From Sinomonas notoginsengisoli (lineage in GTDB: Bacteria > Actinomycetota > Actinomycetes > Actinomycetales > Micrococcaceae): a stretch of DNA of 64,000 nucleotides. Every line of letters starts with the position of its first letter. Position 1 is the stretch's first letter. Where the stretch lies: positions 124,001-188,000 of the forward strand of contig NZ_JAIZDP010000004.1 of NCBI RefSeq assembly GCF_021554725.1, in the 5' to 3' direction. The position numbers and the translations under genes are program-made. Below are positions 1-64,000 of the stretch, in pieces. The notes under the pieces were generated by a model. That model was not told the origin of the DNA and made no database searches. It saw nothing but the letters and a program-made list of their open reading frames with translations.

Positions 1-538
1 CCTGTACAAGGTCCTGGCGCGGCTCGAAGAGTCCGGCGTGTGCCGCCGCGGGTACTTCGTGGACCGGCTTGGCGCGGCCCAGTTCGCCGTCCCCGCCACC
101 GTGGACCGCCTGAGGACGTTCGTGCGCGACGACACCCTCGCCGCGGAGCCCGCCGCCGCACCCCCGCGCGACGCGCTCGCCCTCGCGGCCACGGACCCCG
201 CAAACCCTTACGGCGCCGCTCTCGCCTGGCCGGAAGTCCCTGGGGCCGCGACCGGCCACCGGCCGGGGAGGAAGGCCGGCGCCCTCGTCGTGACGGTCGA
301 CGGCGCACTCGCCCTCTACGTAGAGCGCGGCGGCAAGACGCTCCTCGCCTTCAGTGAGGACGAATCCGTGCTGGCACCTGCGGCTGAGGCACTGGTGGGA
401 GTGGTCCGTGCCGGAGCGGTGGACAGGTTGGCCATGGAGAAGGTCAACGGACATGATCTCCTCGACACCCCACTGGCCCGGGCCCTCACCGGTGCGGGCG
501 CCTACTCGACCCCGCGCGGCGTGCGGATTAGGGCGTGA
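1..538 (+). CDS. lhr: ATP-dependent helicase Lhr, C-terminal end (partial)
   Basis: The reading frame is open from base 2 and the gene enters from the left, so only about the last 178 residues are present. The piece contains the string RRGYFVDRLGAAQFAVP and ends with a TPRG-x-R-x-R tail, both of which I recognise from the C-terminal region of bacterial Lhr, a large superfamily 2 DNA helicase of DNA repair. The helicase motor motifs lie outside the window. The stop is 6 bp before a Nei-type glycosylase, the same lhr-nei order known from Mycobacterium, which supports the call and suggests co-transcription. The first internal ATG, at base 38, is not a real start. Confidence 0.88.
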   Translation, partial: LYKVLARLEESGVCRRGYFVDRLGAAQFAVPATVDRLRTFVRDDTLAAEPAAAPPRDALALAATDPANPYGAALAWPEVPGAATGHRPGRKAGALVVTVDGALALYVERGGKTLLAFSEDESVLAPAAEALVGVVRAGAVDRLAMEKVNGHDLLDTPLARALTGAGAYSTPRGVRIRA

Positions 539-544
539 GGGTCC

Positions 545-1411
545 GTGCCTGAGGGCGACAACGTCTACCAGGCCGCCCAGAAGATGCACAGGGCCCTCGC
601 GGGCAAGCGCCTCGCGGCGAGCGACTTCCGGGTTCCCGGCTTCGCGACTCTGGACCTCGCCGGCTGGACCGTTCTCGAGGTCGTCTCCCGAGGCAAGCAC
701 CTGCTGCACCGGCTCGCTCCACCGGTGACCGAGGACGGGGACACGGGGCCTGGACCGCACGACGGCGCGGGGCGGCTCAGCATCCACTCGCACCTGTCCA
801 TGGAGGGCAGTTGGCAGGTGTATGCCCCCGGCCAGAGGTGGCGGAAACCTGGCCACACGGCGCGCGTGGCGCTCACGGCCGAGGACGGCACGGGGGCGGT
901 CGGCTTCTCCCTCGGCCTGCTCGAGGTGATCCCGACCGTCGAGGAGAACGCCGCGGTCGGGCATCTCGGGCCCGACCTCCTGGGCCCGGACTGGGACCCC
1001 GCCCGTGCGGAAGCGAACCTGCGCGCGGATCCCGGCCGGGCCGTGGGCCTCGCGCTCCTGGACCAGCGGAACCTGGCCGGGATGGGCAACATCTACCGCT
1101 GCGAAGTGTGCTTCCTCAGCCGCGTCCATCCCGCGACGCCCGTCGAGAACGTCCCGGACCTCGCCGGCATAGTTGCCCTGGCAAAGAGGCTCCTCGAGGC
1201 GAACAAGGCACGGCCACGCAACACGGTGGGCGGGTTCGGTCCGCGCAACGGCACGTGGGTCTACGGCAGGACGGGCCAGCCGTGCCTGAGGTGCCGCACG
1301 CGGATCGAGCACGGCACGCTTGCCGAACCCACTCCCGGCACCGGGACGCGTATCGGGGAGACGCGCGAACGGGACATCTGGTTCTGCCCGAGCTGCCAGC
1401 CGCTCCGCTGA
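545..1411 (+). CDS. nei2: Fpg/Nei-family DNA glycosylase (Nei2-like)
   Basis: This 288-residue protein is a formamidopyrimidine/endonuclease VIII type glycosylase and AP lyase that removes oxidised bases. It opens with MPEGD, giving the catalytic N-terminal Pro2 and Glu3 after Met removal. A Lys in SRGKHLL fits the conserved beta-hairpin lysine, and the helix-two-turn-helix is marked by NLAGMGNIY. A C-terminal zinc finger is visible (CLRC near residue 249 and CPSC near 282). The start is GTG, directly after the upstream helicase gene. Length is normal. Whether it prefers oxidised pyrimidines (Nei) or purines (Fpg) cannot be settled by eye; the MPEGD start and the lhr neighbour favour Nei2. 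Confidence 0.9.
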   Translation: MPEGDNVYQAAQKMHRALAGKRLAASDFRVPGFATLDLAGWTVLEVVSRGKHLLHRLAPPVTEDGDTGPGPHDGAGRLSIHSHLSMEGSWQVYAPGQRWRKPGHTARVALTAEDGTGAVGFSLGLLEVIPTVEENAAVGHLGPDLLGPDWDPARAEANLRADPGRAVGLALLDQRNLAGMGNIYRCEVCFLSRVHPATPVENVPDLAGIVALAKRLLEANKARPRNTVGGFGPRNGTWVYGRTGQPCLRCRTRIEHGTLAEPTPGTGTRIGETRERDIWFCPSCQPLR

Positions 1412-1457
1412 CTCTTCCCTCTTGGGAGAACGCCTCTGGGGGAGAACGCCTCTGAGG

Positions 1458-4187
1458 CTAGCGGCGCCCGGCGGCGACCCCGTGCCCCGGCGGGCGGCGG
1501 AACTTCGCCCTGCCCGTGTGCACGAGGAACGGCACAGCGCGACGATGGACCCGGGACCGGCCGTGGTGCAGGCCCACGGCCCGGGCGGCTGCGCGGGCCT
1601 CGGCCCGACCGGGGGCCTCGCGTCCGGCGCGGGCATCCTCCGCCCGGTAGTAGAAGTACTTGGCGATCTCCACGAGCACCAGATACAGGAGCACCATGCC
1701 CACCAGCGCGAGGAAGAAGTCCGCGGGGAGCGGCGAGAAGCCGACGAGCTCGCCGATCGGCGTGTACGGGAGCACGGCACCGATCGCCACCACGGCCAGG
1801 ACACTCGCGGTCAGCGCCGCCGATGCGCGGGAGCGGACGAAGGGGATGCGCCGCGTACGGATCACGAAGACGATGAGCGTCTGCGTGGCAAGGGACTCGA
1901 CGAACCAGCCCGCACGGAACTCCTCGGGGGCGGCCTGGAAGACCCACAGCATGAGCCCGAACGTGGCGAAGTCGAACAGCGAGGAGATCGGCCCGAACGC
2001 GATCATGAACCGCCGGATGCCGCCAATGTCCCAGTGGGCCGGCTTGCGCAGCTGCTCGCGGTCCACCTTGTCGGTGGGGATGGAGAGCTGGCTCGAGTCG
2101 TAGAGCAGGTTGTTGAGCAGGATCTGTCCGGGGAGCATGGGCAGGAACGTGAGGAACGCGCTCGCCGCGGCGGCGGAGAACATGTTGCCGAAGTTGCTGC
2201 TCGTGCCCATGAGCAGGTATTTGACCGTGTTGGCGAAGATGCGCCGGCCGCCCATGACCCCGTCCGCGAGCACGCCGAGGTCCTTCTCGAGGAGCACGAC
2301 GTCGGCGGCGTCCTTCGCGACGTCGGTCGCCGAATCGACGGAGATGCCGACGTCGGCGCGGTTGAGGGCGAGGGCGTCGTTGACGCCGTCGCCGAGGAAC
2401 CCCACGGAGTGGGTGCGGCGCAGGACCGTGACGATCCGGGCCTTCTGCTCGGGCGAGACTCGCGCGAACACCCGGGCGCCGGCGGCAGCGGCGGCGAGGG
2501 CGCCGTCGTCCATCGCCTCGATCTGGGTCCCGGTGAGCACCGTCCCTGGCGTCATCTTCAGCACTGACGTGACGTGCTCGGCGACGAGGGCGTTGTCCCC
2601 CGTTGCGATCTTGACGTCGACGGAGAGGCTGGCGAGCCTCGCGAGCGATGCGCGGGCGTCGTTCTTGGGCCTGTCGATGAAGCTGAGGTATCCGGCGAGC
2701 GTGAGCGGCCCGGCGTCGTCGTGCGCCGCAGTGTCCGGGGCTGCGGCCTCGGCTGGCCCGCTCGCCACGGCAACGACTCGCGCGCCCCTGCAGAACAGCG
2801 CCTCGAGGGCTACACGGTCCGCGTCGGTGACGCCGGCGCAGGCCTCGAGGACGGCCTCGGGGGCGCCTTTGAGGATGTGCACCGGAGCGCCGCCCGGCTG
2901 GTCCGGCGCGACGACGGTCTCCATGGTCCGGGTCTCGTGGTCGAAGGGCCGCAGCGACATCCGGCGCCGGCCCCCCAGGCTCGCGGGCAGGTCCGGGAAC
3001 GCCTCCCAGAGAGCCGCGTCCACGGGGTTCTGGCCCGCGCCCGAGGCGCCCGGTTCGCCCGGGTCGACCTCGCAGCACAGCATCGCGAGCTCAGTGAGCC
3101 GCCTCGCGCCGTCGCCCGTGGGAGGGCCTGCGGGGACTGCTTCCTCGAAGCCGATCCTCCCCTCGGTCAGCGTGCCGGTCTTGTCGGTGATGAGCACATC
3201 GAGGTTGCCGAGGTCCTCGATCGCGAGCAGCCGCTTGACGAGCACCCCGCGCTTGCCCAGCAGCCGGGAGCCGGCGGCGAGGGACGTGCTCACGACGGCG
3301 GGCAGCAGCTGGGGCGTGATGCCCACCGCAATCGCGAGGGAGAACAGGACCGAGTCGAGGAACGGACGCTGCAGGATCAGGTTGATCACGAGGATCCCCA
3401 CGGTGAGGAATACCCCGACCCACAGGAGCATGAGCGAGAACTCCTTGAGCCCGCGCTGGAAGGAGGTCTCTGGGAGCCCCTGCGCGAGTCCGGCAGCGAT
3501 CCGGCCGAACTCGGTGTCGCGGCCCGTGGCGGTGACGACGGCGCGCGCGGACCCGGCGTGGACCACGGTGCCCATGAGGAGGGAGTCTGTCAGGTCCGCG
3601 AGGTCCGACCCGGCCGGGACCGGATCCCCGGACTTCTCCACGGCGGCCGACTCGCCGGTGAGCACGCCCTCGTCCGTCTCGAGGCCCACGGCGTCCAGCA
3701 CGCGGGCGTCCGCGGGAACGATGTTGCCCAGGCCCACGCGAATGAGGTCTCCCGGGACCAGTTCGCGAACGGGCAGCTGGCGCTCGGAGCCGTCGCGCAC
3801 CACGACGACGGTGTGGCTGATCCGCTCGTGCAGGTCCGCGGCGGTCTTCTCGGCGCGGAACTCGTTGGCGAAGCCGAGCAGGGCGCTGCCGAGGAGGATG
3901 GCGACGATGATGGACGCATTGAGGTGGTCCCCTGTGGCGAAGGACATGGCCGCGGCTCCCACGAGGAGCGCCTGGAGCGGGCTGGCGAACTGCCGCACCA
4001 GCACGTGGAACCAGCTCACGCGCCTCGCCTCGAGGACGTTGGCGCCGTCGGCGAGCCGGCGCGCCGCCTCGGCTCCGGAGAGCCCTTGCGCGGAGGTCCC
4101 CAGTGCGGCAAGCACGGCCTGCGCGGGCATGGCCGCGGCCTCGGCTGCCGGGATCTGGACCCGTTCGGAGACGGTATCGACGCTCAC
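1458..4187 (-). CDS. mgtA: Magnesium-translocating P-type ATPase, MgtA/MgtB type
   Basis: A 909-residue P-type ATPase that probably imports Mg2+ across the cytoplasmic membrane. The actuator TGES motif is near residue 178, the phosphorylated Asp is D335 in DKTGTLTEG, and the hinge GDGVNDALAL follows in the P-domain. The TPQLLP string in the fourth membrane segment and the C-terminal NNLLYDSSQLSIPTD string are the type IIIB signatures I associate with MgtA/MgtB. Hydrophobic segments sit near residues 75-110, 255-300 and in the last quarter. The last 45 or so residues are Arg-rich and unlike the family core. The gene stands alone and starts at a GTG placed 6 nt after a TAGCAT hexamer. Confidence 0.92.
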   Translation of the reverse strand: MSVDTVSERVQIPAAEAAAMPAQAVLAALGTSAQGLSGAEAARRLADGANVLEARRVSWFHVLVRQFASPLQALLVGAAAMSFATGDHLNASIIVAILLGSALLGFANEFRAEKTAADLHERISHTVVVVRDGSERQLPVRELVPGDLIRVGLGNIVPADARVLDAVGLETDEGVLTGESAAVEKSGDPVPAGSDLADLTDSLLMGTVVHAGSARAVVTATGRDTEFGRIAAGLAQGLPETSFQRGLKEFSLMLLWVGVFLTVGILVINLILQRPFLDSVLFSLAIAVGITPQLLPAVVSTSLAAGSRLLGKRGVLVKRLLAIEDLGNLDVLITDKTGTLTEGRIGFEEAVPAGPPTGDGARRLTELAMLCCEVDPGEPGASGAGQNPVDAALWEAFPDLPASLGGRRRMSLRPFDHETRTMETVVAPDQPGGAPVHILKGAPEAVLEACAGVTDADRVALEALFCRGARVVAVASGPAEAAAPDTAAHDDAGPLTLAGYLSFIDRPKNDARASLARLASLSVDVKIATGDNALVAEHVTSVLKMTPGTVLTGTQIEAMDDGALAAAAAGARVFARVSPEQKARIVTVLRRTHSVGFLGDGVNDALALNRADVGISVDSATDVAKDAADVVLLEKDLGVLADGVMGGRRIFANTVKYLLMGTSSNFGNMFSAAAASAFLTFLPMLPGQILLNNLLYDSSQLSIPTDKVDREQLRKPAHWDIGGIRRFMIAFGPISSLFDFATFGLMLWVFQAAPEEFRAGWFVESLATQTLIVFVIRTRRIPFVRSRASAALTASVLAVVAIGAVLPYTPIGELVGFSPLPADFFLALVGMVLLYLVLVEIAKYFYYRAEDARAGREAPGRAEARAAARAVGLHHGRSRVHRRAVPFLVHTGRAKFRRPPGHGVAAGRR

Positions 4188-4199
4188 GGGGTCATGCTA
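4188..4199 (-). promoter_or_regulatory. Leaderless -10 element for the Mg2+ ATPase
   Basis: On the minus strand TAGCAT (4194-4199) is followed by 6 nt and then the GTG start at 4187. This TANNNT-N6-start arrangement recurs at several genes in the window and implies transcription starting at or next to the start codon. No Shine-Dalgarno is visible. Only 36 bp separate this gene from the next one, so the -35 region would fall inside the gap or the end of the neighbouring gene. Confidence 0.5.
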
Positions 4200-4223
4200 C
4201 GCGGCACAGATGGCAGTTCTGGA

Positions 4224-4937
4224 CTACGCGTACAGCTTCTCCAGGTACGCTCGCCACGCCTCGGCGTGCTGGTCTGCGCGCGACGCCCGTACAGCCTCCG
4301 ACGCGGAGTCGAGCGAGAAGTCGTGCACGGTCAAGCCCACGCGGTCACCAAAGAGATTGCGCCCGAAGACGCGCACCATCGCATCGCCCGTGCGCAGGCC
4401 GAGGAAGTACTCGTTCGCGTAGTCCACAGTGGCCTCGACGGGCCCCAGTACCGGCAGGTCGAGCTCCTTCTTCTCGCCTGGGATCACACCGACCAGCCCG
4501 AAGGCGGCGAGGAAGCGCTCGAAGGCGTCCGGGGCAATCGAGCCGTCCGGTCCCCGGACCTCCACGTAGACCACGGTGCGCCCGTCGAAGTTCGCGAGGT
4601 ACTGTCCCAGAGTGTGGAGGTAGAACAGGGTGTGCTTGGCGGCGCCGTCGTACTGCTGCTCCCAGTTGTCGGTGAGCACGCCCGAGTGGACGTAGTGCAG
4701 GTGGGTCCCTTCCGGTCCGGGGGTGAGGACGTGCTCAAGCTGGTTGAACCAGCCGTCGGGCCCCTCCATGCGGGTCACGAGATGGCTGGGGTACTCGTCG
4801 ACAGTCCGGACGGAGGGCCACTGGTCGGTGGGGAACATCCACGCTGCAGTGTCCTCAGTGATCGCCTTCCAGATCTGCTCCGGCGATGCGGCCAGGACCA
4901 CGTCCTGGACGATCTCGAACGGATGTTGCTCGGTCAT
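4224..4937 (-). CDS. SRPBCC/AHSA1-like domain protein
   Basis: A 237-residue protein with the start-domain pattern of AHSA1 (activator of Hsp90 ATPase homologue) proteins: an N-terminal beta strand FEIVQDVVLAASPEQIWKAI followed by a long alpha/beta grip fold. Such proteins bind small hydrophobic ligands in a pocket, but the ligand here is unknown. The start at 4937 is chosen because its ATG overlaps the stop of the upstream ArsR gene by 4 bp (ATGA), a translational-coupling arrangement; the frame stays open further upstream but inside the regulator gene. Pairing with an ArsR regulator is common for this family and suggests a small stress-response or detoxification unit. Confidence 0.82.
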   Translation of the reverse strand: MTEQHPFEIVQDVVLAASPEQIWKAITEDTAAWMFPTDQWPSVRTVDEYPSHLVTRMEGPDGWFNQLEHVLTPGPEGTHLHYVHSGVLTDNWEQQYDGAAKHTLFYLHTLGQYLANFDGRTVVYVEVRGPDGSIAPDAFERFLAAFGLVGVIPGEKKELDLPVLGPVEATVDYANEYFLGLRTGDAMVRVFGRNLFGDRVGLTVHDFSLDSASEAVRASRADQHAEAWRAYLEKLYA

Positions 4938-5563
4938 GGCTGGATCTCCTTGTCTGGGGTGCCGGGCGCGGGGACGTCCGGGGGCTCCTTGAGGGTGGGG
5001 TGGAGGGCGACGACGAGCCGGTGCCTGCGCCCGCCCGCCGCCCCAGGTTCGTGGTACTTCGCGGCGAGCGTGGCCACCTCGGCGCCCAGCTCGGCCGCGA
5101 ACGCCGCCCGCGAGGCGGCGGACGCGAAGGTGATCTCGCCGTCGACCGCGTAGGTGGCGAGCTGCTGCTTGGCCGAGGCAGCGCCCGAGATGAGCCTGCC
5201 TACCTCGCCCACCATGCGCGAGGCGAGGGCCAGGAGCCAATAAGCGCTGAACCGGTCCCTCACCTGCGCGGGATCCGGCTGGACGACGGCGAGCGCCTCC
5301 GGCGATATGACGTAGGACGCCGCCGTGGCCTGCAGGACACGCTCCATGACGTTGCCCTTGCGCCGTTCCTGGACGAGGGTCACGAGCCCGTGCTCCTCGA
5401 GCGCCCTCAGGTGGTAGTTCACCTTCTGCCGCGGCAGCCCCAACCTGGCGGCGAGCCCGGAGGCGGACGACGGCGCGGCCAGCTCCCGCAGCAGCCTCGC
5501 CCTGAGCGGGTCGAGACTCGCGGCCGCTGCCGCCGCATCCTCGATCACGATGACGTCCTGCAT
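4934..5563 (-). CDS. ArsR-family winged-helix regulator
   Basis: A 209-residue protein with a winged helix-turn-helix at residues 15-75 (LDPLRARLLRELAAPSSASG, then RLGLPRQKVNYHLRALEEHG). The second helix pattern KVNYHLRALEEHGLV is the recognition helix typical of ArsR/HTH_20 regulators. No metal-binding ELCVC-type cysteine motif is present, so metal sensing is unlikely. The C-terminal half may sense a ligand or form the dimer. It is the first gene of a two-gene operon with the SRPBCC protein and probably represses itself through the AT-rich palindrome just upstream. The ATG at 5563 has only a weak GGAG 2 nt away, so a leaderless start is possible. Confidence 0.85.
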   Translation of the reverse strand: MQDVIVIEDAAAAAASLDPLRARLLRELAAPSSASGLAARLGLPRQKVNYHLRALEEHGLVTLVQERRKGNVMERVLQATAASYVISPEALAVVQPDPAQVRDRFSAYWLLALASRMVGEVGRLISGAASAKQQLATYAVDGEITFASAASRAAFAAELGAEVATLAAKYHEPGAAGGRRHRLVVALHPTLKEPPDVPAPGTPDKEIQP

Positions 5564-5580
5564 GTCTCCAGTTGACTACC

Positions 5581-5598
5581 GACGAATTAATTTGTCAA
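5581..5598. promoter_or_regulatory. Candidate ArsR operator over a -35 element
   Basis: GACGAATTAATTTGTC (5581-5596) is a 16-bp palindrome with one mismatched pair and an AATTAATT core, in sequence that is otherwise very GC-rich. It lies 18 bp upstream of the ArsR start. On the minus strand its end overlaps TTGACA (5593-5598), a perfect -35 hexamer. A repressor bound here would block RNA polymerase, so autorepression is the natural reading. The link to this ArsR protein is inference. Confidence 0.55.
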
Positions 5599-5682
5599 GG
5601 AGATTCTAGAAGTCGGTGTTGCGGTGGGCGTACCCTCGAATCAGCTACCGGCTGGGAGGCAGCGTACCCACGAGGAGCAGCC

Positions 5683-6360
5683 ATGCGCGACGACACCATG
5701 ACCTCGCTTGGACATCTCCCGGCCGACGGCCCTGCCGCCCTCGCCGCGTACACCGCGGCCGGCCTTGGCGCTTTGGCGGTGGCCAGCTTGGCGGCGATGT
5801 ACGCGGTCGAGGTCCCCCGCGGAGGTCCATACGTATTCGGCGGGATCAACGACTTCACTGGGGGCCTGTTCTACCTCGCAACCATTCCGCCCATCCTCCA
5901 GATCCAGCGTCGACTCGGCCGCGGCCCTCGGACCCGGGCCGGAACGGTGGCCGTTGTGGTGTGCTCGGCCGCCGCTGCCGCGAGCGGCGTCCTGCTGTCC
6001 TTGCATCTCATCGGCTTCGGCCCCTCGACCGCCGTGAGCGTGGCCGGGATCGTGGCCCAGGCCGCGTGGGCGGCGCTCGCGAACCACAGACTGCTCCATC
6101 ACCCCAGGTACCCCCACAGGCTGGCCATGGCCGGCCGGGCGATCGGGCTGGGCATGCTCGCGGCCCTGCCGATCATAGGAGCGGGCTACCTCGCAAGCGG
6201 TGTGCCTGCGCTCCAGATGACCCTGTACGCTGCGGGCGCGGCCCTGGGTGTCGTCGCATACCTCGGATGGCCCTTGTGGCTTTTCACGGCGGGGCGCTAT
6301 CTGGCCGGGCACGGGGAGAGGGCCCACCGGAGGGGGCCCGCTTCCGCCCGCCCGGTGTGA
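5683..6360 (+). CDS. Multi-pass membrane protein, possibly DUF998-like
   Basis: A 225-residue hydrophobic protein with about six predicted membrane segments, near residues 18-45, 58-75, 85-105, 115-135, 150-175 and 180-205, and a short basic C-terminal tail. The spacing resembles small DUF998-type membrane proteins, but I see no motif that fixes a function. The ATG at 5683 is preferred over the open frame upstream because GAGGAG lies 6 nt before it and the protein then begins just ahead of the first membrane helix. It is divergent from the ArsR operon, which could mean shared control. Confidence 0.7.
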   Translation: MRDDTMTSLGHLPADGPAALAAYTAAGLGALAVASLAAMYAVEVPRGGPYVFGGINDFTGGLFYLATIPPILQIQRRLGRGPRTRAGTVAVVVCSAAAAASGVLLSLHLIGFGPSTAVSVAGIVAQAAWAALANHRLLHHPRYPHRLAMAGRAIGLGMLAALPIIGAGYLASGVPALQMTLYAAGAALGVVAYLGWPLWLFTAGRYLAGHGERAHRRGPASARPV

Positions 6361-6403
6361 GGAGCCAGCCGGGAAGCGGCGACGGCCGAGCGGCGGGCTA
6401 GAA

Positions 6404-6417
6404 CAGCCCTAAGTCCC
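6404..6417. promoter_or_regulatory. DevR/DosR-box-like half site upstream of devR
   Basis: CAGCCCTAAGTCCC matches the right half (AGTCCC) of the DosR consensus GGGACTNNAGTCCC perfectly and the left half poorly, 8 of 12 fixed positions. It lies about 70 bp before the devR start, a plausible place for autoregulation. By itself this is weak evidence; it gains weight from two similar sites nearby. Confidence 0.35.
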
Positions 6418-6484
6418 TAGGCGCCCTGATTGAGGCGAGCAGAGAATGGGAAGGTCAGCTGGGAAACAGGGAGAGGGTCGCACC

Positions 6485-7165
6485 GTGCACCGTGAAACGC
6501 CTGCCGAATCCGCCAAGCCGGGAGCTCTGCGCGTCTTCATCCTCGATGACCATGAACTCGTGCGCCGCGGCCTCCAGGAACTGCTCGAGGCCGAAGGGTT
6601 CGAGGTTGTGGGGACGTCAGGCACAGCCGCAGAGGCAACACGCCGAATCCCGGCCCTCAAGCCGGACGTTTCCGTCCTCGACGTCCGCCTCCCCGATGGC
6701 ACGGGGATCGAGGTCTGCCGCGACGTCCATGCGGTCGACCCCACCCTGCCCTGCATCATGCTCACGAGCTACGACGACGAGGACTCCCTGCGCGGGGCGA
6801 TCCTCGCCGGCGCCAATGGCTACGTCCTCAAGGAGATCCGGGGCACGGAACTGATCACGGCGCTGCGACGCGCAGCCGGCGGAGAGTCGCTGTTCGATCC
6901 GGCCCTCAAGGCCAAGGTCCTCGCCGGGTTCGCGCCCCGTGAGGAAGAGGTGACGGATCCCCGGCTCGCCCTGCTGAGCCCGCAGGAGCGCCGCGTCCTC
7001 GCGCTCATCGGCGAAGGCCTGACCAACCGGGAAATCGGCGAGAAGCTCTTCCTCGCGGAGAAGACCGTCAAGAACTACGTCTCGTCCCTCCTGTCCAAGC
7101 TCGGCTACGAACGGCGGACACAAGCGGCGCTGTTCATCGCCCGGAACTCCCCCCACGGACACTGA
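6485..7165 (+). CDS. devR: NarL/LuxR-family response regulator, DevR/DosR-like
   Basis: A 226-residue response regulator. The receiver domain (residues 15-130) has the acidic pair DD at 21-22, the phosphoacceptor Asp66 in SVLDVRLPDG and the Lys of GYVLKEI. The C-terminal LuxR-type HTH (LSPQERRVLALIGEGLTNRE, then TVKNYVSSLLSKLG) is of the DevR/DosR kind. The GTG at 6485 is chosen because GGGAGAGGG precedes it; an in-frame ATG at 6446 is an alternative. A cognate kinase lies just downstream on the opposite strand (28-bp gap). In mycobacteria this regulator drives the hypoxia/dormancy response; that role here is inferred from similarity and from box-like sites in the neighbourhood. Confidence 0.85.
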   Translation: MHRETPAESAKPGALRVFILDDHELVRRGLQELLEAEGFEVVGTSGTAAEATRRIPALKPDVSVLDVRLPDGTGIEVCRDVHAVDPTLPCIMLTSYDDEDSLRGAILAGANGYVLKEIRGTELITALRRAAGGESLFDPALKAKVLAGFAPREEEVTDPRLALLSPQERRVLALIGEGLTNREIGEKLFLAEKTVKNYVSSLLSKLGYERRTQAALFIARNSPHGH

Positions 7166-7193
7166 CCCTCAGCGCGGCGAGCGGTGGGGTACC

Positions 7194-8903
<1,710 letters not shown>

Positions 8904-8975
8904 TCACCCCAGGCTCAGTATGCCCAGATCACCTCTGGCTGCTCCACCTCCCGCGCCAGTATTTCGGCGCTGATC

Positions 8976-8989
8976 AGGACCAAAGACTC
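8976..8989. promoter_or_regulatory. DevR/DosR-box-like site between devS and csp
   Basis: AGGACCAAAGACTC matches 8 of the 12 fixed positions of the DosR consensus GGGACTNNAGTCCC, with both half-sites partly kept. It lies in the 177-bp divergent region, about 79 bp from the kinase start and 86 bp from the Cys-rich gene start, where one dimer could control both. Confidence 0.4.
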
Positions 8990-9074
8990 TCGCGGAGCAG
9001 CTGGTGCGACGCAAGCATGGGGTGAGGAGCGGCGTCGCCCGTCCCGGCATCACGCAAAGATCCAGGAGCACCGC

Positions 9075-9485
9075 ATGTCACACGCCCGCCAGGCCCTAGT
9101 AGTCCACCCCGCCGCGCCGGACATGGACGAATCCCAGCGAACGGCCCTGAGCGAGTGCATCGATGCAGCACTCGCCTGCGGCCAGGCCTGCACCACCGGC
9201 GCGGACGCCTGCCTCGAGGAACCGGGCGTGACGCACCTGCGCCACCTGATCCGGGCCCAGCAGAACTGTGCGGCCATGTGCTCGGCCACGGCACAGATCC
9301 TCTCGAGGTTCGGCTCCGACTTCGGCCCCACCCCGGCCTCCGTGCTCCGCGCCCTCGACGACGTGGCTGCGCTGTGCGAGGACGTGTGCGGCGTGTATGC
9401 GGGGGCCTACGCCCACTGCAGGGTGGCCGCCGAATCCTGCGCCCGGGTGCGGGTCGCCGCCGCCGCGATGCTGGCCCTGGACTGA
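9075..9485 (+). CDS. Four-helix-bundle Cys-rich copper-storage-like protein
   Basis: A 136-residue cytosolic protein (no signal peptide) with ten cysteines at positions 28, 35, 39, 46, 65, 69, 101, 105, 115 and 122. Most sit in CxxxC or longer helical spacings that point into the core of a four-helix bundle, the pattern of Csp-type copper storage proteins. Csp proteins bind many Cu(I) ions and buffer copper in the cytoplasm. An AGGAG lies 7 nt before the ATG. The PEP synthase start follows only 4 bp after the stop, so the two are almost surely co-transcribed, an odd partner for a copper store. The DevR-like box upstream suggests redox or hypoxia control. Confidence 0.75.
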   Translation: MSHARQALVVHPAAPDMDESQRTALSECIDAALACGQACTTGADACLEEPGVTHLRHLIRAQQNCAAMCSATAQILSRFGSDFGPTPASVLRALDDVAALCEDVCGVYAGAYAHCRVAAESCARVRVAAAAMLALD

Positions 9486-9489
9486 CGCC

Positions 9490-11919
9490 GTGTCCGCGCC
9501 GTCCAGTCCCGGAACGCCGCTCGTCCTCACGTTCGAGGAGGTCGGCCTCGCCGACCTGGCCCGAGTCGGAGGGAAGAACGCCTCTCTGGGGGAACTCACC
9601 CGGCACCTCCGGGAAGTCGGCGTCGCCGTCCCTGAGGGCTTCGCCACGACCGCGGCCGCGTACCGCCTCTTCGTCGACGCGAACAGGATCCGGGATTCCC
9701 TGGCCGACCTGCTCTCCGCATTCCGCGCAGAGCAGGCAAGCCTGAGGCGCACCGGCGCAGCCGCCCGGGACCTCTTCCTCTCGGGGAGCTTCCCCGAGGA
9801 GCTCGCGACGGCGGTGCGCGCCGCGTACCGCGACCTCGCCGCCCGGGTGGGGCGGGACCAGCCGTCCGTGGCCGTGCGGAGCAGCGCGACCGCGGAGGAC
9901 CTGCCCGAGGCAAGCTTCGCGGGGCAGCAGGAGACCTTCCTGAACGTGGTGGGCGAGGACGAGCTGATCGACGCGTGCCGTCGGTGCTTCGCCTCGCTCT
10001 TCACTGACCGTGCCATCACCTACCGGGAACTGCGCGGGATCGACCACCTCGACGTCGCGCTCTCGATCGGCGTGCAGCGCATGGTCCGCTCCGATCTGGC
10101 CGGTTCAGGAGTCATGTTCTCCCTCGACACCGAATCCGGCTTCCCCCGGATGGTGGAGATCAGCGCCGCCTGGGGCCTGGGCGAGACCGTGGTGCAGGGC
10201 ACGGTAAATCCGGACTCGTACGAGGTTTTCTCGCCATTGTTGGCCCAAGCAGGGGCCCGACCCATCATCTCCCGCACGGCCGGGGCCAAGGAGGGCAAGC
10301 TCGTCTTCGCCGGGGGCTCGGGGACGGAGATGCTCGAGACGTCCCCTGCGGAGCGCGCCGGGTTCGTGCTCGACGACGACGAGATCCTCACGCTCGCCCG
10401 ATGGGCCGTCGCCGTGCAGGAGCACTACGGCCGGCCGATGGACATGGAATGGGCCAAGGACGGAGAGACACGCGAGCTGTTCATGGTCCAGGCGCGGCCC
10501 GAGACCGTGCAGGCACGGCGTGGCACCTCGGCGTTCCGGGTCCACCACCTGACGGGAACCGGGCCCGTCCTTGCCCACGGCGCGGCGATCGGGGACGCCG
10601 TGGCGTCCGGCGAGGCGTGCGTCATTGCGGACCCGTCCCAGATCGCGACCTTCCGCGACGGCGCAATCCTCGTCACCACCATGACGGATCCTGACTGGGT
10701 GCCGATCATGAAGCGCGCCTCGGGAATCGTGACAGACCATGGCGGCCCCACGAGCCACGCAGCGATCGTGAGCCGCGAGCTTGGCGTGCCGGCCGTCGTG
10801 GGGACCGTGAGCGGCACCACATCGATCACGGACGGGGAGCCGATCACGGTCTCGTGCGCCCAGGGCGCGGAGGGCCTCGTGCTCGGCGGGCTCGTCCCGT
10901 TCGAGGTGGAGGACGTGGATGTCGGGGCGCTGCCGGAGACCCGAACCCACATCATGGTGAACCTCGCCGACCCCTCGGCAGCATTCCGGTGGTGGCGCCT
11001 GCCCGCCTCCGGCGTGGGGCTCGCGCGCATGGAGTTCGTCATCAGCAACCTCATCCGCGTGCACCCGATGGCCCTCGTGCATCCCGAGCGGGTCGAGGAT
11101 CCCAGTGAGCGGGAGGAGATCGAGGAGCTCACCCGCGGCTACGCCGACCCGACAGAGTACTTCGTGGAGCGGCTGGCGACGGGCATCGCCAAGATCGCCG
11201 CACCCTTCCACCCTGGTCCCGCGATCGTGCGGCTGAGCGACTTCAAGACCAACGAGTACGCAGGACTGCTCGGGGGCGCCGCCTTCGAGGATGCCGAGGA
11301 GAACCCCATGCTCGGCTTCCGCGGTGCCTCGAGGTATTACGACGACCGCTACAAGGAGGGTTTCTCCCTCGAGTGCCGGGCCCTGAAGAGGGCGCGGGAG
11401 GGGCTCGGGTTCGCGAACGTGATTGTCATGGTGCCCTTCTGCCGCACACCGGGGGAGGCTGATGCCGTGCTGGCTGCGATGGCCGAGCACGGGCTGGCCC
11501 GCGGAGAGAACGGACTCAAGGTGTACATGATGTGCGAGATCCCCTCGAACGTGGTGCTCGCCGAACAGTTCGCCTCCCGATTCGACGGGTTCTCCATCGG
11601 GTCCAACGACCTCACTCAGCTCGTTCTCGGCGTGGACCGCGACTCAGAGCGGCTCGCGTCCCGGTTCGACGAGCGCGATGAGGCGGTCACCACGATGATC
11701 GCCGAGGCCATCCGGAAGTCCCACGAGGCCGGAATCCCCATCGGCATCTGCGGCCAGGGCCCGAGCAACCATTCGGACTTCGCCGAGTTCCTCGTCGGTG
11801 AGGGCATCGACTCCATCTCCCTCAACCCGGACAGCGTGCTGCGCACAGTGCCCATCATCGCCGCTGCAGAGGACCGCACGAAGGCAGGGGCAGCCGCTAA
11901 GGCAGAGGCAGCCGGGTGA
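9490..11919 (+). CDS. ppsA: Phosphoenolpyruvate synthase
   Basis: An 809-residue enzyme converting pyruvate, ATP and water to PEP, AMP and phosphate, the entry to gluconeogenesis. The N-terminal ATP-binding domain has GGKNASLGEL and AVRSSATAEDLPEASFAGQQ. The swivelling phosphohistidine domain has GGPTSHAAIVSRELGVPAVV with catalytic His423. The C-terminal TIM barrel holds the PEP/pyruvate site (SIGSNDLTQLVLG). Length is typical for PpsA and shorter than pyruvate phosphate dikinase. The start is GTG at 9490, only 4 bp after the Cys-rich gene; the frame is open further upstream but inside that gene. A strong hairpin follows the stop. Confidence 0.92.
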   Translation: MSAPSSPGTPLVLTFEEVGLADLARVGGKNASLGELTRHLREVGVAVPEGFATTAAAYRLFVDANRIRDSLADLLSAFRAEQASLRRTGAAARDLFLSGSFPEELATAVRAAYRDLAARVGRDQPSVAVRSSATAEDLPEASFAGQQETFLNVVGEDELIDACRRCFASLFTDRAITYRELRGIDHLDVALSIGVQRMVRSDLAGSGVMFSLDTESGFPRMVEISAAWGLGETVVQGTVNPDSYEVFSPLLAQAGARPIISRTAGAKEGKLVFAGGSGTEMLETSPAERAGFVLDDDEILTLARWAVAVQEHYGRPMDMEWAKDGETRELFMVQARPETVQARRGTSAFRVHHLTGTGPVLAHGAAIGDAVASGEACVIADPSQIATFRDGAILVTTMTDPDWVPIMKRASGIVTDHGGPTSHAAIVSRELGVPAVVGTVSGTTSITDGEPITVSCAQGAEGLVLGGLVPFEVEDVDVGALPETRTHIMVNLADPSAAFRWWRLPASGVGLARMEFVISNLIRVHPMALVHPERVEDPSEREEIEELTRGYADPTEYFVERLATGIAKIAAPFHPGPAIVRLSDFKTNEYAGLLGGAAFEDAEENPMLGFRGASRYYDDRYKEGFSLECRALKRAREGLGFANVIVMVPFCRTPGEADAVLAAMAEHGLARGENGLKVYMMCEIPSNVVLAEQFASRFDGFSIGSNDLTQLVLGVDRDSERLASRFDERDEAVTTMIAEAIRKSHEAGIPIGICGQGPSNHSDFAEFLVGEGIDSISLNPDSVLRTVPIIAAAEDRTKAGAAAKAEAAG

Positions 11920-11936
11920 GCACGCGTTTCGCACGC

Positions 11937-11976
11937 ACGACGGGTGCCCGACCCATGTGGGTCGGGCACCCGTCGT
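11937..11976. terminator. Strong hairpin terminator between ppsA and hsp20
   Basis: A perfect 18-bp stem (11937-11954 with 11959-11976) closed by the four-base loop ATGT, with arms built around GGGTGCCCGACCC. It starts 18 bp after the ppsA stop and lies 41 bp before the end of the convergent hsp20 gene. There is no T-tract, as is usual for high-GC Actinobacteria, so it may act in both directions. Confidence 0.75.
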
Positions 11977-12017
11977 CGCACGTGCCCCGATGAGGTGCCG
12001 GCGGCCCCGGCCTGGTG

Positions 12018-12443
12018 TCAGCCGCGGGTCACCTGCACTTTGGACGTGGTCGGAGTCGGCGGGGTGGGGGGAACGGGCACGCGGACCTCGAGCACCCCGT
12101 CCTTGTACGAGGCCGTCACAGACTCAGCCGTGACGCCCTCGGGCAGAGGGAGAGACCGTGAGAATGAGCCGTAGCGGAACTCGGAGCGGTAGGAGTCCTT
12201 CAACTTCTCTTCCGTCTTCTCCTCGCGATGCCCGCTGATGTGCAGGGAACCTTCGGAGATGCTCACATCGACGTCCTTCTCAGGGTCGATTCCCGGCATT
12301 TCCGCCCGGACCACGAGCGAATCGCCTTCACGGACCTCCTCGACCTTGATAGCAGTGCTCGAGGTGTCGCCTTCGAAGAACTTCTCCAGGAGTTCGAACG
12401 GCCGCCTGCTGCGCGGATCAAGCCAGTGGGCAAGTTCGGACAT
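12018..12443 (-). CDS. Hsp20/alpha-crystallin small heat shock protein
   Basis: A 141-residue holdase chaperone that binds unfolding proteins without ATP. The alpha-crystallin domain spans about residues 35-130, with the strand AEMPGIDPEKDVDVSISEG, the loop GSLHISGHREE and the C-terminal GVLEVRVPVP. A PPTPPTPTT tail replaces the usual IXI motif. The ATG has GGAAGG about 9 nt upstream. The best-known DosR target in Mycobacterium is the alpha-crystallin HspX/Acr, and a DevR-box-like site lies about 82 bp upstream here, so membership in a DevR regulon is a fair guess. Confidence 0.88.
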   Translation of the reverse strand: MSELAHWLDPRSRRPFELLEKFFEGDTSSTAIKVEEVREGDSLVVRAEMPGIDPEKDVDVSISEGSLHISGHREEKTEEKLKDSYRSEFRYGSFSRSLPLPEGVTAESVTASYKDGVLEVRVPVPPTPPTPTTSKVQVTRG

Positions 12444-12524
12444 GGGTCATCACCTTCCTCGATCGGCGGGCCCCTGGCAGGCCCACCCCTCACCTAGCCT
12501 GCAACGGATGAGGGCCGGTTGGAA

Positions 12525-12538
12525 GGGCCGATAGTCCT
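12525..12538. promoter_or_regulatory. DevR/DosR-box-like site upstream of hsp20
   Basis: GGGCCGATAGTCCT matches 9 of the 12 fixed positions of GGGACTNNAGTCCC, the best of the three candidates in this block. It lies 82-95 bp before the small heat shock gene and just beyond the end of the PEP carboxylase gene. Confidence 0.42.
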
Positions 12539-12568
12539 ACGGGCGGCTGTGGGCGGAGCGCCAGGCGC

Positions 12569-15445
12569 CTAACCGGTGTTGCGCAGCCCCGCGGCGACTC
12601 CGTTGATCGTGATGAGCAGTGCGCGCTGGAGCTGGCCGGCGAAACCGGGCCCGCCGGCGTCGTGCGCGCCCTCTCGTGCGCCCTCTCCGGCGGCGCCGGC
12701 CCGGAGGCGCCGGAGCAGTTCGACCTGGAGGTAGCTGATGGGGTCGAGATACTGGTCGCGGATCTCCAAGGTGCGCTTGAGGGTTGGAGCTGTGGCGAGG
12801 AGCTCGTGCCCGCCCGTAAGGCGTAGGACCTCGGCTACCGTGAGCTCGTACTCGGCGCGAATCGACTCGAAGACGTGGTGCAGCTTGGGCGGGACGAGGG
12901 ACGTCACATAGTACGAGGCGATCTCGAGGTCCGTCTTGGCCAGGGTCATCTCAACATTCGAGATGACGGACTGGAAGATGGGCCACCGCTCCTGAAGCTC
13001 GCGCAGCTCGCGGTCCTTGCCGGCCTCCCGCGCGGCGCGCAGACCCGAACCAACGCCGAACCAGCCGGGGATGATCTGCCGCGACTGCGTCCAGCCGAAC
13101 ACCCACGGGATGGCCCGCAGTCCGGGCAGCCCCTCGATCCCCTCCGTCGCAGTCTCCGGATCGGGCCGCTGGGCAGGCCGCGATCCGATGTTGAGTTCGA
13201 TGATCTGCTCAACGGGGGTCGAGGCGATGAAATACGCCGGCAGGTCAGGATCGTCCACGAGGGCTCGGTAGCGCGCGAACGCCGCGTCCGAGATGAGGTC
13301 CATGAGCTCGCTGTAGCGGTCGCGCACATCATCGCTGATGCGCGGCAGGCGGTGGAGCGCCGAAGCGCGCATCACGGCGGCGAGCGCGAGCTCGAGGTTG
13401 TCCCGCGCGAGCTCAGGCAGAGAGTACTTGTCGCTGATCACCTCGCCCTGCTCGGTGAACTTGATCTCGCCCTCGAGGACGCCGTTGGGCTGGGCCATGA
13501 TCGCCTCGTACGTCGGCCCGCCGCCGCGGCCCACCGATCCCCCGCGGCCGTGGAACAGCCGCAGGCGCACGCCGTGCCGGGCCGCGACGTCGCGGAGCTG
13601 GCGTTGCGCCTTGTGGATCTCCCACTGGCTCGTGAGCACCCCGGACTCCATGTTGGAGTCCGAGTACCCGAGCATGACCTCCTGCACATCCCCGCGCAGC
13701 CCCACGATCTCCCGGTACGCGGGCTCCGAGAGCAGGTCGTCGAGGATCTCCGCGGCGCCACGCACCTCCTCGAGGGTCTCGAGGAGCGGGGCGAACCCGA
13801 TGTGCGCGTACGGCTCCTCGCCGTGAAGCCGCACGAGCCCGGCCTCTCGGGCCAGCAGCGCGGGCGCCAGCACGTCGTCGGCCCCCCGAGTGACCGACAC
13901 GATGTACGTCTCGATGACGTCCGGGCCCAGGAGCCGCCGCGCCTGCCGGACCACGCGCATCGTCTCGTACACGCGGCCGGCGTGCCCCGGCAGCACGATG
14001 GGGTGTGCGGACACGGGGCGGCGCGAGCCGAGCTCCGCGGCCAGAACCTTCCGGCGCTCCTCGCGCGGCAGTTCAGCGTAAGGGCGGCCGAGCTCCGCGA
14101 GCGGATCGAGCAGGAGCCCCACGGCTTCGTGGTGGTACTCGGCGTGCTCGCGGATGTCGAGGGTCGCGAGGTGCAGCCCGAACGAGGCGAGGACGCGGCG
14201 CGCGGTGGCCAGCACGCCGTCGGCGGCCAGGGGCGCGTGGGCCCGCAGCGAGCCCTCGATCACGTCCAAATCCGCGGCCAGCTGCCCGGAGTTGACATAG
14301 TCGCGGCCCGGCTCATGCGGGGTGCCGGAGGCGACCCGACGCGCTGTATTGAGGAGCTTGGCCTTGATACACGTGAGCTTGAGCCGATACGGCTCACGGG
14401 CGTTGAGCTCCAGGACGCGCGGATCCAGACCCGGGAGCCTGTCCAAATCACTCCGGATCGACTCCTCCAGTTCGGGATCGACCGGGGCGATCGCCTGCGA
14501 GTTGGAGAGAGTGCTGATGAGCTCGTCGATGATGCCGACGGCAATCCGCACCGCATGCTGGTTCTGCAGCCTCAGGATCTCGCGTGTCACCTCGGGAGTC
14601 ACGTTGGGGTTGCCGTCCCGGTCCCCGCCGATCCATGAGCCGAAGCGCAGCGGCGCCCGGCCCGTCGGAAGGCTGACGCCATGCTCGGCAAGGAGCCCGG
14701 CGAGCTCGTCGAGCACCTCGGGAAGAGCGCCCGCCAGGACCTCGCCGAGGTAGTACACAGCGTTGCGCGCCTCGTCGATCGGGGCGGGGCGGACGTGCCG
14801 GATCTCATCCGTCTGCCACATCTGGTCGATCAGCTCGGACAGGTGGCGGTCCTGACGACGGCGCAGCTCGGTTCCCTCGGCGGAGGGCACCGCGAGGATA
14901 CCCTCGATCGCGCGCAGTTTGTCCAGGACCGACCGGCGCGACGCCTCCGTAGGATGTGCGGTGAACACCGGACGGACATCGAGCGTGTCCACGACATCCT
15001 GGAGCACGGCGGGGCCAGCCTGCTCGGCAATGTCGCGGACCGCGGAAGCCAGCCACGCGTCGTCGTCCGCCACCGCACCGAGCTCGCGGACGCGGTGGAG
15101 CTGCTCAGCGGCGTTGGCGAGGTGGAAGTAGAACGCGAACGCGCGCACGAGATCGGTCGCCTCGTCCAGCGGCAGGGAGGAAAGGAGCTCGCGGACCTGT
15201 TCGGCGACGTCGGCCGCGTTCCATGGGCCCAGCGCGCCCGCTCCCCCGCGGCTGGCCTCCTTGGACTCCTTGGTCAGGAGGCGGACCTCCTCGACGAGGC
15301 GCAGGAGCCCGGGCCCATGCTGGCGCACGAGGGACTCGCCCAACAGCGTCGAAACGCGGCGGACGTCGGCTCTCAGTTCTGCCGCCGGACCAGCGGCGGC
15401 AGCGGCGCCGGTGCGGGCATCTGGCAGGTCGGCGGGCACGGTCAT
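12569..15445 (-). CDS. ppc: Phosphoenolpyruvate carboxylase
   Basis: A 958-residue anaplerotic enzyme that adds bicarbonate to PEP to give oxaloacetate. Signature strings are [16 protein letters not shown] (catalytic His), [19 protein letters not shown] (PEP loop), [10 protein letters not shown] and [19 protein letters not shown]. It ends with [11 protein letters not shown], the conserved C-terminus that reaches the active site, so the gene is complete. GGAGGCC stands just before the ATG, and CTATTCGCT further up is a possible -10. It is divergent from the RluA gene. PEP synthase, which makes the substrate, lies just beyond hsp20. Confidence 0.95.
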
Positions 15446-15479
15446 GGCCTCCAGCGAATAGGGTTCCAGCGCACAACGC

Positions 15480-15491
15480 TACCCTTGATGG
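15480..15491 (+). promoter_or_regulatory. Leaderless -10 element for the RluA gene
   Basis: TACCCT (15480-15485) is followed by 6 nt and then GTG at 15492, the same spacing found at other leaderless genes in the window. This favours the GTG over the adjacent ATG at 15495, which lies one codon further in. Confidence 0.5.
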
Positions 15492-16445
15492 GTGATGAAA
15501 TCCCCCCTCCCCGTGCGCAACGGCGTCAACGCCACGCGCCTGCGCCTGCCAGCGGAGGGACCATGGGACACCGCACTGGACTACATGCTGCACCGCTGGG
15601 GGCACATCGACCCCGAGGGGATCCTCGAAAGGTTCGACGGCGGCGAGATCGTCGCCGCCGACGGCTCACCGCTGTCCCGGGACACCCCTCTCGAAGAGCA
15701 CACCTTCATCTGGTACTACCGCACGCTGCCGGCCGAGGTGCGCCTTCCGGTCGAGGTCTCGGTGCTCTATCGGGACGAGCACGTGGTGGTCGCCGACAAG
15801 CCCCATTTTCTCCCCACCACGCCCGGCGGCACGTACATCCAGGAGTCGGCCCTCGTGCGGCTGCGGAATGAGCTGGACCTGCCTGACCTCGTTCCCATGC
15901 ACCGCCTCGACCGGATGACCGCGGGCGTCCTCCTGTTCTCCGTCAGCCCCGAGACTCGCGGGCGGTACCAGGTCCTGTTCGAGCGGCGGGCGGTGCAGAA
16001 GGAGTACGAGTGCGTCTCACGCTTGGACCTGGCCGGCGGCGCGCACGACGCCGGGTGGGCTGCCCAGCGGTTCCGCTCGCCCGCCGTCGTGCGGAATCGA
16101 ATGGTGAAGTCGCGCGACTACCTGCTCGCCGCGGTGGTGCATGGGGAGCCGAACGCCGAGACGCGTGTGAGCCTTGAACGGGTGGGCGGACCGGCCGATG
16201 CGCCGCGGGCGCTGTTCCGGCTCGAGCCGCACACCGGCAAGACCCATCAGCTGAGAGTGCACATGGCTGGGCTCGGGGTGGGGATCATGCACGATCCGTT
16301 CTATCCTGTGCTCCGCGACAAGGCCCCCGACGACTACTCCCGGCCGCTCCAGCTCTTGGCCCGAGGCATCCGGTTCCGCGACCCCATGTCAGGGCGGGAT
16401 GTCGAGTTCCGCAGCGAGCTGACGCTCCAGGAGACCCCCGCCTGA
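15492..16445 (+). CDS. RluA-family pseudouridine synthase
   Basis: A 317-residue RNA-modifying enzyme that isomerises uridine to pseudouridine in rRNA or tRNA. The catalytic Asp lies in MHRLDRMTAGVLLFS, the RluA-type HRLD motif near residue 137. Binding-site strings LYRDEHVVVADKPHFLPTTP and GKTHQLRVHMAGLGVGI match the family well. There is no recognisable S4 domain. The target site cannot be read from the sequence. The start is probably leaderless: GTG at 15492 lies 6 nt after TACCCT and is followed directly by ATG. Confidence 0.88.
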   Translation: MMKSPLPVRNGVNATRLRLPAEGPWDTALDYMLHRWGHIDPEGILERFDGGEIVAADGSPLSRDTPLEEHTFIWYYRTLPAEVRLPVEVSVLYRDEHVVVADKPHFLPTTPGGTYIQESALVRLRNELDLPDLVPMHRLDRMTAGVLLFSVSPETRGRYQVLFERRAVQKEYECVSRLDLAGGAHDAGWAAQRFRSPAVVRNRMVKSRDYLLAAVVHGEPNAETRVSLERVGGPADAPRALFRLEPHTGKTHQLRVHMAGLGVGIMHDPFYPVLRDKAPDDYSRPLQLLARGIRFRDPMSGRDVEFRSELTLQETPA

Positions 16446-16477
16446 CGTTGGGGGGTCTCTTGGCGCACACTTAGTCC

Positions 16478-16996
16478 ATGCGGATCGAGATCGTCGAGGG
16501 CGACATCACCACACGCCGGGTCGACGCGGTCGTCAACGCGGCAAACTCCTCCCTCCTCGGCGGCGGGGGCGTGGACGGAGCAATCCACCGAGCGGCCGGC
16601 CCGGAACTGCTCGAAGCGTGCCGGGCCCTCCGCCGCACACGCCTGCCAGAAGGCCTCCCGGTGGGCTCGGCCGTGGCGACCCCCGGCTTCCGTCTGCCCG
16701 CGCAATGGGTGATCCACACGGTGGGGCCCAACTGGAACGCGGGACAACGGGACCCGGAACTGCTCGCCTCCTGCTTCGCCGAGAGCCTCGCGGTGGCGCG
16801 CGAGCTCGGCGCGGCATCGGTCGCGTTCCCCGCGATCTCAGCTGGAATCTACGGGTGGGACCGGAACGTCGTGGCCACCACAGCGGTCGAGACCGTGCAG
16901 AGTGCGCCGGACGGGAGTGTCGAGACCGTGGAGTTCGTCCTGTTCGGCGCGACCACCGCCGCGGCCTTCGCCGCCGCCCTTCACCGGGCCAGCTGA
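16478..16996 (+). CDS. Macro-domain ADP-ribose-processing protein (YmdB-like)
   Basis: A 172-residue single macro domain that probably hydrolyses O-acetyl-ADP-ribose or removes ADP-ribose from proteins. Diagnostic strings are GDITTRRVDAVVNAANSSLL, the GGGGVDGAIHRAAG loop that binds the diphosphate, and PAISAGIYGWD. The catalytic Asn and Asp of YmdB-type enzymes fit NAANSSLLGGGGVDGAI. The DedA gene follows after 1 bp, so the two are likely co-transcribed. CACACT lies 6 nt before the ATG, a weaker leaderless match. Confidence 0.88.
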   Translation: MRIEIVEGDITTRRVDAVVNAANSSLLGGGGVDGAIHRAAGPELLEACRALRRTRLPEGLPVGSAVATPGFRLPAQWVIHTVGPNWNAGQRDPELLASCFAESLAVARELGAASVAFPAISAGIYGWDRNVVATTAVETVQSAPDGSVETVEFVLFGATTAAAFAAALHRAS

Positions 16997-16997
16997 G

Positions 16998-17666
16998 ATG
17001 GACGCCGCCCTGATTGAAGGGCTCACCGGACCTTGGGCGCTGGCTTGGCTTGTGCTCATGATCGTGGCCGACGGATTCTTCCCGCCCGTGCCGTCCGAAG
17101 TTGCCCTGATCGCCGCCGGCGGCGCGGCCGCCGAGGGACGGCTGAGCCTGCCGGTCCTCATCGCACTCGGAGCACTTGGCTGCTGGCTCGCGGACCTGGC
17201 CGTGTACCTCCTCTTCAGGTACCGGCTCACGGGTCTGCTCGACCGCGTCGGCTGGGGCAAGCGGATCCACAGCACACTCCACACGGCGGTCGAACGGTTT
17301 GGCAGCACCTCGACCTATGGCGCTATCGTCGGCATTCGCTTTCTCAGCGGCGGCCGACTGGCCGCGAGCGCGACCTCGGGGGTTGCCGAGGTACCACTGC
17401 GGGGATACGCCGCGGCGTCCGCCGTGGGAAGCGTCCTCTGGTCGGCCTGGCACGTGGGGCTTGGATACGTCACCGGGACCGCGACCGGCCTCCCCTTCTG
17501 GGCGAGTGCACTCATCGGATCCGGCATCGGCCTCACGGTCGCACTCGTCTTCGGGGCCGCCGTGGCGGCCCGGCAGCGCCGGCTCGGCGCCGGAGCCCGC
17601 CGGACTCGTGGGTTTCGACACAACTCAGAGCCGATTCCCCCCGAAAACGGACCGACCGCGCCCTGA
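16998..17666 (+). CDS. DedA-family membrane protein
   Basis: A 222-residue DedA/VTT-fold membrane protein; the family flips or moves lipids and supports the membrane proton gradient. The N-terminal string FFPPVPSEVALIAAGGAAA is the re-entrant loop signature, and GIRFLSGGRLAASATSGVAE matches the second loop with its conserved Arg. About five membrane segments are visible. The ATG at 16998 is 1 bp after the macro-domain stop; no earlier in-frame start is credible because it would lie inside that gene. The C-terminus is a polar, Arg- and Pro-rich tail. Confidence 0.82.
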   Translation: MDAALIEGLTGPWALAWLVLMIVADGFFPPVPSEVALIAAGGAAAEGRLSLPVLIALGALGCWLADLAVYLLFRYRLTGLLDRVGWGKRIHSTLHTAVERFGSTSTYGAIVGIRFLSGGRLAASATSGVAEVPLRGYAAASAVGSVLWSAWHVGLGYVTGTATGLPFWASALIGSGIGLTVALVFGAAVAARQRRLGAGARRTRGFRHNSEPIPPENGPTAP

Positions 17667-17685
17667 GCTGTGCAGTTTCCCACTG

Positions 17686-17991
17686 CTACACCGGCACCCA
17701 CGCTCCCCGACGCCGACGGAGCACCTGGAGCCGGCCTGTGGTCGCGACGTCCTCCACAGCGTCCTGGACCGCAAGGGCGGCGTGTCGCGCTGCGGCGACC
17801 TCGGCATCGTCGTTCTCCGCCTCGACTAGGAACCGCAGCGTGATCTGGGGGACGCCGCGGACCACGTTGATCTGGTGCGCCTCCACGTGGTGCATCGAGT
17901 CGAGTGCCTCTCGCGCGGCTTCCATGACCCGCTCCGGTGCGTAGCCGGGACGGAGGCCCGTAATCTGCAGGACGGCGCGGTAGCTGGGCAT
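17686..17991 (-). CDS. Small conserved-looking protein of unknown function
   Basis: A 101-residue soluble protein that I do not recognise. It reads as a compact alpha/beta domain (YRAVLQITGLRPGYAPERVM, then QINVVRGVPQITLRFLVEAE) with a basic C-terminus. TACCGT lies 7 nt before the ATG, so a leaderless start is likely, which supports it being a real gene. It converges on the DedA gene with a 19-bp gap. Codon usage resembles the neighbours. Confidence 0.6.
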   Translation of the reverse strand: MPSYRAVLQITGLRPGYAPERVMEAAREALDSMHHVEAHQINVVRGVPQITLRFLVEAENDDAEVAAARHAALAVQDAVEDVATTGRLQVLRRRRGAWVPV

Positions 17992-18035
17992 GCGGCCTAC
18001 GGTACTGCAGCCGGGGAGCCCGGTAGCCGCGGGCG

Positions 18036-18137
18036 TTAGCCGAACAGGTCAGCCACCTTCATGAGCGTGGTCGCGACCCCGAAGAGGAGCGGCAGGCCCA
18101 CAAGGGCCCAGACGATGACAAGGCGTGCAGTCTTCAA
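18036..18137 (-). CDS. MFS transporter small subunit (33-residue membrane peptide)
   Basis: A 33-residue peptide with a single membrane helix (RLVIVWALVGLPLLFGVATTL) between a Lys/Arg start and a short polar tail. It starts with TTG only 1 bp after the stop of the upstream OFA-family transporter, with AAGGAG about 7 nt before the TTG inside the transporter's last codons. This matches the small-subunit peptides that accompany OxlT-like MFS genes in many bacteria. The tight spacing argues for translational coupling and a 1:1 complex, which is inference. Not to be confused with noise: start, spacing, ribosome site and helix all agree. Confidence 0.7.
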   Translation of the reverse strand: MKTARLVIVWALVGLPLLFGVATTLMKVADLFG

Positions 18138-18138
18138 G

Positions 18139-19527
18139 TCAGCTCTCCTTCTTTGCGCCCGTGGTGGTGGGCTCCTGCGGCTCGTGGAATCTCTCGTTCA
18201 CCGGCCGGATGAGCAGGTTCGCGATGAACCCGACAACCAGCAGGCCCACCATGATCAGCAGCGCCGGCTGGTAGGCGGCGGCGTTGAGCTTGCCTGGTGT
18301 TCCCTGCGAGTCGAGCACCCCGTTGATGATCAGCGGACCCACGACGCCGGCGGCGGACCAGGCGGTGAGGAGGCGGCCATGGATGGCCCCCACCTCGAGG
18401 GTGCCGAAGAGGTCGCGCAGGTATGCAGGCGCCGTGGCGAACCCGCCGCCGTAGAACGAGATGATGATGAACGCGAAGAGCACGAACAGGGCTGTGGCCG
18501 TGTGCCCGGCGAAGGCCAGCAGCACATACAGGACTGCACCCACGCCGAGGTAGCCCATGTACATGCGCTTGCGGCCGATCACGTCCGACGTTGCCGACCA
18601 CGCGAAGCGCCCGGCCATATTGCCGATCGAGAGGAGCCCGACGAACCCGCCCGCCACGGACGCCGCCACAAGCGACTTCCCGCTCGGCTGTCGGAAGAAG
18701 TCCTGGATCATCGGGGCGGCCTGCTCGAGGATGCCGATTCCGGCCGAGACGTTGCAGAACAGCGCCGTCCACAGGAGCCAGAACTGCGGGGTCTTGATCG
18801 CTTTGGCGGCCCGGACGTTGGCGGTGGTGATGAGGGCGTGGGTGCGGACCAAGGCCGGGTCGAAGCCCGCGGGCGCCCAGCCGGGCGGCGGGACCTTGAT
18901 GGTGAAGGCCCCGAAGAGCATGTATGCCAGATAGATCACGGCGAGCGAGAGGAACAGCTTGCCCACTGCGTCGCCGCTCGCCACCCCGCCGGGTGCCGCT
19001 GAGGCGGAGTCGTAGGCGTTCAGGAGCGCCGTGGAGAGCGGGCTCGCGATGAGCGCCCCGCCTCCGAAGCCCATGATCGCGAGGCCCGTGGCGAGGCCCG
19101 GGCGGTCGGGGAACCACTTGATGAGCGTCGAGACCGGCGAGATGTAGCCGATGCCGAGCCCGATCCCCCCGATCACCCCGTACCCCAGGTACACGAGCCA
19201 CAGCTGGCGGGTGAAGATGCCCATGGCGCCGACGAGGAAGCCGCCCGCCCAGAACACTGCGGCCACGGCCATGGCCTTGCGGGGCCCATTATGGTCCACC
19301 CACGTGCCCATGATGGCCGCGGAGAGGCCGAGCATCACGATTGCCACCGAGAAGATGACCCCGATCTCGGTCAGGCTAGCGCCGAAGTGCTTGACCAGGG
19401 CGGTCTTGTACACGCTCGTCGCATACGCCTGGCCGATGCACAGGTGCACCGCGAGCGCTGCGGGGGGGATGAGCCACCGGTTAAATCCTTCTGGGGCAAC
19501 GCTGTGCGCCCGGTCGAGCCACGCCAT
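18139..19527 (-). CDS. OFA-family MFS transporter (OxlT-like)
   Basis: A 462-residue major facilitator with about 12 membrane segments. The N-terminal region (GQAYATSVYKTALVKHFGAS) and GYGVIGGIGLGIGYISPVSTLIKWFPDRPG are characteristic of the oxalate:formate antiporter family. Family members exchange or import small organic acids such as oxalate, formate or lactate; the substrate here is unknown. The last cytosolic segment ends NERFHEPQEPTTTGAKKES. A 33-residue partner peptide follows immediately. The start is ATG at 19527 with GGAGGACC upstream. Confidence 0.86.
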   Translation of the reverse strand: MAWLDRAHSVAPEGFNRWLIPPAALAVHLCIGQAYATSVYKTALVKHFGASLTEIGVIFSVAIVMLGLSAAIMGTWVDHNGPRKAMAVAAVFWAGGFLVGAMGIFTRQLWLVYLGYGVIGGIGLGIGYISPVSTLIKWFPDRPGLATGLAIMGFGGGALIASPLSTALLNAYDSASAAPGGVASGDAVGKLFLSLAVIYLAYMLFGAFTIKVPPPGWAPAGFDPALVRTHALITTANVRAAKAIKTPQFWLLWTALFCNVSAGIGILEQAAPMIQDFFRQPSGKSLVAASVAGGFVGLLSIGNMAGRFAWSATSDVIGRKRMYMGYLGVGAVLYVLLAFAGHTATALFVLFAFIIISFYGGGFATAPAYLRDLFGTLEVGAIHGRLLTAWSAAGVVGPLIINGVLDSQGTPGKLNAAAYQPALLIMVGLLVVGFIANLLIRPVNERFHEPQEPTTTGAKKES

Positions 19528-19679
19528 CGGGGTCCTCCTGTCTCAGCCCGGCCCTGCCGCAGCTGTTCCGATTAAGCTAGCGGTCCACGAGTGACTTTCG
19601 TCACTTTTGCGCCGAGCGGTAGCTGCGGTGCGGCGAACGGTGCTGAGGAAGCGGCGTCGTCCGCCGATATCCTTGGACG

Positions 19680-20327
19680 ATGACCCTGACCGATTCCCTC
19701 CTCGGCTTCGCCGCCATCGCCGCACTCATCACAGTGCTGCCGGGGACAGACACCGCGCTTGTGCTGCGGTACACGATCAGCCAGGGCCGGCGCCACGCGT
19801 ATACGGCCGCGCTGGGCATGATCACGGGGGCGTTCGTGTGGGGTGCCGCCGCCGCGACCGGGGTGTCCGCGCTGCTCACGGTCTCAGAGGTCGCGTACAA
19901 CGCCCTGCGGGTCGCCGGCGCCCTCTACATGCTGTGGCTGGCGGTGGGCCTGTGGCGGGCCTCGTTCGCGAAGCGCGACGGCGAGCTGCCGCCCGGCGCC
20001 CTCCCTCCCCACAGCCTCGAGCCACTACGGCGAACGTGGACCAAGGGCTTCGTCTCGAACATCCTCAATCCCAAGTACGGCATGTTCTGCATCGCCGTCA
20101 TCCCGCAGTTCCTCGTTCCTGGCGTGCCGTCGGTGTGGATGGGGCTCCTGCTCTCGGTCGTGGCGAGCATCGAGGCCATCCTGTGGTTCGTGGCCATCGT
20201 GGCCGCGGCGCGCTTCTTCAGCCGGTGGCTCAACGGCGTCACGTTCCGCAAGTGGATCGACCGGGTGACCGGGACGGCGCTGGGGGCGTTCGGCGTCGCC
20301 GCGATCCTCGAGACGCGCCACGCCTGA
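19680..20327 (+). CDS. LysE/RhtB-family exporter
   Basis: A 215-residue membrane protein with six predicted segments. The N-terminal LPGTDTALVLRYTISQGRRH is the LysE/RhtB signature region, and GFVSNILNPKYGMFCIAVIPQFL is the conserved central part. Members export amino acids such as lysine, threonine or homoserine lactones; the substrate cannot be told from sequence. TATCCT lies exactly 6 nt before the ATG, so the transcript is probably leaderless. It is divergent from the OFA transporter. Confidence 0.87.
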   Translation: MTLTDSLLGFAAIAALITVLPGTDTALVLRYTISQGRRHAYTAALGMITGAFVWGAAAATGVSALLTVSEVAYNALRVAGALYMLWLAVGLWRASFAKRDGELPPGALPPHSLEPLRRTWTKGFVSNILNPKYGMFCIAVIPQFLVPGVPSVWMGLLLSVVASIEAILWFVAIVAAARFFSRWLNGVTFRKWIDRVTGTALGAFGVAAILETRHA

Positions 20328-20367
20328 GAGCGGGAATATCGCCGGGGCGCGGGGCTTTTTCAGAAGC

Positions 20368-21195
20368 ATGACCGACTCCACCGCCACCCGGACCACCGAG
20401 GCCCAGCTTGCCCGCTGGCGCCGCTTCCGCGACAACCGCAACGCGGCGCTCGCCGCGGAGCACGGCTGGCTCACGCTGACCTCGTTCCAGTGGCTCGAGC
20501 CCACGCCATCCCCCATGGAGCTAGTGCCGGGGCTGTGGTCCTTCTCCGCGGAGGGCGGGCGCACGACGGCGGTACTCACCGCGCGTGCCTCCGACGGCTT
20601 GGCCCTCGCGGACTCCGGTGAGCCGGTCGGCGGGACGATCACCGCCGAGCTCGCGGACGAGGAGTCGCTGAACTGGGTGCAGGCCGGCACGATCGTCGTG
20701 GAGCTCGCGATGCGCGCCGACCGGTACGCCATCCGCACCCGGGACTCGGCGTCGCCGACCCTCACAGAATTCATGGGCGTCCCGGTGTTCGACTACGCAC
20801 CGGATTGGGTCGTGGAAGCCCAGTGGGAGCCGTACCCCGAGCCGCGGGACGTGCCCATCTCCACGGCGAATCCCCTCGTGGACGGCGTGCACCGCTCCGC
20901 CGGCGAGGTGGTGTTCCACCGTAATGGGCACGAGTACCGGCTCCAGGCCGAGCAAGGCAGGCTCGGGGAGCTGACCATCACGTTCCACGACGAGACCAAC
21001 GGCCGGACCACCGATGACTGGCGCAAGGTGGAGACGCCCCGACCCCGCCCCGATGGCACGGTGGTGCTGGACTTCAACCGCGCCATCAACTACCCGAGCG
21101 CCTTCACGCCGTACGGGACGTGCCCCATGCCGGTGCGGGGGAACTCCCTGGACCTCGCCGTCGAAGCGGGCGAGAAGAGCCCCGACCCCGTCTGA
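20368..21195 (+). CDS. DUF1684-domain protein
   Basis: A 275-residue protein recognised as DUF1684 from the opening RWRRFRDNRNAALAAEHGWL, the central YAIRTRDSASPTLTEFMGVP and the tail DFNRAINYPSAFTPYGTCP. The family is widespread in Actinobacteria and has no established function; it looks like a soluble beta-rich fold. No signal peptide is present. The stop codon overlaps the first base of a run of 21-bp repeats. Confidence 0.85.
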   Translation: MTDSTATRTTEAQLARWRRFRDNRNAALAAEHGWLTLTSFQWLEPTPSPMELVPGLWSFSAEGGRTTAVLTARASDGLALADSGEPVGGTITAELADEESLNWVQAGTIVVELAMRADRYAIRTRDSASPTLTEFMGVPVFDYAPDWVVEAQWEPYPEPRDVPISTANPLVDGVHRSAGEVVFHRNGHEYRLQAEQGRLGELTITFHDETNGRTTDDWRKVETPRPRPDGTVVLDFNRAINYPSAFTPYGTCPMPVRGNSLDLAVEAGEKSPDPV

Positions 21196-21265
21196 TGCGG
21201 GGTCACATCCCAACGATGCGGGGTCACATCCCAACGATGCGGGGTCACATCCCTACGATGCGGGG
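21194..21265 (+). repeat. Three 21-bp tandem repeats (GATGCGGGGTCACATCCCAAC)
   Basis: Three head-to-tail copies of a 21-bp unit, at 21194, 21215 and 21236, are followed by a partial fourth at 21257. Copies 1 and 2 are identical and copy 3 differs by one base. The core GGGGTCACATCCC is related to the dispersed 20-bp repeat seen at 22455, 47715 and 54991. The array lies between two convergent genes and begins on the last bases of the DUF1684 stop codon. Confidence 0.85.
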
Positions 21266-21298
21266 GTCGCCCAGGTCCCGATCTGAGTCGCGTCCCGT

Positions 21299-22075
21299 TT
21301 ACTTCGGCGCCATGCGGATCGCGCCGTCGAGCCGGATCGTCTCACCGTTGAGCATGGCGTTGTCCACGATGTGCGCCACGAGGTTCGCGTACTCTGCGGG
21401 GCGCCCGAGCCGGGCCGGATGCGGGACCTGCTTGCCGAGCGAGTCCTGCGCCTCTTGGGACAGCCCGGCCATCATCGGCGTCTCGAAGATCCCGGGCGCG
21501 ATCGTCACGACGCGGACGAGCGAGCGGGCAAGCTCCCGCGCGATCGGGAGCGTCATGGCGTGGACCGCGCCCTTCGACGCGGCATATGCAGGCTGGCCGA
21601 TCTGCCCGTCGAATGCCGCGACCGAGGCGGTGTTGACGATGACTCCGCGCTCCGGTCCGCCGAGCTCCGTGCTCACGGGCTCGGCTGCAACCATGGCCTC
21701 GGCGGCAAGCCGGATGACGTTGAACGTCCCGATCAGGTTCACCCGGATCACGCGCTCGAACTGCTCCAGTGGCAGCACGCCCTCGCGCCCCAAAACCCTG
21801 CCCGGGGTGGCGATCCCCGCGCAGTTCACCACAACGCGCAGCGGCCCGAGCTCTCCCGCACGCACGACGGCGTGCCGCACCTGCTCCTCGTCCGTCACAT
21901 CCGCGGGGGCGAACACCGCGCGGTTGCCGAGCTCGGAGGCGAGGGCTTCGCCCGCCCGGCCTGGCAGGTCGACCAGGACCACGGCGGCCCCGTCGGCATG
22001 CAGGCGCCGGGCGGTCGCAGCGCCGAGCCCCGAGGCACCTCCCGTGATCAGCGCACTCGCACCATGAAGCTCCAT
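21299..22075 (-). CDS. SDR-family 3-hydroxyacyl-CoA dehydrogenase (HSD10-like)
   Basis: A 258-residue short-chain dehydrogenase. The Rossmann motif is [15 protein letters not shown], followed by NCAGI, the catalytic Ser of [10 protein letters not shown] and YAASKGAV (Tyr and Lys). The overall sequence, including [20 protein letters not shown] and the end [11 protein letters not shown], matches the type 2 3-hydroxyacyl-CoA dehydrogenases that act in fatty-acid or isoleucine breakdown. VDLPGR after strand 2, with an acidic residue, suggests NAD rather than NADP. It is a single gene; the acyl-CoA partners are not in the window. Confidence 0.86.
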
Positions 22076-22214
22076 CAGACCTCGCTTCGGTTAATACTCG
22101 ATAACTCCGGCCATCCTAGTGGACCTCGTGACGCCGGTCACGACGCTTCCCCGCGGGCGGCTTTCGAAATCCGCCCGGAGCGAGGCCGCCGAGCTGTCCG
22201 GCTACGCTGGCGCC

Positions 22215-23390
22215 ATGGATGCGGAGACAAGCACGGCGACGTGGGCCGAACGCGCCCGGTCCGCGGCAACCTCGGTCAACTCAGGATTCGGCCACCGCGT
22301 CCTGCGCCTGGTCCCGGGCACCTGGATCGCCTCGGTCACGAGGCCTGCCCGGAAGGTCGGCCGGCCGTGGGACCCGTGGCACTACTGGTGGCAGGCGCAC
22401 TACGTGGACTGTCTCGTGGACGCGTCATGGCGCCAGCTCGATGACCAGTCACCACAGGGACATGACCCCTCAACGGGGGCGGCGGGGGCAGGGTCCGAGC
22501 CGCGGGAGCTCGCGCTCGCACGGGCGCTGCTGGCTGGCATCAGGATCCGCAACTTCTTCCAGTACCGCAACGCGTTCTATGACGACATGGCCTGGCTTGC
22601 CCTGTCAGGGAGCCGTACGCAACGGCTCACTGAACGGGTGCATGGGCGCGGGCTCCGGGATGCGGAGACGATCACCCGCACGCTGGGGAGGCAGCTGGTC
22701 GCCGCGAACACCGGGGCTGGCGGCGGGGGCCTGTTCTGGAACACACGGCGCCGCTTCAAGAACATGGCCGCCACGGCGCCGGCCGCCCTCTTCTTCGCAC
22801 GCACCGGCGAGCGCGACCGCGCCCAAAAACTCGTCGACTGGATGGACGCGACGCTCTTCGACCCGGCGCAGGGCCTCTACCTGGACGGCATCAACCTCGC
22901 CAAGGACGGCACTACGGAGCTCGTCCGCGACATCTGGACCTACAACCAGGGCCCGGTCCTCGGAGCCCTCCTCGAACTCGCTGGCGCAAAGAACCTCGCC
23001 CGCGCCGAGGGGCTCATCGCCGCGATCGACCGCCACCTCACGGTGGACGCGCACGACGCCGCGCTGGGCCGCCCGCTTCGGGGCGACGGCGGCGGAGACG
23101 CGGGACTGTTCATGGGAATCCTCGCCAGGTACCTCACCCTGGCCGCTCTGGACCCCAGCCTCCGGCCGGAGGCTGGGGACACTGCACGCCGGCTGGTTCT
23201 CGACACCGCCGAAGCCCTGTGGCGTGGCGCCGAGAGGCACCCCGGAACGCGGGGTGAGGCCTACTGGACGTTCCCTCAGAAGCCCGGGCAGGCGGCGTCG
23301 GACGAGTACCCGCGCGGGAGGCGGGTCGAGCTCTCGACGCAACTGCAGGCGTGGATGGTCCTGGAGTTCGCGCACGAACTGACGCGCTGA
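22215..23390 (+). CDS. Glycoside hydrolase family 76-like protein
   Basis: A 391-residue alpha/alpha-barrel-like protein. The string RNAFYDDMAWLALS, with Asp123-Asp124, matches the catalytic pair of GH76 alpha-1,6-mannanases, and GGLFWNTRRRFKNMAATAPAA and IWTYNQGPVLGALLEL fit the repeats of the barrel. No signal peptide is visible, so it may act inside the cell or be exported otherwise. Residues about 80-88 (PQGHDPSTG) are encoded by a copy of the window's dispersed 20-bp repeat. The ATG at 22215 lies 6 nt after TACGCT, a leaderless start, which is why the longer frame from 22119 is not used. Confidence 0.75.
   Translation: MDAETSTATWAERARSAATSVNSGFGHRVLRLVPGTWIASVTRPARKVGRPWDPWHYWWQAHYVDCLVDASWRQLDDQSPQGHDPSTGAAGAGSEPRELALARALLAGIRIRNFFQYRNAFYDDMAWLALSGSRTQRLTERVHGRGLRDAETITRTLGRQLVAANTGAGGGGLFWNTRRRFKNMAATAPAALFFARTGERDRAQKLVDWMDATLFDPAQGLYLDGINLAKDGTTELVRDIWTYNQGPVLGALLELAGAKNLARAEGLIAAIDRHLTVDAHDAALGRPLRGDGGGDAGLFMGILARYLTLAALDPSLRPEAGDTARRLVLDTAEALWRGAERHPGTRGEAYWTFPQKPGQAASDEYPRGRRVELSTQLQAWMVLEFAHELTR
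22455..22474 (-). repeat. Dispersed 20-bp repeat inside the GH76-like gene
   Basis: The minus strand reads GTTGAGGGGTCATGTCCCTG, identical over 20 bp to 54991-55010 on the plus strand. It lies inside the coding region and is read as residues of a low-complexity stretch, so the protein tolerates it there. Confidence 0.8.
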
Positions 23391-23498
23391 CGGCAGACTT
23401 CCCCTCCTAGCGGACGCGTCACAGGATGACATTAGCGAAGCATCAGGTTGCGTAATTGGGGTGAGATGCGCCACATTATGAAGGGAATCAGGCATTTC

Positions 23499-23517
23499 TT
23501 AGGTGTGGCTAACCTAC
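23499..23517. promoter_or_regulatory. IdeR/DtxR iron box
   Basis: TTAGGTGTGGCTAACCTAC matches the 19-bp DtxR/IdeR consensus TTAGGTTAGGCTAACCTAA at all but three positions and keeps both half-sites. It lies 81 bp before the binding-protein gene of a ferric-iron ABC importer. TAACCT inside the box could be the -10. Iron-bound IdeR/DtxR would repress the operon when iron is plentiful. Confidence 0.8.
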
Positions 23518-23597
23518 AGTCGTTCCTGACGTCACCCCGACGACGCCAGCCGGCGGCGCCGTCACCATGACCCGTGACCCACGAAAGGGACGCTCCT

Positions 23598-24629
23598 ATG
23601 ACGCTCCGCCCCAGAGTCCTCGCTGGCCTCGCGATGATCGCCACGGCCGCCCTCGGCCTTGCCGGCTGCGGCTCTTCCACCTCCGGCGCCGCCAGTGACA
23701 AAGGCACGATCACCGTCTACAACGCCCAGCACGAGTCGCTCACAAAGGAGTGGATCGACGCGTTCACGGCCGAGACGGGCATCAAGGTGAACTACCGCCA
23801 GGGCGACGACACCGAGATGTCCAACCAGATCGTCCAGGAGGGCGCCAACTCCCCCGCCGATGTGTTCCTCACCGAGAACTCTCCGGCGATGACCCAAATC
23901 GAGAACGCGGGCCTGTTTGCGGACATCGACCCCGCCACAGTCACCCAGGTCCCCGCCGAGTACCGTCCCTCGACGAACAAGTGGATCGGCATCGCCGCGC
24001 GATCGACCGTGTTCGTCTACAACAAGGACAAGCTCTCTCAGGACAAGCTGCCCAAGTCGCTCATGGACCTTCAGAACCCGGAGTGGAACGGCCGCTGGTC
24101 CGCCTCGCCGTCCGGCGCCGACTTCCAGGCAATCGTCTCGGCCATGCTCGAGCTCAAGGGCGAGGCCGCGACCAAGACCTGGCTCACGGCCCTGAAGAAC
24201 AACGCCAAGACCTACAAGGGGAACTCGACGGCCATGAAGGCCGTGAACAGCGGCGAGGTCGACGGCGCGGTCATCTACCACTACTACTGGTTCGGCGACC
24301 AGGCCAAGACCGGCGAGAACTCCAAGAACGTGGGCGTCGAGTACTTCAAGAACCAGGACCCCGGCGCGTTCGTGTCCATCTCCGGCGGTGGCGTGCTCAA
24401 GTCCTCCAAGAACCAGGCGGCCGCGCAGCAGTTCCTGAAGTTCGTCACGGGCAAGAAGGGCCAGGAGGTCCTGCAGAAGGGCACCTCCTTCGAGTACGCG
24501 GTGGGCTCGCAGGTTCCGTCGAATGAAAAGCTGGTGCCGCTGAGCGAGCTCAACGCGCCTAAGATCGATCCGGCCAAACTCAACTCCCAGAAGGTCAACC
24601 AGATCATGACGGCAACAGGACTCCTCTAG
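23598..24629 (+). CDS. fbpA: Ferric-iron ABC transporter binding lipoprotein (FbpA-like)
   Basis: A 343-residue extracellular solute-binding protein. The N-terminal signal peptide ends in the lipobox LAGC (Cys about residue 23), so it is probably a lipoprotein. TVYNAQHESLTKEWIDAFTA and GIAARSTVFVYNK are typical of the FbpA/FutA iron-binding family, and the VIYHYYWF string offers the clustered Tyr ligands used to hold Fe(III). AAAGGGAC precedes the ATG at 23598. It heads a three-gene importer operon with permease and ATPase and lies behind an IdeR box. Confidence 0.88.
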   Translation: MTLRPRVLAGLAMIATAALGLAGCGSSTSGAASDKGTITVYNAQHESLTKEWIDAFTAETGIKVNYRQGDDTEMSNQIVQEGANSPADVFLTENSPAMTQIENAGLFADIDPATVTQVPAEYRPSTNKWIGIAARSTVFVYNKDKLSQDKLPKSLMDLQNPEWNGRWSASPSGADFQAIVSAMLELKGEAATKTWLTALKNNAKTYKGNSTAMKAVNSGEVDGAVIYHYYWFGDQAKTGENSKNVGVEYFKNQDPGAFVSISGGGVLKSSKNQAAAQQFLKFVTGKKGQEVLQKGTSFEYAVGSQVPSNEKLVPLSELNAPKIDPAKLNSQKVNQIMTATGLL

Positions 24630-24632
24630 ACC

Positions 24633-26264
24633 TTGGACTCCACCCCAGCCACAGCCTTCCCCGCCGCCGCGGTACCGGCAGCGGGGAAGGCTGCGCCGCG
24701 CGGGGGCGGGAACGCGGTCGAGGACCAGGGCCCCCGTCCCCGTCGCGCCCGTCCCCCGGCCGGAGTGGTCCTCGCCGCCTCCCTCGTGGCCGCCGCGTCC
24801 CTGATCCCGCTCGGCTTCGTGGTCGTCATGACGATCACGACGGGGTGGGATGCCGCCATTGCACTCATCTTCCGCCAGCGCACCCTGGAGCTCCTAGGCA
24901 ATACCCTCGCTCTCGCGGTCATCACTGTGCCGCTGTGCATCGTGCTCGGAGTGGGCGGCGCCTGGCTCGTGGAGCGGACCTCGCTGAAGGGGAACAAGGC
25001 CTGGGCGGTCCTGCTCGCTGCACCGCTCGCCATCCCGGCATTCGTCAACTCGTACGCGTGGGTCTCAGCGGTGCCAAACCTCCAGGGCATCTTCTCAGGC
25101 GTCCTCATTGCGACGCTCTCGTACTACCCGTTGGTGTACATCCCGATCGCGGCCACACTGTCCCGGATGGACCCAGCGATCGAGCAGTCGGCAGCATCGC
25201 TCGGGCTGGGGGCATGGCGCGTGTTCTTCCGTGTAGTCACGCCTCAGCTGCGGATCGCGACCTCAGGCGGGGCGCTGCTCGTCGCCCTCCACCTCCTCGC
25301 CGAGTACGGCGCGTTCGCGATGATCCGCTTCGACACATTCACCACGGCAATCATGGAGCAGTACCGCTCGACCTTCAGCGGCGCGGCGGGCAACATGCTC
25401 GCGTCCGTCCTCGTGGCCGTGTGCCTCGTGCTCCTCGTTGCCGAGGCCAGGCTCCGGGGCGACGCGCGGTATGCGCGCATCGGCTCGGGGGTGCAGGCCA
25501 CGCCCGCTCGGCTCGCCCTCGGCCGGTGGCAGGCGCCCGCCCAGCTCGGACTCCTTGCTCTCGCGGTCGTCGCGGTCGGCGTGCCCCTCTGGATGACCAT
25601 TGCGTGGGCCAGCCAGGGCGGTGGCGCCATCTGGGAGACCCGCGAGCTCGCCGGAGCCCTCGGTTCGAGCCTCTGGCTGGGAGTGCTCGGTGCGGTCGTG
25701 ACCACCGTCGTCGCGTTCCCGCTCGCGTTCCTCGCCGTGCGCTTCCCGGGGTGGCTCTCGCGAACACTCGAGCTCTCCAACTACGTCACAAGCTCGATGC
25801 CCGGCATTGTCCTGGCCCTCGCCTTCGTCACGGTGGCGCTGCGTGCCATCCCGGGCGTCTACCAGACCACCGGCCTGCTCGTCGCCGCGTACGTGCTCCT
25901 GTTCCTGCCCCGTGCACTCGTGAACCTGCGCGCGGGGCTCGCTCAGGCGCCCAAGGAGCTCGAGGAGGCCGCCCAGGCGCTCGGGAAGCCGCCACTGCTG
26001 GCGTTCTCCCGAGTGACCCTGCGCCTCGTCGCCCCCGCGGCGGCGGGCGGCGCGGCGCTCGTGTTCCTCGCGGTGGTCAACGAGCTCACTGCCACGCTCC
26101 TGCTCTCCCCGCTCGGCACGAAGACCCTCGCGACCGAGTTCTGGTCCCTTTCGAGCGAGATCGACTACGTGGGCGCGGCGCCCTACGCCCTCCTCATGAT
26201 CGCGCTCTCCGCACCGATGACCTACCTGTTGTTCCAGCAGTCCAAGAAAGCAGCCGGACAGTGA
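24633..26264 (+). CDS. fbpB: Ferric-iron ABC transporter permease (FbpB-like, double length)
   Basis: A 543-residue permease with two homologous halves, each about six membrane segments and an EAA loop: SAASLGLGAWRVFFRVVTPQ in the first half and EEAAQALGKPPLLAFSRVTL in the second. The fused arrangement is normal for iron importers of the FbpB/HitB type. The start is uncertain: TTG at 24633 lies 3 bp after the binding-protein stop, whereas later GTG codons would still precede the first helix. The first 45 residues are Ala- and Pro-rich and poorly conserved. The stop overlaps the ATPase start by 4 bp. Confidence 0.87.
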   Translation: MDSTPATAFPAAAVPAAGKAAPRGGGNAVEDQGPRPRRARPPAGVVLAASLVAAASLIPLGFVVVMTITTGWDAAIALIFRQRTLELLGNTLALAVITVPLCIVLGVGGAWLVERTSLKGNKAWAVLLAAPLAIPAFVNSYAWVSAVPNLQGIFSGVLIATLSYYPLVYIPIAATLSRMDPAIEQSAASLGLGAWRVFFRVVTPQLRIATSGGALLVALHLLAEYGAFAMIRFDTFTTAIMEQYRSTFSGAAGNMLASVLVAVCLVLLVAEARLRGDARYARIGSGVQATPARLALGRWQAPAQLGLLALAVVAVGVPLWMTIAWASQGGGAIWETRELAGALGSSLWLGVLGAVVTTVVAFPLAFLAVRFPGWLSRTLELSNYVTSSMPGIVLALAFVTVALRAIPGVYQTTGLLVAAYVLLFLPRALVNLRAGLAQAPKELEEAAQALGKPPLLAFSRVTLRLVAPAAAGGAALVFLAVVNELTATLLLSPLGTKTLATEFWSLSSEIDYVGAAPYALLMIALSAPMTYLLFQQSKKAAGQ

Positions 26265-27409
26265 CCGAACAGTCCCCCACGCCCGTCACCTCAGCTCGCC
26301 TTCCTGAACCGCGCGTCGCGCCGCAGATCGCCGAGACGGCCGACCACCACCTCGATATCGAGGGGGTGACCAAGCACTTCGGCCACCAGCAGGTCCTCAA
26401 GGGCATCAACCTCTCCGTGGCGCGCGGGGCAACAACCGCGATCGTGGGGCCCAGCGGATCCGGCAAGACCACGCTCCTGCGCCTCATCGCAGGATTCGAG
26501 GCCCCCGATACCGGGCGCATCCTCATGGACGGGCGTGAGGTCGCCGGGGACACGTGGGTGCCGGCGCACCGACGCAACATCGGGTACGTGGCGCAGGACG
26601 GCGCTCTCTTCCCGCATCTGTCGGTGGCGCAGAACATCGCGTTCGGGCTCGACCGCGAGAGTTTCCGTGGGCGGAAGGCCGTGGCGAGGCGCGTCGAAGA
26701 GCTCCTGGACATGGTGGCCCTCGGCTCCTCCTACGCGAACCGCCGACCCCACCAGCTTTCCGGCGGCCAGCAGCAGCGCATCGCGCTGGCCCGGGCCATG
26801 GCGTGCGAGCCCGAGGTGATGCTCCTCGACGAGCCGTTCTCCGCGCTCGACGCCGGCCTCCGGGTCTCCACCCGCCGGGCGATCGGCAAGGTCCTGCACG
26901 AGGCTGGCGTCACGACCATCCTCGTGACGCACGACCAGGCCGAGGCCCTCTCGTTCGCGGACCAGGTCGCCGTGATGCGCGGCGGCAGGCTCGCCCAGAT
27001 CGGCAATCCGTTCGTTGTGTACACGCGGCCCGCTGACCGCGCGACCGCCGAGTTCCTCGGCGACGCCGTGATCCTCGAGGCGTGGCTCGAGGGCTCCCTT
27101 GCGATGTGCTCGCTCGGCGCGATTCCGGTGCGCCGCCCTCCGACCCAGGGCCGTGTGCAGATCATGCTCCGTCCCGAGCAGATCCGCATCGCCGCCGACT
27201 CTCGCATCCACGGGACCGTGCTCGACTGGGACTACTTCGGCCCCGAGTCCTCGGTGCGCATCAAGCTGCCCGATCGGCCCGCGGACCCCCGGGTCCCCGG
27301 AGGCGGCGAAGTCATCACGATCCGCCACTGGAATGCCGCCATGGCCCGGGCAGGGATGGACCTCGCGCTCAAGGTCATCGGCGAGGGCGTGGCCTTCCCG
27401 GTCGACTGA
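26261..27409 (+). CDS. fbpC: Ferric-iron ABC transporter ATPase (FbpC-like)
   Basis: A 382-residue ATPase with Walker A GPSGSGKTT, Q-loop VAQDGALFPH, signature LSGGQQQR, Walker B VMLLDEPFSALD and the switch His in VTHDQAEAL. A C-terminal TOBE-like regulatory domain (from about residue 290, LRPEQIRI) follows, as in CUT/FbpC ATPases. The GTG start overlaps the permease stop (GTGA). A 30-residue N-terminal extension comes before the first beta strand and has no obvious role. No clear terminator is seen in the 129 bp after the stop. Confidence 0.9.
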   Translation: MTEQSPTPVTSARLPEPRVAPQIAETADHHLDIEGVTKHFGHQQVLKGINLSVARGATTAIVGPSGSGKTTLLRLIAGFEAPDTGRILMDGREVAGDTWVPAHRRNIGYVAQDGALFPHLSVAQNIAFGLDRESFRGRKAVARRVEELLDMVALGSSYANRRPHQLSGGQQQRIALARAMACEPEVMLLDEPFSALDAGLRVSTRRAIGKVLHEAGVTTILVTHDQAEALSFADQVAVMRGGRLAQIGNPFVVYTRPADRATAEFLGDAVILEAWLEGSLAMCSLGAIPVRRPPTQGRVQIMLRPEQIRIAADSRIHGTVLDWDYFGPESSVRIKLPDRPADPRVPGGGEVITIRHWNAAMARAGMDLALKVIGEGVAFPVD

Positions 27410-27538
27410 CGCACCCGTCAGTCCAACCCCGCCTGCAGGCTTCCGGGTACGACGGCGACCACCCACCCCCAGCGCGCTCCTCACCGCGGTGAGCGGGCGG
27501 CGTCGTGCGCAGGGGAGGTGTCCGGCTAGGCTGAACGC

Positions 27539-28348
27539 ATGGCCGACGACGTGACCCAAGCCTCCGCCGATCCCGCGACCCGATGGGTGACGAGTTCGGC
27601 GCTGACCCGCTACCGCCTCGCACCCAACCCCGGGCCGATGAGCCTGGACGGGACGAACTCGTACGTGATCGCGACGCCCGGCTCAGAGTCGGTCGTGGTG
27701 GTGGATCCGGGGCCGCTCGACGCCGAGCACTTGGCCGAGCTCGCGGGCGCGGGACGCGTCGAACTCATCATCCTCACCCACCACCATCCGGACCACAGCG
27801 AGGCCGCCGAGGAGTTCCACCGGATGACCGGCGCTCCCGTACGCGCGCTGGACTCCAAGCTGTGCCTCGGTGCGGGCCCGCTGGGCGGGGGCGAGCGCCT
27901 CGACGCCGCGGGGGTCCGCATCGAAGTCCTTGCCACCCCCGGCCACACGGCGGACTCGATCAGCCTCCACCTGCCAGACGACGGCGAACACGGCTCGGTC
28001 CTGACCGGCGACACCATCCTGGGCCGCGGCACCACCGTGATCATGTTCCCCGATGGGCGGCTCGGCGACTACCTCGAAACCCTCCGCCAGCTCGAGGCGC
28101 TCGGCCCGGCCACCGTCCTGCCCGCGCACGGCCCGGTGCTGCCGGACCTCGGCCAGATCTCGCGGGCCTACCTCGCCCACCGCGAGGAGCGGCTGGACCA
28201 GGTGCGAGCGGCCCTCGCCCAGCTGGGGCAGGATGCGCCAATCGCGGCCGTCACAGATGCGGTCTACACGGACATCGACGGGAACGTGCGCCGCGCCGCC
28301 GAGAATTCGGTCGCCGCCCAGCTGGACTACCTGCGCGGCTGGGCGTAG
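27539..28348 (+). CDS. MBL-fold metallohydrolase (LACTB2-like)
   Basis: A 269-residue metallo-beta-lactamase-fold hydrolase. The zinc-binding motif is LTHHHPDHSEAA (HxHxDH), with further ligands in TPGHTAD and LTGDTILG. The C-terminal part after PAHGPVL resembles the LACTB2-type winged region. Substrates of the group range from RNA to thioesters, and the present one is unknown. TAGGCT at 27527 lies 6 nt before the ATG, so it is probably leaderless and transcribed alone. Confidence 0.85.
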   Translation: MADDVTQASADPATRWVTSSALTRYRLAPNPGPMSLDGTNSYVIATPGSESVVVVDPGPLDAEHLAELAGAGRVELIILTHHHPDHSEAAEEFHRMTGAPVRALDSKLCLGAGPLGGGERLDAAGVRIEVLATPGHTADSISLHLPDDGEHGSVLTGDTILGRGTTVIMFPDGRLGDYLETLRQLEALGPATVLPAHGPVLPDLGQISRAYLAHREERLDQVRAALAQLGQDAPIAAVTDAVYTDIDGNVRRAAENSVAAQLDYLRGWA

Positions 28349-28420
28349 GGGTCCTTCTGCCAGCGGGGGGCGGCACAGCGCACATAGGAAGGGCAGGATC
28401 TATCGGGGTCGGGACTCGCG

Positions 28421-29173
28421 CTATTCCGCCGGGCGGAGCCGCAGCCCCTGCATGCCCCCGTCTACCGCGAGGGAGGTCCCGGTAGTGGACCCAGCTGACG
28501 GGGAGGCGAGATAGGTCATCGCGGCGGCCACCTCGTGCGGGGTGACGAGCCGTCCGTGGGGTTGCCGGGCGTTCAGGGCTGCCCTCTCGGCGTCTGGGTG
28601 TTCGGCAGAGGCGAGCAGGCGCCCGACCCAGGGCGTGTCGGCGGTGCCGGGGTTGACGCAGTTGACCCGGATGCCCTCCCGCAGATGGTCAGCGGCCATG
28701 CTCAGCGTGAGCGAGAGGACGGCCCCTTTGCTCGCCGAATAGAGGGCCCGCGAGGGGATCCCGGCGGTCGCCGCGATCGAGCATGTGTTCACGATGGCTG
28801 CCGCCTGCGAACGGCGCAGGTACGGCAGGGCCGCACGACTGACGCGCACCATTCCGAGCACATTGACGTCGAACACCCGGCGCCACTCATCATCGGCATT
28901 GTCTTCAACCGTGCCCTGCGCGCCGATGCCGGCGTTGTTGACCACAATATCCAGCCGTCCGAACCTGTCGACAACGGCTTGCACCGCTGCCACAACTGAC
29001 TCGTCGTCTGCCACATCGCAGTCCACGGCGAACAGCCCGCTGGCGGCATCCCCCGGATTCAGGTCGAGGACTGCCACTGTTGCGCCCGCTGCGGCCAGTC
29101 TCGCCGCGGCGGCCGCACCGATGCCGGAGGCACCTCCGGTGACGATAGCCACCATCGAGTCCAATTCATGCAT
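28421..29173 (-). CDS. SDR dehydrogenase of the sugar-acid operon
   Basis: A 250-residue short-chain dehydrogenase with TGGASGIGAAAAARL (cofactor), VVNNAGIGAQG, the Ser of NTCSIAATAG and the catalytic YSASKGAV. VLDLNPGD after strand 2 favours NAD. The context points to oxidation of a sugar or of a 2-keto-3-deoxy sugar acid, for instance the C4 oxidation that precedes the diketo-acid hydrolase encoded just upstream; the exact substrate is a guess. The start at 29173 has GGAAGGAG before it. It is the last gene of the nine-gene leftward operon, 37 bp after the hydrolase stop. Confidence 0.82.
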   Translation of the reverse strand: MHELDSMVAIVTGGASGIGAAAAARLAAAGATVAVLDLNPGDAASGLFAVDCDVADDESVVAAVQAVVDRFGRLDIVVNNAGIGAQGTVEDNADDEWRRVFDVNVLGMVRVSRAALPYLRRSQAAAIVNTCSIAATAGIPSRALYSASKGAVLSLTLSMAADHLREGIRVNCVNPGTADTPWVGRLLASAEHPDAERAALNARQPHGRLVTPHEVAAAMTYLASPSAGSTTGTSLAVDGGMQGLRLRPAE

Positions 29174-29210
29174 GCGGTCTCCTTCCGTTGCCGCTCGCTT
29201 TTGCTGCTGG

Positions 29211-30092
29211 TCAGGCCTGGGCGAATGTCTGGCGTTGCCGGCCGAGGCCTTCAACTTCGAGTTCGACGACGTCGCCGGCTGCCAGATAGGGGAACCTGCC
29301 CGAGAGCGCCACGCCCTCCGGCGTGCCAGTCATGACGACATCCCCAGGCTCCAGTGCCATGTACTGGCTCACGTGATGGATCAGGTAATGCACCGGGAAG
29401 ATCATGTCCGCCGTACTCGAATCCTGCCGGGGCTCGGCGTTGACCCAACTGCGCAGCCGCAGGTTGTGCACGTCCACCTCCTCCGCTGGCACCAGCCACG
29501 GGCCGAGCGGGGAAAACCCAGGAGCGCACTTGCCCTTGGACCACTGGCCGCCGGAATCCTCCATCTGGAACGTGCGCTCCGACAGGTCATTCGCCACGAG
29601 GTACCCAGCAATGTGCGACGCTGCGTCCTCCACTGAACACAGGTAGCCAGCCCGCTGGCCAATGACCACGCCCAACTCCACCTCCCAGTCGGTCGTGGTG
29701 CTGTTGCGCGGAATGAACGCTGTGTCGTCCGGTCCGGCAACGGTGTTCGGGGTTTTGAGGAAGATCATCGGCGCCTTCGGCGGCTGCGCGCCGGACTCTG
29801 CCGCGTGCGCGGCGTAATTCATCCCGACGCAGACGATCGCCGACGGGCGCGCGACAGGGGAACCCACGCGCAGCCCCTCGGCGTCCAACTCAGGGAGGGC
29901 CCCATCGGCCAGCTGTCGGCGCACCTCGTCAATGCCCCCGCCCGCCAGGAAGGCCCCGTCGATGTCCGCCGTCAGCGGTGACAGATCATACGTCTTCTCG
30001 CTGCCAGCGCCGTCCCCGGCGATGACGGCCGGAAGCTCAGCTCCCAGCGGCCCGAGCCGGACAAACTTCAATCCCTGTGGTTTCAGATCCAT
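29211..30092 (-). CDS. FAH-family diketo-acid hydrolase
   Basis: A 293-residue fumarylacetoacetate-hydrolase-fold enzyme. CVGMNYAAHAAESG begins the catalytic domain; metal ligands fit WEVELGVVIG (Glu-x-Glu) and the Asp of VANDLSERTFQ. The strings SGGQWSKGK and FSPLGPWLVPAEEV are close to 2,4-diketo-3-deoxy-L-fuconate or -rhamnonate hydrolases, which give pyruvate and L-lactate. The lactate-oxidising flavoenzyme in the same operon fits that. The ATG at 30092 has AGGAGG upstream. The frame continues into the preceding gene only because that gene is frameshifted. Confidence 0.82.
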   Translation of the reverse strand: MDLKPQGLKFVRLGPLGAELPAVIAGDGAGSEKTYDLSPLTADIDGAFLAGGGIDEVRRQLADGALPELDAEGLRVGSPVARPSAIVCVGMNYAAHAAESGAQPPKAPMIFLKTPNTVAGPDDTAFIPRNSTTTDWEVELGVVIGQRAGYLCSVEDAASHIAGYLVANDLSERTFQMEDSGGQWSKGKCAPGFSPLGPWLVPAEEVDVHNLRLRSWVNAEPRQDSSTADMIFPVHYLIHHVSQYMALEPGDVVMTGTPEGVALSGRFPYLAAGDVVELEVEGLGRQRQTFAQA

Positions 30093-30124
30093 CGGTCTTT
30101 CTGTCCTCCTGGAAATGGGTTGCT

Positions 30125-31334
30125 TCACAGTCTGGTCACTCGCCGAGAGGTGTCCTCCCGGGAGAGGAACCCGCTCGTCAGCTCGATTCCGTGGCCGGGG
30201 GCCGACGTTGTGGTGATGGTGCCGTTGCTGAGCACGGGCAGGCCTGTGGCGATGTCTTGATACCAGCCGTGGTAGAAGGCGCGGGCAACTTTCCTGGACT
30301 TCGACGTTCGGGGTGGCGGTCGCGAGATGTACTGCGGTAGCGAGCGCGACCGGGCCGGTGCAGTCGTGGAGTGCTATGGGCAGGCCGTGGCTGTCAGCGA
30401 GGTGGGCGGCTTTCCTCCCCTGGGTGACGCCTCCGCACCATCCGAGGTCAAGGATCGCGGTGTCGATGGCGTTGTTGTCGAAGAGGGCTTTGTAGCCGAG
30501 GTTCCCGGCGCCGGTGCTCTCTCCGACTGCGATGGGGATGGGGGTCCGCGCGCGGAGCGCGGACAGCGCTGCTGGCTGGTCGGATCTGATCGGGTCTTCC
30601 GCCCAGGTGAGGCCGAAGGGTTCAACGGCGTAAAGGAGGCGGCTCGCTCCTGAGAGGGTCCATTGTCCGTGCAGCTCGAGGTAGATATTGATCTCATCAC
30701 CGACCTCGTTCCTGATCGCGTCAAGGACGGCCAGCCCGGGGCGGAGGTCAGCGGTCCGGCTTCCGCGGCTTTGCTCCGCGGCGAGGTCGAATGGCCAGAT
30801 CTTCATGCCGGGGTAACCGGCATCTACCAGTTCTCGGGCCAATTTCGCCGGCTCATGGTGGAATGCCCACAGGTCTTCATAACGGTCCGCCGGTGCCGAG
30901 TCAGCGCTGAGGGGAGTGCCCCAATTGGACGAAGATTGGCAGGACTGGGCGTTGATGTAGGAGTACCCGGCACAGGTGTTGTAGACGGGGAGTCCATCAT
31001 TGAAGCGGCCGCCGAGCAGTTCGTTCAGCGGTAGGGATGCCCGTTTGGCCAGCAAGTCCCAGAGGGCGATGTCGATCGCAGAATTGCCGCGGGCTTCCGC
31101 GCCGGAGCCGGAATAGCCGATGTAGGGCTCCAGGGCAGCGGCAGCGGCGGAGGGTGTGTCCGCTCCGCCTTCGGCGAGCAAGGGGGCGGCGACGTCGTGG
31201 ATGTAGGCTTCGACGCTCGTGGCGCCGAAGAAGGTCTCCCCCAAGCCGAGGGTCCCGTCCTGGTCTCGGATGGCGACGAGGGTGAGGTTGGGCTGAAGCG
31301 CTGTTCTGATCGTTTCAATTTCCGTGATGGCCAT
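30125..31334 (-). pseudogene. Enolase-superfamily sugar-acid dehydratase, frameshifted near the C-terminus
   Basis: A mandelate-racemase-type dehydratase: N-terminal lid, KIWPFD (general base Lys), metal ligands in YLELHGQW, WAEDPI and VGEST, and the catalytic His of LHDCTGPV. Near 30281-30290 one extra base throws the frame off. Before it the protein reads PNVEVQES; after it the sense continues in the +1 frame as RAFYHGWYQDIATGLPVLSN and ends TSRRVTRL then TGA at 30125-30127, the normal family C-terminus. In frame, translation runs on into the next gene. The last 55 or so residues are therefore lost or altered. A sequencing error is the simplest alternative. GAGGAGC precedes the ATG. Confidence 0.8.
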
Positions 31335-31435
31335 GGTGCTCCTCGTGGGGGCCGGGTGATGGGGTCGGATTCACAGTTCGGAAATGGGGAAGATCCGGTG
31401 CCGGAGCGCCTCTAGTGCGAGCAGCGGGTGCGGGG

Positions 31436-32896
31436 CTACGACTGCCCGGGGCGATCCCAGCGTCCGTCGATCCGCTGCGGGACGCGCCACGGATTCTCAT
31501 CCCGAAGCGGTTCGGGCAGGAGGCCTGGCGGGAAAGACTGATAGGAGACGGGGCGAAGGAAGCGGCGGATGGCAGCCGTGCCGACCGACGTGGTGTTGGA
31601 GGTCGTCGCCGGGTAGGGGCCGCCGTGGTGTTGGGCGTAGCTGACGGTGACGCCGGTGGGCCAGCCGTTCCAGAGGACACGGCCGCTGATTCCTGCGAGG
31701 ACCTCCAGCAGGTTGGTGGGGGTCTCATCCGGTTCCGTCTGAAGGGTCGTGGTGAGCTGGCCTTCGAGAAGCCCCGCAAGGTCCGGAAGCTTCATGTCAT
31801 CCTCGTACTCGATCACGAGGCTGGCGGGCCCGAACATCTCCTGACGCAGCAGCTCAGGTTGGGCCAGCACGTCGGCGCCCGTGGTGTGCAGAACAGTCGG
31901 TGCGGGCTGGGGCGCGAAGGTTCCTTCCACGAGGACGTCAACCTCTGACTGGTCCCGGAGTGCGGTGACGGAGCGCTCGTAGCCTTCGAGTATGCCGCTG
32001 CTGAGGAGCCGGATCGGCGTGAAGCCCGACAGTGCTTCCGAGAGGAGCCGGCGCAGTTCTTCTCGGCCGGTGGCCGGGACGAACAACAGTCCGGGCTTGG
32101 TGCAGAACTGGCCCATGCCCAGGGTGAAGGAGTTCACATACTCCTTCAGGATGCTCTCCCTGCGCCGCTGCCATGCAGCTGTCGTCACGAAGACGGCGTT
32201 GATGCCGCCGAGTTCGCCGTAGAACGGGATGGGCTCGGGCCGACTCTGGGCCCGCTGCAGGAGGGCCCGGCCCCCTGCGGTGGAGCCGGTGAACCCGACG
32301 GCTTTGATGAGCGGGTGGTCTACGAGGTTTTCGCCGGCAGTCCGGCCGGCCACGAGGGAGAACAGCCCTGGGGGCGCCCCGGCGGACTCGAGGGCTGCCG
32401 CAACCGTCTGCGCTGTTTGTTCGGCGAGGTCCGGGTGCGCCTCGTGGGCCTTGTGGACCACGGAGCACCCAGCGGCGAGGGCCGAGGCGCTGTCACCTCC
32501 CATCACGCTGAAGGCGAAGGGGAAGTTGGAAGCGCCAAAGACGCCGACTACCCCCACCGGCTGGTTGACCCGGCGCAGGTCCGGCCTAGGACCCATTCCC
32601 CAGTGAGGATCAGAGTGGTCTATCGTCGCGTCGAGGTGTTCGCCTTGACGGATCTCGCCCGCGAACAGCTCCAGCTGGAATATGCTTCGCCTGAGCTCCG
32701 ATTCGAGCCTTGGTTTCCCCAACGAGGTCTCCCGGTCGGCAATGGCCACAAGTGCCGCCTCGTTCCGGGCCAGTCCGTCAGCGATGGCCTCGAGCCACGA
32801 GGCCCGGGTGGATAGGTCGACGTGCCGGCCGACGTGAAATGCTTCATAGGCTGCACGAACAGCGGTATCGACTTCGTGCGGGCTGGTGTCCTTCAT
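31436..32896 (-). CDS. Aldehyde dehydrogenase, 2-oxoglutarate semialdehyde type
   Basis: A 486-residue NAD(P)-dependent aldehyde dehydrogenase. It has GVFGASNFPFAFSVMGGDSA (cofactor and catalytic Asn region), GFTGSTAGGRAL, the glutamate of YGELGGINAVF and the nucleophilic Cys of GMGQFCTKPGL. The GELGGINAVFV and GQFCTKPG forms are those I associate with 2-oxoglutarate semialdehyde (2,5-dioxovalerate) dehydrogenases, the last step of oxidative pentose and sugar-acid routes. The dehydratase-type gene upstream would supply that semialdehyde. GGAGGC lies about 10 nt before the ATG. Confidence 0.85.
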   Translation of the reverse strand: MKDTSPHEVDTAVRAAYEAFHVGRHVDLSTRASWLEAIADGLARNEAALVAIADRETSLGKPRLESELRRSIFQLELFAGEIRQGEHLDATIDHSDPHWGMGPRPDLRRVNQPVGVVGVFGASNFPFAFSVMGGDSASALAAGCSVVHKAHEAHPDLAEQTAQTVAAALESAGAPPGLFSLVAGRTAGENLVDHPLIKAVGFTGSTAGGRALLQRAQSRPEPIPFYGELGGINAVFVTTAAWQRRRESILKEYVNSFTLGMGQFCTKPGLLFVPATGREELRRLLSEALSGFTPIRLLSSGILEGYERSVTALRDQSEVDVLVEGTFAPQPAPTVLHTTGADVLAQPELLRQEMFGPASLVIEYEDDMKLPDLAGLLEGQLTTTLQTEPDETPTNLLEVLAGISGRVLWNGWPTGVTVSYAQHHGGPYPATTSNTTSVGTAAIRRFLRPVSYQSFPPGLLPEPLRDENPWRVPQRIDGRWDRPGQS

Positions 32897-32972
32897 ACGG
32901 GTGCTGCCTCCGTGATTTGTGCGGATGCGGGCTGGTGGCGTTGTCTTGGTCGCCGTGGGAGGAATCTGGGCA

Positions 32973-33884
32973 TCAGGCCCAGCCCAGGATGAGGGGGTCG
33001 TTTCTTCGAGCGAGGCTGACCAGCCGGTGGTGGGTATGAGGCGGCAGATCGGGGAGAGGAGATCTGGTCTTGGCGCTTGCGATGATGCGGCCTTCCTTCA
33101 GCAGAGCTTTCGCTGCACGCAGGCCGCACTGCCGGTTCTCGAAATGGATGAGCGGCAGTATTGCTTCCCAGTCTTTGGCCGCTTCCTCGCGTTCGCCCTT
33201 GTGGAAGCGGCGGACGATCGCGCCCAGCTTGTCGGGAAGCATCGAGCTGGACATCGTCCCGCTGGCGCCCGCCTCCAGATCCGGAATCAACGTGATGCCT
33301 TCCTCTCCGTCGAAGGGGCCTGGCAGGTCATCCCCGGCTGCTGTGATCAGCGAGCGCAGCTTCTCCGCTGTCTGCGGCATCTCGATCTTGACGTACTTGA
33401 CCTGTGGGATTTCCCGGGCCAAGCGCGCCAGCAGTGACACCGAAAGCCGGGTTGGGCTTACCGGGGCGTCCTGGACCATGACGTCTATCTCCAGCCCGTC
33501 CGCGAGCTTCTTGAAGTATTCGAGGATCGCTTCCTCGTCGGCGACGACTCCGGCTCCGTAGAACGGCGGCATCAGCATCACCATCGAGGCCCCCAGTTCC
33601 TGCGCTCGCATAGCACGGGCCCGGGCGACCTTGGCGCTGAAGTGGCTCGCGGCTACGCAAACAGGAAGGCGTCCGCCCACGTGCTCCAATGCGCTCCGGG
33701 TGATCAGGTCCCGCTCCGAGTCATCGAGCGAGAATTGTTCCGAAAAGTTCGCCAGAAGGCACACCCCGTCGGAGCCAGCATCCATGAGGTAGTCGAGGAC
33801 GCGCAGCTGTCCGGCGAGGTCGAGGGTCTCGTCGTCGGAAAAGATGGTAGGGGCCACAGGCAAGACCCCGCTTAGCACAGACAT
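32973..33884 (-). CDS. DHDPS-family 2-keto-3-deoxy-arabonate dehydratase-like
   Basis: A 303-residue TIM-barrel class I lyase. Lys166 in YVKIEMPQ is the Schiff-base residue. The motifs ILANFSEQ-like LLANFSEQFSLDD, MVMLMPPFYGAG and VQDAPVSPT are those of L-2-keto-3-deoxyarabonate dehydratases rather than of dihydrodipicolinate synthase, where a Tyr follows. The product would be 2-oxoglutarate semialdehyde, oxidised by the next gene's enzyme. 5-Dehydro-4-deoxyglucarate dehydratase gives the same product type and is the main alternative. AAGGAG lies 7 nt before the ATG. Confidence 0.82.
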   Translation of the reverse strand: MSVLSGVLPVAPTIFSDDETLDLAGQLRVLDYLMDAGSDGVCLLANFSEQFSLDDSERDLITRSALEHVGGRLPVCVAASHFSAKVARARAMRAQELGASMVMLMPPFYGAGVVADEEAILEYFKKLADGLEIDVMVQDAPVSPTRLSVSLLARLAREIPQVKYVKIEMPQTAEKLRSLITAAGDDLPGPFDGEEGITLIPDLEAGASGTMSSSMLPDKLGAIVRRFHKGEREEAAKDWEAILPLIHFENRQCGLRAAKALLKEGRIIASAKTRSPLPDLPPHTHHRLVSLARRNDPLILGWA

Positions 33885-33902
33885 CGTGCTCCTTTCGGCG
33901 TC

Positions 33903-34784
33903 TCAGACACGGGCGACCGGGTTGGCGAGCGTCCCGATGCCCTCGATGGCAATGCTCACGGTGTCCCCCTCGGACAGAATGAAGTCCAGGCCCGGGACGA
34001 CGGAGGTCCCCGTCGACAGCACAGCGCCTTCGGGGTAGGCCTCTGCCCTGAGGAGGTACGCAGAGAGTTCCGAGAATGTCCTCTTGAGTTTCGCCGTCGA
34101 CGTGTCCCCCTTCCACACCACTTCGCCATGGCGCGTGATCTCCATCGCGATTCCTGCGTCTTCCGGGTGGGGCAGGTGGGTCGCCAACCGGATCCAGGGA
34201 CCGATCGCGCAGCTGTGCCGGTATACCTTGGCCTGAGGCAGGTAGAGCGGGTTCTCCCCTTCGATGGATCGGGAGCTCATGTCGTTGCAGATGGTGTAGC
34301 CAAGGACTTCGCCTCGGAAGTTCAGAACGAGAGCGAGTTCCGGTTCCGGTACATTCAATTCCGAATCGCTTCGGATGCCTGCCGCTCCCCCGGGGCCGGA
34401 CACCCGCCACCCGAGCGCCTTGAAGAACAGCTCCGGCCGCTCGGCGTCGTACACCCGGTCATAGATGTCCGCCTCAGTGCTTTCCTCCATCCGGGCTTCC
34501 TTGGAGATCTGGTAGGTCACTCCTGCTGCCCACACTTCCGTGTGGTCGTCCACGGGAGCGAGGACCTGCACCGGTGCCTCAGAGGCGAGGGGCGCTGCTT
34601 CAAGCATGCGCAGGGCTTCGGGAACCTCGAGGGCCAGCAAGGTCCCGAGTCGGGCCTCCGCGTCGAGGACCCGCAATCCGCCCCGGCTTTGGTAGAACCA
34701 GCGGATCGAGCCGCACGCCGTGCGCGCTTTCATGAGAGTTCCTACAGGCATATCGCTTGGGTTCACCATCTGTTTCCTACTCAC
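33903..34784 (-). CDS. FAH-family protein, D-2-keto-3-deoxyarabonate dehydratase-like
   Basis: A 293-residue FAH-fold enzyme different from the one at 29211. The strings AAGVTYQISKEARMEES, YDRVYDAERPELFFKA and NDMSSRSIEGENPLYLPQAK are those of FAH-type 2-keto-3-deoxy-D-arabonate dehydratases, known from the oxidative pentose pathway of Sulfolobus. This is a second, structurally unrelated route to 2-oxoglutarate semialdehyde in the same operon. The GTG start at 34784 overlaps the upstream stop (GTGA); an ATG five codons later is possible. Assigning D or L stereochemistry from sequence alone is not safe. Confidence 0.78.
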   Translation of the reverse strand: MSRKQMVNPSDMPVGTLMKARTACGSIRWFYQSRGGLRVLDAEARLGTLLALEVPEALRMLEAAPLASEAPVQVLAPVDDHTEVWAAGVTYQISKEARMEESTEADIYDRVYDAERPELFFKALGWRVSGPGGAAGIRSDSELNVPEPELALVLNFRGEVLGYTICNDMSSRSIEGENPLYLPQAKVYRHSCAIGPWIRLATHLPHPEDAGIAMEITRHGEVVWKGDTSTAKLKRTFSELSAYLLRAEAYPEGAVLSTGTSVVPGLDFILSEGDTVSIAIEGIGTLANPVARV

Positions 34785-36079
34785 CGCTTCGGGGCTGGGG
34801 TATGGGGGTTCACGTGACGTTCGGCGATTTTCGCCGTTCCGTCGAGGCCGAGGAGTTGGAGGCCGCGCCGATATTCCGAACGAAGGATCTCGACCGCGCG
34901 CTCGACGCCGGCTTCCCCACCCGCCATCAGGCCATAGAGATAAGCCCGCCCAACCATCACGGCGTCCGCTCCCAGAGCAACGGCAGCAATGATGTCCTGT
35001 CCATGCCGGACTCCGCTGTCCAGGAGCACTGTCGTGTCAGGGCCTACGGCGTCCCGCACTGCAGGCAGCATGTCGAGGCTGGCAGGAGCGCGGTCGAGTT
35101 GCCGTCCGCCATGGTTGGACACGACGACGCCGTCGGCCCCGAGATCCATCACCCGGCCTGCATCCGCGGGGTTCTGAATCCCCTTAACCAGGAGCTTGTG
35201 CGGCCATTTCTTCCTCAGCCACGCCAGGTCCTCGTAGTCCAGCCCCGGGTCGAACAAGAGGGCCGCGACGTCGGCGGAGGTCCCCGGGAAGTCACGGACG
35301 GAGGCGAACTCGATCGGTGCGGTGGTGAGCTTGTTGACCCACCAGTAGGGGAAGCGGGACATGTCGAAGAAGGTCTTCAGGGTCAAGGACGGCGGGATCG
35401 TGAGGCCGTTTCGGACGTCCTTCAGCCTGCGCCCGCCCACGGCTGTGTCGATGGTCAGGACCACCGTCCTGCTGCCGGCCTCCAGCGCCCGGTCCACCAG
35501 CTGGTTGTTCAACCGGTGGTTGTTGGTGAGGTAGAGCTGGAACCAGTTCTGGCCCTCGGGCGCGGCCTCCCAGATTCCCTCAATAGTGTCGGTTCCCACC
35601 GTGGAGAGGGTGTACGGCAGGTTGTTGCGCTGGGCAACCCGCGCGACTGCCCCCTCCCCCTGGTGGTGCATCATGCGGGTGTATCCGGTGGGCGCGAAGA
35701 CGAGGGGGAAGTCGATCCGTTCTCCCAGCAGTTCTGTGGAGAGATCCGGGTCCACCACCGAATTGAGGTTCTCGGGAATGAATTCTGTTTCCCGGAAGGC
35801 GTGCACGTTTCGCGAAGCCGTGATTTCAGCATCTGCCGCACCGTCGACGTAATCGAAGACAGCACGCGGTGTAGTGCGGCGTCCAATGCGCCGGAGGTCC
35901 TCTATCGTGAGGGCGTTCTCCAATCGCCGTTTCACCGGATCTAGAACGGGCGCGCGGAACTGCAGCAGCTCGCGGACCTCCGACAGTCGGGGCAGCTGCC
36001 GGCGCACCGGCACGCTGCCGTCGGGGGCGGGCTGCACCTGCGGTGCGGCTGCTACGTGCCTTGTTTCGGTCACGGTCAT
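34781..36079 (-). CDS. lldD: FMN-dependent alpha-hydroxy-acid dehydrogenase (LldD-like)
   Basis: A 432-residue flavoenzyme with an FMN-binding TIM barrel. VFDYVDGAADAEITASRN, FAPTGYTRMMHHQGEGAVAR and the catalytic His and Arg of VVSNHGGRQLD are those of L-lactate dehydrogenases/oxidases. The N-terminal 45 residues are extra and Pro-rich. It would turn the L-lactate released by the diketo-acid hydrolase into pyruvate, or oxidise another 2-hydroxy acid. GGAGGTACTCC is present before the ATG, which overlaps the upstream stop by 4 bp; its own stop overlaps the next start by 4 bp. Confidence 0.86.
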   Translation of the reverse strand: MTVTETRHVAAAPQVQPAPDGSVPVRRQLPRLSEVRELLQFRAPVLDPVKRRLENALTIEDLRRIGRRTTPRAVFDYVDGAADAEITASRNVHAFRETEFIPENLNSVVDPDLSTELLGERIDFPLVFAPTGYTRMMHHQGEGAVARVAQRNNLPYTLSTVGTDTIEGIWEAAPEGQNWFQLYLTNNHRLNNQLVDRALEAGSRTVVLTIDTAVGGRRLKDVRNGLTIPPSLTLKTFFDMSRFPYWWVNKLTTAPIEFASVRDFPGTSADVAALLFDPGLDYEDLAWLRKKWPHKLLVKGIQNPADAGRVMDLGADGVVVSNHGGRQLDRAPASLDMLPAVRDAVGPDTTVLLDSGVRHGQDIIAAVALGADAVMVGRAYLYGLMAGGEAGVERAVEILRSEYRRGLQLLGLDGTAKIAERHVNPHTPAPKR

Positions 36080-37131
36080 TGGAGTACCTCCGGATTCACG
36101 ATGTTCCGGGGCGTCTGCCCGGCGACAGCGTCCATCACGTTCTCTGCCGTGCGGCGCTTGAGCTCTTCCTGTGACTCTTCGCTGTACCAGGCGGCGTGCG
36201 GGGTGAGGACCACGTTGTCAAGTCCCAAGAGCCTGGCGCCGGGTGGAAGGGGCTCTTCCTCGAACACGTCGAGCCCGGCACCGCGGATAGTGCCCGACTG
36301 GAGCGCCTCGACGAGGGCTTCCGTGTCTACGACGCCGCCGCGGCAGGTGTTGATCAGCAAGGCTCCGGCCTTCAACCGTGCCAGCACGTCGGCGTCGATG
36401 AGATGGTGCGTGTGCCGGTTGAGGGGGACATGCAGGGAGAGCACGTCGGCGCGGCTGATGAGCTCGTCGAACCCCACGACCTCCGTTCCATCCGGGCTGA
36501 CGGTGCCGGGAGTGTGGAGGGGGTCGAACCCAATGGTGCTGTAGCCGACCCCCCTCGCCTTCCGTGCGGTGGCCGCGCCGATCAGGCCTAGCCCGACCAC
36601 CCCGAAGACCCTTCCTGAAAGGCGATGCAGGGGCTGGGCTGGCGCGAGGGAGCAGTCGCCCCGTCGCACCGCGCGATCGAGCATGGCCACTCCGCGGGCC
36701 AGGGTCATCGTCAAGGCGAGCGCGTGGTCGCTGACGTCCTCCGTGCCGTAGTCCGGGACGTTGCAGACGGCCACGCCGAACTCGGTTGCGGCGTCCACGT
36801 CCACGTTGTCCACGCCGACTCCGTAGCGTCCCACGGCCTTCAATCCGGGCAGAGCCTCAAAGACCTTCCGCGTGACGGGAGCGTACTGGACGAGGATCCC
36901 GCGGGCATCGGCCGCCGCACGGATAACGTCTTCCTCCGTCCGGCAGTCAGCCCGGACCAATTCCATTCCCCTCGATCTGGCCACGGCCTCTTCCTCGGCG
37001 AGGCACTCTTGGTCCCAGTCGGTGACGACGATGCGCATTGAAGCGCCGGATGATTCACCGCCGGTGTCAGTTGCGTCCTCGCGCAGGGGCGCGGCGACGT
37101 CGGCAGCGTGCGTGCCTGAAGGCGATGTCAC
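36076..37131 (-). CDS. D-isomer-specific 2-hydroxyacid dehydrogenase
   Basis: A 351-residue NAD-dependent dehydrogenase of the SerA/CtBP group. VGRYGVGVDNVDVDAATEFG, the Rossmann GVVGLGLIGAATARKA, the catalytic Arg in NTCRGGVVDT, the Glu of DVFEEEPLP and the His of LTPHAAWYS are all present. It lacks the ACT and intervening domains of full SerA. The substrate is unknown; reduction of a 2-keto sugar acid or glyoxylate-like acid fits the operon. The GTG start overlaps the transporter stop; ATG at 37038 would remove an atypical 31-residue leader but has no ribosome site. Confidence 0.83.
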   Translation of the reverse strand: MTSPSGTHAADVAAPLREDATDTGGESSGASMRIVVTDWDQECLAEEEAVARSRGMELVRADCRTEEDVIRAAADARGILVQYAPVTRKVFEALPGLKAVGRYGVGVDNVDVDAATEFGVAVCNVPDYGTEDVSDHALALTMTLARGVAMLDRAVRRGDCSLAPAQPLHRLSGRVFGVVGLGLIGAATARKARGVGYSTIGFDPLHTPGTVSPDGTEVVGFDELISRADVLSLHVPLNRHTHHLIDADVLARLKAGALLINTCRGGVVDTEALVEALQSGTIRGAGLDVFEEEPLPPGARLLGLDNVVLTPHAAWYSEESQEELKRRTAENVMDAVAGQTPRNIVNPEVLQ

Positions 37132-38534
37132 AGGTCACCCTCCGTCGCCGGGGCCGGCTGCCGCTGCGTCTGCTCTTGGTCAACGTAGCCGTACACCTCG
37201 GGGAGGATGTACGTCGCGGCTAGGAACCCGGTCAGGGACAGCAGGGCCACCAATGCGGTGGCCAGCGGGACGCCGAGTGCGGTGAACATGATGGGGAAGA
37301 AGAAGATCGTGACGAACGATGCGAGCTTCACGAAGATGTAGCCGAACCCCGAAGCGGTCGCGCGGTAGCGTGACGGGGCGACCATGGAGGCGATCGTCAT
37401 GCCGTTGGACGCATCCCAGTAGTGGCCGAACATCAGACCGGCTGCCGCGAGGGGGACCAGTGGCTTCCAGTCCACCTGCAGGAAGATGGCCGCAAGGATG
37501 AGGGAGACGAACGCCAGGCCGTAACCCACACGGGCGACGCCCTTGTGCCCGATCTTCGGAGTGGCCAGCGGTGCCGTGAAGCCGCCGATCGTTGCGATGA
37601 CGTAAATCCCAGCGGTAAGGAAGTTGGTCGCCGTAATACCGGACACGCCGGTGAGGATGAGGATGGTGGGCAGGTAGAACCCGAAGGCAGAGAATTCGGC
37701 GCCCTGCATGGCGTTGGAGATCCAAGCGAAAATGGTTGCCCGGCGGCGCGTGCGGTCGGCCCAAATGCTGGAAAGGAAGTCCCGGGTGCGGGGACGGTCG
37801 ATCGCATAGTCCTGATTGGGGAGCATGTCGAGGTCGTCATTGAACATCTCGCGCGAGACCTTCTTGGCCTGCGCGAACTTCCCGCGCTGGATCAGGGCGA
37901 GGGCGGTGTCGGGAACGTCGAGGCGCATGACCAGCAAGGCAAGAGCAGGAACGGCCCCTAGCGCCAGTCCGAGCCTCCACAGCAGGGCTTGGTCCATGCC
38001 CGTCATGTAGAGGATGGTGATCACCACGATGGCGACGATCTCCCCGACACCGAACATCATCTGCCACCGGTTGCCCATCACTTCGCGCTTGCCCCTGGGC
38101 ATGCTCTCCATGATGTACGCGTAACCGGTGGAGATGTCGCTCCCGAGCGGGAAGCCAAGCAGGAACCGGATGATGACCAACTGCCACATATCGGTGGCGA
38201 AGCCCTGAGCAGCGGCAAGCACGATAAAGGCGACCATGGTGGCTAGGAACACCTTCCGCCTGCCGAAGCGGTCCGCGATCCAGCCTCCGAAGAATGCACC
38301 TAGGAGCGCTCCGGCCTGGACTGCGCCCGAGGCCAGGCCCAGCATGGCCGGGCTGGGGTGCAGGTCCTTGCTCACGAAAATCAGGAGGAAGGAAATCGAG
38401 TAGAGATCCCAGGCCTCTATCAGGATGGTGGAAATCATCAGCCACCCCGCACGCCGCCCGTCGCCTGTTCCTTCCTGGTTCAGCACATGCTCGGCGGCCC
38501 GGTCGCTGAGGCTCAGCAGTTCTTTCTGGTCCAT
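37128..38534 (-). CDS. MFS transporter, sugar-acid or organic-acid:H+ symporter
   Basis: A 468-residue major facilitator with 12 membrane segments and a central cytosolic loop. GGWIADRFGRRKVFLATM is the loop 2-3 signature, and LGFPLGSDISTGYAYIMESM resembles the aromatic/organic-acid and sialate symporter branches. It is the first gene of the leftward catabolic operon and so very likely imports the sugar acid. ATG at 38534 has AAGGAG 8 nt upstream; the long open frame further up is not coding. The transcript has a leader of about 65 nt that contains the operator pair. Confidence 0.86.
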   Translation of the reverse strand: MDQKELLSLSDRAAEHVLNQEGTGDGRRAGWLMISTILIEAWDLYSISFLLIFVSKDLHPSPAMLGLASGAVQAGALLGAFFGGWIADRFGRRKVFLATMVAFIVLAAAQGFATDMWQLVIIRFLLGFPLGSDISTGYAYIMESMPRGKREVMGNRWQMMFGVGEIVAIVVITILYMTGMDQALLWRLGLALGAVPALALLVMRLDVPDTALALIQRGKFAQAKKVSREMFNDDLDMLPNQDYAIDRPRTRDFLSSIWADRTRRRATIFAWISNAMQGAEFSAFGFYLPTILILTGVSGITATNFLTAGIYVIATIGGFTAPLATPKIGHKGVARVGYGLAFVSLILAAIFLQVDWKPLVPLAAAGLMFGHYWDASNGMTIASMVAPSRYRATASGFGYIFVKLASFVTIFFFPIMFTALGVPLATALVALLSLTGFLAATYILPEVYGYVDQEQTQRQPAPATEGDL

Positions 38535-38560
38535 TACGGCTCCTTCGCCGATCAATTGCG

Positions 38561-38595
38561 TTCCGTTTGACGGAATGGCATTCGATATGTTGGAA
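38561..38595. promoter_or_regulatory. Two phased 15-bp operator boxes
   Basis: TTCCGTTTGACGGAA (38561-38575, perfect 6-bp arms around TTG) and TTCGATATGTTGGAA (38581-38595, TTC-N9-GAA) have the same outline and start exactly 20 bp apart, two helical turns. They lie between the leftward promoter and the transporter start, so bound protein could block transcription or act on both divergent genes. The IclR regulator encoded next door is the natural candidate; that link is inference. Confidence 0.6.
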
Positions 38596-38606
38596 TCGTA
38601 TAGGAA

Positions 38607-38635
38607 ACAGTATGTAGGGTCACGGGTCGTGTCAA
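38607..38635 (-). promoter_or_regulatory. Sigma-70-type promoter of the catabolic operon
   Basis: On the minus strand TTGACA (38630-38635), a 17-bp spacer and TACTGT (38607-38612) form a near-consensus promoter. Transcription would begin near 38600, about 65 nt before the transporter ATG, upstream of the two operator boxes. It is the best -35/-10 pair I see in the window. Confidence 0.75.
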
Positions 38636-38690
38636 ATGCCCGATTCCGGCAGAGAGCGGCCTCCACCGCGTGAAGGGAAGAAGCAGACCG

Positions 38691-39443
38691 ATGACTTCGA
38701 TGAGCTCCGGCGAAGGGGCTGCTTCGAGGAAACTCCTCAGAGTCCTCGAAGCACTCGGGAGCGCCGAAGGCCCCTTGCGCCTGGCGTCTCTGGCGGCGGA
38801 AACGGGTATGGCCAAGTCCACTGCGCATCGCCTGCTGGCCGTACTGGTCGCGGAAGGGTGGGCGGCTAGCCGCGAGGGCTCCTATGAGCTGGGGCCCCGG
38901 GCCAGGGCTGTTGCTGCAGCAGCGATACGCGACCCGGTCAACGCCAGCGTGGACGCAGTCCTTCAGGGCTTGTCCACGGAAGTCTCCCAGACGGTGCATC
39001 TGGGGCTGGCAGCAGGCGATCACTTCATCTACACCCACAAAGTGGAGGGCCCGCAGGGCTTCGGCATCGCCTCACACGTCGGAATGAAACAGCTCCTGCA
39101 CAGCACTGCGATCGGCAAATGCATTCTTGCGGGAGTGGGCGACGCGGAGCTGGCGGACCTAGTCCGGCGCACAGGCTTGCCTGCCCGAACGACTCGCACA
39201 CACGACACCCTCGACGCCTTGCTGGCCGATCTCGCCGGCGTGAGGGAAAGGGGCTTCGCATTGGACGACGAGGAAAACGAAGACAACATCCGCTGCGTCG
39301 CCGTGCCCGTCCGCATCAATGCCAAAACCATTGGCGCCATCAGCATCTCAACAGTCACGCTGCTCACCGATCTCGACACCGTTGTCGGCTTCGTACCCGC
39401 CATGAACAAGGCAGCCGCCCGGGTACAAGGGCTTCTGACGTGA
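38691..39443 (+). CDS. IclR-family transcriptional regulator
   Basis: A 250-residue regulator with an N-terminal winged helix (residues 13-70, including LASLAAETGMAKSTAHRLLA) and a C-terminal effector domain with GMKQLLHSTAIGKCILA and the tail VVGFVPAMNKAAARVQ. IclR proteins usually sense a pathway acid. ATG at 38691 is chosen over GTG at 38670 because AAGGGAAG lies about 10 nt upstream and the HTH then begins at the usual distance. It is divergent from the nine-gene operon and followed by the kinase and aldolase genes, and so probably controls both arms. Confidence 0.87.
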   Translation: MTSMSSGEGAASRKLLRVLEALGSAEGPLRLASLAAETGMAKSTAHRLLAVLVAEGWAASREGSYELGPRARAVAAAAIRDPVNASVDAVLQGLSTEVSQTVHLGLAAGDHFIYTHKVEGPQGFGIASHVGMKQLLHSTAIGKCILAGVGDAELADLVRRTGLPARTTRTHDTLDALLADLAGVRERGFALDDEENEDNIRCVAVPVRINAKTIGAISISTVTLLTDLDTVVGFVPAMNKAAARVQGLLT

Positions 39444-39553
39444 GTGTGGTGGCCAGCCGCGTCCTCGTGGCGGGCCAGACCCTGCTTGCCCACGGCACGC
39501 TCGTGGACATCACCCCCGAGTGGGGTCTCAGTCGCGAGCAGATCAAAGGATAG
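39440..39553 (+). CDS. Possible 37-residue small ORF between IclR and kinase genes
   Basis: A 37-residue frame starting with GTG that overlaps the IclR stop by 4 bp (GTGA) and ends 6 bp before the kinase start. It has no recognisable domain or membrane helix. The overlap geometry is like that of real genes in this window, but the space may simply be the remains of a longer lost gene. I would not rely on it being expressed. Confidence 0.3.
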   Translation: MSVVASRVLVAGQTLLAHGTLVDITPEWGLSREQIKG

Positions 39554-39559
39554 GGAGCC

Positions 39560-40498
39560 ATGCCGCACACCTCGAATCCACGCCTGATCACCATCGGCGA
39601 AACGATGATGATGGTGACTCCTGCGCGTGCGGAGTCCCTGGCAACGGCCGAAGACGTTCGCCTCCACCCCGGTGGCGCGGAATCGAACGTCGCCTGCCAC
39701 ACTGCGCACCTGGGAATCCCCTCAGCATGGGTCAGCGCCGTCGGCGACGACGTCCTCGGACGCCGGATTGTCCGGTCGGTCGAGGAGCGCGGCGTCGACA
39801 CCCGGTGGGTGACGTCAGACCCAGATGCCCCCACCGGGGTCTATTTCAAGGACCCGGGCCACGGAGTCCTGTACTACCGGCGTGGGTCTGCCGCGTCCCG
39901 GATGAGCCCCGCCACCCTCGCGAGCGTTCCGCTCGAGGATGCCGAGATCGTGCACCTCTCGGGCATCACGCCTGCGTTGTCCGCGACCTGCGCGGCGCTG
40001 GTCGACGCCGTGTTCGAGCAGGTCGCCGCCAGCGACGCCACGGTGACCTTCGACGTCAACTACCGCCCCTCCCTGTGGCCCGAGGGTACGGCCTCCGACG
40101 TCCTGCGCCAGCTGGCCAACCGGGCGGACGTCGTCCTCGTGGGCCTCGATGAAGCGCAGGCCCTGTGGGGCTGCGGGACGCCGGAGGACGGGCGGGCCCT
40201 CCTGGCGGAACCCGACAGGGTTGTGGTCAAGGACGGTGAGGTCGGCGCTACAGAGCTGAGCAGCACCGGAACCGTATTCGAGCCGGCGATCCCCACCGAG
40301 GTCCTGGAGGCGGTGGGTGCCGGCGACGCGTTCGCCGCGGCCTACCTCGCAGCCGACCTGAACGGCGCGAGCGCCTCTGATCGGCTCCGTGCCGGCCACG
40401 AGCGGGCGAGGCTGGTCCTGCTCTCGATGAGCGACTTCGTCGCAGATCCCCCTCCCGCCGCCGCCACGTCCACTGAGCTCACACACTCCACCGATTGA
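39560..40498 (+). CDS. kdgK: PfkB-family sugar-acid kinase (KDG kinase-like)
   Basis: A 312-residue ribokinase-fold kinase. GGAESNVACHTAHLG is the first PfkB motif, HLSGITPALS and FDVNYRPSLW resemble 2-keto-3-deoxygluconate kinases, and AVGAGDAFAAAYLAADL holds the catalytic Asp and anion hole. Phosphorylation of a 2-keto-3-deoxy acid would supply the aldolase encoded next. GGGAGCC precedes the ATG. The IclR gene lies upstream and the aldolase 16 bp downstream. Confidence 0.85.
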   Translation: MPHTSNPRLITIGETMMMVTPARAESLATAEDVRLHPGGAESNVACHTAHLGIPSAWVSAVGDDVLGRRIVRSVEERGVDTRWVTSDPDAPTGVYFKDPGHGVLYYRRGSAASRMSPATLASVPLEDAEIVHLSGITPALSATCAALVDAVFEQVAASDATVTFDVNYRPSLWPEGTASDVLRQLANRADVVLVGLDEAQALWGCGTPEDGRALLAEPDRVVVKDGEVGATELSSTGTVFEPAIPTEVLEAVGAGDAFAAAYLAADLNGASASDRLRAGHERARLVLLSMSDFVADPPPAAATSTELTHSTD

Positions 40499-40514
40499 AA
40501 GGACCGGTCTTGCG

Positions 40515-41147
40515 ATGATCGACAACTCAGAGTTCAGCAGCATCTTCGGCGCCGCCCCGCTCATGGCGATCCTCCGCGGCATCGGAGCGGAGAGGAGCCT
40601 CGCCGTCTCAACGACTGCCTGGGATCTCGGCATCGACGTGGTCGAGCTGCCCATCCAGACCCCGAACGACCTCGAGGCCCTGCGCGTCGTCGCAGCCGCC
40701 GGGCGCGAGAGGGGCAAGGTCGTGGGCGCAGGCACCGTCGTCTCCGTCGAGCACGTTAAGCATGCCATCGACGCGGGCGCCCACTTCACCGTGAGCCCCG
40801 GATTCGACCTCGAGGTCGTTCGGGCCTCCTCGGAGGCCGGGCTGCCACCGCTTCCCGGGGTGGCCACGCCGAGCGAAGTCCAGATCGCGCTCAAGGAAGG
40901 CCTGACCTGGCTCAAGGCCTTTCCCGCATCCGTGCTCGGCACCGAATGGATCAAGGCGATGAAGGGCCCCTTCCCCGCGGCCAAGTTCGTCACCACGGGC
41001 GGGATGCATGCCGGGAACGCGGAGGATTTCCTCGCCGCAGGCGCACGAGTGGTCGCCGTCGGATCCGCCCTGGAGGACCCGGCCCAGCTCCCCAGGCTCG
41101 CGGCACTGCTCGGTGCCTTCGTCCAGACTGCGCAGTCGGGGCGGTAG
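40515..41147 (+). CDS. eda: KDPG/KHG aldolase
   Basis: A 210-residue class I aldolase of the Entner-Doudoroff type. The Schiff-base residue is Lys134 in WLKAFPAS, the acid/base Glu is in VVELPIQTP (about residue 44), and GAGTVVSVEHVKHAIDAGA and the phosphate loop TTGGMHAGN are typical. It would cleave 2-keto-3-deoxy-6-phosphogluconate (or the galactonate) to pyruvate and glyceraldehyde-3-phosphate. AAAGGA lies before the ATG. It closes the rightward arm of the sugar-acid island. Confidence 0.9.
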   Translation: MIDNSEFSSIFGAAPLMAILRGIGAERSLAVSTTAWDLGIDVVELPIQTPNDLEALRVVAAAGRERGKVVGAGTVVSVEHVKHAIDAGAHFTVSPGFDLEVVRASSEAGLPPLPGVATPSEVQIALKEGLTWLKAFPASVLGTEWIKAMKGPFPAAKFVTTGGMHAGNAEDFLAAGARVVAVGSALEDPAQLPRLAALLGAFVQTAQSGR

Positions 41148-41289
41148 CGATGCTCTCGCAGAGCGATTTACTGGCCTTCGTGGAAGCGAAGCTGAGGTCT
41201 TGACAAGCGTGAGGGGTGGGGGCCGGCCTCACCGGTCGTGATCGCAGCCCGCGCGATCGCCCTCCTGCGCGCTACGCCGGGCAGAGGGA

Positions 41290-41664
41290 TCAGAACAGCC
41301 GGAATCGGGTGAACTCTCCCGTCGCGGCGCCGATGCTCGCCTCGACCCGTTCCACGCTGCCCGGGGTCTGGTCCGAGCGGAGCCACGCCAGAAGGGCCTC
41401 CACGTCCTCGCGCTGGCCCTCGGCCACGACCTGGACCGTCCCGTCGGGCAGGTTGCCCGCCGACCCCACGAGGCCGCGCTGCTCGGCTTCCCCGAGCGTC
41501 CAGTAGCGGAACCCGGCTCCCTGGACCATTCCGTGGACCGTGGCCTCGAGCCGTGCCTCAGGCGAATCGGCGGCGTCAGGCGAGTCGGCGGCGTCAGGCG
41601 AGTCGGCGGCGTCAGGCGAGTCGGCGGCGTCGTGCGTCTCGTGATGGCGCCGGAAGATTGACAT
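41290..41664 (-). CDS. Acylphosphatase with a repetitive N-terminal extension
   Basis: A 124-residue protein whose last 90 residues are acylphosphatase, an enzyme that hydrolyses acyl phosphates. VQGAGFRYWTLGEAEQRGLVG carries the catalytic Arg, and the Asn of SAGNLPDG the second catalytic residue. The first 35 residues (MSIFRRHHETHD, then DAADSP four times) are an acidic repeat encoded by an 18-bp tandem repeat and are absent from ordinary acylphosphatases. The gene ends near the tail of the aldolase gene on the other strand. The PAP2 gene upstream leaves a 3-bp gap, so they are likely one unit. Confidence 0.85.
   Translation of the reverse strand: MSIFRRHHETHDAADSPDAADSPDAADSPDAADSPEARLEATVHGMVQGAGFRYWTLGEAEQRGLVGSAGNLPDGTVQVVAEGQREDVEALLAWLRSDQTPGSVERVEASIGAATGEFTRFRLF
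41561..41632. repeat. Four 18-bp tandem repeats in the acylphosphatase gene
   Basis: The unit GGCGAGTCGGCGGCGTCA occurs four times in a row (41561, 41579, 41597, 41615); the first and last copies each differ by one base. Being a multiple of three, copy-number change would add or remove the hexapeptide DAADSP without breaking the frame. Confidence 0.9.
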
Positions 41665-41667
41665 GCC

Positions 41668-42375
41668 TCAAGTGTCCGCCGAGGCCCGGAAGCCTGCCAC
41701 CTCCGCAGCTGCCGCGTCCGGGCGGGCGTCGCGGAGCCGGAGCGCGTCGACCCACACGACGGCGGCGAGCACCATCGCGCTGATCGACCAGGAGGCCACA
41801 ATGTCCGTGAACCAGTGGCGGCCCAGATAGACGTCGCTCGCGGCGACCGCCCCGGCGAGCAGCACGGCACCGAGCGCCCGGGCGGCGAGTCCCCGGATGC
41901 TCTCGCGCCTCGCGTAGGCCAGATAGAGGGCCGCGAACAGCAGCGTCAGAGTGCCCGAGGCGTGCGCCGAGGGGAAGGCCGGGCCGTCGGGGCCGCCCAC
42001 GGCCCCGAACCACGCAGGCGGACGGGCACGGTCCACCCAGTGCCGCGCGCCCGTCACGAGCAGCAGGTCCGCGGCCGAGGCGCCCAGCAGCAGACCCGGC
42101 CGCCAGAGCTCACGCCTCCACACGGCCCATACCGCAGCGAGCAGAGCAGCCGCGGCCAGCAGCATGGACGGGGCTGACGCCGCACGCAGCACTTCCGCCA
42201 CAGACGTCGCAGGTGCCGCGCGGTGGGCTGCCAGCGCATCGAGGACGGGCCAGTCAAGGTCGGCAAGGCCCCAGTCTCCCGCAACCGATTCGAGGAGCCA
42301 TCCAAACAGCACGAGCCCCGCCGCGCCCAGGACAGCGGCCGCAGCGCGTCTCGTGGATGCGGAGACGTGGACCAT
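41668..42375 (-). CDS. PAP2-family membrane phosphatase
   Basis: A 235-residue phosphatidic-acid-phosphatase-type protein with about six membrane segments. The three active-site motifs are RHWVDRARP, PSAHASG (catalytic His) and DVYLGRHWFTD. Such enzymes remove phosphate from lipid phosphates or undecaprenyl pyrophosphate at the outer face of the membrane. ATG at 42375 is preferred; a GTG codon directly before it is also possible. The acylphosphatase gene follows 3 bp after the stop. Confidence 0.87.
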   Translation of the reverse strand: MVHVSASTRRAAAAVLGAAGLVLFGWLLESVAGDWGLADLDWPVLDALAAHRAAPATSVAEVLRAASAPSMLLAAAALLAAVWAVWRRELWRPGLLLGASAADLLLVTGARHWVDRARPPAWFGAVGGPDGPAFPSAHASGTLTLLFAALYLAYARRESIRGLAARALGAVLLAGAVAASDVYLGRHWFTDIVASWSISAMVLAAVVWVDALRLRDARPDAAAAEVAGFRASADT

Positions 42376-42498
42376 CACTCCAGTGTCGCCGCGGCCCGTT
42401 GGAGGATCCCGGGAGAAACCTCGGCGCTAGCTGGGAATCGCTGGGGAGGGGCTTCCCCGCCTGTTTCGGATGTCGGTGCCCGGCGGTAGCGTGTCGGC

Positions 42499-44451
42499 AT
42501 GAGCCCGCTCCCCCAGCCGTCCCTGCAGCCCTCCCTGCACAGGCAGCACGTGGCCGTGGCCGCTCCGTCGCAGCTCTGGCTCAGCCCAGAGGGCCGCCTT
42601 GCGCCGGATCCCGCCGGGCTCACGGGCGTGTTCCACGCGGACACCCGGCTGCTGGACCGGGCGCTGGTGACGGTGGACGGCGGGGAGCCGCAGCCCGTGG
42701 GCGTGGTGGTCCGGGGCAACCGGATCACGGTCGAGGGCCTCGCACGGAACATCGCGGGCCCCACCTTGGACCCTGCGGTCCGGGTGGTCCAGGTCTGGAC
42801 GGTGGAGCCGGGTGCAGTGCGGCACCGGATCGAGCTCAGCACGTCCCTGCCCGAGTGTGCCTGCACGCTCGCCGTACACGTGAGTTCCGACTTTGCTCCG
42901 ATGGATGCCGTGCGCGTCGGGCGGCCTGGGGAACCTGCGGAGCCCACACACGACGCCGGGCGGCTGGTCTGGGAGCGTAACGACCAGTCGGCTGCGATCA
43001 CCCCAGCGACGCCCGGTGCGCAGCTCGTGACCTCGATCGACCGGGACTCCGACGACACGGACGGGTTCCCCTCAGGCCACCCGTCCCTCTCGTGGTCTGC
43101 GACCCTGCGGCGCGGAGAGCCCTTCCACGCGGAGTGGAGTGCCGCGCTCGAGGATGCGGGCGCCATCGTACGCGCCGCTGCGGATGCCGGCGCAGAGGAG
43201 GAGGGCCGGCCGGGTGCCGTGGGGCGTCTGCTGGCGAAGTCCCTCAACCAGCTCGCGGGACTGCGGGTCGCGACCACCCGGCTCCCGGATGCGCCGTTCC
43301 TCGCCGCCGGGGCTCCGTGGTACTTCACCCTGTTCGGGCGGGACTCGCTGTGGGCCGCGCGCCTGTTGCTGCCGCTGGACAGCGCGCTGGCCGCGGGGAC
43401 ACTGCACGCGCTCGCGGCGTATCAGGGCACGGAGCGAGCCGTGGAGTCCGCAGAGGAGCCCGGGAAGATCCCCCATGAGATCAGGGCGCGTGAGCTGGTC
43501 GTGGACAACGGGCCCGGGGGCGACCAGCTGCGCCTGCCCCCTGTCTACTACGGGACCGTGGACGCCACGGCGCTGTGGCTCTGCCTCCTCGGCGAGCTCT
43601 GGCGCACCGGCCGGGCGCCCGACGCGGTGCGACGGCTCCTGCCCGCGGCGCGGCGGGCCGCAGACTGGCTGCTGAATGCCGGCACGGGTCCGCTCGGGTT
43701 CCTCGCGTACCGCGACGAGTCGGGCCACGGCCTGAGCAACCAGGGGTGGAAGGACTCGGCGGATGCGATGCAGTTCCTCGACGGGCGGCGGGCCGAGGGC
43801 CCGATCGCGCTAGCGGAGGTGCAGGGCTATGCACACCAGGCCGCGCTCGAGGCTGCTGCGCTGTTCGAGGAACTGCGCGAGCCCGGGGGCGGGAAGGGGC
43901 TTCGGGGGCAGGCCTCGGCTCTGCGGGACTTCGCGGGCGGGCTGCAGGAGCGATTCCGCGAAGCGTACTGGGTGGACGACGCCGCCGGGCGCTTCCCTGC
44001 CATGGCGCTCGATGCCGCGGGCACTCCCCTCGATTCCCCTGGCTCCAACATGGGGCACCTCTTGGGCACCGGGCTGCTCGACGCCGACGAGGCCCGGCTC
44101 GTGGTGGACCGGCTGCTGGGTCCCGAGCTGTTCAGCGGGTTCGGGATCCGGACGCTTTCCACGGAGGCCGCCGGGTACTGGCCGCTGAGCTACCATTGCG
44201 GCTCAGTGTGGGCGCATGACACCGCGATCGCCGTGCGCGGCATGCTCGCCGAGGGGTTCCGGGCGGAGGCCGCCTCGGTGGCACGGGGGCTGGTCCGGGC
44301 ATCCGAGTCGTTCGGCAATGGGCTGCCGGAACTGTTCTCCGGGGTCGGGACTGGCGAGTCCGAGCTTGCCCTGGCCTACCCCGCCGCGTGCTGGCCGCAG
44401 GCGTGGAGCGCGGCGTCGGCGGTGGTGCTGGCGCAGGCCCTGGCCTCCTGA
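42499..44451 (+). CDS. Glycogen-debranching-like amylo-alpha-1,6-glucosidase
   Basis: A 650-residue protein with an N-terminal beta-sandwich typical of debranching enzymes (FHADTRLLDRALVTVDGGEP) and a C-terminal alpha/alpha-barrel from about residue 240. The barrel has PWYFTLFGRDSLWAARLLLP and, further on, NQGWKDSADAMQFLDGRRA and IALAEVQGYAHQA, as in bacterial amylo-alpha-1,6-glucosidase or trehalase-like hydrolases. The usual catalytic acid lies in the GRDSL and WKDS strings. It probably trims glycogen- or sugar-derived oligosaccharides. TAGCGT stands 6 nt before the ATG, indicating a leaderless transcript. Confidence 0.83.
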   Translation: MSPLPQPSLQPSLHRQHVAVAAPSQLWLSPEGRLAPDPAGLTGVFHADTRLLDRALVTVDGGEPQPVGVVVRGNRITVEGLARNIAGPTLDPAVRVVQVWTVEPGAVRHRIELSTSLPECACTLAVHVSSDFAPMDAVRVGRPGEPAEPTHDAGRLVWERNDQSAAITPATPGAQLVTSIDRDSDDTDGFPSGHPSLSWSATLRRGEPFHAEWSAALEDAGAIVRAAADAGAEEEGRPGAVGRLLAKSLNQLAGLRVATTRLPDAPFLAAGAPWYFTLFGRDSLWAARLLLPLDSALAAGTLHALAAYQGTERAVESAEEPGKIPHEIRARELVVDNGPGGDQLRLPPVYYGTVDATALWLCLLGELWRTGRAPDAVRRLLPAARRAADWLLNAGTGPLGFLAYRDESGHGLSNQGWKDSADAMQFLDGRRAEGPIALAEVQGYAHQAALEAAALFEELREPGGGKGLRGQASALRDFAGGLQERFREAYWVDDAAGRFPAMALDAAGTPLDSPGSNMGHLLGTGLLDADEARLVVDRLLGPELFSGFGIRTLSTEAAGYWPLSYHCGSVWAHDTAIAVRGMLAEGFRAEAASVARGLVRASESFGNGLPELFSGVGTGESELALAYPAACWPQAWSAASAVVLAQALAS

Positions 44452-44488
44452 CCTGCTCCCCGCCCGTATGACCGGGCCCAGGCACAGG

Positions 44489-45079
44489 CTACGGGCGCTT
44501 CTTCTGCGGATAGATGGTCTCCTGCCGAGCGAGCATCTCGACATACTCGGCGATCTTGCGTGCCCGCGTCTCGGCCTTCTTGACGGACGTGGTCCGGTAG
44601 ATTAGGGCATAGCGATGCGTCGACGTGAGCACGTCGAACATCGCCTGGGCCGCGGGCACGGCGGCAATCGCCGCCGCAAGGTCTGCAGGCACCTCGGCGC
44701 TGGCTGCACCGTCATAGGCCGTCTCCCACCGCCCGTCGGCCTTCGCGGCCTCGACCGCCGCCAAACCCGCCGGCTCCATCCGCCCCTCAGCTTCGAGCCG
44801 GCCCACCCGCTCCACATTGGTCGCAGACCAGCGGCTCTTCGCCCTCCGCGGAGTAAACCGGATCGCCGAGCTTTCGGCGTCCCGGGTGCGCAGCTGCCCA
44901 TCGATCCACCCGAAACAGAGTGCCTCGAGAACGGCCGGCTCGTACGTCAGTTCCGTGACGGCCCCACCCTTCTTGTGCATCACCAGCCACACACCGGGAC
45001 TCGAGCGATGGTGCTCGGCAAGCCACTCGCGCCATGCGGAAGCGTCGGGTACCAGGAGCTCTGGAAGATCGAGGGCCAT
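44489..45079 (-). CDS. YdeI/OmpD-associated family protein
   Basis: A 196-residue protein of the YdeI group, recognised from WLAEHHRSSPGVWLVMHKKG, EALCFGWIDGQLRTRDAESS and the RFTPRRAKSRWSATN string. A C-terminal segment with alternating Lys and Arg (VKKAETRARKIAEYVEML) is typical. YdeI has been tied to antimicrobial-peptide resistance in enteric bacteria, but the biochemical role is unknown. The ATG at 45079 is chosen because the family starts close to it; the open frame runs 16 codons further. It converges on the debranching gene. Confidence 0.82.
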   Translation of the reverse strand: MALDLPELLVPDASAWREWLAEHHRSSPGVWLVMHKKGGAVTELTYEPAVLEALCFGWIDGQLRTRDAESSAIRFTPRRAKSRWSATNVERVGRLEAEGRMEPAGLAAVEAAKADGRWETAYDGAASAEVPADLAAAIAAVPAAQAMFDVLTSTHRYALIYRTTSVKKAETRARKIAEYVEMLARQETIYPQKKRP

Positions 45080-45174
45080 GACGCCAAGCCTTGCGGCGCG
45101 TCGTCTAGGGCACAAGGCCCAGGGCACACGGAAGCGCAGCGATGCGACGATAGGTGCATCTGAAAGGACCCTCG

Positions 45175-45900
45175 ATGCTCCGCGCCCACCCCACCCGCTA
45201 CACCTCGGCCCTGCCCGAGCTCCGCCGGCTGCTCGAGGACATCGGCCTCGTGGCGACCGAGGAGGGCAAGAGCTGGGTGGTGCTCGACGCCGGTAGCGGC
45301 CGCGTGCGGCTCCGCTCGGTTTCGGCGGGCTCGCCCGGGGACGGCATGACAGCGTTCAGCGTCGAGATCCGTGAGCCCGGCACCTTCGTGCGGCGCATGG
45401 TCCAGGACGGCGGCCGGGCACACGTCGAGGACACCATCACCGGCCCGCGGGTGCGCGTCACAGGTCCGGACGGCTTCAGCTTCCTCGCCGAACCCACGAG
45501 CCACGCGGTCACCTCCACCGCGGCAGACCCGAACGTCACTGTGCACATGGAGTGGCTCACTCCGGATGTACCGGGCGCGGCCGCCGCCCTCGCCGCCATC
45601 GGGGGCCGCCCCCGCACCGACTCCCCTGGCCAGCGCGATCCCGCAGAGTTCACGGCGAAGAACGGCGGCGTCCTAGCCGCGCGCGGCCACCGCGTCCTCG
45701 GTGCGGGCGGGCTCTTCCTCGAGGACGACGGCGATCTGGGCGCCCTTGCCGACCGGCTTGCCTCCCACGGCTGGTCGCCCCAACCCGAAGCCGGGGGGAG
45801 CGGGGCGCCGGGGCGAGCAGACGGCGTCGTGCGTCTGCGCGTGCCGACCTCGGACGGAAGCGAAGTCACGATCCTGACCGCCCCCGGCGCCATGCGGTAG
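45175..45900 (+). CDS. Hypothetical protein, possibly VOC-fold
   Basis: A 241-residue protein that looks like two glyoxalase/VOC-type halves: residues about 5-110 (WVVLDAGSGRVRLRSVSAGS) and 125-240 (HMEWLTPDVPGAAAALAAIG). Conserved metal-ligand His/Glu residues are not obvious, so it may be a binding rather than catalytic fold. I do not recognise a function. ATG at 45175 has AAAGGA 6 nt upstream, which decides against the GTG at 45154. The next gene starts 10 bp after the stop. Confidence 0.6.
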   Translation: MLRAHPTRYTSALPELRRLLEDIGLVATEEGKSWVVLDAGSGRVRLRSVSAGSPGDGMTAFSVEIREPGTFVRRMVQDGGRAHVEDTITGPRVRVTGPDGFSFLAEPTSHAVTSTAADPNVTVHMEWLTPDVPGAAAALAAIGGRPRTDSPGQRDPAEFTAKNGGVLAARGHRVLGAGGLFLEDDGDLGALADRLASHGWSPQPEAGGSGAPGRADGVVRLRVPTSDGSEVTILTAPGAMR

Positions 45901-45910
45901 AACTGTAGGC

Positions 45911-46450
45911 ATGGCAGTTCGCACCCCCGACCCGTATCCCGGCTGGCTCTCCCCGGAGGACCTCTACGAGGCACGGAATCGGCTGCCCATCCTGTATGTC
46001 GAGGCGCTGCCCGTGCGCCTCGACCCGCTCGGGTACGTCAATGAGGTGGGCCTCCTGCTCCAGGCCGACGACGAGGGCAACATGATGCGCAGCCTCGTCT
46101 CGGGGCGGGTGCTGTACAAGGAGACCGTGCGCGCCGCGCTCCTGCGCCACCTTGAGAAGGACCTCGGGCCGCTCGCGCTCCCGCAGCTTCCCGTGAGTCC
46201 CGTGCCGTTCACCGTGGTGGAGTACTTCCCGTCGCCGTCGCAGACAGGGTTCACGGACGAGCGGCAGCACGCCGTCGCCCTCGCGTACGTGATCCCGGTG
46301 GCCGGCGAGTGCCAGCCGCGGCAGGACGCTCTCGAGCTGACCTGGATGTCCCCCGCCGAGGCGCTCAGCGGGCCGGTGCAAATGGAGTTCGTGGGCGGAA
46401 AGGGCGAGCTCGTGCGGCAGGCCCTGGCCTTCGCAGGCATCGCCTTGTAG
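45911..46450 (+). CDS. NUDIX-like DUF4916 protein
   Basis: A 179-residue protein resembling the DUF4916 group of NUDIX-fold proteins. It opens PYPGWLSPEDLYEARNRLPI and has the strand VNEVGLLLQADDEG followed by SGRVLYKETVRAALLRHLEK, a region placed like the NUDIX box although its strict GX5EX7REUXEEXGU pattern is not kept. It may therefore bind but not hydrolyse nucleotides. It lies 10 bp after the preceding gene and is probably co-transcribed. Confidence 0.72.
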   Translation: MAVRTPDPYPGWLSPEDLYEARNRLPILYVEALPVRLDPLGYVNEVGLLLQADDEGNMMRSLVSGRVLYKETVRAALLRHLEKDLGPLALPQLPVSPVPFTVVEYFPSPSQTGFTDERQHAVALAYVIPVAGECQPRQDALELTWMSPAEALSGPVQMEFVGGKGELVRQALAFAGIAL

Positions 46451-46546
46451 GTTCGCCTTCTGCCCCGCCTCCCGCGCGCCTGAGCCCGGCCGTTACCAAC
46501 TGTTTATAAGGTAGAGGCGGACCGAAAGCCACCACGGAGGACCCAG

Positions 46547-47668
46547 ATGCATGACAGCTCGGGGCCGCACGAGCGGCCCGGAACCCAGGAGTTCCACGAG
46601 ATCGACGCCCACGAGCTCAAGCCTGGCCTGCGCCTGCTCCTGCCTGAGGGCGAGGACAGTGCCGAGATTGTCGAGGTGGACACCGTGCTGGACGACTACG
46701 GCCGGCCGGCGCTGTATTTTGCGGTCCTCGACAACCACACGAACCTCCGGGTGGCCCATGGGACCCGGGTGAAAATCTTCCGCGGCCGCGTCCCCCGGCC
46801 GGCTGATCTGCTATTCTCCGGGCCCACCGCCCCCGCCGAAGGCACCGCGCCAGAGCGCGCAAGCACCCCGCCTGACGCCGAGGCCGGCACGCCCGCGCAC
46901 GAGGGTGAGCCCTCGCCGTCGCCCGCGGACGTCACCGTGCCTGCGCCGCAGCCACCCGCACCCCGGGCCCCGGCCGAGATCACCCTGGACACCGGGGACG
47001 TCGTCATCGTTCCCGGCTCCGCCCCAGCTGGTCCGGAGGGCGCGGACCCCGACCTTCTCAAGCGACTCCCCGCACCCATGGAGAAGCCCGAGGAGTTCAT
47101 GCGGGCCATCGACCAGGCCCATCCGGGCCGCCAGGCCGTCCACGAGCTCACAGAACGCCTCGCGAAGGGCATCAACGTCAAGTCCGGAGCCTGCCTCAAG
47201 GACCTCAAGGACCTCGCGTACGAGCTGTACGTGGGCCAGTCGGACGTGGACAGCGCCCTCAAGGTCGCTGACATTCTGGCGGTGCTGCCCTACGACGGCA
47301 ATCCTGCCCGCTGGTCCTCGATCGAGGCGGCGCTCGGCCTCGCATCACATCTGGCCAAGGAGCAGGGCAGCACCGAGCGTTCCGAGGTGTACGACGCCCT
47401 GCTGCGCAAGCCTGACACCGCGGAATCCGACCCCTTCCGCGCGAAGATGGCCGAGCGGGTGCGCGAACGCATCCTCAACGAGCCGAACCTGTACGACACG
47501 GAGATTTCGCGCGCGGTCGAAGCGAAGGACCACGGCGAGGAGCGCGCGTGGCGGATCCTGCGCCTCGCGAACCTCCTCCACCTGCGGGCGCACGGCGGCT
47601 CGAAGGCATTTCCCGACGATGAGCTCGACCGGCGCATCGAGGTCGAGCTGGGTGCCATCCGCGCCTAG
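46547..47668 (+). CDS. Uncharacterised protein with Pro-rich linker
   Basis: A 373-residue protein I cannot assign, perhaps of a DUF6707-type family. Residues 18-85 read as a small beta-rich domain (HELKPGLRLLLPEGEDSAEI), residues 90-150 are a Pro/Ala/Glu-rich disordered linker, and residues 175-370 are helical, with VKSGACLKDLKDLAYELYVG and RAWRILRLANLLHLRAHGG. No signal peptide or membrane helix is visible. GGAGG precedes the ATG. A perfect 16-bp inverted repeat follows the stop. Confidence 0.6.
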   Translation: MHDSSGPHERPGTQEFHEIDAHELKPGLRLLLPEGEDSAEIVEVDTVLDDYGRPALYFAVLDNHTNLRVAHGTRVKIFRGRVPRPADLLFSGPTAPAEGTAPERASTPPDAEAGTPAHEGEPSPSPADVTVPAPQPPAPRAPAEITLDTGDVVIVPGSAPAGPEGADPDLLKRLPAPMEKPEEFMRAIDQAHPGRQAVHELTERLAKGINVKSGACLKDLKDLAYELYVGQSDVDSALKVADILAVLPYDGNPARWSSIEAALGLASHLAKEQGSTERSEVYDALLRKPDTAESDPFRAKMAERVRERILNEPNLYDTEISRAVEAKDHGEERAWRILRLANLLHLRAHGGSKAFPDDELDRRIEVELGAIRA

Positions 47669-47714
47669 CCCCACCGGAGCCCGGGAGCCAGAAGGGCGGT
47701 TGCAGGCCGCAAGG

Positions 47715-47761
47715 TGAGGGGTCATATCCCGTGACGCTCACGCCAGGGATATGACCCCTCA
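47715..47761. repeat. Perfect inverted pair of the dispersed repeat, probable two-way terminator
   Basis: Arms 47715-47730 (TGAGGGGTCATATCCC) and 47746-47761 are perfectly complementary over 16 bp with a 15-nt loop that itself holds GTGA-CGC-TCAC. The right arm, read on the minus strand and extended, is GTTGAGGGGTCATATCCCTG, 19 of 20 bases identical to the copies at 22455 and 54991. It lies between two convergent genes, 46 bp after one stop and 15 bp before the other, so a bidirectional terminator made from repeat units is likely. Confidence 0.75.
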
Positions 47762-47776
47762 ACTCAACGCCTGGGG

Positions 47777-49438
47777 CTAGGCGAGCGGGCTGGTCGGCCC
47801 TGCCGTCGCCTCGATCTGCCTCACCTTGGGATCCGTCTCGTCGGCGGCGTAGTCGGACGACCGGGTCTTGTCGATGCCCTGCGGCACCTTGAACGCCCGG
47901 AAGACCAGCGTGAGCACCACGGCCACGATCAGGTTGAGCGCGAACGCGGACACCGCGATGTACACAGGGAAGTCCGTGCCCGGGATCGGGGACACCGACC
48001 CGCCGAAGTGTGCGTGCGTGGTCGGGTTGACCACGTTGTACGCCGAGATGGTGCCGAAGGCGATGCCGATAGCCCATCCGATCAGCAGCGCCCACCTGTC
48101 GAACCAGCGCGTGTACAGGCCACCTACCACGGAGGGGAAGGTCTGCAGGATCCAGATGCCGCCGAGAAGCTGCATGTTGATCGCCGCTGACTGGTCCATG
48201 GCGATGACGAACACGAGCGCCCCGACCTTGACCACGAGCGAAACGATCTTGGAGATGTTCGCCTCGGTCTTCGGATCGGCGTCCGGCTTGAAGAAGTCCC
48301 GGTACACGTTGCGGGTGAACAGGTTGGCCGCTGCGATGGACATGATCGCCGCCGGCACGAGCGCGCCGATGGCGATGGCGGCGAGCGCGATGCCCGCGAA
48401 CCACGAGGGGAAGTGATCCAGGAACAGCTGCGGCACCACGAGCTGCGGGTTGGTGGACCCGTCGAGGTCAATCGGTTTGGTCCCGGCCTTGATCGCCACG
48501 AACCCGAGCAGCGCGAGGAACCCGAGCATGAGCGAGTACAGCGGGAGGATCGCGGCGTTGCGGCGGATCGTGTTGCGCGCCTTCGAGGCCAGCACGCCGG
48601 TCACGGAGTGCGGGTACATGAAGAGCGCCATCGCCGAACCGAGGGCGAGCGTCCAGTACGCCGAGTAGCTGCTCTCGGACGGGATGAACACGCCAGCCGG
48701 CTTGCCGGTGGCCTGGCTCACGGTGCCGAGCTTGGTCTGCGCCGCGCCGAAGATCGTGTCCCACCCGCCGAATTTGATCGGCAGGTAGATCACGGCCACG
48801 ATCACCGCGAGGTAGATCAGCAGGTCCTTGACTACGGCGATCATCGCGGGCGCACGCAGGCCGGACGTGTACGTGTACGCGGCCAGGACCACGAACGCGA
48901 GGATGAGCGGCAGGTCGGTCAGCAGGGCGTTTTCCGCGCTTCCCAGGCCCAGGACCGTCAGGACGGCCTTGATGCCCACGAGCTGCAGGGCGATGTACGG
49001 CATGGTCGCCACGATGCCCGTGACTGCGACGGCGAGGGACAGCGCGCGGCTCCCGTAGCGCCCACCCACGAAGTCTGCGCTGGTGACGTAGCCGTGCCGG
49101 TGCGAGACGGACCAGAGGCGGCTCATGATGATGAAGATGATCGGGTACAGCACGATGGTGTACGGCACCGCGAAGAAGCCGCTCACAGCGCCGGTGGCCC
49201 ACATGGCGGCGGGCACGGCCACGAAGGTGTAGGCGGTGTACAGGTCTCCGCCTAGCAGGAACCACGTGATCCACGTGCCGAACCCACGCCCGCCCAGGCC
49301 CCACTCATCGAGGCTGTGGAGGCCGGTCTCCTCCTTCGACCTGCGCCACCGGGCGGCCATGAAACCCATCACGGCCACGATGAGGAACAGCAGGATCACG
49401 ATGATGAGCGCGACCCAGTCGATTGAACGGCTGTTCAT
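47777..49438 (-). CDS. SSS-family monocarboxylate/solute:Na+ symporter (MctP-like)
   Basis: A 553-residue transporter with about 13 membrane segments. The first helix is followed by DEWGLGGRGFGTWITWFLLG, and later strings ([40 protein letters not shown]) are those of SSS-family carriers of monocarboxylates such as MctP. The substrate is unknown; lactate, pyruvate or acetate are reasonable. The start overlaps the DUF3311 stop by 4 bp (ATGA), and GAGGCGAGAAGCG lies just upstream. It ends 15 bp before the inverted repeat shared with the convergent gene. Confidence 0.85.
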   Translation of the reverse strand: MNSRSIDWVALIIVILLFLIVAVMGFMAARWRRSKEETGLHSLDEWGLGGRGFGTWITWFLLGGDLYTAYTFVAVPAAMWATGAVSGFFAVPYTIVLYPIIFIIMSRLWSVSHRHGYVTSADFVGGRYGSRALSLAVAVTGIVATMPYIALQLVGIKAVLTVLGLGSAENALLTDLPLILAFVVLAAYTYTSGLRAPAMIAVVKDLLIYLAVIVAVIYLPIKFGGWDTIFGAAQTKLGTVSQATGKPAGVFIPSESSYSAYWTLALGSAMALFMYPHSVTGVLASKARNTIRRNAAILPLYSLMLGFLALLGFVAIKAGTKPIDLDGSTNPQLVVPQLFLDHFPSWFAGIALAAIAIGALVPAAIMSIAAANLFTRNVYRDFFKPDADPKTEANISKIVSLVVKVGALVFVIAMDQSAAINMQLLGGIWILQTFPSVVGGLYTRWFDRWALLIGWAIGIAFGTISAYNVVNPTTHAHFGGSVSPIPGTDFPVYIAVSAFALNLIVAVVLTLVFRAFKVPQGIDKTRSSDYAADETDPKVRQIEATAGPTSPLA

Positions 49439-49818
49439 CGCTTCTCGCCTCCCTCGTCCGTCCGGTCATCGGACGACGCCGCGTGCTTGCCAGCCGCGGT
49501 CGAGCCATCTGCACTGGTGTCGTAACTACCGCCCACACCGGGCGAACCGCCGCGGACGACCTCGCGCCGTCGGCGGTCCTCCTTGGTGACGAGCCAGTAG
49601 GCGCTCCCGCTCAACGCCGCGGAGATGGGCACCCAGACGAGCTGGTACCAGTAGAAGAACGGCATCCCGCCCAAGCGCGGCTTGTCGAAGGAGTACAGCT
49701 GTGGCACGAGCGGGAGCACGATCGCCGCCGCGAGCAGGATGCCCGCCACGACGTAGGGCAGCGGTTTGGCCGGCCCGCGGGTCGGTGTAGCGCGGGTCGG
49801 CACGGTGGATCCGGACAC
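49435..49818 (-). CDS. DUF3311 small membrane protein, partner of the SSS symporter
   Basis: A 127-residue membrane protein with two predicted helices (LPYVVAGILLAAAIVLPLVP and FFYWYQLVWVPISAALSGSA) and a polar C-terminal tail. DUF3311 proteins regularly precede SSS symporters, and here the stop overlaps the symporter start by 4 bp, so it is probably an accessory subunit. GTG at 49818 is chosen for the AGGAGG about 5 nt before it; the frame is open another 26 codons. The 238 bp between this gene and the anti-sigma gene hold only GC-rich sequence and no clear feature. Confidence 0.75.
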   Translation of the reverse strand: MSGSTVPTRATPTRGPAKPLPYVVAGILLAAAIVLPLVPQLYSFDKPRLGGMPFFYWYQLVWVPISAALSGSAYWLVTKEDRRRREVVRGGSPGVGGSYDTSADGSTAAGKHAASSDDRTDEGGEKR

Positions 49819-50056
49819 GAGGCCTCCTCTGGTCCCGCCCGGCGGGCCCCCCGGGGTGGAGGATGCCGGACGTCGTTCACATGTCCCCCGGGGCATTTGT
49901 ACCGCGCGACGTGCTGAAGGGGAAGGGGCTGGGCCTAGGAGAGGTTCCCAGGCCGGCTTCGAACTGCCTCAAAAGGGCAGCAGATCCGTTCGGCTGGGGC
50001 AGCCGCGTGTGGGCGAGGACCGCGACGGTGGTGCCCGAGGCTCAGCGCCGCCCGGC

Positions 50057-50323
50057 CTATCCCAGCCGCCGCAGCGCCTCCTCGGGATCGAGGCCAGCGT
50101 CTGCGGCAGCGAGCACCAGAAGTGACCGCGCCTCCTCCGCGCAGGCGGCACACGCAGTCAGATGGGCCCGGAGTCCGGGGAGCGTGTCCGTCTCGCCGTC
50201 GAGGAGCAGCTCGACGTACAGGTCAACCTGCTCGAAGCAGTCGTCGCAGGAGAGCCACGGCTCGGCGGCGACGGTGAGCCGCTGGAGGGTATCCGGGCTA
50301 ATGTCCCGGCGGGGCGAAGTCAT
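50057..50323 (-). CDS. Zinc-binding anti-sigma-type protein
   Basis: An 88-residue protein with a HxxxCxxC motif (AHLTACAAC, residues 53-61) preceded by CDDC (26-29), the pattern of ZAS-type zinc anti-sigma factors, though without an extracytoplasmic domain or membrane helix. It would bind the sigma factor encoded upstream and release it when the zinc site is oxidised. The ATG overlaps the sigma gene's stop by 4 bp. The role as anti-sigma is inferred from motif and position. Confidence 0.72.
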   Translation of the reverse strand: MTSPRRDISPDTLQRLTVAAEPWLSCDDCFEQVDLYVELLLDGETDTLPGLRAHLTACAACAEEARSLLVLAAADAGLDPEEALRRLG

Positions 50324-50988
50324 GGCGTCACCTTCGCAGGCGTGGGCGGTTCGGGCAGGTAACCGGCGGCGCTGAGGTGCCGTCGAAGCCGGGCCCGGGC
50401 GTCGTGGAGGGTCTTGTAGAGGGCGTTGCGGGTGGTGCCGAGCCGCTCGGCGAGGACGTCGATCGGCACCTCGTCGATGAGCAGGGCGATGACCACCCGT
50501 CGCTGGTGCAGGGTGAGGGCATCGCGAATCGCGGCGTTGACGGCGGCCGAGAGCTCGAGCCCCTCGGCCAGCTGCTCCGGCGAGGTCATCCGGGCCAGCG
50601 GCTCGGGCACCGACGTGAGTTCTACGTCCCGGTGCCGCCACAGGTTCCGCCGGACCCCGACCGCGGCGTACAGGATGCCGAACTTGTACGCCCAGGTCGT
50701 GAAGCGACTGCGGCCTTCGAAGGTGGGCAGCTTCGCGAGCACCGCCACCATCGCCTCGTCGGCGGCCTCGTTCACGATCTCCTCGACGCGCACGACGCCG
50801 ATCGGCGGCAGATGCGCGGACATGAGCGAGATCTGGTGGCGGCACGCCTTCGTCAGGAGCGCGTGGAGCTGCGCGAGGGCCTCCTGGTGCCCCGGCCCGG
50901 GCGAGCCGAGTAGCGCGACCCAGTCGGCGCCGTCGTGCGCTCCCCCGGCATGGGACGGTGCTGTGCTGGGGGACCTGATCCCGTCCAC
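50320..50988 (-). CDS. ECF-type RNA polymerase sigma factor
   Basis: A 222-residue sigma-70-family protein with region 2 (residues about 35-110, including FEGRSRFTTWAYKFG) and region 4 (about 150-215, VPIDVLAERLGTTRNALYKTLHDA). GTG at 50988, preceded by GAGAGGTGAGG, gives a normal ECF length. A small gene ends 4 bp upstream and the zinc anti-sigma gene overlaps the stop by 4 bp, so the three form one unit. The promoter it recognises is not known; the divergent lipoprotein gene is a candidate target. Confidence 0.82.
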   Translation of the reverse strand: MDGIRSPSTAPSHAGGAHDGADWVALLGSPGPGHQEALAQLHALLTKACRHQISLMSAHLPPIGVVRVEEIVNEAADEAMVAVLAKLPTFEGRSRFTTWAYKFGILYAAVGVRRNLWRHRDVELTSVPEPLARMTSPEQLAEGLELSAAVNAAIRDALTLHQRRVVIALLIDEVPIDVLAERLGTTRNALYKTLHDARARLRRHLSAAGYLPEPPTPAKVTP

Positions 50989-50992
50989 AGCC

Positions 50993-51238
50993 TCACCTCT
51001 CGGGTCCGAGGTCGAGCGGCCCGGCGATCCGGACCGCGAGCTCCGGCGGGCATCCCCTGTCCACCAGGTTGAGGAGTTCGTGGATGTCGACGCCCCGCGA
51101 GGAGGCCATCCGTGCCGCCAGAGTAGCAGTGAACCCGGCCTCGCGGAGCAGGCGGGCGCGCCAGGCCACGATGTGCTGTCCCTCATCACGGGGCACCCCC
51201 GCCCCGCTGCGCGTTTCCGCGTCCCACTGAATGCTCAT
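50993..51238 (-). CDS. Small conserved-type protein ahead of the sigma factor
   Basis: An 81-residue protein with the string IVAWRARLLREAGFTATLAA and the tail LLNLVDRGCPPELAVRIAGP. I recall this pattern in short actinobacterial proteins of unknown function, which supports it as a real gene rather than a shadow. It is helical and soluble, with one Cys. It is first in the sigma/anti-sigma operon, 4 bp before the sigma GTG. It may be a regulatory partner, but nothing in the sequence proves this. Confidence 0.6.
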   Translation of the reverse strand: MSIQWDAETRSGAGVPRDEGQHIVAWRARLLREAGFTATLAARMASSRGVDIHELLNLVDRGCPPELAVRIAGPLDLGPER

Positions 51239-51267
51239 ACGTCGTGAGTGTCACCCGGCGGCCATTT

Positions 51268-51281
51268 CTTACCCCGGTAAG
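51268..51281. promoter_or_regulatory. Palindrome between the sigma operon and the lipoprotein gene
   Basis: CTTACCCCGGTAAG has perfect 6-bp arms (CTTACC/GGTAAG) around CC. It sits in the 106-bp divergent region, 29 bp upstream of the small gene and 63 bp before the lipoprotein ATG. An operator for a dimeric regulator is plausible; no regulator can be named. Confidence 0.35.
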
Positions 51282-51344
51282 ACTGCGGCCTCGGGCGCCA
51301 CTAAGGGTGCACGGGCGCGAGCCCCCTCAGAGAAGGAGAGCACT

Positions 51345-52055
51345 ATGGAAACCAGAACATCGCGTGGGCGGCTGGGAGCCGTCGCGCTCGTCGCGGCACT
51401 GGCCCTCGGCGGCGGGCTCGCCGGCTGCTCGTCGGGCACGACGGCGGCGGGTCACCTCACCCACGATGCCGCGGCCGTGGCCTCGGTGGGTCAGGTGAGT
51501 GACAGCTCCGTCCCCGCGGCGCAGATGCGGTTCCGCATGGCGATGCGCCTGCTGTGGAACCAGCACATGGAGTGGACGCGCATGGCGATCACGGACTTCG
51601 CCGCCAGCTCAGGCGGCTTCGGCGCAACGGCCGCGCGGCTCCTGCAGAATCAGGCCGACATCGGCAACGCCATCAGGCCCTTCTACGGCGATGCGGCGGC
51701 AAACCGCCTGACCGGGCTGCTCGAGGAGCACATCAACGGCTTCGTCGCGCTCCTGCAGGCCGCCAAGTCCAATGACTCCGCGGGCGTGCAGACGGCGACC
51801 GCGGCGGTGTACGCGAACGCCAACGCGATCGCCGACTTCCTCTCCTCGGCCAACCCGAAGAACTGGCCGCAGGCGACCCTACGAGACATGATGAAGGGCC
51901 ACATCGACCAGACCATCGTGTACGCGACCGACGAGCTCACCGGCAACTACGCGCCCGGGATCACGGCCTACGACCAGGCCGAGGCGCACATGCTCATGCT
52001 TGCAGACCTCCTGAGCACCGGAATCATCGCCCAGTTCCCGGGCGCGGTGCGCTGA
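51345..52055 (+). CDS. Putative lipoprotein, helical extracytoplasmic protein
   Basis: A 236-residue protein with an N-terminal signal and the lipobox LAGC (Cys near residue 28), so probably anchored outside the membrane. The mature part is mainly helical: MAMRLLWNQHMEWTRMAITD, RLLQNQADIGNAIRPFYGDA, FLSSANPKNWPQATLRDMM and ADLLSTGIIAQFP. I recall related actinobacterial sequences of unknown function. GAAGGAGAG lies 7 nt before the ATG. It is divergent from the sigma operon and its 3' end overlaps the FAD monooxygenase gene by 32 bp. Confidence 0.72.
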   Translation: METRTSRGRLGAVALVAALALGGGLAGCSSGTTAAGHLTHDAAAVASVGQVSDSSVPAAQMRFRMAMRLLWNQHMEWTRMAITDFAASSGGFGATAARLLQNQADIGNAIRPFYGDAAANRLTGLLEEHINGFVALLQAAKSNDSAGVQTATAAVYANANAIADFLSSANPKNWPQATLRDMMKGHIDQTIVYATDELTGNYAPGITAYDQAEAHMLMLADLLSTGIIAQFPGAVR

Positions 52056-53538
52056 CGTCTAGCCCGAACCATCTGGCCAGCGCCTCCGTGAGCCCGGAAC
52101 CGTTCGGTTCTCCGGTCCAAGCGGCGTAGCCGTCCGGCCGCACGAGCACGGCATCGGGAGCCTGGACTTCGCCGACCACGGGAAGATGCCACGCGCCGTG
52201 GTATGCGGCGTCGACGAGCTGGACCCCGTCCGGCCGCGGCGCCCCGTCCAGCGCGCCGCGCCCGGCGAGATTGAGCAGCACAGGGCGGCCCTCGCGGAGG
52301 AGTTCGAACATGCGGCACGGCCCGTCGGCCGTGACGAGGGCCAGGTCGGGCATGCGGCGCCCTACCAACGGATGCCCCTCGTCCGAGGCGCCCAGATCAT
52401 AGCGGATGTCGAGACCGGACTGCAGGCCCGCGTAGCTCCGGCGAGGCTCATCCATGGCGAGCAGCTCAGTCATCGTGCCGCGGAGGGCGTCCATCCGCGC
52501 GTCGCGGCGGGTGAGTGCCGTCTGGGCCATCGTGGCCTGCAGGACGCGGGCCGCGACCGCGTGCCGCTCCGCATGATAGGTGTCCAGCAGGCTCTCCGGC
52601 GAGGTGCGCGTGACCACTTGTGCGAGCTTCCAGCCGAGGTTCACGGCGTCCTGCACGCCCAGTCCGAGGCCTTGGCCACCCACCGGGTAGTGCACGTGGG
52701 CGGCGTCCCCCGCGAGCAGAACGCGCCCCTTCCGATACGCCTCGGCCTGCCTGGTCATGTCTGTGAACCGGGAGATCCAGGTGGGGCTGTGGATGCCGAA
52801 GTCGGTGCCCCAGATCGAGGCGAGGGCCCCGCGGACGTCGTCGAGGGTCGGCTCATCCGCCTGCCCAACAAACTTCTCCGTGAGGACGACGCGTACCCGC
52901 GGGCCGCCGCCAATCGGCCCGATCGCCTGCGTTCCTTCCTCGGTGTACCGGATGCTGCGCTGAGGCTGTTCGTCCACCTCGGCCTCCGCGATGAGCGAGC
53001 TGACCGACGGGTCCCAGCCCGGGAACCCGATGCCCGCGGACTTGCGCACGAGGCTGCGGCCGCCGTCGCACCCCACCAGATAGTCCGCCCGCAGCTCCGC
53101 GCCGTCGGAGAGGCGCACGACGACGCCGCCCGACTCCTGGGTGAAGGCCGTTACCTTGCGCTCCCGGAGGGTGGGAACGCCGAGTTCTTCGACCCACTCG
53201 CCCAGGATGCGCTCGATCTCGCCCTGCCCAAGCGCCAGGCTGTAAGGGTGGCGCGTGGGAAAGTCGCTCACGTCGAGCGGGATCCCGGCGAAGCCCGTGA
53301 TCTGCAGGGTCTGGCCGGCCTCGAGGAACCGCTCGACGACGCCGCGCATGTCAAGGACCTCGAGGGTCCGCGAGTGCAGGCCGCCGGCCCGGGAGCCCTC
53401 GACCTTATGGGTGGCGCGGAGCTCGACGATCACGGTGTCGACGCCCGCCAGGGCGAGCTCCGCCGCGAGCATCATCCCCGTCGGTCCGCCGCCCGCTATG
53501 ACCACCTGATGGTTCTCCGCAGTGTCCACAGCCAGCAT
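52024..53538 (-). CDS. FAD-dependent aromatic monooxygenase (PheA/TfdB type)
   Basis: A 504-residue flavoprotein hydroxylase. The FAD motif is VVIAGGGPTGMMLAAELALA, the DG motif DYLVGCDGGRSLVRK, and the GD motif VLLAGDAAHVHYPVGGQGLG. The C-terminal 150 residues (LLNLAGRGALDG, HGAWHLPVVGEVQAPDAVLV) form a thioredoxin-like domain, as in phenol hydroxylase-type enzymes. The substrate is probably aromatic. GGAG lies 5 nt before the ATG. The gene ends inside the last 32 bp of the convergent lipoprotein gene, so the two messages are antisense at their ends. Confidence 0.87.
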   Translation of the reverse strand: MLAVDTAENHQVVIAGGGPTGMMLAAELALAGVDTVIVELRATHKVEGSRAGGLHSRTLEVLDMRGVVERFLEAGQTLQITGFAGIPLDVSDFPTRHPYSLALGQGEIERILGEWVEELGVPTLRERKVTAFTQESGGVVVRLSDGAELRADYLVGCDGGRSLVRKSAGIGFPGWDPSVSSLIAEAEVDEQPQRSIRYTEEGTQAIGPIGGGPRVRVVLTEKFVGQADEPTLDDVRGALASIWGTDFGIHSPTWISRFTDMTRQAEAYRKGRVLLAGDAAHVHYPVGGQGLGLGVQDAVNLGWKLAQVVTRTSPESLLDTYHAERHAVAARVLQATMAQTALTRRDARMDALRGTMTELLAMDEPRRSYAGLQSGLDIRYDLGASDEGHPLVGRRMPDLALVTADGPCRMFELLREGRPVLLNLAGRGALDGAPRPDGVQLVDAAYHGAWHLPVVGEVQAPDAVLVRPDGYAAWTGEPNGSGLTEALARWFGLDVSAPRPGTGR

Positions 53539-53637
53539 TGTCACTCCGCCGGGAGCCTCTGCGGGAAGCCCTGCCGCCGTGCCGCCAATAGTTTCAAAGT
53601 GAGGGCGCTGAGAGGTCAGCGGCGAGCGATCAAGTGA

Positions 53638-54975
<1,338 letters not shown>

Positions 54976-54990
54976 CCTCCCACCACCCCC

Positions 54991-55010
54991 GTTGAGGGGT
55001 CATGTCCCTG
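54991..55010 (+). repeat. Dispersed 20-bp repeat downstream of tgt
   Basis: GTTGAGGGGTCATGTCCCTG, identical to the minus-strand copy at 22455-22474. It starts 16 bp after the tgt stop in the 112-bp gap before a convergent gene. A nearby CGCGGGCCGTCCCG could pair weakly, but I see no strong hairpin. Confidence 0.8.
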
Positions 55011-55087
55011 CGCGGGCCGTCCCGACCGTAGGAATGCCTGGCGCCACGCACGACGCCGGCCGGCGCACCCCCCGCCGCGCGCGCACC

Positions 55088-56278
55088 TCAGTGGTGCCGC
55101 GCCGCGGCCCGGACGGCAGCCGTCGTGCCGACGATGAACGCGAGCACCGACCCCGCCACCACCGCCAGCGGAAGCGTCCAAGACCCGGACGCGGAGTGGA
55201 TCCACCCGAGCAGCGTCGGCGCCGCGGCCGCCAGGCCGTAGCCGGACCCCTGGACAATCGCGGACATTCGCCCGGCAGAGACCTGGTCCCGGGCGATCAC
55301 ATTGATCTCTGTGAAGATGAGGGTGATCCCGCCGCCCTGCGCGGCACCGCCGAAGGACGACCACAGGGGCCACAGCTCGGGTGCCACGAGGAGCCCCACG
55401 GGCACCGAGATCCAGAGGACACCGAGAAGCGCCACGGTCGTCATGGCCCCCGCATAGCGTGCGAGGAGCGGCGCGCCGAGGGCGCCGAGAATCGCGACGA
55501 TCTGGAAGAGGGATGCGCCCGCACCGGCCGCGGACGGTGTCAGGCCGAGCTCATCGCTCAGGAGGCTCGGGAGCCAGGCCGTCAGCCCATAGTAGGAGAA
55601 CGCCTGTCCCCCGAAGCCGAGGAGGAGGGCGATGGTCACGGCGGCGAAGCTGCGGCGCGCGGGCGCGGCGGCGCCGTCGTGTGCTTGGGCCTCGGATGCG
55701 ACCGGCTCGGGCCTGAACGCGCGCAGCCCCGTGGCGGCGGCCCAGAACCCTGCCGCGACCGCCGCGAACACGGCGCTGCCCGCGAGCGCAACGCGCCAGC
55801 CGGTCGCCTCGGCCAAGGGCGCGGTCGCCACGGAGGTCACGAAGGAGCCGACGTTGAGTGCCGCCGTGTAGACGCCCATCGCCATGCCCTGGCGCTCCTT
55901 GGTGAAGTCGCGCCGGATGATGAGGGGCACCGCGATGTTCCCGATCGTAATGGCGACGCCGAGCAGCGCCGTTCCGAGCATCACCACCGCGGTGCCATCC
56001 ACCGAGCGGATCACCACACCCGCCAGCACCCCAGCGAGAGTCAGCGTCACCGCCACCTCGGCCCCGAGCTTCCGCGCGGTCAGGGACGCCAGCGGCGCTG
56101 CGAGTGCGAAGCACAGCACGGGAATGCCCGTGAGCAGGCCGAGCTCACCCGGGGTGAGGGCGAGATCGGCGGACAGCGGCTTCGCGACTGGGGCCACCGC
56201 AACGAACGGGCCTCGCATGTTCACTGCGATGAGCCCGATGGCGACGAGGAGCAGCCAGACGGAGGATGCGCGCCTCAC
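55088..56278 (-). CDS. CynX/NimT-type MFS transporter
   Basis: A 396-residue major facilitator with 12 membrane segments and no large loops. NMRGPFVAVAPVAKPLSADL and TPGELGLLTGIPVLCFALAA in the first helices and GNIAVPLIIRRDF in loop 4 are those of the CynX/NimT branch, known for cyanate and 2-nitroimidazole handling. The substrate here is unknown; the neighbouring tgt gene hints at purine-like compounds but only by proximity. The GTG start overlaps a possible 42-residue ORF upstream by 4 bp. Confidence 0.83.
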   Translation of the reverse strand: MRRASSVWLLLVAIGLIAVNMRGPFVAVAPVAKPLSADLALTPGELGLLTGIPVLCFALAAPLASLTARKLGAEVAVTLTLAGVLAGVVIRSVDGTAVVMLGTALLGVAITIGNIAVPLIIRRDFTKERQGMAMGVYTAALNVGSFVTSVATAPLAEATGWRVALAGSAVFAAVAAGFWAAATGLRAFRPEPVASEAQAHDGAAAPARRSFAAVTIALLLGFGGQAFSYYGLTAWLPSLLSDELGLTPSAAGAGASLFQIVAILGALGAPLLARYAGAMTTVALLGVLWISVPVGLLVAPELWPLWSSFGGAAQGGGITLIFTEINVIARDQVSAGRMSAIVQGSGYGLAAAAPTLLGWIHSASGSWTLPLAVVAGSVLAFIVGTTAAVRAAARHH

Positions 56279-56403
56279 AGAACCAGTGCCGCTTCCCCCT
56301 GCGCGGCACCGTAGCTGGGCACGGCATGCTCGATGGCCATGGCCGCGAGGACGATGCCGTGGACGGGGCTGCCGATGGACGCGTAGCGCGGCGGGGAATT
56401 CAC
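56275..56403 (-). CDS. Possible 42-residue small ORF ahead of the MFS gene
   Basis: A 42-residue frame that starts with GTG at 56403 and whose stop overlaps the transporter start (GTGA). It reads SPPRYASIGSPVHGIVLAAM then AIEHAVPSYGAAQGEAALVL, with a mildly hydrophobic middle but no clear membrane helix. The coupling geometry matches other genes here. The alternative is that the transporter leader is untranslated and this is chance. Confidence 0.3.
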   Translation of the reverse strand: MNSPPRYASIGSPVHGIVLAAMAIEHAVPSYGAAQGEAALVL

Positions 56404-56536
56404 GGCAGGTATTCTCCCACGGCCAGCTGGAGCGCTGGTGATGCGTTGTCGAGCCGACGCACAGCCCCGCTCACGCGAGTGCCCGCGGCCCCCAGCAGCC
56501 GCGAGCACCCGGGATCTGGTGGGCACACGCCCAGGG

Positions 56537-57931
56537 TCAGCGGATCCGCGCGCCAGAGCGGCCGTCGTCGTCCGCTGGGGCGCCGACCGGATCGACAGGT
56601 GTGAGGTCCTCGTCGAGGTGCGTCTCCTTCTGCTTGTTCGGAAGGAAGAAGACGTACACGACCAGCGAGACGAGGATCGTGACCGTCACATAGGTGAACA
56701 GCCACTCCTTGTGTCCGGCGCTCGAGAGCCATTCGCCGATGAACGGCACCGTCCCGCCGAACAGGGAGTTAGCAATCGCGTAGCCGAGGCCCACGCCCAG
56801 GGCGCGGACCGATGCGGGGAACAGCTCGGCCTTCACGATCGCGCTGATGGACGTGTAGTTGATGACGATCATGAGCGCGGCGAGCATCAGCAGGAACGCG
56901 ATGAACGGATCCTTGACCCCGGCGAGGGTGGACATGATGGGCCAGGTGAAGATCGCGCCCAGGACGCCGAACACGATGAGCTGTGCTTTGCGGCCGATCT
57001 TGTCCGAGAGCAGCCCGAACAGCGGGTGCAGGATCATGTAGACGAACAGCGCCCAGAAGTTGATCACCGAGGTCTGCGTCTTCGGGATGTGGGAGACGTT
57101 GTTCATGAAGCTGAGGATGTAGGTCGTGTAGAGGTAGAACGCACACGTTCCGCCCATGGTGAGGAACACGACGATCACGAACGGCTTCCAGTGCTTCGTG
57201 AAGAGCAGCTTGAGGGTGCCGGGCTGGATTGCCTCGAACTCCCCGCCCTTTGCCGCCGCCACCTGCTCCTTTGAGATCGTCTCGTCCATGGTGCGGCGCA
57301 GCCACAGGACGATGAGCGAGGCAACGGCGCCGATGAGGAACGGGATGCGCCAGCCCCAGCCCTTGAGGTCCGCGTCAGAGAGCACGTTCTGCAGGATCAC
57401 GAGGGTCAGGAGCGCGAGCACCTGGCCTCCCACGAGCGTCACGTACTGGAAGCTCGAGAAGAATCCTCGCCGCTTGGCCGTGGCGACTTCGGACATGTAG
57501 GTCGCGGCCGTGCCGTACTCGCCGCCCACCGAGAAGCCCTGGAGGAGTCGCGAGAGGTATAGGAGCACCGTGGACCACACGCCGATCTGAGCGAGGCCCG
57601 GCAGCACGGCGACGAGGAGGGAGCCCACGCCCATGAGGCTCACGCTGAGGGTGAGCGCGGCCCTGCGGCCACGCCGGTCGGCGTACCGGCCAAAGAACCA
57701 CGAGCCCACCGGGCGCATGAGGAAGGTCAGGGCGAACGTCAGGTACGCGTCGATCTGCGCCTGGACGGGATCCTTGGCGTTGAAGAAGTAGGTCGCGAAG
57801 TACGCCGAGAACGCGGCATAGACGTACAGGTCGTACCACTCGATGAGGTTGCCCGCGGACCCCTTCAGGGTGTTGGTGATGGCGCGCCGCGTCGCTGCGG
57901 CGCCACCACCGCGAGTCTGTGCAATGGTCAT
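56537..57931 (-). CDS. MHS-family MFS transporter (KgtP/ProP-like dicarboxylate permease)
   Basis: A 464-residue metabolite:H+ symporter. GSAGNLIEWYDLYVYAAFSA, the loop 2-3 string GRYADRRGRRAALTLS, LLQGFSVGGEYGTAATYMSE and the loop 10 string TYILSFMNNVSHIP are hallmarks of the branch that includes alpha-ketoglutarate permease. Start ATG 57931 lies 7 nt after TAGCGT, so the message is probably leaderless, and the long frame upstream is not coding. It is divergent from a two-component system with a binding protein, which probably controls it. Confidence 0.87.
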   Translation of the reverse strand: MTIAQTRGGGAAATRRAITNTLKGSAGNLIEWYDLYVYAAFSAYFATYFFNAKDPVQAQIDAYLTFALTFLMRPVGSWFFGRYADRRGRRAALTLSVSLMGVGSLLVAVLPGLAQIGVWSTVLLYLSRLLQGFSVGGEYGTAATYMSEVATAKRRGFFSSFQYVTLVGGQVLALLTLVILQNVLSDADLKGWGWRIPFLIGAVASLIVLWLRRTMDETISKEQVAAAKGGEFEAIQPGTLKLLFTKHWKPFVIVVFLTMGGTCAFYLYTTYILSFMNNVSHIPKTQTSVINFWALFVYMILHPLFGLLSDKIGRKAQLIVFGVLGAIFTWPIMSTLAGVKDPFIAFLLMLAALMIVINYTSISAIVKAELFPASVRALGVGLGYAIANSLFGGTVPFIGEWLSSAGHKEWLFTYVTVTILVSLVVYVFFLPNKQKETHLDEDLTPVDPVGAPADDDGRSGARIR

Positions 57932-57979
57932 GCCCTCGACGCTAGGGGTGACGCCGGACACAGCCCAAGCCGGGCGGAC

Positions 57980-58022
57980 AAGTCCTAACACTTCCTTAAG
58001 TCTTGGCCACAGCGGGTAGTCT
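57980..58022. promoter_or_regulatory. Candidate response-regulator sites and -10 of the two-component operon
   Basis: Two AAGTC half-sites (57980-57984 and 57998-58002) stand 18 bp apart and flank ACTTCCTTAAGT, an inverted repeat. TAGTCT (58017-58022) follows as a -10 for the regulator gene with no good -35, as expected for an activator-dependent promoter. They lie in the 120-bp region between the transporter and the two-component genes. OmpR-family proteins often bind such direct repeats; binding by this regulator is inference. Confidence 0.4.
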
Positions 58023-58051
58023 CGGCCGTGGACAGCGGAGGGAAACGGGCT

Positions 58052-58741
58052 ATGCGGGTGCTGATCGTCGAGGACGACGACGCCATGGCCTCGGCGCTGC
58101 TGGCGGCGGTGGCCTCGGCCGGCCACCGGGCCACCCGCGTGAGCCGGGGTGCGGATGCGCTGCTCTCCCACCGGGAGCATGACGCGATCCTGCTCGACCT
58201 GGGCCTGCCGGACATGGATGGCCTCGAGGTGCTGCGCAAGCTCCGGCAGGTGAGCCTGGCACCGATCCTGATCCTCACGGCGCGCGACGACGAGCGCAGC
58301 GTTGTGCTCGGCCTGCGCTCCGGCGCGGACGACTACCTCGTCAAACCGGTCAAGCTGGCCGAGCTCCTGGCCCGCATCGAGGCGGTGGGCCGTCGCGCGG
58401 CCCGGGCCGGCGGCACCGAGCCGCCTGGGTTCGAGGTCGGCGAGGTGAGCATCGACCTGCACAGGCGCGTGGCCGCCGTCGGCCGCCGGGAACTGAACCT
58501 CACCGCGACCGAATTCGAGCTGCTCGCGCTCCTGGCCCGCAACGCCGGCTCGGTCGTCACCCGCGAGCAGATCCTCGACACGCTGTGGGGTGACGCCTTC
58601 GTCGCCTCGTCGCGGTCCCTCGACGTCCACCTGACCGGGCTGCGCTCCAAGCTCAAGCTGCCGGGCTTCATCATCAACGTCCGCGGCGTCGGGTACCGGG
58701 TCGAGGGACCCCCGGGCCGGGGGCCCGAGGACCAGCCGTGA
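58052..58741 (+). CDS. OmpR-family response regulator
   Basis: A 229-residue regulator. The receiver (residues 1-115) has acidic residues EDDD at 7-10, the phosphoacceptor Asp49 in AILLDLGLPDMDG and the Lys of YLVKPVKL. The winged helix follows (about 130-222, LTATEFELLALLARNAGSVV and ILDTLWGDAFV). ATG at 58052 has GGAGGG 9 nt upstream; a GTG at 58028 is a second choice, 5 nt after TAGTCT. Its stop overlaps the histidine-kinase start by 4 bp. It probably controls the divergent MHS transporter. Confidence 0.88.
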   Translation: MRVLIVEDDDAMASALLAAVASAGHRATRVSRGADALLSHREHDAILLDLGLPDMDGLEVLRKLRQVSLAPILILTARDDERSVVLGLRSGADDYLVKPVKLAELLARIEAVGRRAARAGGTEPPGFEVGEVSIDLHRRVAAVGRRELNLTATEFELLALLARNAGSVVTREQILDTLWGDAFVASSRSLDVHLTGLRSKLKLPGFIINVRGVGYRVEGPPGRGPEDQP

Positions 58742-60231
58742 GGCTGCGGGTCTTGGGCATCCTGAGCCTTTTCGCGATCATCGTGGTCGTGGCAGTGTCT
58801 GCTGCGATCCTCGCCTCCGTGGGCCGCGAGCTCACGCAGGAGCTGCAGATCAGCCGGGTAGCGGCCCTGAACCGATTCGCGCAGGTGGCCGACGACGCCG
58901 CGTCCAGCGGAGACACCGTCCCGCTCCAGCGCGAGATGGACCGGTACTCGGAGCTCTACGGCGAAGGCGTGGTGGTGCGCACGCCGCAGGCCACGCTCAC
59001 CTCCGCCGGCCTCAGCGCGGACCGGCCAGACGTCCGGGATGCCCTCGCCCGCGCCCGACTGAACCTCAACGACACCACGCTCGCATCAGTGCAGCCGCTC
59101 GGCCCGGGCTCCGAGGTGGTCGCGCGCTCGTTCGGCACAGCGAGCCAGGTCCTCGGGGAGGCCGCGCTCGAGGTCGATCTGAGGACCGCCCAGCAGACAC
59201 TGCGGGAACGCTGGCTCCTCGTGGTCCTCGGGGCGATCGCGGTCGCGGCCCTCCTCGTGGCCGGCGCGGAGCGGGTCACCGTCTGGGTACTGCGGCCCGT
59301 GCACCGGCTCACGGCCGCTGTTGCCGATTTCGAGGAGACCGGGAGGCCCATGCGGCTGCGCGAGGAGGGTCCGCCAGAGCTGCAGCAGCTCTCGCGGGCC
59401 TTCTCGGCCATGGCCGAGCATGTCGGGGCGAGCATGGAGGCGCAGCGCCAGCTCATCGCGGACGCGTCCCACCAGCTCCGCAACCCCATCGGGGCGCTGC
59501 GGCTGCGCACCGACCTGCTGGGGCTCGCCCTGGAAACCCCGGCGCAGAAGGCCGCCGCCGCAGGCATGACCCGTGAGCTCGAGCACGTCGAGGAGATTCT
59601 CGACGGCCTCCTGCGGCTGGCCTCGGCCGAGCACCGGGCGCGCGAGGGCGCCATCCCCGGCGGCGGGACGCTCGGAGAGCGTGCGGGGGTGCTGGACGTG
59701 TGGGCGGTGCTCGCCGAGGCCGTGGAGCACACCATGCCCGCCGCGGAGCTCGCCGGCGCACGTCTCGAGCTCGCAGACGCGCCTGCGCAGCCGGTCCGGG
59801 TCCTCGCGAACCGTTCCGACCTGGCGGACCTCATCGGCGAGCTGCTCGAGAATGCCGTCAAGTACGGGACCATGGGCGGTGGCTCTCCGGCGCACGTCCG
59901 GGCCGCCGCCTCCCTGCACGGCACGAGCGCCGTGATAGAGATTGCTGACCGCGGCCCCGGCCTCACCCCCGAGGAGAGATCCGCCTCGACCACACGGTTC
60001 TGGCGCTCGCCGCGCCACCTTGGGACGCGCGGCACGGGCCTCGGCCTGTCCATCGTCGACCAGCTCGCGACCGCCAACGGCGGCCGACTCGTTCTCGCTG
60101 ACGCGGAGCCCCATGGGCTCGTCGCCCGGGTCGAGTTCCCCGTCCTTCGCCGGGACGCTGCCCCGCACGACGCCGGCCCCTCCGGCGGCGCGGACCTCAC
60201 CGGCGTCCAGGGGGAGGGAACCGATGCGTGA
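58738..60231 (+). CDS. Membrane sensor histidine kinase
   Basis: A 497-residue kinase with membrane helices near residues 5-28 and 159-178 that bracket an extracytoplasmic sensor of about 130 residues, a HAMP-like linker, then the H-box DASHQLRNPIGALRLR (His245), N-box LLENAVKYG, and ATP motifs IADRGPGLT and GTGLGLSIV. The last 35 residues are Ala/Gly-rich. GTG at 58738 overlaps the regulator stop (GTGA). The binding-protein gene begins inside its last 8 bp, so all three are translationally coupled. Confidence 0.87.
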   Translation: MRLRVLGILSLFAIIVVVAVSAAILASVGRELTQELQISRVAALNRFAQVADDAASSGDTVPLQREMDRYSELYGEGVVVRTPQATLTSAGLSADRPDVRDALARARLNLNDTTLASVQPLGPGSEVVARSFGTASQVLGEAALEVDLRTAQQTLRERWLLVVLGAIAVAALLVAGAERVTVWVLRPVHRLTAAVADFEETGRPMRLREEGPPELQQLSRAFSAMAEHVGASMEAQRQLIADASHQLRNPIGALRLRTDLLGLALETPAQKAAAAGMTRELEHVEEILDGLLRLASAEHRAREGAIPGGGTLGERAGVLDVWAVLAEAVEHTMPAAELAGARLELADAPAQPVRVLANRSDLADLIGELLENAVKYGTMGGGSPAHVRAAASLHGTSAVIEIADRGPGLTPEERSASTTRFWRSPRHLGTRGTGLGLSIVDQLATANGGRLVLADAEPHGLVARVEFPVLRRDAAPHDAGPSGGADLTGVQGEGTDA

Positions 60232-61234
60232 ACTCCCCCGCTTCGCAGACACCGCCTCCTCCCCACCGAGGGTCCTCACGCGCAGGGCCATCCTGCGCAC
60301 AAGCGTGACTGCGGGAGGCCTAGCCCTGGTCGGCGCCGCCACAGCGGCCTGTGCCCCGAGTCCCGTCCTTGACTCCATATCGGTGGCGGGAGGCGAGCAG
60401 GGCGGCTTCTACCTGGAGTTCGCCACACTCCTGGCCCACTCCCTCGAGCGCCATGGTGTGGCCGCACATGCCTCGGCAGTGGAGACCGGCGGCAGCCTGG
60501 ACAATCTCGATCGCCTAGCCCAGGGCCGGGCCACGCTCGGGATCTCCCTCGCGGACACTGCGGCAGACCGCATTGGCGCCCACGCCTCGTCGTCTTCGCC
60601 CGGCACGCCACGGCTCGTGGCGCTCGGGAGGGTATACGAGAACTATGTGCACTGCTTGGTGCGCGCGGACAGCGGGATTGCGGCAGTCACGGACCTCGCC
60701 GGGCGCAGGGTCGGTGTCGGCGCGACGGGGGCAGGTACCAGCTTCACCGCGCATCGGCTGCTCGAGGCCGCCGGGACCGTGGTCCAGGAGAACACTCTCG
60801 GGCTCAACCAGGGGCTCGCAGCCCTGCGCGAGCGCGCCATCGACGCCCTGTTTTGGTCCGGCGGCGTGCCCACCGCCGCAGTCGCCGCCACGGCACGGGA
60901 GGTGGGCCTCGCCCTCTTGGACCTCTCAGCCCTGGTCGTGCCCACGCGCACACGATTCGGGGAGTACTACGAGCGGGTCCGTGTCCCCGCCGGCGCCTAC
61001 CAGGGCATCCCGTCCACGTGGACGGTCGGCGCCCCCAACCTGCTGCTGTGCCAGGAAAGCCTCTCTGCAGACGCCGTCCGTGCCACGGTCGAGCTGCTGC
61101 TCAACCATGCGAGCGAGCTCGTGCCGACCTCAAGCCTCGGCGTGCAGTTCCTGAGCCCGGAGACCCTCATCAGCACCACCGGGATCCCGCTTCACTCCGC
61201 GGCAGCAGAGGCCTACCGGGCGTTCCACCGCTGA
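60224..61234 (+). CDS. TAXI-family solute-binding protein
   Basis: A 336-residue TAXI-type (TRAP-associated extracytoplasmic) binding protein. A twin-Arg-like TRRAILRTSVTAGGLALVG leader ends in the lipobox-like AATAACAP. The core contains ISVAGGEQGGFYLEFATLLA and TDLAGRRVGVGATGAGTSFT, where the ligand sits in family members. GGGGGAGGG precedes the ATG, which overlaps the kinase end by 8 bp. No TRAP permease gene is in the window, so it may present ligand to the kinase rather than feed a transporter. Likely ligands are organic acids; this is inference. Confidence 0.83.
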   Translation: MRELPRFADTASSPPRVLTRRAILRTSVTAGGLALVGAATAACAPSPVLDSISVAGGEQGGFYLEFATLLAHSLERHGVAAHASAVETGGSLDNLDRLAQGRATLGISLADTAADRIGAHASSSSPGTPRLVALGRVYENYVHCLVRADSGIAAVTDLAGRRVGVGATGAGTSFTAHRLLEAAGTVVQENTLGLNQGLAALRERAIDALFWSGGVPTAAVAATAREVGLALLDLSALVVPTRTRFGEYYERVRVPAGAYQGIPSTWTVGAPNLLLCQESLSADAVRATVELLLNHASELVPTSSLGVQFLSPETLISTTGIPLHSAAAEAYRAFHR

Positions 61235-61276
61235 GCCGGAAACGAGCAGCGAGCGCAAAGACGTTATTGAACACGA

Positions 61277-61348
61277 GTGCCGCCGACGACGGCACCCGGC
61301 TGCCGCGCCCCGCTCACCCCCGCGTCGTGCGTGAGGAGGCGCACGACG
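61277..61348. terminator. Two GC-rich hairpins downstream of the TAXI gene
   Basis: A 6-bp stem GTGCCG/CGGCAC (61277-61295) and a perfect 9-bp stem CGTCGTGCG/CGCACGACG with an 8-nt loop (61323-61348) follow the stop at 61234. Neither has a T-tract. They are the only structures in the 311-bp gap; the rest of the gap holds a possible -10 TATGGT at 61482-61487 for the next gene and nothing else I can name. Confidence 0.4.
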
Positions 61349-61545
61349 TCGTCCTTCCGCGCTTCCGCGGCAATCACGACGGCGGCCTGGCCCGATGCCT
61401 GCTGCCTTCCCGTGCTCGGAGACGGCCACACGCGGGATCCCGCTGCCTCTCCCGCTCCCTGAATTCCGCGGTCTTTCGGCGTATGGTGAAGGTGCGAGAT
61501 GAATCACATCGGGTTCCCCGGAATCCGTCGCCTGGGGAGGACATC

Positions 61546-61812
61546 ATGGGCCTTTTCAAGAAGCACGAGCAGCCCGCGGTCGAGGCCGAGAAGGGTACAG
61601 GCACAGACGTTCCCTCCATGCATGCCGAGAGTGGGCCGGGAGGGCACCAGGCGGCGACCCGCAAGCCGAAGAGGGAAGCCCACGCCTTCAGGCAAGTGCC
61701 TCCGTGGGAGATGAACGAGGAACTCGCGGAACGTATCGCGATGCGCGCCTACGGCGACGAGGACCATGATGGAAAGCCGGATATCCCGGCACGTCCGTTC
61801 CCGGGCTTCTGA
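61546..61812 (+). CDS. Small hydrophilic protein of unknown function
   Basis: An 88-residue, highly charged protein without a membrane helix or known motif. It begins MGLFKKHEQPAVEAEKG and ends with an acidic-basic tail (YGDEDHDGKPDIPARPFPGF). GGGGAGGAC lies just before the ATG, and TATGGT about 60 bp upstream could be its -10. It reads as intrinsically disordered. Its codon usage is like its neighbours'. I do not recognise it. Confidence 0.55.
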   Translation: MGLFKKHEQPAVEAEKGTGTDVPSMHAESGPGGHQAATRKPKREAHAFRQVPPWEMNEELAERIAMRAYGDEDHDGKPDIPARPFPGF

Positions 61813-61847
61813 CGAACACGATGATGACCAACACCGTGCTCTGATGC

Positions 61848-63341
61848 TCAGGCGCCCGAGTGCGCCTCGAGGAACGAGTAGACCTCTGTCTCGTCCACGC
61901 CCGGGAACGCGCCGGGCGGCATGGCAGCAAGCAGGTGGGAATGCGCCCGGGCGGACGGCCACGCGTTGCCGGCCCAGTGGTCGCTGAGCTCGGCCGGCGG
62001 GCGGCGGCAGCAGTCCGGATCTGGGCAGCGCGAGACGGCACGCGACGTGGTCTCCCGGCCGCGGAACCACTTCACGTGGTGGTACGGGACGCCGACGCTG
62101 AGGGAGAACTCGCCGCTCGCACTGCGCTCCGTACGTGCGGTGCACCAGAAAGTGCCATTGACCGTGTCGGTGTACTGGCTGTACGAGCTGAACTTGTCCG
62201 GCACGTCGAACACGGCGCGGCTCGTCCAGGCCTTGCAGGACGGCTGCCCCTCGATGGCACCTGTGTGGTCCATGGGGAAGTTGACCCCGTCGTTCTCGTA
62301 GGCCTTGTAGATGATGCCGGACTTGTGGGTCTTCTGGAAGTGAGTTGTGATGCCTAGGTGCTGGGTGGCGAGGTTGGTGAACCGGTGGGCGGCGGTCTCA
62401 TAGCTCACGGAGAAGGCGTCGCGGAGGTCGTCGACCGAAATCTCCTTGGCGGCCTTGGCCCGCGAAAGGAACTCGACGGTGGTCTGCTCGGGGAGCAGGA
62501 GTGCTGCAGCGAAGTAGTTGGTTGCGACGCGTTGGGCCAGGAAGTCCCCGTAAGAGCGCGGGGTTCCGTGGCCCAGGACGTAGTGGCCGAGGGCCTGGAG
62601 CAGCACGGAGCGCGGATCGTGGTCGGAGCGCTGGTTGTGCGTGAGGTAGATCCGGCGGTTCTTCAGATCGGTCACGCTCCTCGTCGAGTGGGGCAGGTCC
62701 CCGACATGATGGAGGGTGAAGCCGAGGTGCGCAGCGATGTCGGAGATCGTGTGCTGGCTCAGCGGACCTGACGTGTGTCCGACCTGGGCAAGGACCTTCT
62801 GCGCCTCCGCCTCGTATTCCGCGAAGTAGTTGCCCCGCTCGCGCATCATCTTGCGCAGCTCCCCGTTGGCCCGTCGGGCCTCCTCAGGGGTGGCGATCTG
62901 CTCGTTCATCTTGCGCTCGAGCTCGCGCAGTAGCCCCAGCTGCGACTCGAGGACGTCGATCGGCATGCGCGAGCTGATGCGGATCTTGGGAAGGTTGAGG
63001 TTCTCGTACAGGGGGCTGCGCTGGTAGCGCTCGAGCTCGATCTCGAGTGCGGCGCGCCGGCTCGGCGGCTCGGTGCCGAGGAGGGAATCGATGCCGACGC
63101 CGAGAGCACCCGCGAGCTGCTGGAGCAGGCTCAGCTTCGGCTCGCGCTTGCCGTTCTCAATCAAGCTCAGCTGGCTGGCGGCGGCACCCACGGCTGCCCC
63201 GAGCTCGTCGAGCGTGAGCCCCGCGGCCTTGCGGAGGTGGCGGACGCGCCGGCCCAAGCTGATGACATCGACGCTGTTGCCCTTCCCAGGTGCGGGGGCG
63301 GCGGCCGCAGCGGGGCGGGCCCAAGAGGCTTGACGAGGCAT
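61848..63341 (-). CDS. ramB: RamB-type XRE-family regulator
   Basis: A 497-residue regulator. An HTH_XRE domain (about residues 27-80, LRKAAGLTLDELGAAVGAAA, QLSLIENGKREPKLSLLQQL) is followed by an ImmA/IrrE-like middle (ALGHYVLGHGTPRSYGDFLA) and a Cys-rich C-terminal region (SRCPDPDCC). In corynebacteria and mycobacteria RamB controls glyoxylate-shunt and acetate genes, and aceA is the divergent neighbour here. The ATG at 63341 is chosen because TATCCT stands 6 nt upstream on the minus strand; an ATG nine codons earlier would bury that promoter in the gene. Confidence 0.85.
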   Translation of the reverse strand: MPRQASWARPAAAAAPAPGKGNSVDVISLGRRVRHLRKAAGLTLDELGAAVGAAASQLSLIENGKREPKLSLLQQLAGALGVGIDSLLGTEPPSRRAALEIELERYQRSPLYENLNLPKIRISSRMPIDVLESQLGLLRELERKMNEQIATPEEARRANGELRKMMRERGNYFAEYEAEAQKVLAQVGHTSGPLSQHTISDIAAHLGFTLHHVGDLPHSTRSVTDLKNRRIYLTHNQRSDHDPRSVLLQALGHYVLGHGTPRSYGDFLAQRVATNYFAAALLLPEQTTVEFLSRAKAAKEISVDDLRDAFSVSYETAAHRFTNLATQHLGITTHFQKTHKSGIIYKAYENDGVNFPMDHTGAIEGQPSCKAWTSRAVFDVPDKFSSYSQYTDTVNGTFWCTARTERSASGEFSLSVGVPYHHVKWFRGRETTSRAVSRCPDPDCCRRPPAELSDHWAGNAWPSARAHSHLLAAMPPGAFPGVDETEVYSFLEAHSGA

Positions 63342-63433
63342 TTCTTGAGGATACGTGAAGATTTGCATTTCTTTCCAGTGCTTTTCCCTGTTGATGTGCT
63401 TGCAGACACGGAAAAGTTGTTCTCACGAAGAAC
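63342..63433. promoter_or_regulatory. Divergent ramB-aceA control region
   Basis: It holds the ramB -10 TATCCT (minus strand, 63348-63353), a TTTGCA site (63362-63367) that resembles half of the RamB consensus and sits in the ramB promoter spacer, and an inverted repeat GTTCT-CACGA-AGAAC (63419-63433) nearer aceA. Autoregulation by RamB is a reasonable reading. The inverted repeat has no named binder. Confidence 0.45.
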
Positions 63434-63507
63434 GAAACGGTGGTCGAGCGAAGCCGATACCACCACGGCCCGGAAGGGCCGAAGCATTGAGTCGAAGGAG
63501 ACCTGCG

Positions 63508-64000
63508 ATGACCGCACAGCCCGAGCCCCAGAACCAGACCCTCGAGCAGCAGGCCGAGGCCCTCACCCTCGAGTGGTCCGCCGACGCCCGCTGGGAGGGT
63601 ATCCAGCGCGACTACACCGCCGAGGATGTGGTCCGCCTCCGTGGCCGCGTCCCCGAGGAGCACACGCTGGCCCGCCGTGGCGCCGAGAAGCTCTGGAAGG
63701 CCGTGACCGAGGGCCGTGCCGACGGCGAGGGATACATCAACGCCCTCGGCGCCCTCACCGGCAACCAGGCAGTGCAGCAGGTCAAGGCCGGTCTCAAGGC
63801 CATCTACCTCTCCGGCTGGCAGGTCGCCGCGGACGCCAACCTCTCCGGCAACACGTACCCGGACCAGTCCCTCTACCCCGCCAACTCGGTGCCGGCCGTC
63901 GTGCGCCGCATCAACAACGCGCTGCAGCGTGCGGACCAGATCGAGTTCTCCGAGGGCAAGCAGTCGGTCGAGGACTGGCTGGTCCCGATCGTCGCGGACG
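63508..64000 (+). CDS. aceA: Isocitrate lyase, N-terminal part
   Basis: The first 164 residues of isocitrate lyase, cut by the window edge. They contain the starting [20 protein letters not shown], the conserved [20 protein letters not shown] and [20 protein letters not shown]. The enzyme splits isocitrate to succinate and glyoxylate in the glyoxylate shunt, which lets cells grow on acetate or fatty acids. The ATG at 63508 has GAAGGAG 6 nt upstream. The divergent neighbour is a RamB-type regulator of exactly this pathway. The catalytic KKCGH region lies beyond the window. Confidence 0.95.

Follow-up and report, generated by a model that had tools for sequence, protein, structure and literature searches.

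In the window, by which we mean the whole stretch of 64,000 nucleotides analysed here, a putative sugar-acid gene cluster contains a dehydratase gene whose reading frame is broken before its end (Table 1). A minus-strand ORF of 707 amino acids begins with the ATG at 31334 and has no stop before 29211, as read from the ORF list and the sequence. This ORF (29211-31334) consists of 348 dehydratase residues, 66 out-of-frame residues and 293 residues of a FAH-family protein. The last in-frame residues of the dehydratase body are VEVQE, codon 348 of about 402, and the remainder of the C-terminus is found in the +1 frame at 30125-30283 (RAFYHGWY...RVTRL; RAFYHGWYQDIATGLPVLSN...RVTRL), followed by its own stop at 30125. 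It should be underlined that the three bases of the A run at the break are indistinguishable with regard to which of them is the extra one. A codon-usage HMM, which is blind to homologs, placed the frame change at 30290; it detected the break in five of six parameter settings and missed it in the sixth. Since the ortholog alignment and this HMM agree, the frame break is no chance reading. The earlier note had described a frameshift after VEVQE with the C-terminus in the +1 frame, and this was borne out by the ORFs, the ortholog alignment and the codon HMM. Its second claim, that frame 0 skips the stop at 30125 and fuses with the FAH hydrolase, agrees with the single 707-residue ORF.

Table 1. 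Features of the broken dehydratase gene and of the surrounding cluster (window positions).
Feature	Position	Strand	Basis
SDR dehydrogenase, intact	28421..29173	-	ORF, family profile, G031 alignment
FAH-family hydrolase, intact, own ATG at 30092 and AGGAGG upstream	29211..30092	-	
66 out-of-frame codons (frame 0) ahead of the FAH start codon, predicted unfolded	30093..30290	-	
Displaced C-terminal segment, +1 frame, 54 residues (52 from RAFY onward), own stop at 30125	30125..30289	-	
Frame break, A run one base longer than in the two nearest intact orthologs	30290..30292	-	Alignment, codon HMM
Enolase-superfamily (MR-type) acid-sugar dehydratase, in-frame body, codons 1-348	30291..31334	-	MR_MLE_N and MR_MLE_C, ortholog identity
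Aldehyde dehydrogenase (ALDH), absent at the corresponding place in the G031 cluster	31436..32896	-	ORF, family profile
DapA-family aldolase/dehydratase, intact	32973..33884	-	Family profile, G031 alignment
Second FAH-family protein, intact	33903..34784	-	Family profile, G031 alignment
LldD-like FMN hydroxyacid dehydrogenase, intact; models below cut-offs	34781..36079	-	
D-2-hydroxyacid dehydrogenase-like protein, intact; models below cut-offs	36076..37131	-	
MFS sugar-type transporter, intact; start codon picked by comparison with G031	37128..38531	-	
IclR/KdgR-type regulator, likely belonging to the cluster	38670..39443	+	

Orthologs of the dehydratase body are rare among related genomes. 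Among the other 14 genomes of the genus, G007 was the sole carrier (68% identity) at E ≤ 1e-60, and a search of the family at E ≤ 1e-80 matched three of 395 genomes, namely the genome of the window itself, G007 and G031, the last belonging to another genus (86%). The orthologs in G031 (401 aa) and G007 (402 aa), the nearest to the window gene, are both intact and have one base fewer at the break. To these two loci we added the best 80 among the matches listed, giving a homolog set of 82 loci. The site is covered in 81 of the 82, and all 81 are in frame across it; 79 of the 81 run for 53-63 further residues to a stop (counts among the matches listed). The two odd loci, L043, which stops further upstream, and L046 are not broken at the site of the window gene. 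L046 (7029-7100) is a Mesorhizobium dehydratase homolog with a stop 23 residues beyond the site, and its C-terminal segment is disrupted elsewhere. The frame of the window gene is thus broken relative to intact orthologs, as expected of a unitary pseudogene.

Both MR_MLE domains were recognised in the window dehydratase, PF02746 with 44.9 bits (cut-off 22) and PF13378 with 143.3 bits (cut-off 29.4). The C-domain match of the body stops at profile position 178 of 219, whereas the intact orthologs in G007 and G031 reach positions 218 and 216, respectively. Residues E220, H222, E246, D247, E272, H323, D324 and E348, which we take to be metal ligands and catalytic residues as in the enolase superfamily, were invariant in 40 aligned rows, comprising the window and 39 of 77 usable loci among the matches listed; L010 (the same as L092), L037, L043, L046 and L090 were excluded before alignment for being unoriented, short, disrupted or truncated at a contig end. 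These invariant positions all precede the break, and the break itself falls within conserved sequence, as judged by the homolog alignments. In a structure model of the frame-0 product, the body was predicted mostly with high confidence and the joining stretch with pLDDT 39-62; the model of the intact relative L011 had pLDDT 79-91 across its last five 10-residue blocks. The frame-0 product therefore lacks a complete barrel with its C-terminal segment in frame, the last 54 residues being replaced by a stretch predicted to be unfolded. The nearest solved chains, the MR-type structures 2pod, 4dx3 and 3dip, have the same domains and match over the whole body, from which the window copy differs in that its C-terminal segment is out of frame. 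As a conserved segment of the C-terminal fold would be lost, loss of activity seems likely, and a barrel without this segment is probably inactive. The crippled dehydration step suggested in the earlier note is plausible as well, since the lost tail is conserved and predicted to fold in relatives while its replacement is predicted to be unfolded.

To judge the age of the break, we compared the displaced tail with the rest of the gene. Against G031, the tail shows 84.6% amino acid identity and a dN/dS of 0.105 (52 codons), and the body 85.6% and 0.093; the seven neighbouring genes aligned in full with dN/dS values of 0.045-0.198. Neutral evolution of the tail over at least 25% of the window lineage after its separation from G031 was disfavoured (P about 0.045, rough Poisson). 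Against G007, the window tail appeared less conserved than the body (59.6% versus 68.3% identity; dN/dS 0.36 versus 0.17). However, the window tail (59.6%, dN 0.442) has diverged from G007 no further than the intact tail of G031 has (59.6%, dN 0.456), and we therefore rejected decay as the reason for the weaker conservation. A tail conserved like the body means that the break is either recent or not real, and a tail without detectable decay is equally compatible with a sequencing error.

Next we used the codon HMM to compare the frequency of broken frames between assemblies. From the own genome, 617 kb on three contigs were sampled (about 17% of the genome), alongside 400 kb of G005 and 419 kb of G007, two relatives within the genus, and 139 kb of G031. 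At the setting 0.80/12, the numbers of candidates were 7, 8, 5 and 0, respectively, and across six settings they were 6-13 for the own genome, 8-14 for G005, 5-10 for G007 and 0 for G031; the own-genome candidates from two of the HMM runs were also read by eye, and the G005 and G007 counts are HMM output alone. The own rate was below that of G005 in all six settings, close to or below that of G007 in five, and above it in one (1.62 versus 1.19 per 100 kb). In its sampled part, the own assembly is thus not clearly richer in broken frames, though the smaller G031 sample had none.

Four of the six other candidates of the own genome (all except L098 and L107) were searched in the 15 genus genomes, and three had relatives to align; the gene names given here were assigned by eye. 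An acyl-CoA dehydrogenase (L093:19832, contig C23) has one extra base relative to seven of seven aligned relatives, and a histidine kinase (L106:19015, C27) one extra base relative to three of three, while an amino-acid permease (L093:11066, C23) has two bases fewer than seven of seven relatives. A phage-type integrase (L104:16758, C2) had no match beyond the own genome among the 15. Both one-base gains turn a two-base run into three, like that in the dehydratase, and this could reflect a tendency either of mutation or of the sequencing platform. The own genome has a second related copy of the acyl-CoA dehydrogenase, and with 3.59 Mb it is smaller than any other of the 15 genomes compared for the genus. 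Taken together, the second copy and the small genome fit gene loss, of which genome size is a weak sign. An AraC-type regulator (L098:16527, C23) is split into halves that occupy different frames, seemingly with the middle missing. We regarded the call at L107:3076 as probably false, the sequence being of low complexity. A call at 33065 in the DapA-family gene, made at the laxest setting, was also taken as false, as this gene aligns in full with G031. In G007, the HMM reported a broken frame at L091:13222 beside the related dehydratase cluster; the ORF over it gave no Pfam match at E 1e-5 and resembles an amidohydrolase-type lactonase by eye.

The break has an ordinary explanation, most likely a recent mutation or a sequencing error rather than special decoding. 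The earlier note had also allowed for a programmed shift. Recoding would here mean either a +1 ribosomal shift at the site or a 707-residue fusion that is a real product, and both frames are indeed open near the site, with the fusion frame open through the FAH gene. We nevertheless consider it very improbable. The frame change is not kept in orthologs, as all 81 covering loci among the matches listed are in frame, no slippery motif was seen around the site on inspection by eye, and the downstream RNA was no stabler than its shuffles (z +0.77 and +1.08; 158 and 180 of 200 shuffles folded as well or better). On the homolog and RNA results, programmed frameshifting was rejected as unsupported, leaving mutation and error from the earlier list. 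With regard to the fusion, the joining segment is predicted to be unfolded, and long open off-frames are common: in 28 hand-picked window genes, stops in the off-frame that frame 0 enters occurred at 0.0089 per codon, and of its 63-codon stretches 62% were open. A meaningful dehydratase-FAH fusion was therefore rejected as well; it looks like a by-product to be expected from open off-frames in GC-rich DNA. In G031 each of the two proteins has a gene of its own; in G007 their genes are on opposite strands with about 0.8 kb between them. The FAH frame of G031 also remains open upstream, for some 200 codons across the intact dehydratase (ORF 8395-9906, L092), though this is the other alternative frame than in the window because the gap before the FAH gene is 31 bases in G031 and 32 in the window. 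Least probable of all, to the point of being nearly negligible, is a shift that is tolerated or used, with a truncated dehydratase-FAH protein made along with some native protein through a +1 slip at a motif-less site.

Between the two ordinary explanations, we lean towards a recent one-base gain, AA to AAA, at 30290-30292 that breaks the dehydratase frame after codon 348. This is favoured by the intact orthologs in G031 and G007 and the in-frame state of every covering homolog among the matches listed, by the position of the break inside conserved sequence, and by the tail, which is predicted to fold in L011 while the out-of-frame one is not. Nor was the rate of broken frames above that of G005 in any of the six settings. 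Sequencing or assembly error, with the extra base absent from the organism and the gene encoding a normal dehydratase of about 402 residues, appears to us quite possible, if not the reading we would choose. It is in keeping with a tail constrained like the body against G031 and at the same distance from G007 as its intact counterpart in G031, and with seven neighbouring genes that align in full with G031. Moreover, the two further gains from a two-base to a three-base run in the same assembly may be a platform signature; they weigh against mutation, as do the absence of broken frames in 139 kb of G031 and the one setting in which the own rate exceeded that of G007. On the other hand, the candidate counts at 0.80/12 speak against error, and the two-base loss in the permease shows that other types of event occur. 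Runs of two or three bases are also a mild context for homopolymer errors. Antonov et al., who reported 206,991 genes with frame transitions across 1106 genomes and expected about a third of their predictions to be false, support both sides (PMC3711429). By their account, BLAST-validated singletons are expected to be sequencing errors and not genuine indels, which disfavours mutation and agrees with error; breaks near the 3' end lean towards indel mutation, which favours a real gain, the present break falling within the final 13% of the gene (PMC3711429). The weights that we attach to mutation, error and recoding are judgements and were not computed.

If the A was gained in this lineage and is really present in the organism, the ribosome would read 348 residues of the dehydratase and 66 unfolded ones, and then continue in frame into the FAH protein, which would also be initiated at its own ATG. 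The dehydratase would probably be inactive, and the remaining genes of the cluster would still be read. The strain would then be expected to be unable to metabolise the sugar acid entering the cluster, with the remaining cluster kept, and the locus would exemplify gene loss at a very early stage. It resembles an ordinary unitary pseudogene, or a singleton frameshifted gene as described by Antonov et al., in its one-base change, its intact orthologs and a break absent from the relatives compared (PMC3711429); it differs in that the break is too young for decay to show and that the extra base is a putative one. The significance is mainly one of annotation, as automatic calls will give either a pseudogene or a dehydratase-FAH fusion of 707 residues, and the latter should stay out of databases as a real fused enzyme.

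No close back-up of the dehydratase was found in the own genome, where superfamily matches were 25-32% identical. Three other MR-type dehydratase-like genes lie on contig C2, one of which passes the cut-off for galactonate dehydratase and one that for ManD, and there are weaker enolase-superfamily matches on C23 and C27 as well as two IlvD/EDD-family matches. The description of the broken gene as the only obvious sugar-acid dehydratase of the island thus needs qualification: the other acid-sugar dehydratases are located outside the island, while inside it the DapA-family enzyme might itself be the dehydratase of a later step.

The cluster fits a non-phosphorylative sugar-acid route. Known Route III hydrolases belong to the FAH family. 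No NCBIfam model scored above its cut-off for either the dehydratase or the FAH-family protein; the best and closest model for the latter was a Route III-type hydrolase (247 bits, cut-off 500). In Route III, as described for L-fucose, L-rhamnose and pentoses, the dehydratase acts before a dehydrogenase and a hydrolase (PMC6336799). The window shares with this route an acid-sugar dehydratase, an SDR dehydrogenase and a hydrolase in a single cluster, where they lie side by side, but the gene families named above for its cluster include neither a sugar dehydrogenase nor a lactonase, and the D-arabinonate dehydratase of Route III is, in contrast to the window enzyme, not of the enolase type (PMC6336799). 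In G007, the dehydratase, SDR and FAH-family genes are located beside two aldo-keto reductases and a RbsD/FucU-family gene, neighbours that point to L-fucose or a relative as the substrate in that genome.

Seven cluster genes (28421-39443) have 80-95% protein identity to those of G031 (L092), yet the dehydratase was found in three of 395 family genomes, a pattern suggestive of horizontal transfer or of widespread loss. A scan for promoters and terminators gave no more than in shuffles, and a plasmid DNA search yielded partial matches alone, covering at most 35% of the query. The ALDH gene separates the DapA-family gene from the dehydratase gene, a place where the otherwise collinear G031 cluster has 71 bases, and at the DNA level this ALDH gene shows about 71% identity to a plasmid gene of Rhodococcus opacus PD630.
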